From Ignavibacteriales bacterium (GTDB lineage: Bacteria > Bacteroidota > Ignavibacteria > Ignavibacteriales > Melioribacteraceae): DNA of 64,000 bases. The notes below the pieces were generated by a model that was not told where the DNA came from, made no database searches, and saw nothing but the letters and a program-made list of their open reading frames with translations. Made by a program: the position numbers and the translations under genes. The stretch is taken from NCBI GenBank assembly GCA_020061355.1, contig JAGUYK010000006.1, positions 62,001 through 126,000 of the forward strand, written 5' to 3'. Of the stretch, positions 1-64,000 are shown in pieces; the stretch's first letter is position 1; every line of letters begins with the position of its first letter.

Positions 1-184
1 GTATGGAAATTGCAAATAAAATAAATAAGTTTTGTAAAACAAGGAAGAGGAGAGAGCCTGTCTGCAGTTCAGGAAATTGATATACATTCAAAGTCCGCTT
101 AAATCTGAACTGAATTTAAGTCGGTAAAAGGAAACATTCAAATGACAGTAACAAGTGACGAGTGACAGGTAACCAGTGACGGGG
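1..184. other. Gene-free window edge, low-complexity DNA
   Basis: No coding region is supported here. Around 140-180 the DNA is built from recurring short words (agtgac, gtaacaagtgac, caggtaaccagtgac). The same kind of word-repeat filler appears at 1395-1430 and 9850-9960. Function unknown. Confidence 0.5.
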
Positions 185-216
185 GGAAAATCCTGAGAGC
201 CGGGCGGCTCTCAAGG
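185..216 (-). terminator. Hairpin terminator, minus strand
   Basis: A perfect 8-bp stem (tgagagcc at 194-201 with ggctctca at 206-213) encloses a gggc loop. Read on the minus strand it is followed by a short gattttcc stretch. It lies just past the relic at 228-263, in the same place as the terminator behind the intact DUF1761 gene (1438-1466), and would also serve the lipoprotein gene at 319. Confidence 0.5.
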
Positions 217-227
217 ATTGAAAACAA

Positions 228-263
228 TTACCTCCAGACTCCGAGGAGTCCGCCCTTTTTCAT
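228..263 (-). pseudogene. 3' relic of a DUF1761 gene copy
   Basis: The minus strand reads M-K-K-G-G-L-L-G-V-W-R-stop. Its last eight codons match the C-terminus of the intact DUF1761 protein at 1475-1882 (GGLLGVWR). The DNA is almost identical over about 25 bases, and both copies are followed by a gagag-type hairpin. It is most simply the tail of a duplicated and mostly deleted DUF1761 paralogue. I see no further homologous sequence upstream of the relic. Confidence 0.55.
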
Positions 264-318
264 GCATATTAAAAAATAACTGAGACTGGTTTAACCTACT
301 TATCAGTTGTAAAATTGT

Positions 319-1146
319 TTATTCAAAATAATAATATGTAACCCTGGTTCTGGAATTAATTTTATCGTTCTTATAATGAATTTTTTCAATCAACAATCCC
401 ATATCATTATATATATTTTCGGTTCTAGAGGTATTTTCCACTAACAATTGCTTCGATGTAACACTATTCGTTCCAACTTCGTGCTCCATATAATCTTTGA
501 GAGACAGCTTATCCCTGTCGTTGTTCACTTGAATTTTTACACCCAATGGAGTTGATAAGTACCTTGTATCAGCTATTTGATTGGTAGCTTTAATATTCAA
601 AAAACTACTTTCAATATTTCCTTTTTTGTCTTTTATATATTTCCATTTAGCAACACCGGATTCAATAAATATTGTATCGCCATTATAATTATAGTCCTGC
701 CAATCGAACATATTTAACCGTGAAGTATCCGTTTCCATCCATTTTTCAAAAACTGAGTTGACCTTATATTTAAAAGTATATCCTTCTACCCTTTTTATTT
801 TGTTGTCCTCATACCTGAAGATTTGTACGATCATATTTGGCAAACAACCTTCCGTTGTCATCTCGTTTGTAGTTCTTTGAATTAATCTCCCTTCCCTGTT
901 GAATCTTAAGTAGGTAAGACTATCAATTTTATTACTGTCCGTATATTCTCTTGTAAACGACATTGCCTTTACAGAATTATTCTTAAGAGTACGTGATTCT
1001 TTATCCGATTGGAGCTGCGAAATTTTTGAATAAACCGTGCTTTCTAATATTAATTGTTCGAAGGGATTTAATGAAACAACTTCTTTTCTACAATTAGAAA
1101 GAAGTAAAGAAAATATTGAAAAAACAAATATTAACTTAGTTTTCAT
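319..1146 (-). CDS. Putative lipoprotein, unknown function
   Basis: A 275-residue protein with a Sec/lipoprotein signal; the lipobox ends at Cys19 (LLLSNC). The rest is polar and beta-rich with many aromatic and charged residues (stretches such as RFNREGRLIQRTTNE and NDMGLLIEKIHYKND), reminiscent of YD-repeat-like or DUF4595-like beta proteins of Bacteroidota, but I do not recognise a named family with certainty. A strong ribosome binding site (aaggagat) sits just upstream of the ATG, which supports this start. It stands alone, downstream of no obvious operon partner. Confidence 0.75.
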   Translation of the reverse strand: MKTKLIFVFSIFSLLLSNCRKEVVSLNPFEQLILESTVYSKISQLQSDKESRTLKNNSVKAMSFTREYTDSNKIDSLTYLRFNREGRLIQRTTNEMTTEGCLPNMIVQIFRYEDNKIKRVEGYTFKYKVNSVFEKWMETDTSRLNMFDWQDYNYNGDTIFIESGVAKWKYIKDKKGNIESSFLNIKATNQIADTRYLSTPLGVKIQVNNDRDKLSLKDYMEHEVGTNSVTSKQLLVENTSRTENIYNDMGLLIEKIHYKNDKINSRTRVTYYYFE

Positions 1147-1437
1147 TTTATCTCCTTATACTCAGCTTATATTTATTTTAATCGTCTGCTTTATAAAAGA
1201 GGAATGCAGATTTATTTAACTATAATGCTTTCTCTCTCGCCTTAACTTGCGGCTGAATATCTATATAGTAATGATTTATTGTAAAGTATAAATGAAAACA
1301 CTTCCCGGAATTAAACTTAAAAGTATTATTTCCGGCAGTTGTCGTGGGGGACAGAGGCAACATAAGTGATGGATGGAAAAGTTGCAAGGCAAAAGTAGGA
1401 GGATTTGTAAGTGGTGAATAGTGGACAGTTATAAAAG
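1147..1437. other. Gap between lipoprotein and DUF1761 gene
   Basis: Holds the ribosome binding site and presumably the promoter of the minus-strand lipoprotein near 1150-1215, then about 200 bases with no supported gene. A 76-codon minus-strand ORF here has no recognisable features and no good ribosome binding site. Confidence 0.4.
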
Positions 1438-1466
1438 ACCCTGAGAGCATGTGCTGCCCTCAGGGT
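1438..1466 (-). terminator. Rho-independent terminator of DUF1761 gene
   Basis: An 8-bp outer stem (accctgag 1438-1445 with ctcagggt 1459-1466) and an inner agca/tgct stem lie 8 bases past the stop codon. On the minus strand the stem is followed by cttttataac, a short U-rich tract. Confidence 0.7.
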
Positions 1467-1474
1467 TAAAAAAA

Positions 1475-1882
1475 TTACCTCCAGACCCCGAGGAGTCCGC
1501 CCATCAATATATATGTAACTGCCTGGTATCCGGCATCAATAAAAAAGAGCTTCAGAGATTTTCTGCCGAATAGATATATTGTGCCGATCGAAGCGGCAAC
1601 CCATCCGATTCCCGCAAGAGCGCCGGCGGTAAGTCCCCATGTAAGATCGGCTTTGTCGCCGAGAAATGCGGCGAGGTTAAATGAAATCACCAGCGCCAGA
1701 ACGAACGACGTTCCGTAGATCTTTGCTATGTTGGCATTCTTTAAACTCTCTTCGGTAAATCCCATTTCGTTCATCCTTGCCTTACCGAAAAGTGGTCCGT
1801 ACCAGATACCTCCTACAACAAAACTTAAAAGTGCGGCAACAAAGACCGCGAGATAATTTATATGAAGCTCCATACCTTCCAT
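1475..1882 (-). CDS. DUF1761 family membrane protein
   Basis: A 135-residue integral membrane protein with four predicted hydrophobic segments. The N-terminal pattern (an L-S-F-V-V-G-G-I-W-Y-G-P-L-F-G-K stretch at about residues 19-34) and the ending GGLLGVWR are typical of DUF1761. The biochemical role of that family is not known. The start is supported by gggaggg about 5 bases upstream. A relic of a second copy's 3' end is seen at 228-263. Confidence 0.85.
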   Translation of the reverse strand: MEGMELHINYLAVFVAALLSFVVGGIWYGPLFGKARMNEMGFTEESLKNANIAKIYGTSFVLALVISFNLAAFLGDKADLTWGLTAGALAGIGWVAASIGTIYLFGRKSLKLFFIDAGYQAVTYILMGGLLGVWR

Positions 1883-2008
1883 CTGCCCTCCCTTTTTGTT
1901 TTTTGAATGACGGGGAACAATCTAATCAAATTCTTTTTTCATCGAAAAATATTTTTTGAAAAATTTCATTTGAAATATCTCACATTAAGACCTCTAAGTT
2001 GGTTTTTG

Positions 2009-2036
2009 ACCCGCACTTTCATGCGGGTAATTTTCT
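2009..2036 (+). terminator. Hairpin followed by T-rich tract
   Basis: A perfect 7-bp stem (acccgca/tgcgggt, 2009-2015 and 2022-2028) with a 6-base loop precedes aattttctgttt on the plus strand. No plus-strand gene lies upstream within the window, so it may end an unrecognised short transcript or belong to the 5' region of the following lipoprotein gene. Confidence 0.35.
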
Positions 2037-2122
2037 GTTTCAGCAGTCAGTAACAAAATTTTTTCACTTCTTTTGCACGTCTAATGAATTAAATTTGCAG
2101 CGGTGATACAATGGAGACAGGA

Positions 2123-2956
2123 ATGAAAATTATCTACAAAATTGCATTTCTATTTTTAGGCGTGATCCTCCTGCAATGTACGGAGAGTCACGACCCGATA
2201 GGACCGGATCATCAGGCGCTAATTCTAAATAAAAGCTTCGACTCGGTAACCGTCCATCTCGATTACGGGAAGGATATACTGATAAACAATTATGCAATCC
2301 TGAAGTTCGAAGGTGTTGAAAGCGATTCGCGGTGCCCGATCGATGCAATCTGCATCTGGGCAGGTAACGGTGAAGTCAATATGGTTATAAGCACTGACCG
2401 CGATAAGAAGAGATTTAAGCTCAACACTTTACTCGAGCCGAGGAAATTTGTTTTCGATGATTTTGTTATCGAACTAAAAGCACTTAATCCCGCACCTCGT
2501 TCCGATAGACCGATCAAACCCCAAGATTACAGCGTTGACCTCATAATCAAACCCGCAGCAAATAGCGGCAGCACTTCCATTCCCGTTAAATTGATCGAAG
2601 GGAATGATACGGATTTCATTAAACGCGATATGCTGAATGTAAACAGCTTAGCTCTTCTGCGTGATGATCTGAAATTTAATGTTTCATATTCGGGCGGGTG
2701 CAAAGATCACACAATAGATCTTTATGCTTTCAAAGGAATTCAAAAATCGAATCCGGCCCAGGTTACTCTTATACTTTCGCATAATGCCAACGGCGATATG
2801 TGCGAAGCGTATCTTACAAAGACCGTTTCGTTCGATCTGGCGGTGCTTAAGAATTACCTCAAGTCAACCCACGGCATAAGCGACAAGGTTCTGCTTATCA
2901 TTCACGATCCATCGGGCAGACCGCTCCGCGACCCGGTGATAGAATATAACTTCTAA
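2123..2956 (+). CDS. Putative lipoprotein with CPxDxxCIWAG motif
   Basis: A 277-residue protein starting at the ATG preceded by ggagacagga; the upstream in-frame ATG at 2111 lacks a ribosome binding site. The signal peptide ends in a lipobox at LLQC. About 70 residues in is CPIDAICIWAGN, a Cys-containing signature found in many small secreted Bacteroidota proteins of unknown role. A second beta-rich half with SGGCKDHT and MCEAYL cysteines follows, so disulfides between the paired cysteines are plausible. Function unknown. Confidence 0.75.
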   Translation: MKIIYKIAFLFLGVILLQCTESHDPIGPDHQALILNKSFDSVTVHLDYGKDILINNYAILKFEGVESDSRCPIDAICIWAGNGEVNMVISTDRDKKRFKLNTLLEPRKFVFDDFVIELKALNPAPRSDRPIKPQDYSVDLIIKPAANSGSTSIPVKLIEGNDTDFIKRDMLNVNSLALLRDDLKFNVSYSGGCKDHTIDLYAFKGIQKSNPAQVTLILSHNANGDMCEAYLTKTVSFDLAVLKNYLKSTHGISDKVLLIIHDPSGRPLRDPVIEYNF

Positions 2957-2963
2957 TCCACCT

Positions 2964-3007
2964 AATAGAACGCAGATAACGCGGATCAAGCGGATTTTTA
3001 CGGATTT
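2964..3007 (+). repeat. Dispersed CGCGGAT-type repeat (family B), copy 1
   Basis: Begins tagaacgcagataacgcgg and continues with agcggatttttacggattt. Related copies occur at 3055-3103 (inverted), 3857-3905, 47389-47463 and 47479-47524 (inverted). All lie outside genes. Confidence 0.75.
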
Positions 3008-3025
3008 AAATAATTCTTAGTCATC

Positions 3026-3132
3026 GACGTTGTCTCAAAAGTAACATTCAAATAAAAAATCAGCGAAAATCTGTTTTATCTGTTTTAATCCGCGGTCTAT
3101 TATTTAAAAATATTTACTTTTGAGACAACGTC
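3026..3132. repeat. 107-bp element bounded by 19-bp perfect inverted repeats
   Basis: The ends are gacgttgtctcaaaagtaa (3026-3044) and its exact reverse complement (3114-3132). The interior of about 69 bp carries an inverted family B copy (3055-3103). It lies between the lipoprotein gene and trmB, which converge on it. It could be a MITE-like element or a large bidirectional hairpin terminator. No target-site duplication is obvious. Confidence 0.65.
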
Positions 3133-3147
3133 ATAGGAAAGGAAAGA

Positions 3148-3789
3148 TTAAAAACAAAACCGCACCAGCTTTATCTTCTTCCCTTCGGCGAGGTGCTGCA
3201 CCTCGTACTTTGTAAGGATTTTTTCTTCGTCGGAAAGTTTATCGTTACTGTAAAGGTCATTCGTCTCTTTAATAAGTTTCAGTCCGTTCTCGTCAACAAC
3301 TTTCAATGTGTAATTGTAGAGTGCCTCATCATCTGTTTTCAGATTAACCGCTCCCCCGTTCTTTAGAATCTTCTTATAGTTCTCTAAAAACCGCGGATGA
3401 GTTAAACGCCTCTTCATACTGCTGCGCCGCGGATAGGGATCGGGGAAGGTGATCCAGATTTCGTCAACGCTCGATTCCGGAAAGATCTCTGCAAGGAGTT
3501 CCGCATATCCAACCAGAAATCCAGCGTTCTTTATATTCATTTCGTTAGCATGTTTAGCGCCGTTATAGATGCGCGAAGGTTTTCTATCCACACCAATAAA
3601 GTGTCTGCGGGTATGAAGCTGTGCAAGATTGAGTGTGTAATCACCCCGTCCGCATCCGAGTTCTAAAACAAATCCCTTTTTATGACCGAAGAATCCCGCA
3701 ATCTTTTCAAATACGGATTCGTCCTTATAATGGAAAACATTGCTAAACGTTTTTACTTCGGTAATTTTAATTAATTTTTTACGGGGCAT
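3148..3789 (-). CDS. trmB: tRNA (guanine-N7-)-methyltransferase
   Basis: A 213-residue class I SAM-dependent methyltransferase that forms m7G46 in tRNA. The SAM-binding motif ELGCGRGD is at residues 43-50, followed by GVDRKPSR. The family signature FPDPYPRRSSMKRRLTHPRF is present in full, where FPDPWPKKRHxKRRL is the usual form. The length matches bacterial TrmB. It is a single gene, transcribed toward the 107-bp palindromic element. Confidence 0.93.
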   Translation of the reverse strand: MPRKKLIKITEVKTFSNVFHYKDESVFEKIAGFFGHKKGFVLELGCGRGDYTLNLAQLHTRRHFIGVDRKPSRIYNGAKHANEMNIKNAGFLVGYAELLAEIFPESSVDEIWITFPDPYPRRSSMKRRLTHPRFLENYKKILKNGGAVNLKTDDEALYNYTLKVVDENGLKLIKETNDLYSNDKLSDEEKILTKYEVQHLAEGKKIKLVRFCF

Positions 3790-3856
3790 CTTTCAATAAA
3801 TTAAATTTTTGCGAGTGAAAAATACAAATTAGTAGTAAAACTTTTGTTTAAACAAT

Positions 3857-3905
3857 TATAGAACACGGATTACACGGATCGAGCGGATTTCCGCAGATAA
3901 AAATT
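3857..3905 (+). repeat. Family B repeat, copy 3
   Basis: Contains gaacacggattacacggatc followed by gagcggatttccgcagataa, the same word order as at 2964. Lies in the gap between trmB and the threonine operon. Confidence 0.7.
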
Positions 3906-3911
3906 ATCTAT

Positions 3912-3932
3912 ATTCTGAACGCAGTGAAGAAT
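3912..3932 (+). repeat. Short family A repeat (ATTCTGAA..GAAGAAT)
   Basis: The sequence attctgaacgcagtgaagaa is a minimal version of the family A element whose longer copies read TGTCATTCTGA ... GAAGAATCT. Confidence 0.55.
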
Positions 3933-4065
3933 ACCGTGTAATGATAAGGGATAAATTATAAAAGAAAAGAGTAGTGAATGAATAGATTGAGGTTCTTTGT
4001 TCACGCCAAAGGATGGCGGGCGGGCTTAGTTTTTAGTTCCCGGTTATAACGTCTCACGGCCACCG

Positions 4066-4098
4066 TTCTTCTGAACCGAACGAAGTGAGGTGAAGACA
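4066..4098 (+). repeat. Family A repeat upstream of the threonine leader
   Basis: Reads ttcttctgaaccgaacgaag then tgaggtgaagaca, nearly the same as 46535-46571. It lies about 80 bases before the start of the Thr-rich leader ORF. Confidence 0.65.
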
Positions 4099-4177
4099 TA
4101 AGCAAAAAAATCCTTGTTACTTACAATTCCGATTATTATAATCAATTCAGAATTTAAGCATCTTTGAAGAAAATGAT

Positions 4178-4258
4178 ATGACAAACAAATTTTATTATTA
4201 CACATCCACACTCGAACAGACCATAACGTCCGCGACGCGTTATACGTACACGCGCTGA
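4178..4258 (+). CDS. Candidate threonine attenuator leader peptide (thrL-like)
   Basis: A 26-codon ORF ending 51 bases before the aspartate kinase ATG. It encodes 8 threonines (positions 2, 9, 11, 15, 17, 20, 23, 25), one isoleucine and 5 tyrosines. Such Thr enrichment directly upstream of a threonine operon is the hallmark of a ribosome-mediated attenuator, as in enterobacterial thrL. Two overlapping, mutually exclusive hairpins can form in the second half: ataacg/cgttat (4223-4228 with 4238-4243) and cgcgt/acgcg (4236-4240 with 4250-4254). I see no classical U-tract terminator before 4310, so control could act on translation. The ribosome binding site (gaagaa) is weak. Confidence 0.7.
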   Translation: MTNKFYYYTSTLEQTITSATRYTYTR

Positions 4259-4309
4259 TCAATATTTCTACTCGTTTTACAATTACAATAATCAGTACAG
4301 GAAAATAAA

Positions 4310-5704
4310 ATGAAAATATTAAAATTCGGCGGCTCAAGCGTCGGAAATGTCGATAGAATTAAAAGCGTGATCGGTATCCTCGACAAATACTACATAAAGA
4401 GGAAGAAGAAGATTACGGTTGTCTTTTCAGCATTCCAGGGCGTTACCGATAAGCTGATTGAAATAGGCAGCCTGGCATACGACAGAAAACCGTTATATAA
4501 AGAGGAGTTCAAAAAACTTTACAATAAGCATATTGAAATTGCAGCAGAACTTAATCCCGGGAATAATATTAAGGTTACTGAAAAAGTCGAGTGCCTCTTT
4601 TCGGAGCTTGAAGAGATTCTTCACGGAGTCTATTTAATAAAAGAGCTTACAAGCCGCACGCTCGATTACATACTAAGTTTCGGCGAACGGCTTTCAAATA
4701 CGATCATAAGCGAGACGATGAATGGCAGAGGAAACAGCTGCGAATATCTGGATGCATCAAAACTTGTTAAGACAAGCAGTGATTTCGGCAATGCACGTGT
4801 CGATTTTGATCAGACGAATAATAACATAGTAAAATATTTTAAAAAGAAGAAAGGGATTCAGATCATTACCGGTTTTATCGGTTCTACCATAAACAATGAG
4901 GTCACTACACTCGGACGGGGCGGATCGGATTACACCGCATCAATTTTCGGCTCAGCTCTTAACGCCAAAGCGATTGAAATATGGACTGATGTTGACGGTA
5001 TTTTAACAGCTGATCCGCGCAAAGTGAAAAACTCATTCCCGCTTAAATCCGTTTCTTACGAAGAGGCAATGGAGCTTTCACACTTCGGTGCAAAAGTTAT
5101 TTATCCCCCCACTATGCTTCCTGCACTTCAGAAAAAGATTAAGATAGTTATTAAGAACACGTTCAATCCTGAATTTGACGGAACGGAGATTGTTGCCCGC
5201 AATATCAACGACCCGTTTACAATAAAGGGAATCTCCTCGATCGATGATGTTTCGCTTCTCCGCGTTCAGGGGGGCGGCATGATCGGTGTTACCGGAATTG
5301 CATCACGGCTCTTTGGTGTTCTCGCACAGAATAAAATAAATATAATTCTGATCTCACAGGCGTCATCGGAACATAGTATTTGCCTTGCGGTACTTCCGGG
5401 TTTCGGTCAGAAAGCTAAAAAAGTGATTGAGGAGGAATTCCGGCTGGAGATGATCGATAAAAAAATCGGCGACGTTGCCGTTGAAGAGAATCTTTCGATA
5501 ATTGCAGTTGTTGGAGAGAACATGCGCCACACACCGGGAATTGCAGGAAAGGTTTTTCAATCATTAGGCAGACACAAAATTAATATTATTGCGATTGCAC
5601 AGGGCTCTTCTGAACTAAATATTTCTCTCGTAATTAATAAGAATGATCTTTCAAAAGCATTGAATGTAATTCACAAAAACATTCTTCAAGGTAGGCGAAG
5701 ATAA
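4310..5704 (+). CDS. lysC: Aspartate kinase, monofunctional
   Basis: A 464-residue aspartokinase that phosphorylates L-aspartate, the entry step to threonine, lysine and methionine. The substrate motif KFGGSS is at residues 5-10, a TLGRGGSDYTA stretch sits near residue 200, and two C-terminal ACT regulatory domains carry the typical GVTGIASRLFGVLAQNKINI and HTPGIAGKVFQ patterns. It resembles the kinase half of bifunctional ThrA but stops right after the ACT domains, so no homoserine dehydrogenase is fused. It is the first structural gene of the thr operon, with one base between its stop and the asd ATG. The operon context suggests the threonine-regulated isozyme. Confidence 0.92.
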   Translation: MKILKFGGSSVGNVDRIKSVIGILDKYYIKRKKKITVVFSAFQGVTDKLIEIGSLAYDRKPLYKEEFKKLYNKHIEIAAELNPGNNIKVTEKVECLFSELEEILHGVYLIKELTSRTLDYILSFGERLSNTIISETMNGRGNSCEYLDASKLVKTSSDFGNARVDFDQTNNNIVKYFKKKKGIQIITGFIGSTINNEVTTLGRGGSDYTASIFGSALNAKAIEIWTDVDGILTADPRKVKNSFPLKSVSYEEAMELSHFGAKVIYPPTMLPALQKKIKIVIKNTFNPEFDGTEIVARNINDPFTIKGISSIDDVSLLRVQGGGMIGVTGIASRLFGVLAQNKINIILISQASSEHSICLAVLPGFGQKAKKVIEEEFRLEMIDKKIGDVAVEENLSIIAVVGENMRHTPGIAGKVFQSLGRHKINIIAIAQGSSELNISLVINKNDLSKALNVIHKNILQGRRR

Positions 5705-5705
5705 G

Positions 5706-6755
5706 ATGAATAATAAAATATCTGTCGCAGTTTTAGGCGCAACAGGAAGCGTCGGACAAAAATTTGTAGAGCTTCTCGCAGATCATCCCTGGTTCGAATT
5801 AACAGAGGTTGCGGCTTCCGATAAATCCGTCGGTAAAAAATATAGCGAGGCTGTTAACTGGGTTATGCTATCACCTATTCCCGAAAAGATAAAAGATCTT
5901 GTTGTTCGAAAATGCGAGCCGGATTTGAAATCGAAGCTGGTCTTTTCGGCACTTGATGCATCGGTTGCCGGGGAGATCGAAACCGAATTCGCTAACAAGG
6001 GATATTATGTTATATCGAATGCACGCAATCACCGGTTCGATGATGATGTTCCGCTGATCATTCCCGAAGTGAATTCTGATCATCTTGAAATGATAAAGAA
6101 GAGATCGGGCGGCGGCGCAATAATCACCAATCCGAACTGTTCTACGATCGGACTCGCTCTCGCACTAAAGCCGATACATGATAATTTTGGCATTGAAGCG
6201 GTTAATGTTGTAACGATGCAGGCAATTTCCGGTGCGGGATATCCCGGTATATCGAGTATGGATATAATTGATAATGTTATTCCGTTCATTTCCGGCGAAG
6301 AGGAGAAAATAGAAACTGAACCGCTGAAATTATTAGGAAAACATGAGAACAGTAAAATTAACTTTGCCAATTTTAAGATTAGCGCACAATGCAACCGCGT
6401 TGCTGTAATTGACGGGCATACTGAATGCGTTCAGATTAAACTGAAGAAAAAAGTTAGTGCAGATGAAATTATCGATACATGGAAAAACTATTCGACACTG
6501 CCGCAGAAATTAAATTTACCTTCAGCGCCTGAGCATCCAATTATTTACTTTTGCGAAGAAAAATATCCGCAGCCCAAACTTCACCGCAACATTGGAAAAG
6601 GGATGGCGGTTGCCATCGGCAGATTGCGCGAATGTTCACTGTTCGATTATAAGTTTGTAATTTTATCACACAACACGATTCGCGGCGCTGCGGGGGGTAC
6701 AATTTTAATTTCCGAATTAATGAAGTCACAAGGATACCTGGACGGAATTTTATGA
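5706..6755 (+). CDS. asd: Aspartate-semialdehyde dehydrogenase
   Basis: A 349-residue NADPH-dependent enzyme that reduces aspartyl phosphate to aspartate semialdehyde. The Rossmann loop GATGSVG is at residues 11-17 and the catalytic Cys145 lies in TNPNCSTIG. The length and the SAQCNRVAV and GHTECVQIK segments match the archaeal/fungal-like Asd subgroup. It starts one base after the kinase stop and overlaps thrB by four bases, so translational coupling is likely. Confidence 0.93.
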   Translation: MNNKISVAVLGATGSVGQKFVELLADHPWFELTEVAASDKSVGKKYSEAVNWVMLSPIPEKIKDLVVRKCEPDLKSKLVFSALDASVAGEIETEFANKGYYVISNARNHRFDDDVPLIIPEVNSDHLEMIKKRSGGGAIITNPNCSTIGLALALKPIHDNFGIEAVNVVTMQAISGAGYPGISSMDIIDNVIPFISGEEEKIETEPLKLLGKHENSKINFANFKISAQCNRVAVIDGHTECVQIKLKKKVSADEIIDTWKNYSTLPQKLNLPSAPEHPIIYFCEEKYPQPKLHRNIGKGMAVAIGRLRECSLFDYKFVILSHNTIRGAAGGTILISELMKSQGYLDGIL

Positions 6756-7681
6756 AGAGAGTAAGAGTATTTGCGCCTGCAACAGTTTCCAATGTAGGAC
6801 CCGGCTTCGACATAATGGGATTTGCATTGGAAAAACCCGGCGACGAAGTTGAAGTTTCTATTTCAAGAGGAACTAAGATTCGTATCAGGAAAATTACCGG
6901 CGAAGGTAAACGCCTTCCATATGACCCGTTGAAGAACACTGCTACTGCATCTATCATTTCACTTTTGAAGTCGCTTGATATTAAAGTCGGGCTCGATGTC
7001 GTCATCAAAAAGAACATGGGGATCGGAAGCGGACTCGGTTCGAGCGCTGCAAGTTCGGTTGCCGGAGTTTTTGCTGTAAATAAACTTCTCAACCTTAAAC
7101 TTCCAAAAAGTGAATTACTCAAGCACGCGCTAAACGGCGAAATAATTTCGAGCGGCACTTTACACGCTGATAATGTTGCCACCTGTTTATTCGGCGGATT
7201 TGTACTGATTAGGAGTTACGATCCGTTAGATATAATAAAAATTGATTATCCTAAAAATTTGTTCTGTACGGTTATCTATCCGCAGATTGAAATCAAAACA
7301 AATGAAGCCAGGAAGATACTTGATAAGAAAGTGACGCGTGAAGTTGCGATTTCTCAAGCAGGCAATGCCTCGGGTCTGATAGCGGGTCTTTTGACCGGAG
7401 ATGTTGATTTGATTTCGAGGTCGATGAAAGATTTTATTGCCGAACCGAAACGTGCTAAGTTAATTCCGTGTTATAATGAAGTCAGGATTGCCGCATTGGT
7501 TAACGGTGCGATGAACTGTAATATCTCCGGTTCGGGTCCTTCTATGTTTAGTTTTTCTACTTCGGAAAGAGACGCAAAAAGAATTGCCTCTGCTATGAAA
7601 GAAGCCTCATTATCAAAGGGACTTAAAAGTGTATCATATATTTCAAAAATAAACAGACGCGGTCCGGTTGTTATAAAATGA
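6752..7681 (+). CDS. thrB: Homoserine kinase
   Basis: A 309-residue GHMP-family kinase that phosphorylates homoserine. The glycine/serine-rich ATP loop GIGSGLGSSAASS is near residues 90-102, the N-terminal PATVSNVGPGFD motif is present, and the C-terminal NISGSGPSMFSF loop closes the active site. It overlaps asd and thrC by four bases each (ATGA-type junctions), which shows a tightly coupled operon. Confidence 0.94.
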   Translation: MKRVRVFAPATVSNVGPGFDIMGFALEKPGDEVEVSISRGTKIRIRKITGEGKRLPYDPLKNTATASIISLLKSLDIKVGLDVVIKKNMGIGSGLGSSAASSVAGVFAVNKLLNLKLPKSELLKHALNGEIISSGTLHADNVATCLFGGFVLIRSYDPLDIIKIDYPKNLFCTVIYPQIEIKTNEARKILDKKVTREVAISQAGNASGLIAGLLTGDVDLISRSMKDFIAEPKRAKLIPCYNEVRIAALVNGAMNCNISGSGPSMFSFSTSERDAKRIASAMKEASLSKGLKSVSYISKINRRGPVVIK

Positions 7682-8988
7682 AATTCTACAGTACAAATAA
7701 AAAATCCGAACCGGTAAGTTTTGAGAAGGCTGTAATGGCTGGTCTGGCAGATGACGGCGGGCTATTTATGCCGCAGTCAATTCCGGAACTGGATAAGAAT
7801 TTTATTGATCAATTGGAAAAACTGACATTTCAGGAAATTGCTTTTTTAATCGCACAAAAATTTATTGAAGATGAGATCAGCATATCAGATCTGGAAAAGA
7901 TTATATATGCGGCGATTAACTTCCCCGCCCCGTTAATTCCTCTTGATGATAAAATTTCCGTTCTTGAGTTATTTCACGGACCGACGCTTGCATTCAAGGA
8001 TTTCGGTGCGCGATTCATGGCTAAAGCAATGGGGCATTTTATTTCGAAACAGTACCGTGAGTTAAACATTCTCGTTGCAACTTCCGGTGATACCGGAAGC
8101 GCTGTTGCAAACGGTTTTTACGATACACCCGGAATAAATGTTTTTATTCTCTACCCAAAGGGAAAGGTAAGTCACATACAGGAGATGCAGCTTACAACAC
8201 TTGATAAAAATGTTACTGCTCTTGAAATAGATGGAACGTTTGATGACTGCCAGAGACTCGTTAAATCTTCATTTGTTGATACAGAGCTGAACAAGGTATT
8301 AACGCTTTCTTCCGCTAACTCAATAAATTTTGCTCGCTTACTGCCTCAAATGTTTTATTACTTCGAGGCGTATAAGCAGATTGAAAATAGATTTGGCGAA
8401 ATCTTTTTCTGTGTCCCGTCGGGCAATCTCGGAAATCTTACCGCTGGTTTAATTGCAAAAAAGATGGGTCTGCCTGTTACAAAATTCATTGCGGCAACAA
8501 ACGCCAACACCGGATTTGCTGAATATATAAGAACCGGAAGTTTCATCCCCCGCAATTCAATATTAACTTTTTCAAATGCTATGGATGTTGGAAACCCGAG
8601 TAACCTTGAGCGTATTCGCGAGCTCTACTTCAACAACATTTCCGATATTCAAAAAAATATTTATTCTGATTCTGCAGACGATATTGAAACTCTAAAAACT
8701 ATTAAGTCGGTTTACGATAAGCATGGCTACATTTTAGATCCGCACGGAGCCGTGGGTTACTTCGTTCTTAATAATTATTTACAGAATCACGGATCGAATA
8801 ATCGCTCTGCTGTTTTGTTAGAGACAGCTCACCCTGCAAAATTTCTGGATGTAATTGAAAAAGAAGTGAAACTAAACATTGAAATTCCGGAAAGATTAAT
8901 GAATTGTTTGAGCAAAGAGAAAAAATCGGTTCCTCTTTCGGCGAACTATAGTCAATTCAAAGACTATTTATTGAGTATAAAAAAATAA
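7678..8988 (+). CDS. thrC: Threonine synthase
   Basis: A 436-residue PLP-dependent enzyme that converts O-phosphohomoserine to threonine. The PLP lysine is predicted at residue 107 in GPTLAFKDFGARF, and the phosphate-binding ATSGDTGSA loop follows. An N-terminal Thr_synth_N domain (FYSTNKKSEPVSFEKAV) is present. Last gene of the operon. Homoserine dehydrogenase, the step between asd and thrB, is not encoded in this window. Confidence 0.94.
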   Translation: MKFYSTNKKSEPVSFEKAVMAGLADDGGLFMPQSIPELDKNFIDQLEKLTFQEIAFLIAQKFIEDEISISDLEKIIYAAINFPAPLIPLDDKISVLELFHGPTLAFKDFGARFMAKAMGHFISKQYRELNILVATSGDTGSAVANGFYDTPGINVFILYPKGKVSHIQEMQLTTLDKNVTALEIDGTFDDCQRLVKSSFVDTELNKVLTLSSANSINFARLLPQMFYYFEAYKQIENRFGEIFFCVPSGNLGNLTAGLIAKKMGLPVTKFIAATNANTGFAEYIRTGSFIPRNSILTFSNAMDVGNPSNLERIRELYFNNISDIQKNIYSDSADDIETLKTIKSVYDKHGYILDPHGAVGYFVLNNYLQNHGSNNRSAVLLETAHPAKFLDVIEKEVKLNIEIPERLMNCLSKEKKSVPLSANYSQFKDYLLSIKK

Positions 8989-9052
8989 CCTGTTAGTTAT
9001 TAAACTCCTGTTCCGAGCAGCTTGTCAAATCGTCAACGTTTAGGGACTTACT

Positions 9053-9850
9053 ATGAAAATCAGATCTATCTTAAAACTAACAATACTTCCCTTTCTATTA
9101 TTTGCTTTCAATAATTGCTCGAGTGTAAAAGAGGTTCAGAGCCTTCCGAACAATAACGAGGTAATAATTGACGGACTTAAAAATGATTGGGAAGGCAAGC
9201 TCAGTTTCGATAGCAAAGCAAAGATAGCTGTTGGATTCAAGAACGACGGAGAGAATTTATACATCTGCGTTACAACCAACGACCGCACTAACATGATGAA
9301 AATATTAAGACTCGGAATGACAATATGGCTTGAACCTGAGAGCAGTAATAAAAAGATCGGGATTAAGTATCCAATTGTTGATATGGAGAGGATGAGAGAT
9401 CTCCCTTTCGGGCAGGAAAATTTGAGTAATGAAAATCCGGAAGAGCGATTTTCAAAACTGATTGCAAACCAAAAAGAATTGTCTATTGTTAATGAAGACG
9501 ACTACCCGCTTTTTTTACTAAGCAGTAATGATGAAAATAATTTCTATGCAAAACTCGGTTTGACCCGTGAAAGTTTTGTTTACGAATTGAAAGTTCCCCT
9601 TTCGACAAACAGCCGTGCAAAATATTTCATCGAGGCGAAACCATCGGAAAAAATCAGCATCGGGATTGAAACGAATGAATTCAAGTTGGAGGCTCCAGGC
9701 GGAAGATCCGGCGTTGGAATGCAGCCTGGCGGTGGAAGACCATCAGGAGGAGGCGGTAGATCCGGAAGGATGCCGGGCGGCGGAAGAAATCAAGAAATGA
9801 ATTTTGAACAGATTAAATTATTGTTTGATGTTAAGCTGGCTGGAGGTTGA
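9053..9850 (+). CDS. Lipoprotein with CBM9-like fold and Gly/Arg-rich tail
   Basis: A 265-residue protein with a lipobox at Cys22 (FNNC). Residues about 35-200 start with VIIDGLKNDWEG and resemble the CBM9/DOMON-type beta sandwich common in Bacteroidota surface proteins. After about residue 218 comes a flexible tail rich in Gly, Arg and Pro with repeated GGGR words. The ligand is unknown. The start is supported by aggga upstream. It stands alone, 64 bases after thrC, and may be read through from that operon. Confidence 0.7.
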   Translation: MKIRSILKLTILPFLLFAFNNCSSVKEVQSLPNNNEVIIDGLKNDWEGKLSFDSKAKIAVGFKNDGENLYICVTTNDRTNMMKILRLGMTIWLEPESSNKKIGIKYPIVDMERMRDLPFGQENLSNENPEERFSKLIANQKELSIVNEDDYPLFLLSSNDENNFYAKLGLTRESFVYELKVPLSTNSRAKYFIEAKPSEKISIGIETNEFKLEAPGGRSGVGMQPGGGRPSGGGGRSGRMPGGGRNQEMNFEQIKLLFDVKLAGG

Positions 9851-10029
9851 GTTTAGTATTTAGTTCACAGTATTTAGTAAGCAGTAATAATTCTTTGTTT
9901 GATCCTTTCTTTTTATTGATCATTGTTTGGTTATTAGTTCTTGGTTATTTGGTTATTGATCTCCTAAAGAGAAAATTATTTATTGAATACCGATCGAACC
10001 TCAATTAATTTATCGCAAGATATTTGATA
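9851..10029. other. Low-complexity gap
   Basis: Holds word-like repeats (tttagtatttagttcac, ggttattagttcttggttat, ttggttattgatc). No gene or clear terminator seen. Confidence 0.4.
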
Positions 10030-11607
10030 CTATTTCATTAAAACCATTTTCTTTGTAAATACAAAACCTCCCACCTTCAACTGATAAAAATAAACCCCGG
10101 AAGAGAATTGAGAATTTAGAATTGAGAATTCAGAATGATGCAATCCGGTAGGCATGAATTCATCGACAAGAATTGATATCTCTCTCCCCCGTATATCATA
10201 AACTTTTAATTCTACATGGCTTCCGGCTGCCAACCGATAACTGATAACCGTGGCTGGATTAAATGGGTTTGGGTAGTTCTGTTCAAGACGATAATCAGTA
10301 ATTAGCTCATCAAATATACCGACAGATGTACCTGTCCCGTTCGATCTTCCTTTTGTATAGTCGGTGACAATTTTCCAGTTCGTACTTCCATCCGGTATTC
10401 TTGCATATGTCTCTCCAGCTGCAAGCGCTGGAAATACTACGTCATCAATAACAGCTCCAGTCCCGTCTTCGAGCCATACTTCTTCACCATTATTAGAAAG
10501 TCCAAAATCACTTAATTCAGATCCATCGGTTACAATTACATAAAATCCTTTTGCTGGAATTACCGCACCGGACGGGAATCCTTTTTTATCTTTAGTTCCT
10601 CCTTTGGCACCGCTGTCATAAATTTTATATCCGCTTAAATCAACATCATTGCTCGATAAATTGTAAAGTTCAATCCAATCAGGTTCTGTTACAGTGCCTC
10701 TTGAATAAATTTCATTCATTACAATAGAGTATCCAACCAGATTCGATTTTCCCTTGGTGTAATCTTTCACAATTCTCCAACTAGTCGTTCCATCGGGAAT
10801 CCGTGCATATGTTTCGCCCGCGGCAAGAGCGGGAAAGAGAACATCATCAATTACTGCGCCGGTTTGATCCTCGAGCCATACCTCTTCTCCATTATTCGAA
10901 AGTCCGAAATCACTTGCTTCCGATCCATCGGTTACAATTACATAAAATCCTTTTGCTGGAATTACCGCACCGGACGGGAATCCTTTTTTATCCTTAGTGC
11001 CTCCCTTTGCACCGCTGTCGTAAATCTTATAACCGCTTATATCAACATCATTGCTCGATAAATTGTAAAGTTCAATCCAGTCAGGTTCTTCCGCTGTGCC
11101 CCTCGAAAAAATTTCATTCATTACAACAGAGATTGAACCCCATCCGTTGGATGTTCCCTTCGTATATTCGGTAACTATTTTCCAGTTTGGGCTTCCGTCC
11201 GGAATCCTTGCATAGGTTTCACCTGCAGCTAATGGTGGAAAGCTAAGACTATCTATTAAAGCTCCTGATTCATTCTCGAGCCAAACTGCTTCCCCGTTAT
11301 TTGAAAGTCCGAAGTCACTCGCCTCCGATCCATCGGTTACAATTACATAAAATCCTTTGGCGGGAATTATAGCGCCGGACGGGAATCCTTTTTTATCCTT
11401 CGTTCCCCCTCGTGCACCGCTGTCATAAATTTTATACCCGCTAATATCAATTTCTGAGTCGGAATTATTATATAATTCGATCCAGTCGGGTTCTGTAGCT
11501 GTACCTCTTGAAAAAACTTCATTCATTAGAACCGATGATTGAGTGTAACTCTTTGATGCCGAAATCAATAATAGTATAGATGCAGTTAGAATAAATAATC
11601 GTTTCAT
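10030..11607 (-). CDS. Triple lamin-tail-domain protein with T9SS sorting domain
   Basis: A 525-residue secreted protein: signal peptide (about 1-22), three tandem lamin-tail domains starting near residues 25, 160 and 295, each with MNE.FSRGT, EPDWIELYN and SGYKIYDSG, then a type IX secretion C-terminal domain (NYPNPFNPATVISY to the end, FTKKMVLMK). The three domains are nearly identical at about 405-bp spacing, which indicates recent duplication. It lies 23 bases downstream of a predicted nuclease lipoprotein. Lamin-tail domains often accompany extracellular nucleases, so surface nucleic-acid binding or scavenging is an inference. The segment SEFSILNSQFSSG is encoded by a gaattc-like word repeat at 10101-10140. 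Confidence 0.88.
   Translation of the reverse strand: MKRLFILTASILLLISASKSYTQSSVLMNEVFSRGTATEPDWIELYNNSDSEIDISGYKIYDSGARGGTKDKKGFPSGAIIPAKGFYVIVTDGSEASDFGLSNNGEAVWLENESGALIDSLSFPPLAAGETYARIPDGSPNWKIVTEYTKGTSNGWGSISVVMNEIFSRGTAEEPDWIELYNLSSNDVDISGYKIYDSGAKGGTKDKKGFPSGAVIPAKGFYVIVTDGSEASDFGLSNNGEEVWLEDQTGAVIDDVLFPALAAGETYARIPDGTTSWRIVKDYTKGKSNLVGYSIVMNEIYSRGTVTEPDWIELYNLSSNDVDLSGYKIYDSGAKGGTKDKKGFPSGAVIPAKGFYVIVTDGSELSDFGLSNNGEEVWLEDGTGAVIDDVVFPALAAGETYARIPDGSTNWKIVTDYTKGRSNGTGTSVGIFDELITDYRLEQNYPNPFNPATVISYRLAAGSHVELKVYDIRGREISILVDEFMPTGLHHSEFSILNSQFSSGVYFYQLKVGGFVFTKKMVLMK
10310..11530 (-). repeat. Three tandem copies of about 405 bp within the lamin-tail gene
   Basis: The phrase coding for MNEI/VFSRGT recurs at about 11510, 11105 and 10702. 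Blocks such as ccggacgggaatccttttt are identical in all three copies. High DNA identity makes the array prone to unit gain or loss. Confidence 0.8.
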
Positions 11608-11630
11608 AACTAATTCCTTTCATTAAAATA

Positions 11631-12470
11631 TTATTCATCATGTTTATAAAATCTGTTCTCAATGATATCCTGAAGTTCCCCACTAAGATTAGATAAAAAA
11701 TCATACCCCGATGAGTTTTCGATTCTCCTAATTGTCGTCACATATTTCTGCCACTTTTCATTTCTAACACCGGCAATATTGGGCATCATAACAGCAATAA
11801 CGGCAGTTGAATCTGTAATTGATTCTATTGACTCGCCATTATTTAATACAACAATTATCTTAAAACAGCTGTCGGGAATGGCAACTGCATTTTTAACTCT
11901 ATTCTCCGTATGGAAAACGCCGCCTGCGATTACAAACAATTCTTTCTTCTCCTTCTTACACAGGTCTTCACAGTAGTTTTCGAGTTTCAACCAGATCCCT
12001 CTATTCAAATCCGGATGCTGCGGAAGAATGTTTGTCAATAGAAAAGTTGCCTTATTGTCATCAACCGTTCTTGTACGCTCCTCACTTCGAACCATGTGTC
12101 CGCGGTCGTAACCGGAGTTAGTGTAATCAGAATGTTTTACTTTATAACATGAATCGGGCAACGAAGTATCGGTTATAAAACTACGTAAGTATCTTGGTGT
12201 ATCTCCATACCAGGAACTGTCAAGATTCCAGCTGACCCAATTTGCTGCATTTCTATATGGGTTATAACTCAGTACATATTGTGTCCGCAGAATCAGGTAA
12301 TCGTCTGTTGAATCCTTATCGACTGGAATTCCGAGAGCAACATTAACGTTATTACTCCCAAAGATATTTAGACCGCTCGACTGCTGATTTGTAGATTGAT
12401 AAGAAGGAGAGCAAGAAGAAAATATCAATACTAATAGAAAGGATCCTATCAGAAACAAATATTTTTTCAT
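11631..12470 (-). CDS. DNA/RNA non-specific endonuclease, lipoprotein
   Basis: A 279-residue protein with a lipobox at Cys20 (IFSSC), so anchored to the cell envelope. The catalytic motif DRGHM is at residues 122-126, followed by the conserved Asn region (LTNILPQHPDLNRGIW), the standard signature of NUC1/Serratia-type beta-beta-alpha-metal nucleases. It is the first gene of a pair with the lamin-tail protein. Likely role: degrading extracellular nucleic acid for nutrition or biofilm remodelling. Confidence 0.9.
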   Translation of the reverse strand: MKKYLFLIGSFLLVLIFSSCSPSYQSTNQQSSGLNIFGSNNVNVALGIPVDKDSTDDYLILRTQYVLSYNPYRNAANWVSWNLDSSWYGDTPRYLRSFITDTSLPDSCYKVKHSDYTNSGYDRGHMVRSEERTRTVDDNKATFLLTNILPQHPDLNRGIWLKLENYCEDLCKKEKKELFVIAGGVFHTENRVKNAVAIPDSCFKIIVVLNNGESIESITDSTAVIAVMMPNIAGVRNEKWQKYVTTIRRIENSSGYDFLSNLSGELQDIIENRFYKHDE

Positions 12471-12595
12471 TTCACATATCGATTTTGGTTTATAATAATA
12501 ACCGATCGCTTAGTCGGGAAGAAGTTTTAATATCTGTGAGTATGGAAAGTGATGTGTATTTAATATGATTAAGGATAACCGAATCTCACACGTAC

Positions 12596-13219
12596 TCACG
12601 TCCCGTTTTTTTCTGTTGAACTGCCAACCATTCTCATATCAAACGGAGACAGTTCCGATACTTCCATGCGAACATTTAATTCTCGGATCAATTCCTTAAT
12701 TGTTTTTATTTCAGCTTCGTTGATATGTAATCTGTGCTTTAACATAGAAAGACTTGTAAATGCAATTTTTCCCGATTCTCTTTCAAATGTAAAAATTTGT
12801 TTTCTAATATCGAAGGCAGTACTTTCAAGGCGTTCAAGTTTTTTCTTCAGCTTTATAAGAATTTCATTCTTGCTTAAATTGTGCATTAATAGAATTCCAA
12901 TATCGAAGTTAGTGGGAGAATAATTATCCTCTGATATAAAATCCGTAATTGACTCCTGGAGTTCGAATTCTCCTTCCGGGGCAATCTTATAAATCGTTTT
13001 CTCCGGTAAATTCCCGGATTTCTCGATTCGACCGTTGATCAAACCCTTCTTCTTAAGATTGTTTATTGTTGCATAGACTGTAGAATCGGCTAATGGAAAC
13101 CATTTCTTAGTCTGTAAATACTCGAGCATCTTAGTTATTTCGTACGGATTTCTTTCCTGCTCAGAAAGAATACCAAGTATCAAGGTTGCTAATTTTGAAA
13201 GCATTCTAAATAAATCCAC
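12596..13219 (-). CDS. PadR family transcriptional regulator
   Basis: A 207-residue protein. Residues about 10-90 form a PadR winged helix (LILGILSEQERNPYEITKML, TVYATINNLKKKGLI). The C-terminal half is a charged, likely coiled-coil dimerisation region, as in long PadR (Vir-type) proteins. It is upstream of the nuclease/lamin-tail pair on the same strand, with a 125-base gap, so it may control that pair; this is inference. A start five codons later (M6) is possible. Confidence 0.85.
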   Translation of the reverse strand: MDLFRMLSKLATLILGILSEQERNPYEITKMLEYLQTKKWFPLADSTVYATINNLKKKGLINGRIEKSGNLPEKTIYKIAPEGEFELQESITDFISEDNYSPTNFDIGILLMHNLSKNEILIKLKKKLERLESTAFDIRKQIFTFERESGKIAFTSLSMLKHRLHINEAEIKTIKELIRELNVRMEVSELSPFDMRMVGSSTEKNGT

Positions 13220-13275
13220 TCTTGAATTAAAGTAGTATAAAAATAGAGGACAAAAATGAAGTTGTCAAACGAAAT

Positions 13276-14400
13276 TTATAATAAAATTGAATCCAGGAGG
13301 GATTCGTCATTTACGAAATCTTCAAAGTTATGGACAATGAATTTCGCATTTTTACTCAAAGATTTATAATTCAACTCAAGCGATTCTTTCTTTTTAGGGT
13401 TTATTACGATTAACTCTTTGTCAGAATTAACATGCTTTTTGAACAATGCTTTAACATGTACGTCGGCATTTGATAGTGAGTATCCTACAAACACAATTTT
13501 CTTAGCATTTCTAATTTCCCGTGATGCTTCCATCATCAATTGAGAAATAATGGGATGATGAAGAATTTTCAAATAACTCGGCGGGACTATTAGTGTCTGG
13601 AATTCAGTTCCGTCAATAGGACAAATATATTCGTATTCCTGCTTGTCGGGATAAGTATAACCTAAAAACTTTCCTTTGTTCAGATCTATATTCCGGTCCC
13701 ATGGTGTTAGTAACGTCTGGTTGCAGCAGTTGCAATATTTCCAGTTAAGGCTGCCGTGTAATTTTAAAATTTTGAATGGCAGCGGGTTCTCATTTTCATC
13801 AACAAACACCGGTTCTTTCGGATTCACCCAAAAATTATACTGTTTTATTTGCGGTAGTTTTTCATAATTCATGAATGGAATACTGTAATCAATATAACCA
13901 TGTTTTTTAAATAGATGATCGAAAGCTTGCTCTAGCAACGTATCATAATTAAGCGTGATAATAGACGTATTAGGATTTTTGTTTATGATAGAATTCCAGA
14001 AGAGTTGATAATAATGGCTCGTTTTATCTGTCTGCAGATTTACAACGTAATGAATTAATTTAATTAAATACTCTTTTATTTCGCGAAGTCTTTGATTAGA
14101 ATACTTTACATTAAGGCTTTCGTTTTGTTGAATAAAATAATCGAGAAAGCCGAACACAGCCTCCAGCTGCGGAAATTGATTTGTTTCTGTATTGAATTCA
14201 AAATTATCCTTAATGAAATCATTAATAATTTTACCGATTTCAGAATTTTCTATCTCTTCAATCTTGCCCGAAATAATGATCGGTAGAGTATCTCTTTGAA
14301 GCGGAACGCCATCTGGTCTTGAGGCTCCGGCTCCAAGAACAAAGACTACATCTCTTTCCGCAGAGTATTGAAGAAATTTTTGCGTTTTCACGTTCACCAA
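13276..14400 (-). CDS. SIR2-like domain protein
   Basis: A 374-residue protein with a SIR2-type NAD-binding fold: GAGAS at residues 23-27, the NYDTLLEQAF segment near 150, and the presumed catalytic His in LKLHGSLNW near residue 215. A CNCC / ICPIDG cysteine set follows that could bind zinc, and GYSLSNAD lies near 310. This belongs to the SIR2_2-like family, members of which work as NADases in antiphage systems (Thoeris, DSR, SIR2-HerA). No HerA, TIR or Argonaute partner is next to it. It sits alone between PadR and rsmG. Confidence 0.85.
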   Translation of the reverse strand: MVNVKTQKFLQYSAERDVVFVLGAGASRPDGVPLQRDTLPIIISGKIEEIENSEIGKIINDFIKDNFEFNTETNQFPQLEAVFGFLDYFIQQNESLNVKYSNQRLREIKEYLIKLIHYVVNLQTDKTSHYYQLFWNSIINKNPNTSIITLNYDTLLEQAFDHLFKKHGYIDYSIPFMNYEKLPQIKQYNFWVNPKEPVFVDENENPLPFKILKLHGSLNWKYCNCCNQTLLTPWDRNIDLNKGKFLGYTYPDKQEYEYICPIDGTEFQTLIVPPSYLKILHHPIISQLMMEASREIRNAKKIVFVGYSLSNADVHVKALFKKHVNSDKELIVINPKKKESLELNYKSLSKNAKFIVHNFEDFVNDESLLDSILL

Positions 14401-14513
14401 TAAAATTCATCTGCAAAATAAATATTTGGAATCTTAAATACAGGTATATCTTCAATAATGAAAGTGAAAACAGATGATCATAGAGGGATAATAATTTTTA
14501 GGATGCCGGGGAT

Positions 14514-15197
14514 TTATTTTGTCAATTCAATTAGAATCAACTTCTTCCCTTTTTCGTTTCTTGCATTGTTTGGCTTATAAGTAAGTTCAAATACAGTAGA
14601 CTTTTTTAGATTTGATTTATACTTAAGTTCGGCAGTCTTGAATTCATCGCTAAGGTCGCCTCCCTTCATTGAAATTATATATCCTTTCTCTTTAATTAAG
14701 GGAAGAGCATAACGGAAAAGAATAATAAGCGGAACTGTTGCTCTACTCACAATTAGATCGAAAGAATTAGCATATTTCTGTTTAAATTCTTCGCTTTCAA
14801 CTCTGAAATTTTCTGCAACAATATTATTTAGTTTAAGTTTACTAATAAACTCTTTTACAGCTTCAATTTTCTTTGCCGTTGAATCAACCAGAACCCCTCT
14901 AAGCATTGGGCGTGTAATCGCCAAAGGTATGCCCGGAAAACCTCCGCCGGTGCCGATATCTAAAAATTTTAATGCTTTGGGAGGCAAATATTCCGAAACT
15001 AATGCTGAAAGAAAGACGTGATTTTCAATAATCTTGGGGATGTCCCTTCGAGAGATTAGATTAACTTTTGAATTTTTTTGAGTTACGAGAAGTGCAAAGT
15101 TTGCAAGCCTTTCTAGCTGATATTCATCGGGATTAAGACTATTTTCCCAAAAGAGCATCTTTAGCTCACGTAAGTACTGCTCTTGAAGATCCAACAA
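14514..15197 (-). CDS. rsmG: 16S rRNA (guanine527-N7)-methyltransferase
   Basis: A 227-residue RsmG (GidB). The SAM motif LDIGTGGGFPGIPLAI starts at residue 79, and KVNLISRRD near residue 43 matches the family substrate region. It starts 12 bases after mnmG ends, so the two genes are co-transcribed. The usual parAB neighbours seen in many origin regions are not downstream here. Confidence 0.95.
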   Translation of the reverse strand: MLDLQEQYLRELKMLFWENSLNPDEYQLERLANFALLVTQKNSKVNLISRRDIPKIIENHVFLSALVSEYLPPKALKFLDIGTGGGFPGIPLAITRPMLRGVLVDSTAKKIEAVKEFISKLKLNNIVAENFRVESEEFKQKYANSFDLIVSRATVPLIILFRYALPLIKEKGYIISMKGGDLSDEFKTAELKYKSNLKKSTVFELTYKPNNARNEKGKKLILIELTK

Positions 15198-15209
15198 GCC
15201 CTCTAAAAA

Positions 15210-17084
15210 TTAGCTCTTCAAATATACTAATAAAACAGAAATATCTGAAGGCGTTACACCGGAGATTCGTGATGCCTGCGCTATGGATCTTGGCTTTACC
15301 TTACTAAGTTTTTCGCGTCCCTCCGTTGAAATAGATTTTAAATTAGAGTAATTGAAATTTAATGGTATTAACAGGTCCTCAAGCCGATTCATCTTTTCAA
15401 TTAAATCCAGCTGCCTTTGAATATAACCACTGTATTTAGTTTCTATTTCAATTTGTTCGAGCACCCTATTATCATTTAACAGCTGATTCAAGTCCTCACT
15501 GCCATTCTTTACTATCTCCAATAGATCTCTTAACGAAACTTCCGGACGTCTTACAATTTTTTCAATTGTTTCTGCATTATCCATCGGTGTTGTTTCAATA
15601 CTCTCCAGATAAGGATTAACCTGCGAAGGAGTAATTTTTGATTTACTTATTAGATCCTTTGATTTTGTAATCAATATTTCTCTTCGAGCTAATTCATTAA
15701 ACATATCCCGGGATATTAATCCAAACTCAAAACCGTACTTCATTAATCTCCTATCCGCATTATCCTGTCGCAGAACCAATCTGTGCTCGGCGCGTGAAGT
15801 AAACATTCTATAAGGTTCATTCGTTGATTTGCCGACAAGATCATCAATCAAAACCCCCACATATGCTTCACTTCGCTTAAGAATAAATTCTCCTCTTTTT
15901 TGAATTTTCAAAGCTGCATTAATTCCAGCAACGAGTCCCTGTCCGGCAGCTTCTTCGTAACCCGAGGTTCCATTAACCTGCCCGGCAAAGTAGAGACCTT
16001 CTATTAATTTTGTTTCAAGAGTTAAATCAACCTGATAAGGCGGAAAGTAATCATATTCAACAGCATAACCGGGACGGACCATCTTTGCTTCTTCCAATCC
16101 TTTAATATTTGCAAGAGCTTCGAGCTGAATTTCAGCTGGTAACGAGGTTGCAAAACCATTTAAGTAGATCAAATCGGAATCAAGCCCTTCCGGTTCCAAG
16201 AACAATTGATGCCTTTCTTTATCACTAAATCTTTTTACTTTATCTTCAATAGACGGACAGTATCGCGGTCCAATCCCTGAAATAAGTCCTGTGTACATTG
16301 GTGAGTGGTCAAATCCCTTTTCAAGAATACCGTGAACTTTTTTATCAGTATAAGTAATGTAACAACTAAGTTGAGTTAGATATGGGAAGTTTTCTTTTGA
16401 CGTTCTTCGCGAGAATGGTAACGGAGGAATATCTCCCGGTTGTTCCTCTAATATTGACCAATTAATTGAGTTTTTATGCAGACGAGGTGGTGTTCCCGTT
16501 TTTAGTCTCCCTGATTCAAATCCCATTTTTAAAAGGGATTCTGTTAAACCGATTGAAGGTCGTTCTCCAAATCTTCCTCCCGCTGTCGCTTGAAGACCTG
16601 TATGCATCAATCCATTTAAAAATGTACCTGAACAAACAATTAGAGCTTTACACTTTATATAATTTCCCTTCGCAGTTCTGACTCCTATAATTTTCTTATC
16701 CTCTTCAATTGCTTCAATTACAGAATCCTCAATAATTTCAAGATTCTCAGTTGATTCAACAAATTGAGAGGCAATTTTTGAATATATTTTCCGATCATTT
16801 TGACTTCTCCCCGCCCAAACGGCCGGTCCTTTTGATTTGTTAAGTGTTCTAAACTGTATTCCCGTTAGATCGGCAATCAAGCCCATAACACCGCCAAGTG
16901 CATCGATTTCGTGAACTAAATGCCCTTTTGCACTTCCGCCAATTGCAGGATTACAAGACAATCGCCCAAATGCAGACTTATCCATGGTTACTACACCCAC
17001 AGAGCAGTCCATTTTAGCTGCCGCAATTGCTGCTTCTATGCCAGCGTGTCCACCACCGACAACTACTATATCAATTTCCTTCAT
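15210..17084 (-). CDS. mnmG: tRNA uridine-5-carboxymethylaminomethyl modification enzyme MnmG
   Basis: A 624-residue FAD protein (GidA) that with MnmE makes the cmnm5U34 modification of tRNA wobble uridine. The FAD dinucleotide fold GGGHAGIEAA is at the N-terminus, the catalytic Cys-containing SCNPAIGG lies near residue 45, GTFLNGLMH near 150 is present, and the C-terminal helical domain ends with SGVTPSDISVLLVYL. The length is normal. The flanking gap to mnmE carries two parS-like sites. Confidence 0.96.
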   Translation of the reverse strand: MKEIDIVVVGGGHAGIEAAIAAAKMDCSVGVVTMDKSAFGRLSCNPAIGGSAKGHLVHEIDALGGVMGLIADLTGIQFRTLNKSKGPAVWAGRSQNDRKIYSKIASQFVESTENLEIIEDSVIEAIEEDKKIIGVRTAKGNYIKCKALIVCSGTFLNGLMHTGLQATAGGRFGERPSIGLTESLLKMGFESGRLKTGTPPRLHKNSINWSILEEQPGDIPPLPFSRRTSKENFPYLTQLSCYITYTDKKVHGILEKGFDHSPMYTGLISGIGPRYCPSIEDKVKRFSDKERHQLFLEPEGLDSDLIYLNGFATSLPAEIQLEALANIKGLEEAKMVRPGYAVEYDYFPPYQVDLTLETKLIEGLYFAGQVNGTSGYEEAAGQGLVAGINAALKIQKRGEFILKRSEAYVGVLIDDLVGKSTNEPYRMFTSRAEHRLVLRQDNADRRLMKYGFEFGLISRDMFNELARREILITKSKDLISKSKITPSQVNPYLESIETTPMDNAETIEKIVRRPEVSLRDLLEIVKNGSEDLNQLLNDNRVLEQIEIETKYSGYIQRQLDLIEKMNRLEDLLIPLNFNYSNLKSISTEGREKLSKVKPRSIAQASRISGVTPSDISVLLVYLKS

Positions 17085-17095
17085 AATTATCTTTC

Positions 17096-17111
17096 TGTTT
17101 CACATGAAACG
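17096..17111. promoter_or_regulatory. parS-like site 1
   Basis: TGTTTCACATGAAACG matches the bacterial parS consensus TGTTTCACGTGAAACA at 14 of 16 positions. It lies just upstream of the mnmG start codon. It is a candidate ParB binding site; the gidA region is a classic parS location near oriC. Confidence 0.65.
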
Positions 17112-17194
17112 GGCTGAATACAAATCAATGAGCTAAGAGAGTTGAGTATTCTTTAAATATTATCTTTAAGCTCCACACTCTTCACTATTTTTTC

Positions 17195-17210
17195 GGTTTC
17201 ACATGAAACA
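17195..17210. promoter_or_regulatory. parS-like site 2
   Basis: GGTTTCACATGAAACA matches the parS consensus at 14 of 16 positions and ends two bases before the mnmE stop codon. It shares the core GTTTCACATGAAAC with site 1, 99 bases away. The repeated core at both ends of a 128-base gap argues against chance. Confidence 0.65.
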
Positions 17211-17212
17211 AC

Positions 17213-18580
17213 TCATTTTCCAATGCAAAATTTTGAAAATATATTATTTAATATATCATCTGAGGTAACTTTTCCAATAACCTCCCCTAGCGCATTTTCG
17301 GCATTTCTAAGGTCCACGGCTATGAATTCCCCGGTCAGCTTTTCTTCAATTGATTTTCTAGCTCCCTCAAGATATGTTTTAGCTTTTCTCAATGAATCAT
17401 AATGCCTAACGTTGGATACAATTGCCGATTTTTCAGAATAGTTTTGGGTGCCAATCGCCTTCTGTTTTAGTTTGTGAAAAAGAATATTGATTCCTTCTCC
17501 GGTCTTTGCAGATATCCCCGCATCGAAACTTTCACTTTCAACTTCTACAAGATCAATCTTATTAACTACGCTAAGAATTCTTTCAGCACTTGTAAGTCCA
17601 AGTAGTTCCGAAAAAAGATCTTCACTTAATCCAACAGTTGCATCATTAAGAAATAACACAATATCAGCATTTTGAACTGCTTCCCGACTCCTATTAACTC
17701 CTTCAATCTCTATTATATCCTTACCGGCCCTCATTCCGGCTGTATCAAACAGTCTAAACAAAATCCCGTCTATTGTTAATTCTTCGCGGATGATGTCTCT
17801 TGTTGTTCCAGGAATTTCACTTACAATTGCACGAGATTCTTTCAATAAATAATTTAATAATGATGACTTGCCGACATTTGGTTTTCCTACTAAAGCAACG
17901 TTTACGCCATCCTTTATAATCCGACCAAAAGAATAGCTTGCTAAAAGATCATCAATTTCTTTTTCAATTCTATTAACATTAGCTAGAATTTCTTTTATTG
18001 ACATGAACTCAATATCTTCTTCAGCAAAATCCAATTCTAGTTCGATCAAAGACGATGTATTTACAAGCAATTCCCGCAATTCATCCACTTTCTTCGACAA
18101 TAAGCCATCAAGCTGATTTCTAGCGCCACGCAATGAAGCCTCTGTATTCGAATTAATTATATCTGCTACGGCTTCAGCCTGGGTTAAGTCAATTCTTCCA
18201 TTCAGAAATGCTCTTTTAGTAAACTCACCCGCTTCCGCCAACCGAACTTCATTATCGACCAACAATGATATTATTTTTTGAACTATGAGCGGACTTCCAT
18301 GAGTACTTATCTCAATTGAGTCTTCACCTGTATAAGAATTCGGTAATCTGAAAACGGAAACGAGAACATCATCAATCAATTCATCGTTATCATCAATAAT
18401 ATTTCCATAATGAATTGTATGTGTTGATGCACTGGAGATCTGTTTCCTGCCTTTAAATATTTTATCTACCGCGGCGATGCTGTCTGGACCGCTGACACGA
18501 ATTATCGAAATCGCACCGATGCCGGGGGGAGTTGCCAATGCAACAATTGTATCTTCGTTCTGTGATAATAAATGTTTCAT
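17213..18580 (-). CDS. mnmE: tRNA modification GTPase MnmE
   Basis: A 455-residue GTPase (TrmE) that partners MnmG. An N-terminal tetrahydrofolate-binding domain begins DTIVALATPPGIGAISIIRV, the G domain has GKPNVGKSS near residue 231, and the protein ends in the required CIGK motif (FCIGK). I chose the internal ATG at 18580 (MKHLLSQ) because the 17 residues before it in the longer reading frame are outside the family alignment. First gene of the mnmE-mnmG-rsmG run and divergent from clpB. Confidence 0.95.
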   Translation of the reverse strand: MKHLLSQNEDTIVALATPPGIGAISIIRVSGPDSIAAVDKIFKGRKQISSASTHTIHYGNIIDDNDELIDDVLVSVFRLPNSYTGEDSIEISTHGSPLIVQKIISLLVDNEVRLAEAGEFTKRAFLNGRIDLTQAEAVADIINSNTEASLRGARNQLDGLLSKKVDELRELLVNTSSLIELELDFAEEDIEFMSIKEILANVNRIEKEIDDLLASYSFGRIIKDGVNVALVGKPNVGKSSLLNYLLKESRAIVSEIPGTTRDIIREELTIDGILFRLFDTAGMRAGKDIIEIEGVNRSREAVQNADIVLFLNDATVGLSEDLFSELLGLTSAERILSVVNKIDLVEVESESFDAGISAKTGEGINILFHKLKQKAIGTQNYSEKSAIVSNVRHYDSLRKAKTYLEGARKSIEEKLTGEFIAVDLRNAENALGEVIGKVTSDDILNNIFSKFCIGK

Positions 18581-18784
18581 ATATTCACTTAAGAGGAATG
18601 CAAAATTAGAATAATTGATAGGCACTAACAAGAAAGGAAATCTACAACGCTTTGATTTTATTTAATATTATTTATAGCAATTTCAACTATCATTATTAAA
18701 ATGTTTTATGTCTGTTGTGAAACTTTTAAGGAATCTCTTTTGTATGAGCGTTAAATTAGCAATGTAAAATTTTGGTGAATTAAC
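18581..18784. promoter_or_regulatory. Divergent promoter region mnmE / clpB
   Basis: A 204-base AT-rich gap between divergent genes must carry both promoters. I looked for a CIRCE operator (TTAGCACTC inverted repeat) for clpB and found none. Confidence 0.4.
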
Positions 18785-21406
18785 ATGGCATACAATTTCA
18801 ATAAGTTTACAGTAAAGGCACAGGAAACAATTCAGAATGCGATTGAGATTGCTCAGAATTACAACAATCAAATTGTTGAACCGGAACACTTACTTGCTGC
18901 GATTCTACAGGACGAATCCAATGTTGCCTATTCAATAATTCAAAAAGCCGGAAGCAACATAAATCAATTAAAAATAAAAATCGGCGAGCTTCTTGAAAAG
19001 CTGCCGAAAGTTACCGGCACAGGAATTGGTAATCAGCAACTATCAATTAACACCGCGAAAGTTTTTGATAATTCTGCGGATGAAGCAAAAAATCTTAAAG
19101 ACGAATATGTTTCCAACGAACATGTTCTGATAGCATTAAGCGAAGACAAAACAACTGCCGGGAAATTATTACACGATAATGGAATTACCAAGAATGTTAT
19201 ACTTGCCGCTCTAAAAGATATCCGTGGTAATCAACGTGTAACTTCACAAAACCCTGAAGATACATATCAAGCACTTAAAAAATACGGACGCGATCTAAAC
19301 GAACTTGCGAGATCAAATAAACTTGATCCCGTAATCGGCAGAGATGAAGAGATACGAAGAGTTCTGCAGGTCCTATCTAGAAGAACAAAAAATAATCCAG
19401 TTTTAATAGGAGAGCCGGGAGTGGGCAAAACCGCAATTGCCGAAGGCATTGCTCACCGAATTGTTGACGGAGATGTTCCCGAAACATTGAAGACAAAAAG
19501 AATAGTAGCGCTTGACCTGGGTGCACTTGTTGCGGGGACACAATTCCGAGGGCAGTTTGAAGAACGGCTTAAAGCGGTTATTAAAGAAGTCCAGCAATCC
19601 GAAGGAGAAATAATTTTATTTATCGATGAACTTCACTTGCTGGTCGGCGCCGGTAAAACAGACGGCGCTATGGATGCAGCAAACATATTAAAACCGACTC
19701 TTGCACGCGGGGAGCTTCATGCAATTGGTGCAACTACTCTTGATGAATATAGAAAGTATATTGAGAAAGATGCCGCTCTCGAAAGAAGATTTCAGCCGGT
19801 ACTAGTTAAAGAACCGAACGAAGAAGATTCAATTTCAATCTTGCGTGGATTGAAAGAACGATATGAAGTTCATCATGGCGTGCGAATTACCGATGGCGCT
19901 ATTGTTGCTGCCGTTCAGCTTTCTAACCGCTATATCACTGACCGATTTCTGCCGGATAAAGCCATAGACCTTATAGACGAATCAGCATCTAAATTAAGAA
20001 TCGAAATTGATTCGATGCCTGAAGAACTTGATGCCGTAGAGCGAAAAGTAAAACAATTGGAGATTGAGCGCGAAGCATTGAAAAGAGAGAAAGATTCCGA
20101 GTCCGCTTCACGTCTTGAAGATCTTCAAAAAGAATTAAGTGAACTTCAAGAAGAAAGAAGCCGACTAAAAAGTCATTGGCAATTGGAAAAAGAAAAGATT
20201 CAATCAATACGCTTGATGAAAAGCAATATTGAAAAAGCCAAAACGGATGCAGACCGTTACGAGCGCGAGGGAAATCTTGGCAAAGTTGCAGAACTCCGTT
20301 ACGGTATAATTAATGAACTCGAACGGAAAATGAAAAAAGAAACAGAAGATTTGGCAGTTATACAAAAAAGCAGCAAGATGCTAAAAGAAGAAGTTGATGC
20401 CGAAGATGTTGCTGAAGTAGTAGCTAAATGGACCGGGATCCCGGTTACTAGAATGCTCGAAAGCGAAAGAAGCAAACTATTACGATTGGAAGAGGAACTC
20501 CATAAGAGAGTTATCGGTCAGGATGATGCCGTTGCCGCCGTAGCAAATTCTATTAGGAGATCGCGAGCAGGACTACAGGATTCAAATCGTCCGATCGGTT
20601 CATTCATTTTCATAGGTTCAACCGGTGTGGGTAAGACCGAACTTGCCCGAACACTTGCAGAATTTTTATTCGATGACGATCATGCAATGATTAGAATTGA
20701 TATGAGTGAATACATGGAGAAGTTTTCCGTATCGCGCCTTATCGGAGCGCCTCCGGGCTATGTTGGTTATGATGAAGGAGGACAATTAACAGAAGCGGTT
20801 CGAAGAAGACCATACTCTGTTGTACTGCTTGATGAAATTGAAAAAGCTCACCCCGATGTTTTTAATGTATTGCTTCAGGTCCTGGATGATGGGCGACTCA
20901 CGGATAACCAGGGGAGAACTGTTGATTTCAAAAATACAATTATAATAATGACTTCAAACCTCGGCTCTCATCTTATTCAAGAAAAACTTTCTGTGATAAA
21001 CGAGAATAATTTTGAAAATGTAATGGGAGATCTTCGGGTTGCTCTCACAGAACTTCTACGCAAGACTATTCGTCCGGAATTCCTGAACCGAATAGATGAA
21101 ATTGTTCTCTTCAAGCCATTGCTAAGAAATGAAATCGAAAGAATTATTGATCTGCAATTACAAAGAGTTGGGAAGATGCTGGCAGACAAAGGCTTCAAAC
21201 TTGAGATTGAAGAGGGTGTAAAAGACTTTCTGCTTCAGCACGGTTATGATGTAACTTTCGGCGCACGTCCTCTTAAACGTACGATTCAAAAATATTTGAT
21301 CAATCCGCTCTCTGCCGAACTTTTAATGAACAAATATGAAAACGGGGATACAATTATAGTCCGTTACCCGGGCGCCGGAAATCTGGTGTTTGGGAAGTAT
21401 AATTAA
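18785..21406 (+). CDS. clpB: ATP-dependent disaggregase ClpB
   Basis: An 873-residue Hsp100 chaperone that extracts proteins from aggregates with DnaK. The Clp N domain is at 1-145; AAA1 has Walker A GEPGVGKT (about 209-216) and the [11 protein letters not shown] Walker B; a long charged middle coiled coil spans about 405-540; AAA2 has GSTGVGKTE (about 611-619) and [13 protein letters not shown]; the D2 small domain ends the protein. The middle domain separates ClpB from ClpA and ClpC. The length fits the family. Confidence 0.96.
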
Positions 21407-21532
21407 CGCAAACAGGTGATAGAGCAATATATTCCAGTAGATACAAGGCTTAAGATAGATCTACAGATTTTTTATTTCCAAATTCGATATTTTAGCAAGT
21501 AGAAATTTTTAATCCTAGTAAGGAGAACAAAT

Positions 21533-22036
21533 ATGCACGAGAAAAGTCAGGTTCTATTGAACAAGGCGGTCGCAGATGAGTTACACGCGGTTCATCAGTA
21601 TATGTATTTCCATTTCCATTGTGATGATCAGGGATATGATCTGCTTGCAAACTTATTCAAGAAAACAGCAATTGAAGAAATGATTCACATCGAAAAACTC
21701 TCCGACAGAATTTTATTTTTGAAAGGAGATGTTGAAATGGCTCCCGCTTTTCCTGTTGAGAAAATTCGCGATGTTAAAGGAATGTTGAAGAAAGCCGCTC
21801 AGATGGAACACGAGAGCGCGAAAGAATATAATCTCTGGGCAAATGAATGTTCAGCAAATGCAGATTCGGTTTCTAAACAATTATTCGAGAGTTTAGTAGC
21901 CGAAGAGGAACGGCACTTTGATCAGTACGATACAGAAACAGATAATCTTGAAAAGTTTGGCGACCGCTACCTTGCTTTACAGTCCATCGAAAGAAGTAAA
22001 ACTCGAGGCACTGCTGCTGGTGGCGCAGCGGAATAA
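21533..22036 (+). CDS. bfr: Bacterioferritin
   Basis: A 167-residue four-helix iron storage protein. The ferroxidase ligands are visible: Glu16, Glu49 and His52 (IEEMIH), then Glu in QMEHESAKEY and the EEERH pair in the last helix. Met50 in EEMIH corresponds to the haem-ligand Met52 of E. coli Bfr, so haem binding is possible. A strong ribosome binding site (aaggaga) precedes the ATG. Stands alone, followed by a hairpin terminator. Confidence 0.9.
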   Translation: MHEKSQVLLNKAVADELHAVHQYMYFHFHCDDQGYDLLANLFKKTAIEEMIHIEKLSDRILFLKGDVEMAPAFPVEKIRDVKGMLKKAAQMEHESAKEYNLWANECSANADSVSKQLFESLVAEEERHFDQYDTETDNLEKFGDRYLALQSIERSKTRGTAAGGAAE

Positions 22037-22061
22037 CCAGTATATTATTAGATTTTACGAT

Positions 22062-22088
22062 TCGGGCTTCATTACTTTGAAGCCCCGA
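22062..22088 (+). terminator. Hairpin terminator after bfr
   Basis: The stem gggcttca/tgaagccc (22064-22071 and 22078-22085), extended by tcg/cga across one bulged c, has a 6-base loop. The following tract is AT-rich rather than a pure T run. Confidence 0.6.
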
Positions 22089-22231
22089 TCATTATATAAG
22101 AAAAAATATCTCCGACAATTTTTGCCCCACTATCTTAGCCAAAGCTCTCTAAGTTAACAATCAGAAATAATTGTTCTCCAAATTCTCGATATTTAAGCAT
22201 ATCTTTAAATAACAATTTATTAGGAATAGTA

Positions 22232-24031
22232 ATGATATCGTTTGAAGAAATGGGAATTAGCCCAAAAGTTGTTAATGCGGTAAAGGAACTTGGTTTTGAA
22301 AATCCGATGCCAATCCAGAAAAAGGTTATTCCCCACTTAATGCAGTCAGACTATAAAGATCTTGTAGCGCTTGCTCAAACCGGTACAGGTAAAACCGCTG
22401 CGTATGGATTGCCGATTATTGAAAAAACCGATCCGTCTATAAACAAAATACAGTTTTTAATTCTGAGCCCTACTCGTGAACTCTGTCTTCAGATCTCTGA
22501 TGATCTTGCAAGCTTTGCCAAATATATGCCTGAAATAAAAATTGCTGCCGTCTTCGGAGGTGCAAGCATCGACAGACAAATTCAAAAAATTCAGAAGGGT
22601 GTCCATATTGTTTCAGCAACACCGGGTAGACTTGTTGACCTGATAAACAGAAGAATTGTAAATCTAAATTCATTAAAAACAGTAATATTGGATGAAGCCG
22701 ATGAAATGCTGAGTATGGGATTCCGCGACGATCTTGAAACCATTCTTCAGACAACGCCCAAACAGAAAAACACACTGCTTTTCTCTGCAACTATGCCTAA
22801 TGAGGTTGCATCCATTACAAAAAAATATATGATTGACCCTGTAGAGCTTTCTGTGGGAAAACGGAATGCCGGCGCTGAAAACGTTGAACACCTCTGTTAC
22901 ATTATTAATGCAAGGGAAAGATATCAGGCATTAAAAAGAATAGTTGATTTTAATCCGGATATCTACGGAATAGTCTTCTGCCGAACCAGAAAAGAGACAC
23001 AGGAAGTTGCCGATCAATTAATGAAGGACAGCTACAATGCAGACTCTCTGCACGGGGATCTATCGCAAGGGCAGCGCGACATTGTTATGAATAAATTTCG
23101 AATAAAACACCTTCAGCTTCTTATAGCAACCGATGTTGCTGCGCGCGGACTTGATGTTGAAAATCTAACACACATCATCAATTATAATCTACCGGAAGAG
23201 CTGGATATTTATACACATAGAAGCGGCAGAACCGGGCGTGCCGGTAAAAAGGGAATTTCAATTGCAATTGCCGGACAGAGAGAAAAAAGTAAAATTCATC
23301 AAATCGAGAAACAACTAAACAAAAAGTTCTCTTTTGTTGATGTTCCATCCGGAAAGGAAATTTGCGAGAAGCAGCTTTTTCATTTAATCGACCGTGTTGA
23401 AAAAGTTGAGGTTGAATATTCCCAGATCGATCCTCTTCTACCAGATATCTTTAGAAAACTTGAATGGCTCGATAGAGAAGAGCTTATCAAAAAATTTGTT
23501 TCAGTAGAGTTCAACAGATTTCTGGATTATTATAAGAATGCTGCTGACCTTAATGCCCCGCAAGAATACAAAAAAACCGGAAAGGGGAAAGGCGATTCTT
23601 CTGCATTCACGCGCTTCTTTATAAACCTTGGCAGAACCGACGAGCTTAGACCTAATTCGCTGATGGGATTAATTAACGAGTTTACCGGAATAAGTGATAT
23701 TGAAATAGGGAAGATAGAGTTATTAAAAAACTTTTCGTTTTTTGAAGTTGACTCCGATTTTTCACAAGCGGTTTTAAACGCATTCAAAGATAAAAGCTAT
23801 AAGAAAAGAAAAATTGTTCTTGAACTCGCTGCCTCCAAAGGAAAAGAGAAAAGTTTTGAAAGAGGGGAAAGAAAAAGAGAAGATCGCCCGAGATGGAAGG
23901 ATAAAGACAAGAGAACTGAAAAATTCAGCGGTAAACGTGAAGACCGGAAATGGGGCAGAAAGAAAGACGACCGCAAGAAAAAAGAAAAGGATTGGGAACG
24001 CGGAAAAGAAAAAAAGAAACAATTCCGTTAA
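22232..24031 (+). CDS. DEAD-box ATP-dependent RNA helicase
   Basis: A 599-residue RNA helicase. The Q motif (FENPMPIQ), Walker A AQTGTGKT, PTREL, DEADEMLSMGF, SAT and the C-terminal HRSGRTGRAG motif are all present. A DbpA-like RNA-binding domain follows around 470-550. The final 50 residues are a very basic Lys/Arg/Asp tail, typical of CsdA/DeaD-type helicases in ribosome assembly or cold response. The exact orthologue (DeaD versus RhlE-like) cannot be settled by eye. Confidence 0.92.
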   Translation: MISFEEMGISPKVVNAVKELGFENPMPIQKKVIPHLMQSDYKDLVALAQTGTGKTAAYGLPIIEKTDPSINKIQFLILSPTRELCLQISDDLASFAKYMPEIKIAAVFGGASIDRQIQKIQKGVHIVSATPGRLVDLINRRIVNLNSLKTVILDEADEMLSMGFRDDLETILQTTPKQKNTLLFSATMPNEVASITKKYMIDPVELSVGKRNAGAENVEHLCYIINARERYQALKRIVDFNPDIYGIVFCRTRKETQEVADQLMKDSYNADSLHGDLSQGQRDIVMNKFRIKHLQLLIATDVAARGLDVENLTHIINYNLPEELDIYTHRSGRTGRAGKKGISIAIAGQREKSKIHQIEKQLNKKFSFVDVPSGKEICEKQLFHLIDRVEKVEVEYSQIDPLLPDIFRKLEWLDREELIKKFVSVEFNRFLDYYKNAADLNAPQEYKKTGKGKGDSSAFTRFFINLGRTDELRPNSLMGLINEFTGISDIEIGKIELLKNFSFFEVDSDFSQAVLNAFKDKSYKKRKIVLELAASKGKEKSFERGERKREDRPRWKDKDKRTEKFSGKREDRKWGRKKDDRKKKEKDWERGKEKKKQFR

Positions 24032-24247
24032 GATCATTAACAATTACCTTTAATTCCAATAATAATTGAACGTTTCTTCTTTTGCTTCAAAAAGTGTGGG
24101 GATATAATATTGGACCGATATTAAATAATTTCCCTGTTGACTTTTTTTCTATTAACACAATTCTTATTTTGACTTTCGCAAATTCCAACTCTTATAATTT
24201 TAGTTTCATTAAAAAAGAAGTTTGTAAGAAAAAGAATTACGGAGTTT

Positions 24248-26425
24248 ATGCTTAATAAAAAATTTTACCGCTCCATTATACTATTACATTACTTTACATT
24301 GATAACGAGTATTATCACGGCTCAATCCAGAGAACCGCTAAAACCGATTTTTACTAATAATCCTCCTGTTATTGATGGTAAGCTAGAAGATGAAATCTGG
24401 AAAACGGCACCAACTGTTTCCGAATTCAAAACCTTTACACCAGATTTCGGAAATGACCTTTCCGAAAAAACAATTGTTTACATGGCTTACGACAAAGAGA
24501 ATCTTTACTTCGCATACAAATGTTTTGATAGCGAGCCGGATAAAATCCGTGCAACAGTTACATCACGTGACAACATTAGAGCGGAAGATTGGATCTGTAT
24601 TAACCTCGATTCTTTTAACGATCAGCAAAGTCTTTATGCACTTTATGTTAATCCGTTTGGAATTCAGGAGGACAGCCGGTTTACAGGAAATACAGAAGAC
24701 GCTGGAATTGACCTTGTATGGTATAGTGCAGGAAGAATTGATCCCGATGGATATTCAATTGAAATACAATTGCCGTTAAAAAGTTTGCGCTATTCAAATA
24801 CAAATCCCGTTGAAATGTCCGTCTTCTTTGAGCGGAAGATAAGCCGCAGGGCAGAACAGGGAAGTTTCCCGGCAATGGATCCGGCACAAGGGAATGCTTT
24901 CTTAACTCAGATGCAGCCGATGTTTTATTATGATATCGAACACTACGCTCTTTTGGAAGTGTTGCCGGCAATTACCTACGGTGAAAAATTTTCGGATACT
25001 GGAGGAAAGCTTACAACCGAAAAAGTTACACGCGATCTAAGCTTAACGTTAAAATACGGAATCACTTCGGATTTAATTTTGGACGGCACCTACAATCCCG
25101 ATTTTAGTCAGGTTGAAGCTGATGCCGGGCAAATAGATATTAACTTACGATACGCTTTATTCTTTCAAGAAAAACGTCCATTCTTTTTAGAAGGAAGGGA
25201 AAATTTCGGTATCGCTGCCACGACAATTAATGAAGTTGATCCGATACGTTATATTGTGCATACGAGAAATATCTTAAATCCTATCGGCGGAATTAAACTT
25301 GCAGGTAAAATTGGCGAAAGCAATACAATCGCCGCTATATATACGATTGACGAAATATCAGACCCGGCGCCCGGTACAGAAAAGAACACTCACTTTCCGA
25401 TAATTCGATACAAAAAAAGCTTAAGCGAAGACAGTTACGTGGGAATTATTGCTGCTGCCGAAGAGCAGAAAGAAAACTATAATAGAGTTGGCGGAATTGA
25501 TGGACAGATCAGATTAACCAAAGCAAGTCAGTTTGAGTTCAACGGCATTCTCTCCCAATCCAAACTCCTGAATTCATCCGATGTAAACTTTGGTAATACA
25601 TTGGGACTTAAGTACAGTTATAGTGCACGCGACCTGGACATGGATTATTCAATCAAAAATGTTTCGGAAGATTTCAGAGCAGACATGGGATACATAACAC
25701 GAACCGGCATAACTTCGATTGCCGGCTTTGCAAAACCAAAATTTTACCCGGAAGTAGAATCGATACAGAGAATCGACGCCGAATTCTTTACTGCTCAAAT
25801 CAGGGACAATATATATAATAAGTGGGAGACCAATAATTCTATTGGCGCAACTATGTTTTTCCTAGGAAGTCTTAACTTAAGACTTAAATACACCTACTCA
25901 AATGAAATATATCTTAACGAAAAATTTAGAACAGGTGGTTTCATTGCATCCTTTGGTGGATTGGTTTCAAATGTTCTGAACTTTTCCCTCGGATATAGAA
26001 AATTGAATTCTATATTTTATTCTAATCTGCCTTTCGAAGGCAAAAGCAATATGTTTCAGGCAATTGTAATAATTCAACCATCGGGTAAAATTTCAACACG
26101 CATCGATTTTATCTTCAGTGATTTTACACGCAAATCGGATAATTCTCTGATTTACGAATACCCGATTTTACGATTTCGGTTAACTTATCAAATGAACAAA
26201 CACTTATTCTTCAGGGGAATAGCTGAATATAACAAATACAGAAAACAACTCATCACCGATTTACTTGCGTCGTTTACTTACATACCGGGTACGGTACTTC
26301 ACTTCGGGTATGGCTCTCTTTACGAAAAAACAGAATGGGTAAACAATGCTTATATGCCTTCGGATAGTTTTAAGGAAATGAGAAGGGGGTTCTTCTTTAA
26401 AGCTTCTTACTTGTGGCGGCTTTAA
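24248..26425 (+). CDS. CBM9-DUF5916 outer-membrane protein, copy 1
   Basis: A 725-residue protein: signal peptide (cleaved near ITAQS), a CBM9-like N-terminal domain starting PPVIDGKLEDEIW (about 40-220), then a DUF5916 beta-barrel-like region with FSQVEADAGQIDINLRY and FFQEKRPFFLEGRENF, which are family hallmarks. The end is rich in alternating aromatic strands, as in outer-membrane barrels. Function is not established; a ligand-binding or uptake role at the surface is inferred. It is followed by a paralogue on the same strand. Confidence 0.85.
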   Translation: MLNKKFYRSIILLHYFTLITSIITAQSREPLKPIFTNNPPVIDGKLEDEIWKTAPTVSEFKTFTPDFGNDLSEKTIVYMAYDKENLYFAYKCFDSEPDKIRATVTSRDNIRAEDWICINLDSFNDQQSLYALYVNPFGIQEDSRFTGNTEDAGIDLVWYSAGRIDPDGYSIEIQLPLKSLRYSNTNPVEMSVFFERKISRRAEQGSFPAMDPAQGNAFLTQMQPMFYYDIEHYALLEVLPAITYGEKFSDTGGKLTTEKVTRDLSLTLKYGITSDLILDGTYNPDFSQVEADAGQIDINLRYALFFQEKRPFFLEGRENFGIAATTINEVDPIRYIVHTRNILNPIGGIKLAGKIGESNTIAAIYTIDEISDPAPGTEKNTHFPIIRYKKSLSEDSYVGIIAAAEEQKENYNRVGGIDGQIRLTKASQFEFNGILSQSKLLNSSDVNFGNTLGLKYSYSARDLDMDYSIKNVSEDFRADMGYITRTGITSIAGFAKPKFYPEVESIQRIDAEFFTAQIRDNIYNKWETNNSIGATMFFLGSLNLRLKYTYSNEIYLNEKFRTGGFIASFGGLVSNVLNFSLGYRKLNSIFYSNLPFEGKSNMFQAIVIIQPSGKISTRIDFIFSDFTRKSDNSLIYEYPILRFRLTYQMNKHLFFRGIAEYNKYRKQLITDLLASFTYIPGTVLHFGYGSLYEKTEWVNNAYMPSDSFKEMRRGFFFKASYLWRL

Positions 26426-26528
26426 TTAAGAAACGCCTATAATATTCGAATCAACTCTGCCGGGATTTCTTTAATAACAACAAATACTTTCATATTTTTC
26501 CCACCAATATTTTCCATTTCGGCATATT

Positions 26529-28724
26529 ATGAGATCACGATATAAAAGTTTTATTAAATCATCTTTCCTTTTTCTTTTAATTTCTTGTTCACGTTGTATC
26601 CTTGTTCTGATTTTTCTTCTTTCTTTCTTTTCTTCTTTCATTTTATTGAACGCACAGACAAAAACAATTACGGCAACAAGAGTAACCACCGCCCCCATTA
26701 TTGATGGTCTGCTTGAAGATGAAGTATGGCGGCACGGAATCACAATGAACGATTTTTTACAGCAGGAGCCGGTACCGGGCGGTAATCCTTCTTTAAGAAC
26801 CGAATTTAAAATCATCTACGACGAAGAAAATTTATATTTAAGTGTAATGTGTTTTGATGACGAACCGGAAAAAATTATTGCACGCGAAATGAAGTGGGAT
26901 GGATTTATAAGTGCCGATGATAATATCAAACTTATCTTCGATACATTTAACGACGACCGCTCTGCATACTGGTTCGGAACGAATCCGCTTGGGGCACAAA
27001 ACGATGCTCTTCTTACGGGATTCGAGATGAAAGATTTTAACGAGGACTGGGATGGTGTGTGGGAAGTTGAATGTGCAATTTTAGATAATGGTTGGAGCGC
27101 CGAATTCAGGTTTCCGTTTTCTATTTTCAAATTTCATGATAAACAGAATCAGGTTTGGGGATTTAATATACTTAGAGCAATCCGCAGAAAAAATGAAGAA
27201 GTGCTATGGACTTCAATCGGTAGAAATCTAGGCTTGCTTAAGATTGCGGAAGCCGGAGATCTTACTGGAATTGATAATATTAAAAGAGGAAACCCTGTTT
27301 ATCTGATGCCTTACTTTTCTGTCGGAGCTCAATTTGTAGATGGAGATAAAAAATATTTAGCCGAGCCCGGACTTGATATTAAATATGGTATAACAGAAAC
27401 ATTATCTCTCGATGTAACCATCAATACTGATTTTTCACAGGTAGAATCGGACCGCGCACGCATTAATCTATCACGCTTTCCTTTATTCTTTCCCGAAAAT
27501 AGAGAGTTCTTCCTGGAAGGCAATAGGACATTCGATTTCAATTTAGGTGGGAACAATAACTTATTTTACAGCAGAAAAATCGGAATAAGCGGCGGTCAGG
27601 AGGTTCCGATAATCGGCGGAGCTAAGTTAGTGGGAAGAATGGGTGATTTTGAAATCGGTTTGATTGATATGCAGACTGCAGAGAAGAGCGGTGAACCATC
27701 TACAAATTTCGGAACTGCACGCATCAAATACGATCTTCTCAATCAGTCGTATGCAGGGTTTATGGTAACAAATAAACTTACGAAAGATAAACATACAAGT
27801 TCTCTTGGAGGCGATTTCCGTTTTTCATTCAATGATTTTCTCGGTGATAAAAATCTTATCATTCAATCTTCCATTGCAAGATCTGACCTTCAGAACGGTT
27901 CTAAAAATTCCTGGGCGGGGAATTTCTTTATTGATTATCCCAACGATTTGATCGATACATATTTACGATACCGTTTTATTCAATCCAATTTTGATCCGGA
28001 AATTGGATTTGTGTCCCGCCATGGTTATCAGCAAATAGTTTATGATCTGGAAATATCGCCCCGCATTAATAGTGGTGGAATTAAAAAGCTGCAGTTCGAA
28101 CCGATAGAAAGCTCAATGATTTTTAGCGGCAATGGTGTTTTGCAATCTGCTGAGTTTTCTGTTAGTCCTTTAGGAATTGAATTCGATTCCGGTGATGAAA
28201 TTGGAATCGGAATACACCGGACATTCGATAGACCGGATGAAGACTTTGAAATTTTTGATACAACAAAAGTTAAAGCTGGGAGTTACTGGTATACCACATA
28301 CGGAATCGGATTTGAAACTTCGCCAATGAGAATGGTTTATGGTGAGCTCGATTTTATAACCGGGGGATACTACAACGGAAGCAGATCAGAACTTGAAGGA
28401 AGAGTTACATTTACTGTAAATAAAAATCTAACAATTGGCGGCGACTTCACATACAACCACATAAAAATTAATAACAGTGTGCTCAATACAAGCGAAGTTG
28501 GCGCACGCCTCGCATACACATTTTCCAAACATGTTAACTCATCGGTCTTTACACAGTGGAACAACGAAATTAATGAAATGAATATAAATTACCGCTTCAA
28601 CTGGAAGCCGAAGATCGGAAGTGATTTCTATCTTGTTGTTAACCAGCTTCTTTCTACAGAAAATAAAATCCGCTCTAAAGACATTACAATACTGGCTAAA
28701 TTTGTATGGATGTTTGTGATCTAG
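26529..28724 (+). CDS. CBM9-DUF5916 outer-membrane protein, copy 2
   Basis: A 731-residue paralogue of the preceding gene. It has an unusually long, hydrophobic N-terminus (about 40 residues, homopyrimidine-rich DNA) ending in LLNAQ, then APIIDGLLEDEVW and the DUF5916 signatures FSQVESDRARINLSRFPLFF and FPENREFFLEGNRTF. Sequence divergence from copy 1 is large, so this is an old duplication. A later start at the MRSRYKSF methionine plus a shorter signal is conceivable. Confidence 0.85.
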   Translation: MRSRYKSFIKSSFLFLLISCSRCILVLIFLLSFFSSFILLNAQTKTITATRVTTAPIIDGLLEDEVWRHGITMNDFLQQEPVPGGNPSLRTEFKIIYDEENLYLSVMCFDDEPEKIIAREMKWDGFISADDNIKLIFDTFNDDRSAYWFGTNPLGAQNDALLTGFEMKDFNEDWDGVWEVECAILDNGWSAEFRFPFSIFKFHDKQNQVWGFNILRAIRRKNEEVLWTSIGRNLGLLKIAEAGDLTGIDNIKRGNPVYLMPYFSVGAQFVDGDKKYLAEPGLDIKYGITETLSLDVTINTDFSQVESDRARINLSRFPLFFPENREFFLEGNRTFDFNLGGNNNLFYSRKIGISGGQEVPIIGGAKLVGRMGDFEIGLIDMQTAEKSGEPSTNFGTARIKYDLLNQSYAGFMVTNKLTKDKHTSSLGGDFRFSFNDFLGDKNLIIQSSIARSDLQNGSKNSWAGNFFIDYPNDLIDTYLRYRFIQSNFDPEIGFVSRHGYQQIVYDLEISPRINSGGIKKLQFEPIESSMIFSGNGVLQSAEFSVSPLGIEFDSGDEIGIGIHRTFDRPDEDFEIFDTTKVKAGSYWYTTYGIGFETSPMRMVYGELDFITGGYYNGSRSELEGRVTFTVNKNLTIGGDFTYNHIKINNSVLNTSEVGARLAYTFSKHVNSSVFTQWNNEINEMNINYRFNWKPKIGSDFYLVVNQLLSTENKIRSKDITILAKFVWMFVI

Positions 28725-28806
28725 ATAAAGAAGAAGGGAGTGGACGGAAAACGTGAAAAGTAAGATGGAGTACTAAATTTTATATCATCGAAATCAAATT
28801 AAAGAT

Positions 28807-29181
28807 ATGAGAAATAGAGAAGGTTTATTGAAGGCATTTGAAGAATTGAAAGAAGCATTGAAAAACTGCAACAGCAGCAAACTGGAAAAAATAATATCGG
28901 ATGATTATTCTGGTTTCGGGTTGCAGGGCACAATTGAAGACAAAGAAAACATTATACAGCACTTCAAGCCGGGCGGCATAAAATTATCAAAGTACGATGT
29001 GGAAGAACTTAAGTATGAGGTTCTCGATAATGTTGGTTTGGTTTCCGGAATAGGAATAATTGCCGGAAGCTATGGCACATATGAATTTAAACACACGGTT
29101 CTTTTTACGGATATATTTAAATATACCGGAGGAGTGTGGAAATATTATAAATCTCAGGTTACTGAAATAACCGTCGCTTAA
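28807..29181 (+). CDS. SnoaL/NTF2-like fold protein
   Basis: A 124-residue protein with the pattern of small DUF4440/SnoaL-like domains: an N-terminal helix (LLKAFEELKEALKNC), a KLEKIISDDYSGFG segment, and a sheet ending in KYTGGVWKYYKSQVTEI. No signal peptide. These folds serve as enzymes or ligand-binding modules, and the role here is unknown. Confidence 0.65.
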   Translation: MRNREGLLKAFEELKEALKNCNSSKLEKIISDDYSGFGLQGTIEDKENIIQHFKPGGIKLSKYDVEELKYEVLDNVGLVSGIGIIAGSYGTYEFKHTVLFTDIFKYTGGVWKYYKSQVTEITVA

Positions 29182-29335
29182 AAGCAAATCAAACTGATAA
29201 TTAAGATAAAAAGAAAACAGCTAAGCGGTTTCAACGGTTGATTTTTAGAAATTATTAGCATTGTCCGGAAATGAAATGCTACTTTCTTATCGGAAAGGGC
29301 AAAAAATGTTTCGGACCGGTTGTTTTGTAGTAAAA

Positions 29336-30541
29336 CTAGTTGACCATATAGAAGAAGTAACCCAGAACCGCTCCGCCCGCAACGATATAAGCTGCGTTGA
29401 TCTTTTTACTCGTTAAGAATGCAATAGTGCTAAGTATGGCAATCAGCCATGTCTGCCAATCAACCAGAACCTCTGTAACCAACTTAATGCCCACGACAAA
29501 CATTACCGCAACGGCGCTCACATTAACAGCGTCTAAAAATTTAGAAAGATATTTAGAGTTCCTGATGCGTGGAATAATTGGATTCAATATCAGGACAAAA
29601 ATAAATGCGGGTATAATAATTCCAATTGTTGCGAGAACGGCTCCCGCTATTCCGGCAATTTGATAACCGATGAATGTTGCGGAGGAAAGAAACGGTCCCG
29701 GTGTAAACTGTCCAACGGCAATTGCATCTAACAGTTCCTGTCGCGTTAACCAGTTGAGCCCTTGAACAAATTCTCCGTCAAAATAGGCAACCAGTACATA
29801 CCCGCTTCCAAACCAGACCGCACCTATTTTCAAAAACGAAAGAAATAACTTTGATAGAGACACTTCAGATCTGGCTAATTCTTGAACAACCGGAGTAATT
29901 GCAAAAAGAGAAAACATGGCGATGGGGGAAAATGAGTTGATAATATTTTTCTTTTCAGATAGATAGATAAAAAGTCCGCCGATAATTCCACCGAAAAGAA
30001 TTGAAAAGATTTCATTAACACCCAAGAAATTCGCAAGCGCCACAATTAATGCAAGCAAGATTAATTTCAATGACGATTTCATTCTCGTGATTGATGAGTG
30101 GCTCTTTTCTCTATTGGCAAAAGTTGGCTCATATTTAACCGCTTTACCTCCGAGTTTATACACTGCATTCAGAATAATAATTATTACCGCCGGTTTTATT
30201 CCATAAAGAAATGGCTTAACAGCCGGAAGATCTCCATACAATGCATAGAAATAAGCTATTACACCGGTTATTAGAACTGCGGGAAATGTAAAGCTTAATC
30301 CGGCAACGAGTGCCCCTGCAATACCCGCACGGTAATACCCGCAATGAATTGCCATTTCTGTGGAGTTTGGTCCGGGAATCAGATTTGTTGCACCAACAAG
30401 ATCGAGGAAGTGCTGACGGTCCATCCATTTCCTCTTCGAAATCACTTCGTCCTCAAAAATCGCAATATGAGCTGCGGGCCCGCCGAATGTGATCAGTCCA
30501 AGTTTTAAAAAGAGAAGTACAAGTTCTTTTAATTCCTTCAC
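29336..30541 (-). CDS. chrA: Chromate efflux transporter (ChrA, CHR family)
   Basis: A 401-residue long-chain CHR transporter made of two homologous halves. Half one has FGGPAAHIAIFEDEV and NLIPGPNSTEMAIHCGY; half two has GSGYVLVAYFDGEFV and GQFTPGPFLSSATFIGY. About 10 membrane segments. The family exports chromate by proton antiport, though many homologues have no proven substrate. It overlaps the upstream doxX-like gene by four bases. Confidence 0.88.
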   Translation of the reverse strand: MKELKELVLLFLKLGLITFGGPAAHIAIFEDEVISKRKWMDRQHFLDLVGATNLIPGPNSTEMAIHCGYYRAGIAGALVAGLSFTFPAVLITGVIAYFYALYGDLPAVKPFLYGIKPAVIIIILNAVYKLGGKAVKYEPTFANREKSHSSITRMKSSLKLILLALIVALANFLGVNEIFSILFGGIIGGLFIYLSEKKNIINSFSPIAMFSLFAITPVVQELARSEVSLSKLFLSFLKIGAVWFGSGYVLVAYFDGEFVQGLNWLTRQELLDAIAVGQFTPGPFLSSATFIGYQIAGIAGAVLATIGIIIPAFIFVLILNPIIPRIRNSKYLSKFLDAVNVSAVAVMFVVGIKLVTEVLVDWQTWLIAILSTIAFLTSKKINAAYIVAGGAVLGYFFYMVN

Positions 30542-30978
30542 TTATGCGATGCAGATTTCTTCAAGAGATATTTCTCAACCGATAGTTTCCCTTTATCGGC
30601 AAACATTATTATGATCGAGCCGATAAACATTGCCCAATCTGTACGTGAATCGTGTGCCACCTTCCAGAACCCGTCGTTTAATAGAATGGGAATCTTGGTT
30701 GAGATTATTGCAACAGTCATTATAATTATAAGCGGGATAGCTGCAAAACGTGTGTACAGGCCGATCAGGATTAAAAGTCCGCACACAATTTCAAATACCG
30801 GAACTAAATAGCCAAACAACTCTGGTATCGGAAGACCGATCTTAATAAATCTGCCGACTCCAAGCTGATCGGGATATAAAAATTTCTGAATCCCTTCTGA
30901 AAGGAAAACAGTTCCAATCATTATTCTGATAAGCAGAAAAACGTATTTTGTTTTTATGCTTTTGAAGGGGAATTTCAT
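30538..30978 (-). CDS. DoxX family membrane protein
   Basis: A 146-residue membrane protein with four hydrophobic segments and the DoxX pattern LLIRIMIGTVFLSEGIQKFL near the start. The upstream ATG has ggag-like spacing. Its four-base overlap with chrA suggests co-transcription and translational coupling. DoxX-like proteins are linked to quinone or oxidative-stress functions, without a clear mechanism. Confidence 0.82.
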   Translation of the reverse strand: MKFPFKSIKTKYVFLLIRIMIGTVFLSEGIQKFLYPDQLGVGRFIKIGLPIPELFGYLVPVFEIVCGLLILIGLYTRFAAIPLIIIMTVAIISTKIPILLNDGFWKVAHDSRTDWAMFIGSIIIMFADKGKLSVEKYLLKKSASHK

Positions 30979-31215
30979 TTCGACTCCTATGAAAAATTGA
31001 TTGTAAGTTAGCTGATTTTTTTACGCAAGTAAATATTAATTCATTCTAATAATTTATTTTATTTCGCACGCAGAAATACATTATAATTACTACGTTGAAA
31101 AACACTGTTCTGGGGCGGGCGATATATGGTTGTGAAGAATGTTGTTTGAATAAAGGATTAACTGGATTAATTTTAAACTTATGGATTGGTTAATTGTAAG
31201 AAGAGGAGAGAAAAA

Positions 31216-32289
31216 ATGATATTTCGTTCACTTCTAAAACTGTCTTTAATCTTAGCTGCGGGATACTGTCACGCTTCTTCAGATACTCTGAATTGTTCTG
31301 CAGTTGAAGAGATCCGTTTTGAATCAGCTCATTTTGAAATTGCAGGTAATCTTTATTTGCCTAATTCATTTGCCAATTCAAAATCCCCATTAGTAATCTG
31401 GGTTTCGGGAAGTGGTCCGAGTTTCCGTACTGTAAAGACCCGCCAGACAATCAGACTTATAAATTGTTTTCTTGATGCCGGAATCGCATACTTTCGAATT
31501 GATAAACCAGGCTCAGGTGATTCTAAAGGTGAATTATCGGATGATAAACTTTTTGAACAGCTCTCTCAAATTGTTGTAGATGCAGTAAATGTGTTAATGA
31601 CTCATCAGAAGATCGATCCGGATCTGATCGGACTTTTTGGAAGCAGTCAGGCCGGGTATATAATGCCGCTCGCAATTGCAAATTCCCACTACATCAAATT
31701 TATGATAGGTTCATCATGTCCCGGCGAGAATTCAATCGACCAGTGGAATTACCTGATCGAAAAACAGATGATTTGTGAAGGAATAAGCCCGGAGCGTGCT
31801 GCAAAAAATGTTGAAATGTTCTCGATACTTCGCTCGACAAACAATAAAGAAGAGTTTGATAGGGCAATAAATTATTTTGTCGCGAATCCGATGATCGTTA
31901 AATCACTTAATTACGATTCAACATTTGCGGAGCGGGCGCGACAATGGTGGCCAAGAGAAATTAATGAGAACGACGAATCCCATTTCAACCCGATCTCTAT
32001 TGTTGAAAAAATGACGATTCCGATTTTCATGGTTTATGGCGATAAGGATACTCAAATAGATCCTGCGCAGGCAATAGATGCTTACAACATGGCATTGAAA
32101 AAGGCCGGCAATAATTTCTTCAGGATAGAATTAATCAAAGGTGTCGACCATAATATGTGCACTTCTGCAACAGGATGCTTGAACGAAATTACTGAACAGA
32201 ATAGAGCCGGAACGTATAGTTATTCCGAAAAATATTACGACGCTGTAAAAAACTGGATTGAAATGTTAAAAGATCATTATAAAAACTAA
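31216..32289 (+). CDS. Secreted alpha/beta hydrolase
   Basis: A 357-residue alpha/beta hydrolase with a signal peptide (about 1-21, cleaved after CHA). The nucleophile elbow GSSQAG places Ser144; the acid is in VYGDKDTQIDP and the His in GVDHN. The start at 31216 is preceded by aagaggagag; the longer frame from 31186 has no such site. Substrate unknown; similar to dienelactone-hydrolase/acyl-peptidase-like esterases. It is followed 17 bases later by a membrane protein gene. Confidence 0.85.
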   Translation: MIFRSLLKLSLILAAGYCHASSDTLNCSAVEEIRFESAHFEIAGNLYLPNSFANSKSPLVIWVSGSGPSFRTVKTRQTIRLINCFLDAGIAYFRIDKPGSGDSKGELSDDKLFEQLSQIVVDAVNVLMTHQKIDPDLIGLFGSSQAGYIMPLAIANSHYIKFMIGSSCPGENSIDQWNYLIEKQMICEGISPERAAKNVEMFSILRSTNNKEEFDRAINYFVANPMIVKSLNYDSTFAERARQWWPREINENDESHFNPISIVEKMTIPIFMVYGDKDTQIDPAQAIDAYNMALKKAGNNFFRIELIKGVDHNMCTSATGCLNEITEQNRAGTYSYSEKYYDAVKNWIEMLKDHYKN

Positions 32290-32306
32290 TCTGAAAGGAA
32301 AACAAA

Positions 32307-32954
32307 ATGTTCATTGGACATTTTGGGGTTGGGTTCGGTGCAAAGAAAGCCGATACAAGGGTATCGCTCGGCACATATATAATGGCTTCACAATTTATTG
32401 ATTTATTGTGGCCGATTTTTCTGCTTCTCAAACTTGAAGCTGTGCAAATAGAGCCGGGCAACACCGTTGTAACACCTCTCAATTTTATCTACTATCCCTT
32501 CTCCCACAGCCTGCTGGGTGTTCTTTTTTGGTCACTCTTATTCGGCGGTGTTTATTATATGATAAAGAAGAATCTAAAAGGATCGTTAATTCTCGGTGCA
32601 CTTGTTTTCAGTCACTGGCTTCTGGATCTTCTAACTCACGCTCCCGATCTTCCTCTTTCGCCTTGGAGTGACCTGAAAATGGGATTCGGTTTATGGAATT
32701 CGTTTTTAGGAACGGTAATTGTAGAAGTTTTGATTTTTGGACTCGGCGCATATTTTCTTACTACAACGCTCCGCTTCAATAAATTAAAAGGTAAAATAGC
32801 ATTATGGAGTTTGATCGGTTTTCTTACTCTAATTTATGCCATGAATCTATTCGGTCCTCCGCCTCCTTCGGTAGAGCCAATTGGATACATCGGGCTCGCA
32901 CAGTGGATTTTTGTCGCGTGGGGCTACTGGATCGATAAGCTTGCTGTTAAATAA
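32307..32954 (+). CDS. Membrane-bound metal-dependent hydrolase-like protein
   Basis: A 215-residue protein with five or six hydrophobic segments. The N-terminal HFGVGF, the YPFSHSLLG segment and the SHWLLDLLTHAPD segment resemble the YdjM/YbcI-type membrane metal-dependent hydrolase family, whose His/Asp residues are thought to bind metal. The actual reaction is not known. It is likely co-transcribed with the upstream hydrolase. Confidence 0.65.
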   Translation: MFIGHFGVGFGAKKADTRVSLGTYIMASQFIDLLWPIFLLLKLEAVQIEPGNTVVTPLNFIYYPFSHSLLGVLFWSLLFGGVYYMIKKNLKGSLILGALVFSHWLLDLLTHAPDLPLSPWSDLKMGFGLWNSFLGTVIVEVLIFGLGAYFLTTTLRFNKLKGKIALWSLIGFLTLIYAMNLFGPPPPSVEPIGYIGLAQWIFVAWGYWIDKLAVK

Positions 32955-33107
32955 TCATTATCAACTATCATTCTGTTCTTTTCACGATACAGGATGATCA
33001 AATATTTTGTACAGTAAAAAATAAAAACCATAGAATAATCTTCTAATACTATTTTTGCTCTGGCATTCGATTTGAAGATTAGTAATGATTTATAATTGGA
33101 GGGGATT

Positions 33108-33836
33108 ATGAAAAGTAATTTAAAAACAGCGTTCCTGGTTCTATCTTTATTAATCGTTACCGCATGTTCAACACAAAATCTATTTAAAGTCGACTCGCTT
33201 GATGAAAAAGTAGTTTATAACGGCAGGGAAATCGCAACAAAAGAAAATGATGACGTTTCGGTTTCGGTCGAATTCGATGGTCAATCGGAAAAAGATTTTG
33301 TGTTCTTTATCCATATCAAGAACATTTCTGAAGATACAATCTTTGTTACACCACGCGACATATTCGTTGAAGCACTTAAAAAAGATTTAACTGAGGTTGA
33401 TAAGCGATTCGGTCTGATGTGGGCGGCAGATCCGGAAATCGAACTTAAACAGATAAGCAAAGAGAAGGAGAGCCGAAAGACGATGCATGGTGTTACAACC
33501 GGATTGAATGCAGCATTCGCATTGATCAGCATTATCGGTGACCTTTCGGATAATAATAAACATAGCGACGGGCATAAGGTTGTGCGCAATGTTGCGGTCT
33601 GGGCAGATAATCAGATACGCGAAGAGATCGATTATAATGAATCGATGAGGCATCTTGAATCACAGAGAGAGTTCTGGGGAAATGAAGTTCTAAGAAATAC
33701 CGATCTTTTCAAAGATGCTGAGGTCGGGGGATTAGTGTTCATACCGTTTAATCCCAAGATAAAATATATGCGGCTTGTAATTCCAATCGGCAATACCGAT
33801 TTCGAATTCTACTTTAAGCAGGTTAAGATTGATTGA
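33108..33836 (+). CDS. Putative lipoprotein, unknown function
   Basis: A 242-residue protein starting at the ATG after ggagggg; an in-frame TTG at 33096 is less likely. The lipobox is at LIVTAC. The protein has a beta-rich domain (VSVEFDGQSEKDFVFFIHIKN style) and a central helical hydrophobic stretch (GLNAAFALISIIGDL). I do not recognise the family. Followed by a strong terminator. Confidence 0.7.
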   Translation: MKSNLKTAFLVLSLLIVTACSTQNLFKVDSLDEKVVYNGREIATKENDDVSVSVEFDGQSEKDFVFFIHIKNISEDTIFVTPRDIFVEALKKDLTEVDKRFGLMWAADPEIELKQISKEKESRKTMHGVTTGLNAAFALISIIGDLSDNNKHSDGHKVVRNVAVWADNQIREEIDYNESMRHLESQREFWGNEVLRNTDLFKDAEVGGLVFIPFNPKIKYMRLVIPIGNTDFEFYFKQVKID

Positions 33837-33851
33837 CAGCCAAATAGAGCA

Positions 33852-33900
33852 AGATCATGATCATGAACATAATCTTGATCATGATCTACTTTTTCTTTTT
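33852..33900 (+). terminator. Strong GATC-rich Rho-independent terminator
   Basis: A perfect 12-bp stem (agatcatgatca 33852-33863 with tgatcatgatct 33876-33887) is followed by acttttTCTTTTT. The stem arms are built from repeated GATC/CATG words. Confidence 0.85.
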
Positions 33901-33958
33901 GTACTAATTGCACCCATCACTATTCCTTTTTAAGTTTGCCTAACAATTTTCGGATTTG

Positions 33959-34822
33959 ATGAAAACAATCCTCCTGCTTCTCACTATTTCGATAGGCGTT
34001 CTATTTCCATACGGACACGAGTATACTTTCTTAATCCGGTATTTCCTGATGCTAATGCTCTTCTTCTCATTTCTTGACGTTAAAGTTGATAAAGAGATCA
34101 TAACAAAAAAACATTTGGTAATACTTTTTACAATTCTTATTTCTTCTTCTCTAATTTTTTTATTTATTAAACCGTTCAGCATTGAACTCGCACAAACGGC
34201 TTTCATAACTGCAATAGCACCCACAGCAATTGCTGCCCCGGTTATCATAAGTTTGAAAAGAAAAAAAGTAGAGTTTGTTGCATTCTCCCTTCTTCTAAAC
34301 AATTTTGTAGTTGCATCATTAATTCCATTTATGCTTCCATTCGTTGTACAAAATAATGCAGACATTTCAATACTGGATATTCTCTTTCCAATACTAATTA
34401 CCTTCTCGGTTCCATTTGCTGCTGCACAGATACTCAAAATTGTTTCTCCAAAATTTTGGAGAAAACTTGTTAACTGGAAGGACGTCTCGTTCTACATATT
34501 AATACTAAACATTTACATCGCAACATCGGATGCCTCCAATTATATCCGCTCGGAATTTTCAACCAATCTCGAAATTGTTTTTCTTATTGCCGGTTCATCA
34601 GCTCTTCTATGTATTTTCTTCTTCTCGCTTGGTTGGTTTATCGGCGGGAAAGAGTATCGACATGAGGCGAGCCAGTCTCTCGGTCAGAAGAACAATGCAT
34701 TTACAATCTGGATTGCACTGACTTTTATGAATCCAATCTCTGTTGTCGGTCCGGTTTTCTATGTCTTTTTCCAGAATCTATATATCTCGTACGAACTGCA
34801 TAAGCATCGGCACTCGCAATAA
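33959..34822 (+). CDS. BASS-like (bile acid:sodium symporter family) transporter
   Basis: A 287-residue membrane protein with eight or more hydrophobic segments. The layout and motifs (a LMLFFSFLDV segment, FITAIAPTAIAAPVI, and a final region with SLGQKNNAFTIWIAL) match BASS/arsenite-permease-like transporters of the NhaA fold. I chose the ATG at 33959 over an adjacent TTG. The substrate is not predictable. Confidence 0.72.
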   Translation: MKTILLLLTISIGVLFPYGHEYTFLIRYFLMLMLFFSFLDVKVDKEIITKKHLVILFTILISSSLIFLFIKPFSIELAQTAFITAIAPTAIAAPVIISLKRKKVEFVAFSLLLNNFVVASLIPFMLPFVVQNNADISILDILFPILITFSVPFAAAQILKIVSPKFWRKLVNWKDVSFYILILNIYIATSDASNYIRSEFSTNLEIVFLIAGSSALLCIFFFSLGWFIGGKEYRHEASQSLGQKNNAFTIWIALTFMNPISVVGPVFYVFFQNLYISYELHKHRHSQ

Positions 34823-34950
34823 TATTTTCAAGCCTGATACAACTTTTCTTTCGATTCCGGCGTCAAATCATCATAATTTTTAATGGATTTTGTGTCCTTT
34901 TTAATTAAATTATTATGTCTCACTAATAAATGAAAGGGGTTGGGGAACAA

Positions 34951-35931
34951 ATGAACAAATTCTTCAAAGTATTTGCATACATCATTGGGGGAGTTGCTGT
35001 ATTGGTAGTTGCATTCCTTATTTATTTTAATTCATCATATCCAAAAGTTGATCCGCCGTCAAATGAGAAAGTTGAAGTTACGCCGGCGAGAATTGCAAGA
35101 GGCGAGTATCTCGCCAAGCATGTTGCTGTTTGTATGGATTGCCATTCAACGCGTGACTGGTCAAAATTTTCCGGTCCGCCGGTTGCAGATACATGGGGTA
35201 AAGGAGGCGACAAATTTGGCGAAGAGATTGGATTCCCGGGTACACTCTATTCTAAAAATATTACTCCGGCATCATTAAGCAATTGGAGTGATGGAGAAAT
35301 AATCAGAGCTATAACTTGCGGTGTAAACAAAAACGGCGATGCTTTCTTTCCGTTAATGCCCTATCTGAATTATAACAACATGACAAAAGAAGATTTGTAT
35401 TCAATCGTTGCATACATACGTTCACTTAAACCGATTGAGAACAATGTACCGGAAGGCAGTTTAGATTTTCCACTTAACTTTATTGTGAAAACACTTCCGC
35501 CTCAGTCATATCATCCATCAAAGGAACCGGATAAAAACAGCCCCGTTGAATATGGAGAGTACGTAACAAAAATGGCTGCGTGTTTCGATTGCCACACTCA
35601 ATCAGTTAAAGGTGAATACATAATGGAAAAAGCTTTTGCCGGCGGTGCCGAATTTAATTTTCCGGGCGGTGTTGTAAAAAGCGCAAACTTAACACCGGAA
35701 AAGAATTCAGGACTAGGCGGCTGGACAAAAGAACAATTCATTTTACGCTTTAAAGCAATGGATCCGGATAGCAATCAAATTCCATCGGTTAATATGACAG
35801 ATTACAATACTGCAATGCCATGGACGATGTACGCCGGAATGAGCACGGAAGATCTCGGCGCAATCTATGATTACCTTCATACTCTTAAACCGATTTATAA
35901 CTCCGTTGCAAAATGGACTCCTAATAAATAA
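34951..35931 (+). CDS. Diheme c-type cytochrome
   Basis: A 326-residue protein with one N-terminal membrane anchor (about residues 8-25) and two c-type haem sites, CMDCH at 61-65 and CFDCH at 211-215, each in its own cytochrome c domain. Such diheme proteins pass electrons from periplasmic dehydrogenases to oxidases. A start seven codons upstream (34930) exists, but the ATG at 34951 has the better purine-rich spacing. No partner dehydrogenase is adjacent. It ends in a clear terminator. Confidence 0.88.
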   Translation: MNKFFKVFAYIIGGVAVLVVAFLIYFNSSYPKVDPPSNEKVEVTPARIARGEYLAKHVAVCMDCHSTRDWSKFSGPPVADTWGKGGDKFGEEIGFPGTLYSKNITPASLSNWSDGEIIRAITCGVNKNGDAFFPLMPYLNYNNMTKEDLYSIVAYIRSLKPIENNVPEGSLDFPLNFIVKTLPPQSYHPSKEPDKNSPVEYGEYVTKMAACFDCHTQSVKGEYIMEKAFAGGAEFNFPGGVVKSANLTPEKNSGLGGWTKEQFILRFKAMDPDSNQIPSVNMTDYNTAMPWTMYAGMSTEDLGAIYDYLHTLKPIYNSVAKWTPNK

Positions 35932-35935
35932 TTAT

Positions 35936-35980
35936 ATGTCGGCATAGACTTCTAATCTGTGCCGACATTTTTCTCTATTT
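35936..35980 (+). terminator. Rho-independent terminator after cytochrome gene
   Basis: A 9-bp perfect stem (atgtcggca 35936-35944 with tgccgacat 35960-35968) is followed by tttttctctatttt. Confidence 0.85.
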
Positions 35981-36019
35981 TATCATAGATTACCTATCAA
36001 AATTTTTGGATACTCACAA

Positions 36020-36775
36020 TTGAATGATCTCCTCTCGTCTCTATTGCTTTTTGTAATCGGTGCGGTTGCGGCGGTAATCAATGTAAATGCCGGTGGTGGT
36101 TCATCGTTAACTCTTCCGGCGTTAATTTTTTTAGGATTGGATTCCGCAACGGCGAACGGAACAAATCGAATTGCAATTCTTATGCAGAACCTCAGTTCAA
36201 GCTATGCTTTCAAAAAAGAAAATTATCAACAGTTTAATATGAGTATGAAACTCTCGTTAATCACTTTGCCGGGAGCGATTGCGGGCGCACTTGTCGCTAT
36301 TAAAATTTCCGACGAATTGTTTCATACAATTCTTGGCATTATTATGATTGCCATTACTATTACGATGATCCTTCCTTCATCAAGATCAAAAGCTACCGAT
36401 GATAACGAGAATAAAAAAATCACCATCCCGCTTTTCATAACGTTTGTTGCTGTCGGTTTCTATGGCGGATTCATACAGATAGGAATCGGTTTTATTCTGA
36501 TGGCAATTCTGAATAAAGCGATGAACTTCAGTTTAATCTATGTTAACATGCACAAAGTATTCATTATTCTAATACTGACCATACCGGCACTATTAATTTT
36601 TATTATATCCGGAAATGTAAACTGGTATTGGGGAGTTAGTCTCGGACTTGGAAATGCTCTGGGCGGGTGGTGGGGAACCAAACACTCAATTAAGAAGGGC
36701 GACAAATTTATAAAAGGAGTGCTCTCTATTGCAATTCTAATAATGGCACTTAAGCTGATGAAAATTTTACCCTAA
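36020..36775 (+). CDS. TauE/SafE family sulfite exporter
   Basis: A 251-residue membrane protein with about seven hydrophobic segments. The first repeat has GGGSSLTLPALIFLGLDSATANGTNR and the second YGGFIQIGIGFILMAIL, the two internal copies typical of TauE/SafE. It seems to start at TTG (36020); no in-frame ATG precedes the conserved first helix. These proteins export sulfite or related organosulfur anions. Confidence 0.85.
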   Translation: MNDLLSSLLLFVIGAVAAVINVNAGGGSSLTLPALIFLGLDSATANGTNRIAILMQNLSSSYAFKKENYQQFNMSMKLSLITLPGAIAGALVAIKISDELFHTILGIIMIAITITMILPSSRSKATDDNENKKITIPLFITFVAVGFYGGFIQIGIGFILMAILNKAMNFSLIYVNMHKVFIILILTIPALLIFIISGNVNWYWGVSLGLGNALGGWWGTKHSIKKGDKFIKGVLSIAILIMALKLMKILP

Positions 36776-36783
36776 GCTTACTT

Positions 36784-38043
36784 TTACAAAAATAATGTTA
36801 TTACAATAACCGGAATATGAAGAAGCGCTAAAATTCCAAACCGAATAAAAGTTTCTTTCCGCACATTATTTGCAAGATATCCGAAATAGATTCCCTTCAT
36901 TACTGTATTGCTCATAATAGATACCAATATAGCTGCAGATATTATTCCAATACTGAATTCTGATGAGCTTATAAGCGAAAGTACGAAAGGACTTATATCG
37001 GTAATTCCAACCAGCACCGATAAAGAAATAATTCCGGATTGACCGAAGTATTCTTTTACCAGACCCGTGATAAAGGAAAGAGCAACAAACAAGAGAGCAA
37101 AAAGGAATGCCGGTCTAATTTCGAACGGATTCTGAAGGCGCTGTGATTCTTCAAGTGCCGCTACTTTGTGTTTCTTCGTACGGAATTTCAAAAGCGAGAT
37201 TGCAAACCCCGCACCGCTCAATAAAATCATCTGCCACCAGACTGCTGCTACTATTCTCGGGTTTATTATATAAATAAGGATCAATAACCTGAGATACATA
37301 ACGCTCGCTGCTACTATTACTCCCTGAAGCGCGCTCTTTGAAATCAGCTCGTTCTGTTTGGTCATTCTTCCGTAAGCGATTGATACTGCTGTACTCGAAA
37401 CAATTCCACCGACTAAGCCCGATAACCAGAATCCAACTTTTTCACCCATTCGTTTAGATAGAATATATCCGACAAATCCAATTGACGAAACGATAATTAC
37501 TATCTGCCATACCTTCGAGGGATTTACTTTGAACTGTGTATACTCTTCATTAGGTAAAACAGGCAAGATGATTAATGTAACCAGTAAAAATTTTAAAACC
37601 GCTAAAAATTCAACTCTGTCAAGTTTTTCTACAAATTCTTCGAGACGCGCTTTTTCTGAAAGCAGCATTGTATTTATTATACCGAGCGCCATTGAAGCCC
37701 AAATATCAACAAGCATTGCAAGTGCACCGACAATAAATGTAAGCAGCGCAGATAATTCAGTTGTAACACCGGGCTGATCAAATTGAAATTTTGAGAAGTA
37801 TGAAATCGCTGTTAATGCTGCAAGAGCTATCAGTCCGATAGGTAGTAGCGACTTCTCTCCGATTGTAAATAACCATGCACATCCAAAACCGAGCATGCTG
37901 ATGATCGGATATGTTCTTATACCGCCGAATAAAACTTTCTTGTGCTTGCTCTGCGAAGATTCGCGCTCGAGCCCGACTAAGAATCCTAATGCAAGCGCAA
38001 CAGCCAATCTAAGCTGTACTGTCCACTCAATTGCTTCCATCAC
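36784..38043 (-). CDS. MgtC/SapB-DUF4010 membrane protein
   Basis: A 419-residue membrane protein. The N-terminal 130 residues are MgtC-like (LRLAVALALGFLVGLERE), and the rest is DUF4010 with many membrane spans (FWLSGLVGGIVSSTAVSIAY). Function is not established; MgtC relatives act in magnesium stress and membrane energetics. Its 3' end faces the TauE gene with only eight bases between stops. Confidence 0.88.
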   Translation of the reverse strand: MMEAIEWTVQLRLAVALALGFLVGLERESSQSKHKKVLFGGIRTYPIISMLGFGCAWLFTIGEKSLLPIGLIALAALTAISYFSKFQFDQPGVTTELSALLTFIVGALAMLVDIWASMALGIINTMLLSEKARLEEFVEKLDRVEFLAVLKFLLVTLIILPVLPNEEYTQFKVNPSKVWQIVIIVSSIGFVGYILSKRMGEKVGFWLSGLVGGIVSSTAVSIAYGRMTKQNELISKSALQGVIVAASVMYLRLLILIYIINPRIVAAVWWQMILLSGAGFAISLLKFRTKKHKVAALEESQRLQNPFEIRPAFLFALLFVALSFITGLVKEYFGQSGIISLSVLVGITDISPFVLSLISSSEFSIGIISAAILVSIMSNTVMKGIYFGYLANNVRKETFIRFGILALLHIPVIVITLFL

Positions 38044-38185
38044 TCACCGATTAACCTTGTTAAAAAAACCATTCTCAATTTGCAGAAAAATTTTTGAAGA
38101 ATAAACTCCTTTCAACATTATTATCCCTTTCCTGTTTCATTAAATAATTTTTTACGTTCCACTTATTATTATTATTTTTAACCAT

Positions 38186-39268
38186 ATGGAGAATGAAAAG
38201 ATAAATTTGCTTTCACTCGGCTGGAATGATTTTTTTAATGAATCATTTATGAACTTTGATAACAGCGGGTTTAAATGCGGCAGGATTGCCGTTGAAAATA
38301 AAACAAACTACATCCTGTTCACTGAGTATGGAGAGGTGCTTGGTGAAGTATCCGGAAAATTTCTATTTGAAGCGGAAAAACAAAGTGAATTGCCTAAAGT
38401 AGGCGATTGGGTGGTGGTCTCTCTTTTTAATAATAATGAGCTTGCGGTTATTCATGATATTCTGCCAAGAAAAACCAGGATATCCCGCAAAAGTGCGGAT
38501 CGAAAAATTGATGAGCAGGTAATAGCCGCAAATGTTGATCTTGTATTCATTGTTCAATCCCTGGACGAAAATTTTAACATTAACCGGCTTGAAAGGTATC
38601 TTGCTGTTGTATATCAGGGTGGCGCAAAGCCGGTCGTTGTTCTGAATAAATCCGATCTCTGCCTTGATGTGGAAGAAAAGATCGGCCTTGTTAAAAATAG
38701 AGCAGGCGTCGAAAAAACGATTGCAGTAAGCGCTGTTAGCCGAAATGGAATAGATGAAATTAAAAAAATGATTGAACCCGGAGTTACAATTGCATTTATC
38801 GGTTCCTCGGGTGTTGGAAAATCAACATTGATAAATCTGCTGATTGGCATTGAAAAATTCAAGACGTGTGAAGTGAGAGCAGAAGATTCGAGAGGAAGAC
38901 ATACAACTACCCGTCGTGAAATGGTTCTTCTGCCATCTGGTGGAATTCTTATCGACACACCCGGTATGAGAGAGCTTGGATTGTGGAATGCCGGGGAAGG
39001 TCTTTCACAAACATTCTCTGAGTTTTCAGAGTTTGCAGAACAATGTAAATATGCCGACTGCACACATGTTCACGAGGCGGGTTGTGCCGTTCTCGATGCA
39101 TTAAGCAGGGATGAAATATCGAAAGAGCGTTATGAGAACTACATCAAACTCCTTAAAGAAATGAAATACCTGGAATCGAAACAGAATATCTCTGCTCAAA
39201 TTGAAGAGAAGAGAAAGTGGAAGAGTATTCACAAGGAGTTGAAGAATTTCAATAAGAAGAATAAATAG
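38186..39268 (+). CDS. rsgA: Small ribosomal subunit biogenesis GTPase RsgA
   Basis: A 360-residue circularly permuted GTPase: an N-terminal OB domain, then G4 (VVLNKSDL) ahead of the P-loop GSSGVGKST, then a C-terminal zinc domain with CKYADCTHVHEAGC. It helps the late maturation of the 30S subunit. Length and order match RsgA/YjeQ. Confidence 0.95.
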   Translation: MENEKINLLSLGWNDFFNESFMNFDNSGFKCGRIAVENKTNYILFTEYGEVLGEVSGKFLFEAEKQSELPKVGDWVVVSLFNNNELAVIHDILPRKTRISRKSADRKIDEQVIAANVDLVFIVQSLDENFNINRLERYLAVVYQGGAKPVVVLNKSDLCLDVEEKIGLVKNRAGVEKTIAVSAVSRNGIDEIKKMIEPGVTIAFIGSSGVGKSTLINLLIGIEKFKTCEVRAEDSRGRHTTTRREMVLLPSGGILIDTPGMRELGLWNAGEGLSQTFSEFSEFAEQCKYADCTHVHEAGCAVLDALSRDEISKERYENYIKLLKEMKYLESKQNISAQIEEKRKWKSIHKELKNFNKKNK

Positions 39269-39289
39269 GTCTTTAATTCAACTTTTAAA

Positions 39290-39727
39290 ATGCAAAAGAC
39301 AACCATGTTTATACAAAAAGAGATAACACTTAATGCCCGGTCACGGGGATTTCATTTGATAACCGGAGAAATTCTTCAGCAGCTTCCGGAACTTAAGAAA
39401 GTTAAAACCGGCATAGCACATATTTTCATTCAGCATACATCTGCATCATTAACAATAAATGAGAATGCAGATCCTTCGGTTCGTTCCGATATGGAAACCT
39501 ATTTCAACCGTGCAGTTCCTGAATCCGATATGAAATATTACAAGCATACACTTGAGGGTTCTGACGATATGACCTCGCACATCAAATCATCAATACTCGG
39601 AAGTTCTGTTACTTTTCCGGTTACCAACGGTGAATTTAATCTTGGTACATGGCAGGGGATTTATCTGTGCGAACACAGGAACTACAGAGGGGCAAGAAGG
39701 ATTGTTGTTACGGTTTATGGCGAGTAA
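39290..39727 (+). CDS. YjbQ family (UPF0047) protein
   Basis: A 145-residue protein with the UPF0047 hallmark HTSASLTINENADPSVRSDM and the ending GTWQGIYLCEHRNYRGARR. Some homologues have been called secondary thiamine-phosphate synthases, but the physiological role is unsure. It starts 21 bases after rsgA and is likely in its operon. A second in-frame ATG (39305) is possible. Confidence 0.88.
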   Translation: MQKTTMFIQKEITLNARSRGFHLITGEILQQLPELKKVKTGIAHIFIQHTSASLTINENADPSVRSDMETYFNRAVPESDMKYYKHTLEGSDDMTSHIKSSILGSSVTFPVTNGEFNLGTWQGIYLCEHRNYRGARRIVVTVYGE

Positions 39728-39747
39728 TAGAACGTTGGTGTATAACT

Positions 39748-39790
39748 TGTCATTCTGAGGAGTCCGGCTATGTCGGACGACGAAGAATCT
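39748..39790 (+). repeat. Family A palindromic repeat, direct copy
   Basis: Begins tgtcattctgagg, contains a gtccg/cggac stem, and ends gaagaatct at 39790. Its last bases form part of the stop codon of the GIY-YIG pseudogene on the other strand. Confidence 0.75.
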
Positions 39791-40073
39791 AGTACCATTC
39801 TTCACTTAAATCTTTCCAGTCCGGATTAATTGATTCAATTAATTGAATCTTCTTTCTTCTCAGCCATCCTTTAATTTGTTTTTCTCTGGCAATTGCAGAA
39901 TTGATATCCGAAGTTTCATAATAATATACAAGTTTATTGATATTATACTTTGATGTGAATCCTTCAACCAGTTTGCTTTTGTGTTCGTATACTCTTCTCT
40001 TTTAATCGTTAGTCACTCCGGTGTAAAGAGTTTTTGATCGATTGGTCATTATATAAACGTAATATTGATTCAT
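39789..40073 (-). pseudogene. GIY-YIG nuclease gene broken by a stop codon
   Basis: The minus strand reads M-N-Q-Y-Y-V-Y-I-M-T-N-R..., then LYTGVTND, a TAA at codon 24, and resumes in the same frame with KRRVYEHKSKLVEGFTSKYN and REKQIKGWLRRKK to codon 94. This is the whole small GIY-YIG (UvrC/YhbQ-like) nuclease family protein with one in-frame nonsense codon where the family has Leu (TTA or CTA type codons are one base away). Both edges lie in or next to family A palindromes. Either the gene is dead or the stop is an assembly or sequencing error. Confidence 0.85.
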
Positions 40074-40092
40074 ATTTCGAATCTATAATAGA

Positions 40093-40208
40093 AGATTCTT
40101 CGCTTCGTTCAGAATGACAGCGTACTTCCAATTGTCATTCTGAGGAGCGGAGTGACGAAGAATCTGCGAATAGATTCTTCACCTCGTTCCACTCGGTTCA
40201 GAATGACA
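40093..40208. repeat. Cluster of three alternating family A palindromes
   Basis: Inverted copy 40093-40119 (agattcttcgcttcgttcag...), direct copy 40133-40165 (tgtcattctgaggagcggag...), inverted copy 40172-40208. Together they can fold into long stems. They lie between the GIY-YIG pseudogene and the M16 protease gene. Confidence 0.8.
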
Positions 40209-40231
40209 ATCTTTGATAATGCGTCAGCAAA

Positions 40232-41737
40232 TCATGGCTGCGGTTTCTTTCCTAGTACATCCTCTATCTTATAATGCTTTATCTCGCCGAGATTCAACTT
40301 CTTAATTCCTTCTTCAATTTTACTTCTATCACCGACGACAATTACTGCCATCTTATCCGGCACGATATATTTCTTTGCCGCTTTTGAAACTTTATCACCG
40401 TTAACATTCAGAACATTACCGATATAATTGTTAAAGTATTCACCCGGCAGATTATAGTCGATCATCTCCTCGAGGTTGAATGCAATATCGGCAACCGTCT
40501 GAAAATTATCCGGATATCCGAGCGCAACATAATTCTTCGCACGGTTCAGCTCTTCATCCGGTATAGGTTTTAAAATTCCATTCAGTTCTTTGAAGAACTC
40601 AACTAAAGCTTTATCAGTAACTTCTGTTTGAACAGATGAACGCGCTACAAAAGGTCCGGCATAAGGACGCATATCGAATGCTGACCCCGCACCGTAAGTG
40701 TATCCGTGCTGCTCGCGCAAATTATTATTCAAACGCGATGTGAATGAACCGCCGAGTATCGTGTTCATAACGGTAATCGGGAAATAATCCTCTGTAACTC
40801 TTTGCGTTCCGATCCTTCCGATCGAAATAACCGACTGAGCGGAGCCCGGTTTATCAACAAGATAAATAACGCGTTTCTTAACCTGATCTGCTTCTTTCAG
40901 TTTCACAACCGGAACATCACCCTTTGCCCATGAACCGAATGCACTTTCAAGTTTCGGTATAAGCTGATCTTTGGTGATGTCGCCAACGATAAGCAGATAT
41001 GCGTTGTTCGACTTGAAATATTTCGCGTGGAAGTTTTTCATATCATCAACTGTAAAACTTTTGAGCGATGCCTCATTGCCCATCGCCGGTTTTCCATACG
41101 GATGATCATTACCGAATAATATTTTCTGGAATGTAACCGCAGCAATCGTGTTCGCCTGGTCGTGCCATTGTAAAAGTGTTGTAAGCTTCTCTTTCTTTAT
41201 CCGGTCCAGTTCGTTCTGCGGGAAATCGGGACGGAGAAGGATATCCGCAACAATCTTCAATGCATCATCGAACTTTGAAAGAGGCGAGTGGAGATTAACT
41301 CCCATCTTATGCCATCTTGAGAATGTTGAGATGCGGACGCCCAGATAATTTATTGCATCTGCAAGTTCGAGCGAGCTCTTACCCGCAGCGCCTTCATCAA
41401 GCATATCAGCTGTAAAAGCTGCAAGACCCGATTTGCCGGCTGGATCATTTACAACACCCGATTTGACAATTACATTCATCTGAACGAGCGGAACCGTGTG
41501 CTTTTCCATCAAGACAACTTTCAATCCGTTCGAAAGTTCGAACGATTGAATTGCAGGCAGACTCAATTTCTTCGGTTCACCAAGCGGCGGAACTTTACTT
41601 CTATCTGCCTTCTGCGCAAATGCAGTCGCACTCATTAATATAGTAATTGCAACGAGACCCAATACTCTTTTACTCAGGTACTCCGGCACTCCGGCACTCA
41701 GGCACTCAGATATTAAGTAACTCAGACCCTTTTTCAT
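40232..41737 (-). CDS. M16 family protein, inactive subunit
   Basis: A 501-residue M16 homologue with a signal peptide. The place where the zinc motif HxxEH should be reads GLAAFTADML, so the zinc ligands are gone. The C-terminal half keeps the substrate-gripping Arg/Tyr type region (REQHGYTYGAGSAFDMRPY). This is the non-catalytic partner of the neighbouring active subunit, as in mitochondrial processing peptidase alpha/beta pairs. It overlaps that gene by four bases. Residues 10-22 of its extended N-terminus come from an 8-bp tandem repeat. Confidence 0.9.
   Translation of the reverse strand: MKKGLSYLISECLSAGVPEYLSKRVLGLVAITILMSATAFAQKADRSKVPPLGEPKKLSLPAIQSFELSNGLKVVLMEKHTVPLVQMNVIVKSGVVNDPAGKSGLAAFTADMLDEGAAGKSSLELADAINYLGVRISTFSRWHKMGVNLHSPLSKFDDALKIVADILLRPDFPQNELDRIKKEKLTTLLQWHDQANTIAAVTFQKILFGNDHPYGKPAMGNEASLKSFTVDDMKNFHAKYFKSNNAYLLIVGDITKDQLIPKLESAFGSWAKGDVPVVKLKEADQVKKRVIYLVDKPGSAQSVISIGRIGTQRVTEDYFPITVMNTILGGSFTSRLNNNLREQHGYTYGAGSAFDMRPYAGPFVARSSVQTEVTDKALVEFFKELNGILKPIPDEELNRAKNYVALGYPDNFQTVADIAFNLEEMIDYNLPGEYFNNYIGNVLNVNGDKVSKAAKKYIVPDKMAVIVVGDRSKIEEGIKKLNLGEIKHYKIEDVLGKKPQP
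41673..41708 (-). repeat. 8-bp tandem repeat in the M16 signal region
   Basis: On the coding strand the units read TGAGTGCC, TGAGTGCC, GGAGTGCC, GGAGTACC, then TGAG. Eight bases is not a multiple of three, so gain or loss of a unit would shift the reading frame ahead of the signal peptide. Confidence 0.75.
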
Positions 41738-43104
41738 TTCACACCTCCATCTTTCTTCTGAACCGCAAGATCCATTTTCCCTTTCGGAACAACACTTAGA
41801 ATTACTCTTCCATTATCCGGTAAATAAGTTTGAGCCATAGCACTAATATCTTTTGTGCCTATTCCTTTGTAGCGATTCAGGTCCTCATTAAAATAATCCG
41901 GATTGCCCGTATAGAAATAATATTGATTTAGAAGATCGGCTTTGCCGCCGAATCCGCCAATGCTTTCAAGCTTATCAAGAAATTCTGCTTCGGTCTGATT
42001 GACAACTTTCTGAAGTTCTCTTTCGCTTGGAGATTCAGCCTTAATTTTACTTATCTCTTCCTGAATAACATTTTTCAATTCATCGAGTGTGTGACCGCCC
42101 TTAGCAGTTGCAATAATAAAGAACTCGCTGCTAAGTTTATTCGAATTCTGGAATGCGATTACATCCTGTGCGATTTGAAGTTCATACACTAATCTTTTGT
42201 AGAGGCGCGAATCTTTACCAGCGGTGAATATCTTTGCAAGAAGATCCATCTCCGCATCGCCGGCATTGTAGTAAGCAGGCGTAATCCACGTCATATAAAG
42301 CCGGGGGAGCTGAACATTATCCTCGTGAAGAAGAATTTTTTCCTCTGTAAGTTTTGCTGCGGGCGGATCGATAGGCGGAACAGGATTGCCGCGCGGAATT
42401 TCGCCGTACCACTTCTCGACGAGTTTAATTGTTTCCGGAATATTGATGTCGCCGGCAATTGCGAGCGATGCATTGTTCGGCGCATAATAGAGCCGGAAGA
42501 ATTCTATAACATCTTCCAGACTTGCCGCATCAAGATCCGCCATCGAGCCGATTGTTGTCCAGTTATATGGATGACCTTCGGGATAAACATTCTTTGCAAT
42601 TATCTCCCATGAAAGTCCGTACGGCTGATTCTCGTAACTCTGTCTGCGTTCGTTCTTTACAACGGAGCGCTGACCGTCGAGTTTCTCCTGTGTCATTACA
42701 TCGGGAAGATATCCCATTCTATCCGAATCGATAAAGAGAACGAGCTCGAGCGCATTGCCCGGTGCTGTCTCCCAGTAATTTGTTCTATCGGTGTTGGTAG
42801 AGCCGTTATTATTTCCGCCGACGGCTTCGAGCCACTCATCGAATTTTCCTTCGGGAACGTTCTTCGATCCTTCGAACATCAGATGCTCGAATAGATGTGC
42901 GAACCCGGTGCGTCCCGGTTTCTCGTTACCCGATCCTACATGATACCACATATTAACGCTTACCATCGGGACTGTATGATCTTCATGCAGAAGAACATTC
43001 AATCCGTTCGGAAGCACAACGCGCGTATAAGGCACGCTGATCTGTTTCTCCTGCGCTATAGTAAATCCGCATAGAAGAACCAGCACAACTGCAATCCGCT
43101 TCAT
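41734..43104 (-). CDS. M16 family zinc protease, active subunit
   Basis: A 456-residue secreted peptidase. The inverted zinc motif HLFEH is at residues 70-74 in GRTGFAHLFEHLMFEGS, and the distal zinc Glu lies in VKNERRQSYENQP. The signal peptide ends near FTIAQE. It is the first gene of a two-gene operon with an inactive M16 subunit, a common heterodimeric arrangement in Bacteroidota. It probably cleaves peptides in the periplasm. Confidence 0.93.
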   Translation of the reverse strand: MKRIAVVLVLLCGFTIAQEKQISVPYTRVVLPNGLNVLLHEDHTVPMVSVNMWYHVGSGNEKPGRTGFAHLFEHLMFEGSKNVPEGKFDEWLEAVGGNNNGSTNTDRTNYWETAPGNALELVLFIDSDRMGYLPDVMTQEKLDGQRSVVKNERRQSYENQPYGLSWEIIAKNVYPEGHPYNWTTIGSMADLDAASLEDVIEFFRLYYAPNNASLAIAGDINIPETIKLVEKWYGEIPRGNPVPPIDPPAAKLTEEKILLHEDNVQLPRLYMTWITPAYYNAGDAEMDLLAKIFTAGKDSRLYKRLVYELQIAQDVIAFQNSNKLSSEFFIIATAKGGHTLDELKNVIQEEISKIKAESPSERELQKVVNQTEAEFLDKLESIGGFGGKADLLNQYYFYTGNPDYFNEDLNRYKGIGTKDISAMAQTYLPDNGRVILSVVPKGKMDLAVQKKDGGVK

Positions 43105-43575
43105 TCATACTCCAGATTGTTATTAGGTATATTGTTTTTAGAAACTGTCGTCCTGAGCCGGACTCTTAATCGCTCTGTCAGACTTCGATACGTCCGAAAG
43201 AACGGACTACTCAGTCTGACTACTGAATCCAATCTTTTTAGAACCTTCAACACCATGTCAGACCGAGCCGACCGGGTTACCGGTCGTGTCGAGGTCTGAC
43301 TGCCACTATCAACTCGTTATTCAACAGATTCAAATATTCTTTCATGCGCAAATTAACCATTTCCCATAACGTGCGGAATGGAAAATTTAATGCAGTTTTT
43401 AGACGAACCATAGCGGGAAAGCGTTGTACTTACCCTATTAAATAACATCACAGATTGTGATCATAAAGAAGTCGAAATACCATTTAAACTACGTCGCAAG
43501 TTATTACTAATACTTGAAAATGAATGAAAAGTTGGTGAAATTGGAAATGGAATCCTATCAAACACTAAAAATATA
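43105..43575. other. 471-base gap with family C palindromes
   Basis: The first 200 bases hold two palindromic repeats (43177-43220 and 43257-43300). The rest (43301-43575) is AT-rich and shows no supported gene; it presumably holds the promoter of the DUF2075 gene. Confidence 0.5.
43177..43300. repeat. Two family C palindromes (GTCAGAC ... GTCTGAC)
   Basis: Copy 1 (43177-43220) and copy 2 (43257-43300) both open with gtcagac and close with gtctgac, with further inner stems (cgtccg/cggac in copy 1; gaccggg with accggtc in copy 2). No such element was seen elsewhere in the window. Confidence 0.7.
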
Positions 43576-45558
43576 ATGAACCGATACTTTTACGGTAATA
43601 CCATATCTAACTTCCTTACCGAATCAACTGAACAAATTATTGGTATACTATCCATAAATAACTTGTTTTATCAACAAGAGAAAACTCAGAAGGACTCCTG
43701 GATAGAAGAAATAAAAATTTTACAATCAGTATTAACAAACTACAAAGGGCATGTGTATTTTGAATATACAATTCCTAGAATGGGACAAAGGATTGATGTA
43801 TTACTTATTATCGATTCAGTAGTTTTTGTTTTAGAGTTTAAAGTCGGTGGAAAAGAATTCCAAAACAATGCTATCGATCAAGTCATGGACTATGCGTTGG
43901 ACTTGAAAAATTTTCACGAGACCAGCCATAATGAATATATAGCCCCTATTCTAATTGTTACTAAAGCCAAAACTTGTAATTCAGTTATCTCAAGCACGCT
44001 TCAAAATGATAAGCTATTACTACCGATAATGAGCAATACAGAAGTTCTAGGAAGTGTTATTAAAGATGTACTCAGCTTTTGTGGGGGGCGTAATATTGAA
44101 GTAGAAAAATGGGAGCGGGGAAGGTACAGTCCAACCCCAACAATAATAGAAGCAGCAAAATCTCTTTATAATAATCATTCTGTATTAGATATTTCTCGAA
44201 GCGATGCCTCTGCAATTAACCTATCAAAAACCTCTCAAGCGATTTCTGATATTATTTTATATTCTAAAAAAAATTCTATTAAATCCATTTGTTTTGTGAC
44301 GGGCGTACCAGGAGCTGGCAAAACTTTAGTGGGACTTAATATAGCGACACAAAATATTGATGAGTCAAGTGATCTTCACAGTGTTTTTCTTTCTGGCAAT
44401 GGTCCACTAGTAGCAATTCTTAGAGAAGCATTAACCCGAGATAAGCAAAGACGCGAAAAAGAACTTGGTAAAAAAATTAGCAAGCGACAGATAATGAGCG
44501 AAGTAAAAATGTTTATTCAAAATGTACATAACTTTCGCGATGAGTGCCTTATTGATATTGAAGAACCACCAAAAGAGCATGTTGCTCTTTTCGATGAGGC
44601 GCAAAGAGCTTGGGATAGCTTACAAACCTCTAACTTTATGATGAGAAAGCGAAATAAATCTGGTTTTAATTTATCAGAACCCGAATTCCTTATTTCTTGT
44701 TTGGACCGACATAAAGATTGGGCTGTAATTGTTTGTTTGGTCGGTGGAGGTCAAGAGATTAATACCGGGGAAGCAGGAATTTGCGAGTGGATTGAGTCTC
44801 TCGATAGAAAATTTAACGACTGGGAAACTTATATATCGCCCAATCTAAACGATAGTGAATATAATGCAGAATCAAATATTCAAAAACTTGCCTCAAAAAG
44901 ATTAGTTAGATACAATGAAGCACTACATTTAAGTGTATCGATGAGATCCTTCCGCGCGGAAAATGTATCTTTGTTTGTAAAACAAATTCTCGACCTTAGT
45001 ATAAATGAAGCAAAAAAAACTCTGCAAACTATTAAAATAAATTACCCCATTGTTATTACTAGAGAAATTGGAAAGGCCAAATCATGGCTTAGAAAAAATG
45101 CGCGTGGCTCCGAGAGATTCGGAATGATTGTTTCCTCTCAAGCAGAAAGATTAAAACCACAATCTATATTCGTTAAATCACCGACAAACCCCATTCACTG
45201 GTTTCTTAATGGCAAGGATGATGTTCGCTCGTCTTATTACTTGGAAGATGTGGCAACTGAATTTGATGTACAAGGATTAGAATTAGATTGGGTTTGTATC
45301 GCTTGGGATGCTGATTTTAGATATTCTTCGAAAGGATGGGAACACTGGTCATTCAAAGGAAGTCGTTGGAACAAAATTAAAAAAACACATCGGCAAAACT
45401 ACTTAAAGAATGCTTATCGTGTCCTTTTGACAAGAGCTCGTCAAGGGATGGTAATTGTTGTTCCCAATGGTGATAAAAATGATCCTACTCGCCACCCTTC
45501 ATACTATGATCCAACGTATGAATTATTGAAATCAATAGGTCTACCTACAATTGATTAA
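43576..45558 (+). CDS. DUF2075 helicase-like protein with N-terminal nuclease-like domain
   Basis: A 660-residue protein. Residues about 55-95 carry a PD-(D/E)XK-type pattern: Glu63, Asp74 and E87-F-K89. The centre is a P-loop ATPase/helicase core with GVPGAGKT near 242-249 and Walker B LFDEAQ near 337. The C-terminal region has SF1-like motifs ([33 protein letters not shown]). DUF2075 proteins often sit in defence islands, and the present setting of toxin-antitoxin genes and repeats fits that. A direct role in defence is inference. Its 3' end overlaps the convergent peptidase gene by 14 bases. Confidence 0.85.
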
Positions 45559-46354
45559 TAGAATATTTTGTTTTTAAATCAACCCTGTATTTAGTTAAAG
45601 TTGACAAATACTTCTTTGTCACATAATCTTTCCATCCGGTTTCAAACTGTAGTGTTGTAACATTCAGAACGGTGCCGAGGTTGGCGTTAAATTTTATCAT
45701 ACGCACATAATTTTCCTTACCCCACGTTTCAATTATATATTCGGAGAGGAGATAGCCGACAGCATAAATCTTCTGGTTGCCGGAATTATAATCGGTGTTC
45801 AGTTCAGCAAGAGTGGGGAAGTTACCTGCAACGAGGTATGATATGTTCCGCGGGTGAACGAACTCGCCGGATTCATAGATCGCAACAGCTTCCCAGAGCC
45901 ACCGCGGATTATTACCGAAGCTGCTGTTTACATGGAGAGAAACGATGTGAGCAAATTCGTGCAATGCGGTCTGGGGTAAATTATCTCCCCGCTTCAGAAT
46001 CCTCAAAGTAGTTTTGTTATAGATGTAACCTGTTGAACCCCAATAGTTTGTTCCTATATCCCGCTTCATATCATTCTGGAAATGGGTTTCGTCGCTCCAG
46101 ATCTCTATCTTCACTTTGGGGATTGAAGGTACGCTTAGGTCATTCAGGATCCTGTCATAATTTGCATTGAGCTTTTCGAGAATCGGCACAGTGGTGCTGG
46201 TGGAAAGTCCGTCATACAAGACAAACGAGAAATGTTCGGATTCTACCGGTGTAATTCTATCCGGTATCGGACCTGATGTATCTTCCTTGCACGAGGTGTT
46301 CAAAAAAAGGAATAGGATCATCAAAAAAGATTTTGCGATTGCACGCCGGTTCAT
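45545..46354 (-). CDS. Peptidase MA-like zinc protease, lipoprotein
   Basis: A 269-residue protein starting at 46354 (MNRRAIAK). The lipobox ends at Cys22. The zinc motif HEFAH is at residues 132-136, with a downstream Glu-containing [13 protein letters not shown] that supplies the third ligand, as in gluzincin/MA-clan basic secretory-type peptidases. The frame extends 21 codons upstream without a signal sequence. The target is unknown. Confidence 0.82.
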
Positions 46355-46436
46355 TCTATTCACCGCACTAAATTGACATGCGAAATATCGCACATCACCG
46401 GTTAATAGTGTATCCAAATTTTAGGGGACTGCTCTG

Positions 46437-46571
46437 AGATTCTCCCGAGGGGTCCAAAGGACTCCTTCGGAGGATGCCTTCGGCATTCGTCTCCCGACTT
46501 TGTCGGGATCCCCAGAATGACTAATAAAGTGCGCTGTCATTCTGAACCGAACAAAGTGAGGTGAAGAATCT
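46437..46571. repeat. Family A palindromes, long inverted and short direct copy
   Basis: An inverted long version (gattctcccgaggggtccaa ... ccccagaatgac, to about 46521) contains inner stems such as tcccgac/gtcggga. It is followed by a direct copy tgtcattctgaaccgaacaa...gaagaatct at 46535-46571. Confidence 0.75.
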
Positions 46572-46646
46572 AAAGTAGACTGATAAAGCAATAACATTTT
46601 AACCGGGGTTTTCATATTTTATATCAAGCAAAATAAGAGAGACAGC

Positions 46647-46853
46647 ATGAGACAGGTAATAATATATCGCGGTGAGGATAATTATTGGGTTGCCGAATGC
46701 CCGAGCTTGCCCGGATGTATAAGTCAGGGTAAAACTAAAGAAGAAACTCTGGCTAATATTAAAGAAGCAATCGGCGGTTATATTGCGGCATTGAAGGAAG
46801 ACAATCTTCCGGTGCCTGAAGAAAAATTTGATACCATCCTAGTTGCTATATGA
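46647..46853 (+). CDS. hicB: HicB family antitoxin
   Basis: A 68-residue HicB-like protein with the partial RNase H fold signature (DNYWVAECPSLPGCISQGKTKEETL then NIKEAI). It lacks a C-terminal DNA-binding domain, as in short HicB forms. The order is antitoxin first, with a four-base ATGA overlap into the toxin. It neutralises HicA. Confidence 0.92.
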   Translation: MRQVIIYRGEDNYWVAECPSLPGCISQGKTKEETLANIKEAIGGYIAALKEDNLPVPEEKFDTILVAI

Positions 46854-47071
46854 GCGGACTTCCAAGAATTTCCGGAAAAGAGTGTTTAAAGGCTTTTACT
46901 AAGTCCGGTTTTATTCTGAAGCGCCAGGAAGGAAGTCATATGATAATCAGGAAAGAGAATCCATTTGTTCAATTGGTTATCCCCGACCATAAAGAACTTG
47001 ACAGGGGAACACTACGTGCAATTATACGCCAATCGGGATTAACAATTGAAGAATTCAAATCTCTCTTGTAG
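46850..47071 (+). CDS. hicA: HicA family mRNA interferase toxin
   Basis: A 73-residue dsRNA-binding-fold toxin. The conserved catalytic His30 is in the motif GSHMIIRK, and the tail ends with LRAIIRQSGLTIEEF, both typical of HicA. It is coupled to hicB by overlapping start and stop codons. Confidence 0.93.
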   Translation: MSGLPRISGKECLKAFTKSGFILKRQEGSHMIIRKENPFVQLVIPDHKELDRGTLRAIIRQSGLTIEEFKSLL

Positions 47072-47087
47072 AAAAAGATTTTACACA

Positions 47088-47273
47088 ATGAAAATTAAAC
47101 CAATAAAAACAAAAAAAGATTACGAGGCTGCGCTTAAGAAAATAGATGAACTTTTCAATGCAAGACCCGGCACAAAGGAAGGTAATCTTCTTGACGTTCT
47201 TGTTACTCTGGTTGAAGCATACGAACAGAAACACTTTGCTATCGGGATGCAGAATAATAATCAGCAAAGGTAA
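47088..47273 (+). pseudogene. Truncated HigA-like antitoxin (N-terminal part only)
   Basis: A 61-residue ORF starting MKIKPIKTKKDYEAALKKID, with GNLLDVLVTLVEAYEQKHFAI. This is the N-terminal region of HigA-type antitoxins, which normally continue with PxPxEAI and an HTH domain. Here the frame ends with IGMQNNNQQR, so the DNA-binding half is missing. The break falls right at the repeat cluster starting at 47280. No HigB toxin is present. Confidence 0.7.
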
Positions 47274-47279
47274 AGATCA

Positions 47280-47524
47280 ATATTAATCCGCGCTAATCCG
47301 TTTAAGCCGCAAGAGACTGAAAAACAAGTTTGTAAAATCCGCGTTGAAGACTAAAAAAATAAATCATTCCCGCGAATAAGAAGCGTAATAGAACGCAGAT
47401 GATTCTTCACGTTGTTCAGAATCATACGCGGATTCAGCGGATTAACGCAGATAGAGAAAAGGAATAAGAAAGAAATCTTAAATCCGTGTAAATCTGATCA
47501 ATCAGCGTTATCCGCGTTCTATTC
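47280..47524. repeat. Stack of family B repeats with a nested family A copy
   Basis: A degenerate family B copy lies at about 47280-47335. A direct copy starts gaacgcagat at 47391 and is interrupted at 47401-47424 by gattcttcacgttgttcaga, an inverted family A fragment, then resumes with acgcggattcagcggattaa. An inverted family B copy spans 47479-47524 and ends atccgcgttctatt. Confidence 0.75.
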
Positions 47525-47558
47525 TATGAAATAATTTTACTTTTGCAATGAGCGTTTA

Positions 47559-48641
47559 TCATTTTGCAGCAGGTAAAATGTAATTTGCAATTATGCTTAT
47601 TACACCGCGCTCCTGCGCATCGGCGGAGTCCCAATCGCCATCAGGAAACGACTGCGTTGCAATGATCATATTAAGTGATGGTACACAGAACACAAACTGT
47701 CCGCCGTGTCCAATCCCCGAAAAAACTTTATAACCGTTCACCTCACCGAGCCACCATAAATATCCATAACCCGTTTTACTCCACTGACCCCATGGGGTTG
47801 TACCCGTTCCCGAATAAGTTACAAGCGATTTATTGACCCACTCTTCGGGAACGATCCGATTACCATCGAGCATTCCTTTATTTAAATAGATCAGTCCGAG
47901 CACCGCCATATCGCGTGTAGTAAGGTTGATATCGTTGCCGCCGAAATAATTTCCCTGCGGGTCTTTTGGCCAGGCACGCACATCGAAACCGCACGAACCA
48001 AAGAAATTTTCTTTAGCGAAATCGAATGTACTTTTGCCGCAAGCTCTTGTAAGCAGTGCGGATAAAAGGTGTGTGCCTGCTGTTGTGTATTGCATTCTTG
48101 TACCGGGATCGAATGACAAAGTTGAGCTCAAAATTGTTTTAACCCAATCGCTGCTGTTAGTGAATGTAAAATAGAATTCCTGATCACCCTTAATGCCGGC
48201 TCTCATCTTTATTAGATTATCAATCGTTACATTGTTGATGCGGGAATCGGTTATGAATTGTTGGTACTCGGGGAAATAATCAACAACCTTGCGGTCGAGA
48301 CTCAGGATTCCTTTTTCAACTGCAATGCCGAACAGTGCCGACAAAAAACTTTTCGAAACTGACCTGATAGTTTGATAACTTGAAACACTTTTACCGTTGA
48401 AATATTTTTCTACCGCTATTTTCCCGTTTCTTATAATCACAATTGAATTGATGTAGCCGGTGTTCATGGCTTCGCTGAATGCGCTGTTAATCAGATCGGT
48501 ATTAAATCCTTCTATTGTCGGATTGGATAATTCCCACTGGTAACTTTTGAAGCTGGTTTCCTCAACCGGATCTGATACGCATGAACTAAAAAGGAGTAGA
48601 ATTGAAATGTGGGGAAGGAGACGCTTAATTAACTTTTTCAT
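47559..48641 (-). CDS. Serine hydrolase, beta-lactamase (class C-like) family lipoprotein
   Basis: A 360-residue protein starting at 48641, where ggag sits eight bases upstream; the longer frame from 48674 is less likely. The lipobox is at Cys21 (LFSSC). The catalytic SxxK is S94-V-S-K97, and a GHGGQF segment provides the third motif. These are DD-peptidase/esterase-type enzymes of the periplasm. The substrate is unknown. Confidence 0.88.
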   Translation of the reverse strand: MKKLIKRLLPHISILLLFSSCVSDPVEETSFKSYQWELSNPTIEGFNTDLINSAFSEAMNTGYINSIVIIRNGKIAVEKYFNGKSVSSYQTIRSVSKSFLSALFGIAVEKGILSLDRKVVDYFPEYQQFITDSRINNVTIDNLIKMRAGIKGDQEFYFTFTNSSDWVKTILSSTLSFDPGTRMQYTTAGTHLLSALLTRACGKSTFDFAKENFFGSCGFDVRAWPKDPQGNYFGGNDINLTTRDMAVLGLIYLNKGMLDGNRIVPEEWVNKSLVTYSGTGTTPWGQWSKTGYGYLWWLGEVNGYKVFSGIGHGGQFVFCVPSLNMIIATQSFPDGDWDSADAQERGVISIIANYILPAAK

Positions 48642-48790
48642 AATAACTCCGAAACGCATATTGAATCCGGTCAAAATTTAATCGGGATGGGTATGATAGT
48701 CAAAGCAAATAATTTGGAGGAGGTTCAGCAGGTTGATGTTGCAAACATTTATGCTGAATTTAGCAACAGCAATTTAAGCACTCTTTGAAA

Positions 48791-48913
48791 ATGAAAAAGA
48801 AGAAACCGAAGAAGAAAAAGATACGCGTTCCTCTGCCGAAGCAGTTACCAAAGGTAAAAGAATCGGGCAAAGTTTATAAAAGAAGCCGAACGAAAAAGAT
48901 TGCGCAGGATTGA
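48791..48913 (+). CDS. Small very basic protein, unknown
   Basis: A 40-residue ORF beginning with a Lys/Pro-rich stretch (M-K-K-K-K-P then four Lys), then IRVPLPKQLPKV and KVYKRSRTKKIAQD. It holds 16 Lys and 3 Arg. The V-P-L-P-K-Q pattern resembles short basic proteins that I recall as annotated hypotheticals in Bacteroidota genomes. No clear ribosome binding site; it ends just before the MoxR gene's stop on the other strand. Confidence 0.5.
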   Translation: MKKKKPKKKKIRVPLPKQLPKVKESGKVYKRSRTKKIAQD

Positions 48914-48916
48914 AAG

Positions 48917-50422
48917 TTATCTATAATCTTCCTCATCGCTGTAATCACCCGGTTCCGACTGCGAGAACATACTGCTGAGCATATCTTTGAATTGCAGCCC
49001 GAAATCGATGTGATATTTGCTCAGCATCGAATATTCCGATAGACCGTGAAGTGCAAACTCCATCAGCAATAATTTATTCTCTTCGATTTCATCAGAATGA
49101 AATTTATTAACAAGTTCTTTCAATCCGGGAACCGATAACAATGCTTTTTTATATTCTGCATTCGTCAGATTATTCAGAAGATCAACATGATTTCCTTTAG
49201 AGAACCAGGCAACAATTTCCTGATACGGATTAGATTCGCTCTTCTTTTTAACTTTATCCGGACTCGGGAAAGAATGAGCGAATTGAGTTTTAATAGCTTT
49301 GCCGATAAGTATGCTCGCAACTTTAACGGGACCTTCCTGCTCGCCTTCGTAAACGAGTTCAACCTTACCTGTTATTGATGGAATCACTCCAATCAGGTCG
49401 GAGATGCGGATGTTTGTAGACTTTTCATTGTTAATCAATGTTCTCCGCTCTGCATAACTTACAATATTTTCGTAAGCAGAGATTGTTAAACGCGCAGAGA
49501 CTCCGCTCTTCGAATCGACGAATTCACTATCGCGTGCTTCGAAAGCAATTTGCTCAATCAGATTTTTGATAAGCTCTGATGTTTTTACTTTCTGAGTTTG
49601 TTCCGCTGCTAACCGCGCTTCCTGTTCCGTAATTTTTTTAGAAATCGGAATTGTTTTGGGATAGTGGGTTAGAATTTGCGAATCGATCCGGTCTTTAAGC
49701 GGAGTTACGATTGAGCCGCGGTTTGTATAATCCTCCGGATTTGCAGTGAAGACAAACTGAACATCGAGCGGAAGACGAATCTTAAATCCCCGTATCTGAA
49801 CGTCCTTTTCCTGAAGAATATTGAAAAGCGCAACCTGAATTCTTGCCTGGAGATCGGGCAGCTCGTTTATAACAAATATTCCTCTGTGCGAGCGTGGAAT
49901 TAATCCGAAGTGAATTACACGTTCGTCTGAGTAATGAAGTTTGAGTGAAGCTGCTTTTATCGGGTCAACATCTCCTATCAGATCTGCAATCGTTACGTCT
50001 GGTGTTGCGAGTTTTTCCGTGTAGCGCTCGTTTTTGTGAATCCATTTAACCGGAGTATCGTCGCCAAGTTCATTCAGTTTATCCTTTGCATAACGAGAAA
50101 GGGGATTAAAGGGGTCATCATTCAATTCCGAATCTTCTATTACGGGAATATATTCGTCCAGCAGATGGATCATCATTCTTGCAATTTTTGTTTTTGCCTG
50201 TCCGCGCAGACCGAGCAGAATGATATTGTGTTTGGAGAGGATTGCTGTTTGAATATCGGGGATAACCGTTTCTTCATAACCGATAATATTATCGAACGGA
50301 TTCTTTTTATTCTTCAGTATATCGATCAGGTTTTTTCGCATCTCTTCTTTAATTGAAAGCGATTTATAACCGCTTGATTTCAACTGACCGAATGTTTTTA
50401 TTTTTTCTAAATCTTTTATCAT
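48917..50422 (-). CDS. MoxR/magnesium-chelatase-like AAA+ ATPase
   Basis: A 501-residue AAA+ protein. Walker A is the GLRGQAKT variant at residues 71-78. The chelatase-type insert with GLIPRSHRGIFVINELPDL (sensor/Walker B region) and FVFTANPEDYTNRGSIVTPLKDR follow. The tail of about 150 residues is specific to this group. It lies 12 bases downstream of its VWA partner. Such pairs (RavA-ViaA, CoxD-CoxE, BchI-BchD) act as metal-insertion or assembly chaperones. The client here is not known. Confidence 0.88.
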   Translation of the reverse strand: MIKDLEKIKTFGQLKSSGYKSLSIKEEMRKNLIDILKNKKNPFDNIIGYEETVIPDIQTAILSKHNIILLGLRGQAKTKIARMMIHLLDEYIPVIEDSELNDDPFNPLSRYAKDKLNELGDDTPVKWIHKNERYTEKLATPDVTIADLIGDVDPIKAASLKLHYSDERVIHFGLIPRSHRGIFVINELPDLQARIQVALFNILQEKDVQIRGFKIRLPLDVQFVFTANPEDYTNRGSIVTPLKDRIDSQILTHYPKTIPISKKITEQEARLAAEQTQKVKTSELIKNLIEQIAFEARDSEFVDSKSGVSARLTISAYENIVSYAERRTLINNEKSTNIRISDLIGVIPSITGKVELVYEGEQEGPVKVASILIGKAIKTQFAHSFPSPDKVKKKSESNPYQEIVAWFSKGNHVDLLNNLTNAEYKKALLSVPGLKELVNKFHSDEIEENKLLLMEFALHGLSEYSMLSKYHIDFGLQFKDMLSSMFSQSEPGDYSDEEDYR

Positions 50423-50434
50423 TGTATTCCTTTC

Positions 50435-51535
50435 TTATCTAACTCTTTTTCTTCTGTTGCGGACGAAATCTTCAAAGACAAATTCGCCCAGACCGGATAA
50501 ACTGCTGTAATAAGCTTTGCCCTGATTCACTTTTGTAAATTCACGAACAAAGCTTTGAAGGTACGGATCGCGTGCAATCATAAATGTTGTGATTGTAATT
50601 CCCAGCTTCTTGCATTGCGCTGCATGATCTAAAGTTTTGTTTATTATTTTACGGTCGAGTCCGAAACTGTTCTTGTAATATTTTATTCCAATTTTAAGAC
50701 ACGTCGGCTTGCCGTCGGTTATCATAAATATCTGTTTATTCTTGTTCTTCTTGCGGCGTAGAATATCCATTGCAAGCTGAAGTCCTGCAACCGTATTTGT
50801 ATGAAACGGTCCGACTTTCAGGTACGGTAAATCTTTAATCTCTATACTCCAGGCATCGTCGCCGAATGCAATTATATCTAACGTGTCTTTGGGATATTGA
50901 GTTGTAATAAGTTCCGACAGAGCCATAGCAACTTTTTTTGCGGGAGTGATTCGATCTTCACCGTAAAGAATCATCGAGTGAGAGATGTCGATCATCAATA
51001 CGGTTGAAGATGAGGATTTATAATCCCGTTCTTCAATTTCAAGATCGTCCTCGTTAAGTGTAAATTCGTTTATACCGTGTTTGATCTGCGCATTTTTTAT
51101 TGATGAAGTAACATCAATCTGGTCGAGCATATCGCCGAACTGATAATCACGCCGGTCGGATGTTTTTTCATCGCCTTCGCCTGTAAAAGAAGTTTGATGA
51201 TTTCCCTTGCCGGCTTTTTTCAACTTGCTGAAAATCTCTTCGAGTGAGCGCCGGCGGATTTCACGCTCTGACTTAGAGGACATTTCAAAATTGCCTGGCT
51301 GATTTTCATTCTCCTTAATGTATCCGTTATCCTTCAGATCCTGAATGAAATCACCAACACCGTACTCATCGGATGTAATGTTATACTTCCGGTCAAGTTC
51401 GTTGAGATAGCTTAACGCCTCCGGAACATCACCGGCGGTAATATTCAATAACTGGAGGAAGATATTAAGGAGCTGCTGAAACTGATCAGCCCCGGAATCT
51501 CCGGGAATGAAATCTGTGAATCTGAATCCGATCAT
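50435..51535 (-). CDS. VWA domain protein, partner of the AAA+ ATPase
   Basis: A 366-residue protein. A charged, likely helical N-terminal half precedes a C-terminal von Willebrand A domain with the MIDAS motif D183-I-S-H-S187 and the later ITDGKPTC. No signal peptide, so cytoplasmic. Gene order VWA then MoxR, with 12 bases between, indicates a functional unit. Confidence 0.88.
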   Translation of the reverse strand: MIGFRFTDFIPGDSGADQFQQLLNIFLQLLNITAGDVPEALSYLNELDRKYNITSDEYGVGDFIQDLKDNGYIKENENQPGNFEMSSKSEREIRRRSLEEIFSKLKKAGKGNHQTSFTGEGDEKTSDRRDYQFGDMLDQIDVTSSIKNAQIKHGINEFTLNEDDLEIEERDYKSSSSTVLMIDISHSMILYGEDRITPAKKVAMALSELITTQYPKDTLDIIAFGDDAWSIEIKDLPYLKVGPFHTNTVAGLQLAMDILRRKKNKNKQIFMITDGKPTCLKIGIKYYKNSFGLDRKIINKTLDHAAQCKKLGITITTFMIARDPYLQSFVREFTKVNQGKAYYSSLSGLGEFVFEDFVRNRRKRVR

Positions 51536-51688
51536 CGGCTTTTTATCTTATAAACCAATAACCGGAAGATTAAGTTCTATTAAAAAATCTCCGTTGATAA
51601 AAAAATAATTATAAAAAAGCCGAACGGGAACTGAATATAGAAAGGGTGTGTTACGTTATCAAACCACAATAAAAAGGAAGGAAGTAAA

Positions 51689-52180
51689 ATGAAAAATAGA
51701 TTAATCGCATCATTCTTGTTTGTATTATTGTTCACAATATCATTATCCGCACAGAAAAAGGATATTGTTACAGTTGCCGTTGAAGCCGGAAGTTTCAAGA
51801 CGCTTGCAACAGCTTTAACTGAAGCCGGTTTGGTTGAAACATTAAAAGGAGAGGGTCCTTTTACAGTATTTGCACCGACAGATGAAGCATTTGCAAAACT
51901 TCCGAAAGGTACGCTTGAAGGATTATTAAAAGATAAAGAAGCATTAAAGAAAGTTCTTCTCTATCATGTTGTAAGCGGCAATGTTTCTTCTAAGGATGTT
52001 GTAAAACTGAATAAAGCAAAAACTGTTGGCGGTCAGGATGTGATGATTAAAGTAAAAGACGGAAAAGTTTACATCAATAAATCGCAAGTTACAGCTGCCG
52101 ATATTCAGGCATCTAACGGAGTAATTCACATTATCGACACCGTTCTAATTCCAAAAGAAGACAAAAAGAAATCCTACTAA
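51689..52180 (+). CDS. Fasciclin domain protein, secreted
   Basis: A 163-residue protein with a signal peptide (about 1-21, SLSAQ) and one fasciclin domain: [17 protein letters not shown], the H1 box [17 protein letters not shown], then LLYHVVSG and the H2 box [15 protein letters not shown]. Fasciclin modules mediate adhesion. A good ribosome binding site (aaggaagg) precedes the ATG. Confidence 0.93.
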
Positions 52181-52189
52181 TCATTCCAG

Positions 52190-52208
52190 GGGGCTTGAAT
52201 AAAGCCCC
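52190..52208 (+). terminator. Hairpin after fasciclin gene
   Basis: The stem ggggctt/aagcccc (52190-52196 and 52202-52208) has a five-base loop and starts nine bases after the stop codon. It is followed by ttgtcaattct, a weak T tract. Confidence 0.6.
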
Positions 52209-52269
52209 TTGTCAATTCTAAACTTTCTTTCCCCGATAATTGTTATTTTTCAAAAGGGAATATTCGCTA

Positions 52270-52875
52270 ATGAACAACACAAAACTATTTGTTTTATTGC
52301 TGATTCTATTTTTGATTATGATGACGCCTGTAAAGGCTCAGAACATCGATCAGATCCGCTCATTCGAAAACAAAAGAATCGGAATTAACAAAACCGGAAT
52401 GATAGTTCTCGGATCCTGGGCTATTGGAAATATTCTGGCAGGGGCTTATGGAAATTATAAATATACCGGTCAGACAAAATATTTCCACCAGTTCAATGCG
52501 ATGTGGAATGTTGTAAATTTCGGCATAGCTGCTTTCGGTTATTTTAATGCTGCCGGTTCAGATCCGAATTCAATGACAGCAACACAAATATTGAAAGAAT
52601 ACAACTCTCTCCAGAATTTTCTTCTATTGAACGCCGGTTTGGATGCGGCTTATATCGTAACCGGATTATATCTGAAAGAACGGTCAAAAAATTCTACTAA
52701 TGCAGAACGATTGCGGGGATATGGAAACAGTCTCCTTCTTCAGGGTGGATTTCTTTTAGCTTTCGATGTAGCGCTCTATTTCATTCATCAGAATAATGCA
52801 AATATAAATCTTTATCCGCATCTGGAAAGTTTATTAAGAGGCGGAGTTGGAATTGGTTTGAGGGTAATTCTGTAA
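52270..52875 (+). CDS. Membrane protein, unknown function (DUF6992-like)
   Basis: A 201-residue protein with a signal peptide (ending VKAQ) and three or four further hydrophobic segments (GMIVLGSWAIGNILAGAYG, WNVVNFGIAAFGYF). Family assignment to DUF6992 is from memory and tentative. I chose the ATG at 52270 because the longer frame puts ten extra residues before the signal. Followed after one base by an outer-membrane protein gene. Confidence 0.65.
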   Translation: MNNTKLFVLLLILFLIMMTPVKAQNIDQIRSFENKRIGINKTGMIVLGSWAIGNILAGAYGNYKYTGQTKYFHQFNAMWNVVNFGIAAFGYFNAAGSDPNSMTATQILKEYNSLQNFLLLNAGLDAAYIVTGLYLKERSKNSTNAERLRGYGNSLLLQGGFLLAFDVALYFIHQNNANINLYPHLESLLRGGVGIGLRVIL

Positions 52876-52876
52876 T

Positions 52877-53866
52877 ATGAAAGCCAGAGGTATTAAAAAT
52901 AATAATCTTCTATCAATCCTCTTTTGGGTGGTATTATTACCGCCGGTAATTACTTCGGGTCAATCGCTCGAAAAATTCAGGATGATCTGGGAGGCGCGTT
53001 ACGATAACATTTCATTCGGCGATAAGCAGAACAGAATCCAGGCATCTTTAAGAATTCCTTTCGAAATAAATTTATTTGACGACTATTATCTTATCGGACT
53101 TACATCAACAGGGGGTAATTTTACATCGCGCTGGGAAACCGTAAAAGATTTCCGGGTAAGTGGTGAAAACAGGCGGTTCAATCTTAATCTCAGGCAATTA
53201 TTCATTCAGAAAAAGTGGGAGAGTTCTCGTATTCAGATCGGATCTGTTCCAACTGTTAAGGGGTATGTTTCAAGCACCGGACTCGGAAGCAACGGATGGA
53301 TCGACGGCGGAAGGTTTCAGTTCAATATCTCATCTGCAATTGTTGAGTTTGTAGGAGGAAGTTTAACCGACCTTAATACACCCAACTTCCTGGACAGAAA
53401 CTTCATTCTTAATTACTTCGAAACAGAGATCTCAAAGAAATTCGGTGAAAATACGCTCGCAGAAATATCGTATGAAAGATTAGGAAAGGATGATTACCTG
53501 AGAGGAGAATACCGCGTAGATTTCTACCCGGTGGATAAAAATTATTTCCAGCTTACGCTGGAGTCTTTCATTCATCTTAACAATTCATCCGCAAGCTACG
53601 GTATAACTTTCGAGTCCGATCTTCTTAAATGGTTCGATGAAAATCTTGAAGAATATGCGGAACTAAAAATCTATTTTAATCATACTGATGAAAAAATTGG
53701 AACAAGAGGATTTTTAACAGATGATTTCTACCGTTTCGGGAATACATTAACGGTTGAATTGACGGGTAAAATAACAGATGACAAAAAAATCAGATGGTTC
53801 TCAGAAAATTACATCAGCAAAGACCCGCGATTTTTAGCAGGGCTAAGAATTGATCTTGAAAAATGA
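52877..53866 (+). CDS. Putative outer-membrane beta-barrel protein
   Basis: A 329-residue protein with an N-terminal hydrophobic signal ending near TSGQS, then alternating polar/aromatic strands throughout (LRIPFEINLFDDYYLIGL, QLTLESFIHLNN). No enzyme motifs. It begins one base after the previous stop, so the two are co-transcribed. It overlaps the beginning of a longer SDR frame, but the SDR very likely starts at 53883. Confidence 0.65.
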   Translation: MKARGIKNNNLLSILFWVVLLPPVITSGQSLEKFRMIWEARYDNISFGDKQNRIQASLRIPFEINLFDDYYLIGLTSTGGNFTSRWETVKDFRVSGENRRFNLNLRQLFIQKKWESSRIQIGSVPTVKGYVSSTGLGSNGWIDGGRFQFNISSAIVEFVGGSLTDLNTPNFLDRNFILNYFETEISKKFGENTLAEISYERLGKDDYLRGEYRVDFYPVDKNYFQLTLESFIHLNNSSASYGITFESDLLKWFDENLEEYAELKIYFNHTDEKIGTRGFLTDDFYRFGNTLTVELTGKITDDKKIRWFSENYISKDPRFLAGLRIDLEK

Positions 53867-53882
53867 AATAGAAGGGGAACAA

Positions 53883-54581
53883 ATGAAAACTTTCTTAGTT
53901 ATCGGCGGAACCTCGGGAATTGGTCTTGAATTAACAAAACTATTAAGTAAAAACGGTGACCGTGTAATTGTTCTTTCAAGAGAAAAAAGAAATCTTGAAG
54001 ACCTTGAAAATGTCGAATTTCTCCGGTATGATGTAACTGGCACAGAGCCGCTTCCAAAAATCGATGCGCCAATTTATGGCCTTGCCTACTGTCCGGGCAC
54101 AATAAATCTTAAGCCGTTCAAAACATTAAAGGCAGAAGATTATCAGAAAGATTTTGAAGTAAACCTGCTCGGTGCTGTAAAAATAATAAACGGATATTTG
54201 CCGAATTTGAAATCTGCCGGGAATTCAAGTACAGTTTTGTTTAGTACTGTAGCTGTTCAGACGGGAATGCAATATCATGCATCGATTGCGGCTGCAAAGG
54301 GGGCTGTAGAGGGGTTAACAAGAACTCTTGCCGCTGAATTTTCGCCATCAATAAGAGTAAATTGCATAGCTCCTTCTATTACATATACTCCGCTGGCAGA
54401 TAAATTATTAAACCATGAATCAAAACTTAAAGCATCAGAAGACCGTCATCCGTTAAAACGAATTGGCAACTCTGCAGAAATTGCAGAACTAGCTGCATTC
54501 CTGTTATCAGATAATGCAGGATTTATTACCGGACAAATTATTAAAGTTGATGGCGGAATATCATCTATTAAAAACATTTAA
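53883..54581 (+). CDS. SDR family protein lacking the catalytic tyrosine
   Basis: A 232-residue short-chain dehydrogenase fold. The cofactor loop GGTSGIGLEL is at residues 7-16, and the GINCIAPS-type strand appears as RVNCIAPSITYTPLADKL. The YxxxK active-site motif reads IAAAK (in YHASIAAAKGAVEGL), so the Tyr position is Ile. Start chosen at the ATG after gaagggga. It leads a short run with a flavin-reductase-like protein and a TIGR03643 protein, convergent with a photolyase gene. Confidence 0.88.
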   Translation: MKTFLVIGGTSGIGLELTKLLSKNGDRVIVLSREKRNLEDLENVEFLRYDVTGTEPLPKIDAPIYGLAYCPGTINLKPFKTLKAEDYQKDFEVNLLGAVKIINGYLPNLKSAGNSSTVLFSTVAVQTGMQYHASIAAAKGAVEGLTRTLAAEFSPSIRVNCIAPSITYTPLADKLLNHESKLKASEDRHPLKRIGNSAEIAELAAFLLSDNAGFITGQIIKVDGGISSIKNI

Positions 54582-54614
54582 CTCAGGGCCCTTGTGTCTT
54601 AGCGAGAAATAAAA

Positions 54615-55244
54615 ATGAAAATAGTAAACGAAAATATCTTAGCATTTGAAAAACTTTATAGAACCAATTTATTCAATTCACTATCTGGATTTAAGAGCGC
54701 AAATTTAATCGGAACAATTTCCAAAGAAGGAAAAACTAATCTTGCGATTTTCAGTTCTGTGATTCACGTTGGTGCAAATCCACCCTTGATGGGATTATTA
54801 ATGCGTCCGGTTTCAGTAGAGAGGCACACTTACCACAACATAAAGGGAACATGCTTTTTCACCATTAACCAAATTCATAAAGATATATTTAAGCAAGCGC
54901 ACCAAACATCTGCCAGATATGATAAAGATGTTTCCGAGTTTGACGCTTGTGGCCTAACACCAGAATTTACTGAAATAGTGAAAGCGCCTTATGTAAAAGA
55001 ATCAAAAATAAAAATCGGACTTAAGTTTTTGGAAGAGCATGAGATAAAATCTAACGGGACAATCTTTATTGTTGGAGAAATTATTGAGGTTATTTTTCCG
55101 GATGAAGTAATTGCAAAAACGGGTTATGTTGATATTGAAAAAGCCGAAACAATTGTCATTAGCGGGTTAGACAGCTATCACGAGACAAAAAGAATTGCAA
55201 GATTATCTTATGCAAAACCCGGACTTGAACCGAAAGAAATATAG
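54615..55244 (+). CDS. Flavin reductase-like domain protein
   Basis: A 209-residue protein of the FMN-binding split-barrel flavin reductase family (SANLIGTISKEGKTNLAIFS, then NPPLMGLLMRPVSVERHTY). It may bind FMN or reduce free flavin. It lies 33 bases after the SDR and immediately before the TIGR03643 gene (stop and start adjacent). A link to photolyase cofactor supply is inference from context. Confidence 0.85.
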   Translation: MKIVNENILAFEKLYRTNLFNSLSGFKSANLIGTISKEGKTNLAIFSSVIHVGANPPLMGLLMRPVSVERHTYHNIKGTCFFTINQIHKDIFKQAHQTSARYDKDVSEFDACGLTPEFTEIVKAPYVKESKIKIGLKFLEEHEIKSNGTIFIVGEIIEVIFPDEVIAKTGYVDIEKAETIVISGLDSYHETKRIARLSYAKPGLEPKEI

Positions 55245-55487
55245 ATGAAAAATTTCTCTTTAAAAGATATATACCGAATAATTGAAATGGCATGGGAAGA
55301 CCGGACTCCTTTCGAAGCAATAGAACATCAATTTGGTTTGAAGGAAAATGAAGTGAGGGAAATTATGAGAAGAGAAATGAAGTTATCAAGCTTTAAAATG
55401 TGGCGTGAGCGAGTTAGCGGAAGAAAGACAAAACACCTTTTGATGCGTTCGAAAATAGTAAACAGATTTAAGAGCAAGAATCAATAA
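55245..55487 (+). CDS. TIGR03643 family small protein
   Basis: An 80-residue basic protein: IYRIIEMAWEDRTPFEAIE, then QFGLKENEVREIMRREMK and FKMWRERVSGRKTKH. This matches the TIGR03643 family, which is often found beside photolyase-related genes. The HTH-like helical region suggests nucleic-acid binding, unproven. It starts directly after the flavin reductase stop. Confidence 0.88.
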   Translation: MKNFSLKDIYRIIEMAWEDRTPFEAIEHQFGLKENEVREIMRREMKLSSFKMWRERVSGRKTKHLLMRSKIVNRFKSKNQ

Positions 55488-55490
55488 ATT

Positions 55491-56993
55491 CTAAATTGTT
55501 TTTAAGTAATTCTCAGCAGCAGTTAGCAAAGTATTTTTCCTTTCATCAGACATTTTATCAAATGTTTTTATCAGCATTCCCAATCTTGGATTTGAAAGGA
55601 AAAATTTTCTGTGCTTATCCATAAATCGCCAGAAGAGACCATCCCAGATTGACTGCCACTCACCTTTTTTATAATCGCTCATCTTCATTAAATAATTACT
55701 GCCGCTTATATAAGGTTTCGTTGCCATCAATCCGCCATCTGCAAATTGACTCATTCCATAAACATTTGGTACCATCACCCAATCATAAGCATCAATAAAT
55801 AATTCCATAAACCATCTGTAAACCTCATCTGGGTCAAACTCGCAAAGAACCATAAAATTTCCCAATACCATTAGTCTTTCTATGTGATGACAATAACCGG
55901 TTTGTAAAACTTTTTTAATTGTGATGTCGGGCGGTTCAATTCCGGTAGTTCCATTCCAGAAACTTTCCGGTATTTTTCTTTTGAAGCCCCAGTAGTTTTT
56001 TGTGCGCTGAATCGATCCCGAAGTTTCATACACACCTCGAATAAACTCACGCCAGCCGATTATCTGCCTAATAAATCCCTCAACAGAATTCAATGGGATT
56101 TTGTGCCTCTCAGAAAAATTAAGAGTTGTTTCTATGATATATGTGGGAGTAATCAATCCAACATTCAACATTGGTGTTAACACGCTGTGATGAAGAATAT
56201 GTTCTTCGGCTACAATAGCATCTTCGTAACTGCCAAATTCTGAAAATCTTTTTTCTAAAAAATCATTAAACCATTTTTTGCTTTCTTCGAAAGTGCCTGG
56301 ATAGATAAAATATTTATTTATCTCACCGTAGTTGTCAGAAAAATTTTCATTTACATACCTTATAGCTTCTTCGTAATATTTATTCGCAGAAGGAAAATTT
56401 ACTTCGGGCGGTTTCTTTGTCGTTGGGTATTTCAATCTGTTTTCAGTATCGTAAGTCCATTTGCCACCAAGTGGTGAGCCATCTTCATTTATTAATATTC
56501 CGAACTTCTTTCTTTGCTTTATGTAAAAATCTGTTTGTGAATATTTTTTCTTTCCGCTGAAGTATTCTTTCAACTCTTCTTTAGAGTTCAGAAAAGCTGG
56601 TGAAGGATATTCACGAAATGGTATTCCAAATTTATCAGCGGTTTGTTTAATCCTTTTTTCAAGCCAGTTATCAGCAACATCTGCAAAATGAATCTCTTCA
56701 AAACCTTTTTGCTGTAGATGTGGAATAAGTTTTCTTATGTCGGACAATTCATTTGTTGAATCAATATATATTACATTAAGTTTTCTTCTTTCAAGATAAT
56801 CTTGATAAAATTTCATTGAAGATCGATGAAAAACCAATTTCTGTTTGTGAAATTTGTATTGTGTGAAGAAAAGGTTTTCTTCAACTAAGTAGACAAATCT
56901 ATCTTTAGCTAATGAGGGGTGTTTTTCAAAAAGCTGATGAGGAAATATTAGACTAATTGATAATATCTTAACGGAATTAAGATTTTGCTCCAT
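55491..56993 (-). CDS. Photolyase/cryptochrome-related protein (FeS-BCP type without Fe-S cysteines)
   Basis: A 500-residue flavoprotein of the prokaryotic (6-4)-photolyase-related group. An N-terminal DUF523-like/Rossmann domain is followed by a FAD-binding domain with QIIGWREFIRGVY, HHIERLMVLGNFM, and YDWVMVPNVYGMSQFADGG. In PhrB-type members a Cys-rich segment follows the MSDY motif. Here the segment is MSDYKKGEWQSIWDGLFW and the whole protein has only two Cys, so it cannot bind the usual [4Fe-4S] cluster. Repair activity is not certain. It converges with the TIGR03643 gene. Confidence 0.87.
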   Translation of the reverse strand: MEQNLNSVKILSISLIFPHQLFEKHPSLAKDRFVYLVEENLFFTQYKFHKQKLVFHRSSMKFYQDYLERRKLNVIYIDSTNELSDIRKLIPHLQQKGFEEIHFADVADNWLEKRIKQTADKFGIPFREYPSPAFLNSKEELKEYFSGKKKYSQTDFYIKQRKKFGILINEDGSPLGGKWTYDTENRLKYPTTKKPPEVNFPSANKYYEEAIRYVNENFSDNYGEINKYFIYPGTFEESKKWFNDFLEKRFSEFGSYEDAIVAEEHILHHSVLTPMLNVGLITPTYIIETTLNFSERHKIPLNSVEGFIRQIIGWREFIRGVYETSGSIQRTKNYWGFKRKIPESFWNGTTGIEPPDITIKKVLQTGYCHHIERLMVLGNFMVLCEFDPDEVYRWFMELFIDAYDWVMVPNVYGMSQFADGGLMATKPYISGSNYLMKMSDYKKGEWQSIWDGLFWRFMDKHRKFFLSNPRLGMLIKTFDKMSDERKNTLLTAAENYLKTI

Positions 56994-57002
56994 AAACTTT
57001 TT

Positions 57003-57476
57003 TTATTCTTTTACACTATCAAATTTACCCCCTAATACTAAAGCTGCGGAAATAATCATTACATTCTTAATGATGTATTGTCCCTCCAGTGAAGGTGTAA
57101 AAATATTCCCATTCTGAAGCGTTACCTCAGGCAATAAAATCAATGGCATGAAAGTCCCAAACATTTGAAGGAAAAGTAATCCAATAGCAATTTTAGTGGT
57201 TCGGGCAAATAGAAATGTACCTCCAATAGCAACTTCCCACCAGCCAATGGTTATTAACCAAAATTCAGGACTACCAAAAGGCAGCCAAACCACAGTGGCT
57301 TTTAGTAAGCTCTCGGCTGAAGAAACGTCAAAAAGTTTCAAGATCCCAAACCAAATAAAAATAATTCCAAAAGAGATTCGAATTGCAGGAGTACTCCAGC
57401 GTCTCATCCATCTTGCAATTTGTTGGTCAATCTTTGTAATCTGGTTATTCAAAAAATTTTCTGGATTTTTAATCAT
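57003..57476 (-). CDS. DoxX-like membrane protein
   Basis: A 157-residue protein with four hydrophobic segments (IRISFGIIFIWFGILKLF, EFWLITIGWWEVAIGGTFLF), similar to DoxX/DUF417-type proteins. It shares one base with the upstream dps gene (stop/start overlap), so it is coupled to it, and it ends 9 bases before the photolyase gene on the same strand. Perhaps linked to oxidative stress through Dps. Confidence 0.72.
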   Translation of the reverse strand: MIKNPENFLNNQITKIDQQIARWMRRWSTPAIRISFGIIFIWFGILKLFDVSSAESLLKATVVWLPFGSPEFWLITIGWWEVAIGGTFLFARTTKIAIGLLFLQMFGTFMPLILLPEVTLQNGNIFTPSLEGQYIIKNVMIISAALVLGGKFDSVKE

Positions 57477-57955
57477 TACTCTTTATTAGCAAAAGCCGAA
57501 TACATCCAAACCAATTTTTCCTGTGCCCGAATGTAATCACTCATCAGAGCATTGGTTCCTTCATCGTTTATCTCTGCCGATAATGCAAGAAGTTCTCTTT
57601 GGAGTGTTATGATAGTTTTAAAGGAACTTATAATTTCACTAACCGCTTTCATTCCGTCAGAAACCTCTTTGCTTTCAACAATTGCAGATGCTGTTTTATA
57701 GTCGGAATATCTATGGTTTGGTGAGTGTCCAAGCGTTAAAATTCTTTCTGCAACTTCATCGATTTTAATAAACAAGTCATTGTACAGTTCCTCAAATTTT
57801 AGATGAAGCTCAAAGAATTTTTCACCCTTAATGTTCCAATGATAACCGCGCGCATTCTGATAAAAGATCGAATAGTTCGCGAGCAGCGTGTTTAATTTAT
57901 CAGCCAATTCTGCTGATTTATTAAAATCAAGTCCGATAGAATTCAGAGTTTTCAT
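57476..57955 (-). CDS. dps: Dps family DNA-protecting ferritin-like protein
   Basis: A 159-residue Dps. The intersubunit ferroxidase ligands follow the Dps spacing: His39, His51, Asp66 and Glu70 (NARGYHWNIKG, ELHLKFEEL, KIDEVAERIL). It stores iron and shields DNA from peroxide. It overlaps the DoxX-like gene by one base. Confidence 0.92.
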   Translation of the reverse strand: MKTLNSIGLDFNKSAELADKLNTLLANYSIFYQNARGYHWNIKGEKFFELHLKFEELYNDLFIKIDEVAERILTLGHSPNHRYSDYKTASAIVESKEVSDGMKAVSEIISSFKTIITLQRELLALSAEINDEGTNALMSDYIRAQEKLVWMYSAFANKE

Positions 57956-58128
57956 TTATTAATCCTTATTTATAGTTTTATTCTTTTTATGATTTGTTTT
58001 TAATCCTACCTTTAAAACAATCCTATTTACACAAAAATTCCGTTTCTCCCATTCAGGACAATTATCTTGGAATTTTGCTCCAAATAACTACAGTTTCAAA
58101 CCCGGCGCTAAGTGGGCGTAACAAATCT

Positions 58129-58491
58129 TTAGGCTAATATTAAAATCAAAGAAAGCACTAAAAAAGCAAAAGCAGGTAGTGATTTAATAAGTGCATCCTT
58201 TAACTTAATGTGCATAACGATGGCCCCCAACATTAAAACCGCCATACCAATTGCTGTCGGTTTTATTAAAACAGGCAGAAATATTCCCGCGAATAAAAGT
58301 GAAGCAAGCGTTAGTTTTAAAAACCCAATTAACTTCATAAACCAAAGAGGCAAGCCGTAAGCTTCAAATTCTTCTTTCATACTTTTCGCAGTCCCACCAC
58401 GCCAGCTAGTTGGCTTTCCAAAGCGCAATATCCAAACATTAAAAATTGAGACGGCTATAATTATTTGAATAGCTATTTTAATCCATTCCAT
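58129..58491 (-). CDS. DoxX-like membrane protein
   Basis: A 120-residue protein starting at 58491 (MEWIKIA), where aaaggaat is upstream; the longer frame has 16 extra codons without support. Four hydrophobic segments and the RFGKPTSWRGG motif are typical of a DoxX-like subfamily common in Bacteroidota. Function unknown. Confidence 0.7.
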   Translation of the reverse strand: MEWIKIAIQIIIAVSIFNVWILRFGKPTSWRGGTAKSMKEEFEAYGLPLWFMKLIGFLKLTLASLLFAGIFLPVLIKPTAIGMAVLMLGAIVMHIKLKDALIKSLPAFAFLVLSLILILA

Positions 58492-58550
58492 TTTGTTATT
58501 CCTTTTATTTGTAAAAAAAATTATTTCATTTATTGACAAACCAATCCAAC

Positions 58551-58889
58551 CTATTTAGTAATTAAGAAGACATATAAATTTAATACCATAAAGAACAAAG
58601 AAGGCAAAGTCAGCCAAAAGCCATCTTTTATTTTAAGTCTCACCCCAAAACCCAACAGCATCAACAAAGCTAATCCGCCAGAAGAAATTAGCAGGATAAA
58701 ACTAAATTTAAGACCAACCAGCATACCGAGTCCTCCTAGAAGTTCTAAGATTCCGGTTAACGTTGCAAACTTTTCCAACCCAAAACGCTTAAATTCATTT
58801 CGCATCTGAGAAGATACAAGCAAAAGACAGCCGTAAATAATAAATGAAACGCCCGAAAATAAAACCAGTAGTATATAAAGTGCGTTCAT
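58551..58889 (-). CDS. DoxX-like membrane protein
   Basis: A 112-residue four-helix membrane protein (GVSFIIYGCLLL, LTGILELLGGLGMLVGL) of the DoxX-like group. It overlaps the DUF429 gene start by four bases (58886-58889), so translational coupling is likely. Third DoxX-like gene within 2 kb. Confidence 0.72.
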   Translation of the reverse strand: MNALYILLVLFSGVSFIIYGCLLLVSSQMRNEFKRFGLEKFATLTGILELLGGLGMLVGLKFSFILLISSGGLALLMLLGFGVRLKIKDGFWLTLPSLFFMVLNLYVFLITK

Positions 58890-59506
58890 AAAAATATTTT
58901 CCTTGGAAGCGCTATTGTTCCCAAACCGTCATCGCCACCAACTTCGCATCCGAGACCATTTACAAATTCATAAACCGTAATTGCCGCAACCGAAGCATCC
59001 AGCATATCTTTTACTCCGTCTGTAAAATTGTTCAAACATAATTCATAAGCAAGATTTTCTTTCTCTATCATTTTGTATGAGGCTGATGGAAAAACTTCAT
59101 ATACATATGGGAATTCTTTAAGTGCCGAGAAAATATTATAACCGAGCTTCATCCATTCCGGAGATTCTGCGAGTGTCTTAGTCCATTGCGGATTTGCTAT
59201 GTTATATGACTTAATTATTACTTCGCATTCTCTGCCAACGCTTTGTTTGGTTTTTTCAATCCAAAGATTTTTTTCCTTATCAAAATATCTTGTTCGGAGT
59301 TTTTTGATTGGCATTCTTGGCGCATCAATTCCAATTGCGATTATATCTGTTTGATCATTTATAAGTTCTTTAAAGAGGTTTTGAAATGATTGAGGAATTT
59401 TTTCCTTTATCCATCCGCTAGTCACATACTTTTTGTTTTGATCAATGATGTAATAACAACAGCCGCGGCTTATCTGAACATCAATACCGGCATGGAGCTT
59501 AATCAT
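58886..59506 (-). CDS. DUF429 family protein
   Basis: A 206-residue protein with the RNase-H-like DUF429 pattern: an N-terminal GIDVQISRGC segment, IIAIGIDAPRMP with the conserved Asp, EVFPSASYKM, and a C-terminal DMLDASVAAITVYEF. Activity is unknown. Overlaps lactate dehydrogenase by four bases. Confidence 0.82.
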   Translation of the reverse strand: MIKLHAGIDVQISRGCCYYIIDQNKKYVTSGWIKEKIPQSFQNLFKELINDQTDIIAIGIDAPRMPIKKLRTRYFDKEKNLWIEKTKQSVGRECEVIIKSYNIANPQWTKTLAESPEWMKLGYNIFSALKEFPYVYEVFPSASYKMIEKENLAYELCLNNFTDGVKDMLDASVAAITVYEFVNGLGCEVGGDDGLGTIALPRKIFL

Positions 59507-60447
59507 TTGTTTTCGTATTCATCTATTTTTTCTTTGATTATCTCGGCGCTTTTCTTAAGAAGCATTTTTTCCTTAACGCTCAAGCGGATTGGGAGAACGC
59601 CAAGGTCGCCATCGCCGCCAATTAAGTGCGGAAGCGAAAGAGTAACATTCTTTATTCCGTCAACATCCTCTTTTAGTGTGCTGACAGTAAGAACAGCGCG
59701 GTTATCTCTATTAATTACTTCAACAAGTTTTGCAACTGCACCTGCAATTCCATAGTAAGTTGAACCTTTTCCTTCAATTATCTTGTAAGCAGCATTGCGA
59801 ACGCCATCATCAATTTTGTTTTTTATTTCTTCATTGAACTCAATGTTTCTGTGTGCGATAAAATCTTCCAGGGGTACACCGCCAATATCAATATTAGACC
59901 AGCAAAGAACTTCGGAGTCTCCGTGCTCGCCGATTACATAAGCGTGAACATTTTGCGGATCAACTCCAATATAACTACCAAGCAAAGACCTGAAGCGCGC
60001 TGTGTCGAGTGTTGTTCCGCTGCCGATAATTTTACTTGACGGAATTCCAAACTCCTTTGCAATGTTAATACAAATGTGAGTTATTACATCAACCGGATTT
60101 GTTGCAACAAGAAAAATTACATTCGGATTTACAGCGATAGTTTTGGAAATAATATCTCTCATAATTGCGGCATTCTTTTCCATCAGCATTAACCTTGTTT
60201 CGCCTGGCTTTTGACTGGCACCGGCTGCAATCACAACAATTTTTGCATCTTTCAGGTCCTGATAACTTCCAGCGTAAATATCTGTTGCAGCTACAAAAGG
60301 AAAGGCGTGCATTATATCCTGCGCTTCTGCAATAGCGCGTTTTTCATTCGCATCAATAAGCACAATATCACTTGCTGCTTTACGCATCATAATTGCATAC
60401 GCAGATGTTGCACCAACCATTCCGCTTCCGATTATTACAACTTTCAT
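59503..60447 (-). CDS. ldh: L-lactate dehydrogenase
   Basis: A 314-residue NAD-dependent 2-hydroxyacid dehydrogenase of the LDH/MDH family. The NAD loop GSGMVGATSAY is at residues 7-17, Arg85 is in QKPGETR, and the catalytic His175 is in GEHGDSE. Position 79, which selects the substrate, is Gln (GASQKPGE) as in lactate dehydrogenase; malate enzymes have Arg. It converts pyruvate and L-lactate. Flanked by DUF429 and an AbgT transporter. Confidence 0.92.
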   Translation of the reverse strand: MKVVIIGSGMVGATSAYAIMMRKAASDIVLIDANEKRAIAEAQDIMHAFPFVAATDIYAGSYQDLKDAKIVVIAAGASQKPGETRLMLMEKNAAIMRDIISKTIAVNPNVIFLVATNPVDVITHICINIAKEFGIPSSKIIGSGTTLDTARFRSLLGSYIGVDPQNVHAYVIGEHGDSEVLCWSNIDIGGVPLEDFIAHRNIEFNEEIKNKIDDGVRNAAYKIIEGKGSTYYGIAGAVAKLVEVINRDNRAVLTVSTLKEDVDGIKNVTLSLPHLIGGDGDLGVLPIRLSVKEKMLLKKSAEIIKEKIDEYENK

Positions 60448-60477
60448 TTTTAATTCCTTCCTGATAAATTCTTTCTT

Positions 60478-62043
60478 TTATTGAATAAAGAGTTCTGCAC
60501 CCGGACCAAGCGGCAATCCCAAAACAAACCAGACGATGAAAAGCAGAGTCCACACAATAAAAAATGAAAATGTATAAGGAAGCATTGTTGCTATCAGCGT
60601 TCCAATTCCTGCTTTCTCATCGTACTTATTAATGAATGCGATGATCAATGCAAAGTAGGACATCATCGGTGCAATGATATTCGTAACGCTGTCACCAACT
60701 CTGTATGCAGCTTGCACAAGTTCCGGTGAATAACCAAGCAGCATAAACATTGGAACAAAGATAGGCGCCATGATCGCCCACTTTGCAGATGCACTTCCGA
60801 TAAATAAGTTTAACACCGACGTGATAATTACAAATAGAATTAATAACGGAATGTGTCCGAGTCCCGAAGCTTTCAATGCAAGCGCACCTTCAACAGCAAC
60901 AATCTGACCGAGGTTTGTCCAGTTAAAAAATGCAACGAATTGAGCTGCAAAGAAAACAAGAACAATATAGGAGCCGAGCGTTTCCATGGATTTGCTCATT
61001 CCCTTGATAACATCATTATCGGATTTAATAGTTTTTGCTCCGATGCCATACGCTAATCCGGCAACAAGACCGCCAAGAAAAATGAAGGCAACTATTCCAC
61101 TTAAGAACGGGGATTTTAATATACTTCCGGTTTGAGGATCACGAAGGAATCCGTTCTCCGGAACTATTCCTAATAAAATAACAATTACAAAAAGAAGAAC
61201 CGCAACAGATGAATAGACTAATCCTTTTTTCTCATCTTTAGTAAGTGGTTTAATTTCTTCTGCTTTAACACTCCCTTTATATTCACCGAGTCGGGGAATA
61301 ACAATTTTTTCGGTTATCCATGTACCGACTGTAGATATAAAAAAGGTTGAAACAAAGAGGAAATAATAATTTGCAGCAGCGTTTACTTCATAAGATCTAT
61401 CTATTATATGAGCGGCCTCCTGAGTTAACCCCGCTAATAACGGATCTATTGTGCCGAGCAGGAGGTTCGCACTATAGCCGCCTGACACCCCGGCAAAAGC
61501 AGCTGCTAATCCGGCGATGGGGTGTCTTCCGACAGCAAGGAAAATCATTGCCGATAACGGAACGAGAAGCACGTAACCGATTTCGCTTGCAGTGTTCGAT
61601 AATATACCGGCAAACACAACTACAAATGTTAAAAGTTTCTTTGGTGCTTTAATTACAATTAAGCGGAGTGCCGTACCAATCAATCCGCTATGTTCTGCAA
61701 CTGCAATTCCAAGAAGTGAAACAAGAACGGTTCCTAACGGCGCAAATGATGTAAAGTTTGTTATCAGATTTGTTATTATGCGATGTAATCCCTCAATGGA
61801 TAAAAGGCTTACCGGACGAATTTCCTTATTTGATCCGGGGAGAATAACAGAAAAATCAAATTGAGATACAACCCATGAAAGAATAATTACTCCAACCGCA
61901 AAGAGGGCAAAAAGTGTGGTGGGATTCGGAAGCTTATTTCCAACTTTTTCGATTTTACCGAGAAACGATTCCATAAAATTTTTCTTCACCGGGTGCCTCG
62001 TTTCGATTTGTTGATTAATTAATTCTCTTTGAAAGTTTTTCAT
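60478..62043 (-). CDS. AbgT family transporter
   Basis: A 521-residue membrane transporter with about 12 spans and AbgT motifs ([76 protein letters not shown]). AbgT proteins import p-aminobenzoyl-glutamate or pump sulfonamides out by proton antiport. The start is uncertain: the family normally begins near [15 protein letters not shown] (61974), while the longer frame overlaps the channel gene by 29 bases. Confidence 0.88.
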
Positions 62044-62827
62044 CCACTCTGAGTATCTGTTCCTTCAAAAGTCTGATATCGTTTCGTAATTCTTCGTTCT
62101 CATCCTGAATGAGTGTTTCAATCTTATCAGCATTCTCGGTCGAAATTTTTTGCTGAACCTCGCTCATTGTATTAACCACTATTGCAATAAAAATGTTCAG
62201 AGTTGTATAAGATGCAAGGAGTATAAAAAGAATAAAGTAAATATTCGCAAGCGGATATTTTTCCATAACGGCTCTGGAAATTTCTGCCCATCCTTCGAGT
62301 GTCATAATCTGGAAAAGAGAAAACATCGATGCGCCAAGTGTTCCAAACCACGCCGGAAACTCTGCGCTGAAAAGCTTTGTGCCGATTACTGCAAAGACAT
62401 AAAACACCAATGCAAGCAGAACAAATATCCATAAGAGACTGGGCAGCGAATGGAAAAGTGATTCAACAATGAATCGAAGCTTTGGAACATTTTTGATAAG
62501 CCGGAGGGATCTGAAGATCCTTAAGGATCTTAGTACTGCCAGAGCGCCCGATGCCGGAAGAAGAGCAATTGCAACAATGGTGAAATCAAATATATTCCAG
62601 CCGCTTCTAAAAAATGATAACCGATAAGCATAAAGCTTAAGTCCGATTTCAACAACAAATATTGCTAATATTATCCTATCAATTAAGAGAAGAGTGCTTC
62701 CGAAAGAGGTCATAATTTGATCTGAAGTTTCAAGTCCGATCGTGATCGAGTTAAATATAATAAGCCCGATTATGAAATTTTGAAACCGGGCACTTTCGCT
62801 AAATACTTTTATTTTTTCTCTGATCAT
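62015..62827 (-). CDS. Voltage-gated sodium-type channel (NaChBac-like)
   Basis: A 270-residue six-segment channel. S4 has Arg at every third position (R100, R103, R106, R109 in [14 protein letters not shown]). The selectivity filter is TLEGWAE (176-182), close to TLESWAS of NaChBac with the sodium-type Glu. The C-terminus after about residue 230 is a polar coiled coil that assembles the tetramer. I chose the ATG at 62827; the frame can extend 33 residues upstream into the SDR gene, but homologues start near MREK. Confidence 0.88.
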
Positions 62828-62889
62828 AAATTCTTTTTGTTCTAATTTAGAAAAAGATGAGAATTCTCGAACTCCGTTATGATGGATTT

Positions 62890-63726
62890 TCAGATTCTTG
62901 CCAGAAATTCTTCGCATTTGTCCCATAACTTCTTTTCATCAGCAGGATTGAAAAATTTACATTTCTCTTCTATTCTATCTTTGAAAAATCCTCCGTTGTT
63001 ACCCAGAATTTTCTCGGTTGAAGCGAGCCATACAATTGTATCTGCTCCATGCTGAATTGTTCTTCCTTCAATTAAACCGAATAACTTGAGAAGAAGTTTA
63101 CCTACAATATTCTGATTCCTAAAAAGATCAGTTGATGGAATAAATCCCGGAGTCATTGAATAAACTGAAACACCATCCTTTTCAAGCCGCCGCGCCCACT
63201 CACGCGTAAGCATTCTGTTGGCTTGTTTGGTCTTTTTGTACGCAAGTGTTCCACTGTATTTTCTTTTATCAAAATTAATATCATCAATTCTAAGTCCGCC
63301 CGCAAAGTGCGATGCAACATTAATAATTCTTGATGGTGTTCCGTTTTTTATATGTTCAAGAAGTAGTTTTGTAAGAAGCTGATGACCGATTACATTAACT
63401 GCAAAAGTCCTTTCGGCTCCGAACCCGCCGATTTCCTTCTTATCAGACCATAACCCGGCGTTATTAATTAGAATATCAAGTTTATTCTCGTCTTTTTTAA
63501 ATGAATCGACAAAATTCCTGATCGATTCGGGTGAAGACAGGTCGAGTTCTTTAACAAATAAATTTTCGTTCCCGGTTTCTCTTACGATTTCCTCTCTGGC
63601 ATCATTCGCAGATTTCACCGAGCGGCAGGCCATATAAATCTTTGCACCGGACTTAGCAAGTTCTTTAGCAGCTTCCCTGCCAATACCGCGGTTGGCACCC
63701 GTAATTATAATAATCTTATCCTTCAT
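62890..63726 (-). CDS. SDR family oxidoreductase, retinol-dehydrogenase-like
   Basis: A 278-residue short-chain dehydrogenase. The cofactor loop TGANRGIGREAAKEL is at residues 8-22, NNAG is present, the catalytic Ser lies in NVASHFAGG, and YxxxK is present as YKKTK. Substrate not predictable; similar to the retinol dehydrogenase 11-14 group. It is the first gene of the run that includes the channel and transporter. Confidence 0.87.
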   Translation of the reverse strand: MKDKIIIITGANRGIGREAAKELAKSGAKIYMACRSVKSANDAREEIVRETGNENLFVKELDLSSPESIRNFVDSFKKDENKLDILINNAGLWSDKKEIGGFGAERTFAVNVIGHQLLTKLLLEHIKNGTPSRIINVASHFAGGLRIDDINFDKRKYSGTLAYKKTKQANRMLTREWARRLEKDGVSVYSMTPGFIPSTDLFRNQNIVGKLLLKLFGLIEGRTIQHGADTIVWLASTEKILGNNGGFFKDRIEEKCKFFNPADEKKLWDKCEEFLARI

Positions 63727-63838
63727 TTTTCCTTTTCAACTTTTGAAATGTCTAACAAAAGCTGCAATTAAAACGTTCATTATTTCAGAGTGAAAAAAAT
63801 TTCGAAATGTTCGTCCACCCGATCAATTGCGATTTTAA
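63727..63838. other. Short gap before antiporter gene
   Basis: 112 bases with no supported gene. It must hold the start signals of the minus-strand SDR gene. Confidence 0.4.
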
Positions 63839-64000
63839 TTACCGTGTGAATATCAGAAATGTTATATATCCAAGATAGAGTAAAACAAGTAATACTCCCT
63901 GCCATCTTTCAAGCACATGTTTTTTTCCAACATACATTGCAAAGAAAAGGATCAGGCTTGCAAGAATATTTACCAGAACGTCCACATTGGAATCCGTATT
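63839..64000 (-). CDS. Calcium/sodium antiporter (CaCA family), C-terminal part
   Basis: The gene runs off the right edge. The visible 53 residues end the protein: N-T-D-S-N-V-D-V-L-V-N-I-L-A-S, then FFAMYVGKKHVLERWQ and VLLYLGYITFLIFTR-stop. This is the last two membrane segments typical of YrbG-like Ca/Na antiporters. Only the 3' end is in the window, so the identification is from this segment alone. Confidence 0.8.
   Translation of the reverse strand, partial: NTDSNVDVLVNILASLILFFAMYVGKKHVLERWQGVLLVLLYLGYITFLIFTR

Follow-up and report, generated by a model that had tools for sequence, protein, structure and literature searches.

A conserved threonine-rich leader without a recognisable terminator before the lysC-asd-thrB-thrC operon of Melioribacteraceae-like Ignavibacteria, and its possible coupling to Rho

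The enterobacterial threonine leader (thrL; the Thr leader of Rfam) places a threonine-rich ORF before the first gene of the threonine operon. Its Thr codons are adjacent, and it carries a hairpin-plus-U terminator, which the scan used in this study recovers in Escherichia coli. The cysteine leaders of Mycobacterium (poly-Cys ORFs; Seliverstov 2005; Canestrari 2020) are arranged differently: contiguous regulatory codons lie by the leader stop and there is no conserved terminator. Rho was suggested earlier for the poly-Cys leaders (PMC1262725), and they are reported to act on translation (PMC9031893, PMC13236596). In E. coli tnaC and toiL, where the ribosome stands on the leader ORF determines whether Rho terminates transcription further down. 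tnaC senses free tryptophan via its nascent chain, and toiL is reported to sense antibiotics through RNA structure. Rho termination of the tna operon is named in PMC1262725.

The leader described here, from Melioribacteraceae-like Ignavibacteria, resembles thrL in its threonine content and its position before the first gene of a threonine operon, the Mycobacterium leaders in its regulatory codons by the stop and its lack of a terminator and, as we propose below, tnaC and toiL in the way that ribosome position would decide downstream Rho termination. It differs from thrL in that the Thr codons alternate with others, no terminator is found, the loci tested have no Rfam match and mutually exclusive hairpins are not conserved. 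From the Mycobacterium leaders it differs in amino acid (threonine, not cysteine), in lineage (these are Actinobacteria) and in its alternating rather than contiguous codons. Our full-text literature search, which covered few subscription papers, turned up nothing that we recognised as a threonine leader in Bacteroidetes, Melioribacter or Ignavibacteria, and a prior description may exist. A terminator-based attenuator survey states that translational attenuators go undetected by it (PMC2965389); leaders of the terminator-free design would likewise escape such surveys.

We analysed a window of 64,000 nucleotides (the whole stretch of DNA under study) from the 3.69 Mb genome of an Ignavibacteriales bacterium. 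A sequence-only reading had proposed that a Thr-rich ORF of 26 codons stands before a lysC-asd-thrB-thrC operon, and this is right on both counts. Pfam and NCBIfam matches identify lysC, a monofunctional aspartate kinase (4310..5704, + strand), followed on the same strand by asd (aspartate-semialdehyde dehydrogenase, 5706..6755), thrB (homoserine kinase, 6752..7681) and thrC (threonine synthase, 7678..8988). The leader ORF (4178..4258, + strand) starts with ATG, translates as MTNKFYYYTSTLEQTITSATRYTYTR and ends ACG-CGC-TGA; it holds 8 Thr (codons 2, 9, 11, 15, 17, 20, 23 and 25), 1 Ile and 5 Tyr. Its stop lies 51 nt upstream of the lysC start at 4310, before which a probable Shine-Dalgarno sequence, ACAGGA, is found (4297..4302, + strand). 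The two strands of the window hold 1184 ORFs of 12-60 aa, and no other among them packs 8 or more Thr into 40 aa or fewer; dinucleotide shuffles of 4010-4309 yielded such an ORF in 46 of 20000 cases. The Tyr clusters, which had been singled out as odd, look incidental because they are absent from the other leaders of the family.

The leader transcript may begin at a sigma70-like promoter (4114..4142, + strand; 10/12 matches) made up of TTGTTA (4114-4119), 17 nt and TATAAT (4137-4142), from which we infer a start near 4149. In a scan of the 15 leader loci compared below, run without a shuffle control, 11 showed a TTG-17-TATAAT-like site 26-37 nt upstream of where the leader begins. In G093, TTGTAT-17-TATACT can be seen by eye although the scan chose another site; G019 has a differing promoter-like site 47 nt before its leader start, and the scan called nothing comparable in G082a and G088. 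A TTTTAYAATTA-like box, also noticed by eye, lies about 30 nt before lysC at 4275-4287 in the window and recurs at the corresponding position in the nearest relatives of the window (L002-L005). Similar boxes stand in front of some leaderless thrA genes, and the one before lysC might act as an internal promoter.

Several features of the surrounding genome (G000) deserve mention. Directly 3' of thrC, an ORF of 265 aa (9053-9850 of the window) matched nothing in Pfam or NCBIfam at E 0.001. Homoserine dehydrogenase is encoded apart from the thr operon, at G000:C36, and the 400 nt upstream of its gene showed no Thr leader. As for other attenuators that might serve for comparison, hisG was unmatched in the genome, and neither ilvB nor trpE had a match that passed the curated cut-off, which for trpE was also missed by 9 of 14 control genomes. 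Because these matches are absent or below cut-off, the organism may depend on an external supply of several amino acids.

Orthologous loci were collected by LysC searches of three overlapping sets, made up of 58 relatives, 80 family genomes and 165 genomes from the order. The named records nearest to the LysC of the window are metagenome assemblies labelled Bacteroidetes bacterium (81% identity) and Melioribacter roseus or Melioribacter sp. (61-80%), hence our name Melioribacteraceae-like for the family. The comparison comprises the 16 family loci, the window's own counted, with a monofunctional lysC at 66-100% identity; contig-end lysC fragments (e.g. G015, G022, G067) and aspartate kinases at 30-38% identity fall outside it. 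A Thr-rich leader (4-12 Thr) precedes lysC at 15 of the 16 loci, in 14 genomes of the Melioribacteraceae-like family, although the 15 are related and such counts are therefore not independent. The sixteenth orthologue, in G007, has no Thr leader in the 265 nt of upstream sequence available, and lysC-length paralogues at 55-57% identity (G010, G087, G088) are also without one. The LysC match contains a single in-frame TAA in G012 and in G087, and both were kept unaltered.

Downstream of lysC, asd and at least part of thrB are matched at 14 of the 15 leader loci as examined. The remaining one, L090, comprises no more than upstream DNA; L035, identical to it in upstream sequence, has asd, thrB and thrC. 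Genome G082 has two monofunctional lysC loci (L076 and L090) with differing Thr leaders, one like that of G019 and the other like that of G012, and a bifunctional thrA besides. With starts inferred by choice, the 15 leaders have 26-40 codons and begin with ATG (9), GTG (4) or TTG (2), and their stops are 51-73 nt from lysC. Those of G018 and G082a contain only 4 Thr, and the G018 leader ends in Met-Cys-Met-Cys. Leader sequences are quick to diverge between loci, and four leader pairs, with pN/pS of 0.35, 1.69, 1.31 and 0.93, give no consistent sign of purifying selection on the peptide.

The end of the leader is far more regular. In the window, its C-terminal segment (4226..4258, + strand) carries ACG codons, with Thr alternating toward the stop across the family, then a last codon of the form YGY (Arg or Cys), then the stop. 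YGY is the final codon in all 15 leaders and is preceded by ACG in 13, ATG in one and ATT in one. TAA (8 leaders), TGA (4) and TAG (3) all serve as the stop at this one fixed place, and we therefore argue that translation ends there. Thr accounts for 105 of the 498 leader codons, and ACG for 57 of these 105, compared with 15 of 67 Thr codons in the operon genes of the window. Of 44 tRNA matches, 30 loci were read, and these include tRNA-Thr with each of the anticodons GGT, TGT and CGT. Given that Thr codons adjoin a conserved stop ahead of a threonine operon at 15 of 16 loci, a Thr-sensing leader is the natural reading. Going by this evidence, we consider it very probable that a Thr-sensing leader peptide controls the lysC-asd-thrB-thrC operon.

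How it might do so depends in part on what is missing from the locus. The lack of a clear U-tract terminator, already remarked on in the sequence-only reading, holds for every leader compared: no hairpin-plus-U terminator was called at any of the 15 loci, in a stretch that began up to 260 nt upstream of the lysC start and ended 120 nt downstream of it, and 3900-4500 of the window holds no terminator-like site. The same scan was positive for 13 of 14 Thr-run leaders, namely nine from sister families, one record matching a sister-family genome, the family member G070 and two records from other groups, where a third, L058, was the one missed. This is a check of the scanner and gives no blind rate, because the 14 were chosen for having Thr-run leaders. 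At 27 further loci of the order, including one without a start found and a few with little upstream DNA, a terminator was called in 12, of which 11 have a Thr-rich ORF in view; at one order locus, G107, a Thr run is seen but no terminator was called. Scanning the window with Rfam at the gathering threshold gave no match of any kind, whether to a Thr leader, a T-box or an amino acid riboswitch, and the Rfam Thr leader had no match up to E = 5 at nine loci, three of them terminator-free leader loci.

Conserved RNA structure is likewise hard to find. Two overlapping hairpins had been proposed within the ORF (4223..4254, + strand), and both exist: 4223-4243 forms 7 bp (-4.0 kcal/mol) and 4236-4254 forms 5 bp (-4.1 kcal/mol). 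Their strength is ordinary, however: of 200 shuffles, 39 fold as stably as the first and 60 as stably as the second. Nor are they conserved. The leader region of the window (4149-4330) is, if anything, under-structured relative to shuffles (z = +1.19). Averaged over the 15 loci, fold energies are close to those of shuffles (mean z of -0.29 in the leader, -0.73 at the stop and -0.20 in the spacer), although some single loci fold well around the stop (z of -3.8 in G001 and -2.5 in G004, with +0.3 in the window). RNAalifold predicted 0 pairs over the 15 loci, whether given the leader end or the leader in full; restricted to the window and its three nearest relatives, it gave 5 pairs, one of them changed on both sides, at -1.56 kcal/mol. 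A stop-codon hairpin in seven loci reaches a Fisher p of 0.003, post hoc and with loci that are not independent, and RNAalifold finds 3 pairs in these seven; p is 0.52 for the other eight loci, including the window, and 0.019 for all 15 together. Pairing of the leader end motif with upstream sequence finds no support (p 0.59). The upstream comparison in relatives, set beforehand as a test of the leader, was thus answered in two halves: the short Thr ORF is conserved and the stems are not.

The spacer between leader and lysC has a composition of its own. In the window, the stretch from the leader stop to the lysC ribosome-binding site (4259..4294, + strand) has C 0.19 and G 0.03, and is a candidate Rho-loading stretch. 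C exceeds G in the spacer (stop to 15 nt before lysC) at all 15 loci, with mean C 0.18, mean G 0.04 and a skew of 0.64. Skews are 0.13 in 28 hand-picked leaderless upstream regions and 0.10 in 32 5' regions of the window, which can include that of lysC itself (Mann-Whitney p about 3e-6 against each set). RNA on which Rho loads is expected to be richer in C than in G; this signature is only a proxy for a Rho site. The genome encodes rho (697 bits, over cut-off).

We favour a leader that gates Rho, since no terminator is called, no structure is conserved and the spacer, unlike the controls, is Rho-like in composition. When threonine is plentiful, the ribosome would pass the Thr codons and depart at the stop. 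With the ribosome gone, the C-rich leader end and the spacer would be exposed, Rho could load, and transcription would end early. When threonine is scarce, ribosomes would stall and queue over the Thr codons, leaving too little free RNA for Rho, and the operon would be transcribed. A point against this model is that no ribosome would cover the spacer itself unless it had stalled at the final Thr codons. We regard the full statement, that the leader senses charged tRNA-Thr and, without an intrinsic terminator, gates Rho, as about evenly balanced between right and wrong, the Rho step being the one that we infer.

Alternatively, the leader may act on translation: its transcript would hide the lysC start, and a ribosome stalled at the Thr codons would free it. 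This is the main rival because the closest layout, in which the regulatory codons stand by the leader stop and no terminator follows, is that of the Mycobacterium poly-Cys leaders (PMC1262725), and ORFs of that type are reported to act in translation (PMC9031893, PMC13236596). It is also consistent with the SD-like stretch that is visible by eye before all 15 lysC starts, with AGG, GGG or TGG at the other loci placed similarly to the motif of the window. Long-range pairing between leader and lysC start is suggestive in single loci and looked convincing in G019, G082a and G088. We dropped it as a candidate because duplexes of leaders with their own lysC start average -9.65 kcal/mol and those with swapped partners -9.64 kcal/mol (permutation p 0.48). 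Counter to translational control, too, modelled accessibility of the lysC start shows, by eye, no consistent change with the position of the stalled ribosome over the 15 loci, and 0 pairs are predicted across them. The earlier suggestion that the mechanism may be translational is not favoured by the accessibility and pairing tests; we think it unlikely, though worth serious attention. The hairpin switch driven by a stalled ribosome, suggested along with it, finds no backing in either test or in the ordinary, unconserved hairpins.

The spacing of the Thr codons raises another possibility. Counting back from the stop, Thr occupies positions 2, 4, 6, 8, 10 and 12 in 13, 10, 9, 8, 8 and 5 of the 15 leaders, and positions 3, 5, 7, 9, 11 and 13 in 5, 2, 6, 3, 2 and 4. 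Thr pairs number 40 at lag 2 and 13 at lag 1 (T-x-T-x-T), a difference reached by 0 of 20000 within-leader permutations. Eight more distinct leaders, hand-picked, give 26 and 7 pairs (again 0/20000). The alternation is absent from 15 Thr leaders of the other kind, entered whole or in part, which have 43, 41 and 44 pairs at lags 1-3. Such a pattern, together with the constant YGY and the near-constant ACG before it, could point to a device in which T-x-T-x-T-(R/C)-stop is read as a nascent peptide in the exit tunnel, or repeated ACGNNN is read by an RNA-binding protein. Arg and Cys are chemically dissimilar, however, Thr codons other than ACG also occur, and alternation could merely space out the sensing codons. 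We consider this device improbable. Returning to Rho gating, the pattern can be joined to it in a broader and more tentative proposal, which we hold with somewhat more doubt than belief: that the Melioribacteraceae-like Ignavibacteria possess a class of terminator-free Thr leader in which Thr at every second codon (ACG) forms the sensor, followed by (R/C)-stop and a C-rich stretch, and in which ribosome queuing would exclude Rho.

A transcription attenuator of the classical thrL kind, which uses a hairpin terminator, would fit the Thr codons, their position and the operon, and leaders of this kind do exist nearby. Within the order, classical-looking leaders that are rich in Thr and carry strong terminators are found in sister families (L012, L014, L016, L020, L022, L026-L029, L116-L121, L123, L125, L127, L129, L130). 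These resemble the leaders studied here in standing before an aspartate kinase gene, and differ in having Thr runs, a GC-rich hairpin with a U-tract, and bifunctional thrA as the downstream gene. We saw no published description of them in the literature searched. G070 (L085), a family member with bifunctional thrA, likewise has a Thr-run leader and a terminator; both leader designs therefore occur within one family. Further afield, aspartate kinase is preceded by a Thr-rich leader and a terminator in one record each from the Peregrinibacteria and the Sphingobacteriaceae (L055, L067). At the leader loci themselves, terminators are found at 0 of 15, the window has none between 3900 and 4500, and the Rfam Thr leader is unmatched in the loci tested. 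The classical reading is therefore already contradicted by the sequence, and we rate it as very improbable.

Equally slight is the likelihood of a chance ORF without function, or of an ORF that merely reflects an element in the DNA: promoter-type matches in the leader region are as many as in shuffles (2 observed, 2.0 expected), leader sequences diverge fast, and the end motif, searched as plain DNA across the genome, occurs no more often than its reversed control (2 sites each), but the frame end, Thr content and stop are conserved at 15 of 16 loci, the ORF stands alone among the short ORFs of the window, and the second genomic site of the end motif lies inside a long ORF.

Looking across the order, the two leader designs stand before homologous genes, and this offers a natural comparison for how one design replaces another. 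The alternating Thr codons are a separate puzzle, for which a role in the nascent peptide or in RNA binding is possible. If the proposed mechanism is true, the Melioribacteraceae-like leaders would show that amino-acid attenuation of a biosynthetic operon can be gated by Rho in a lineage other than the Proteobacteria and Actinobacteria.
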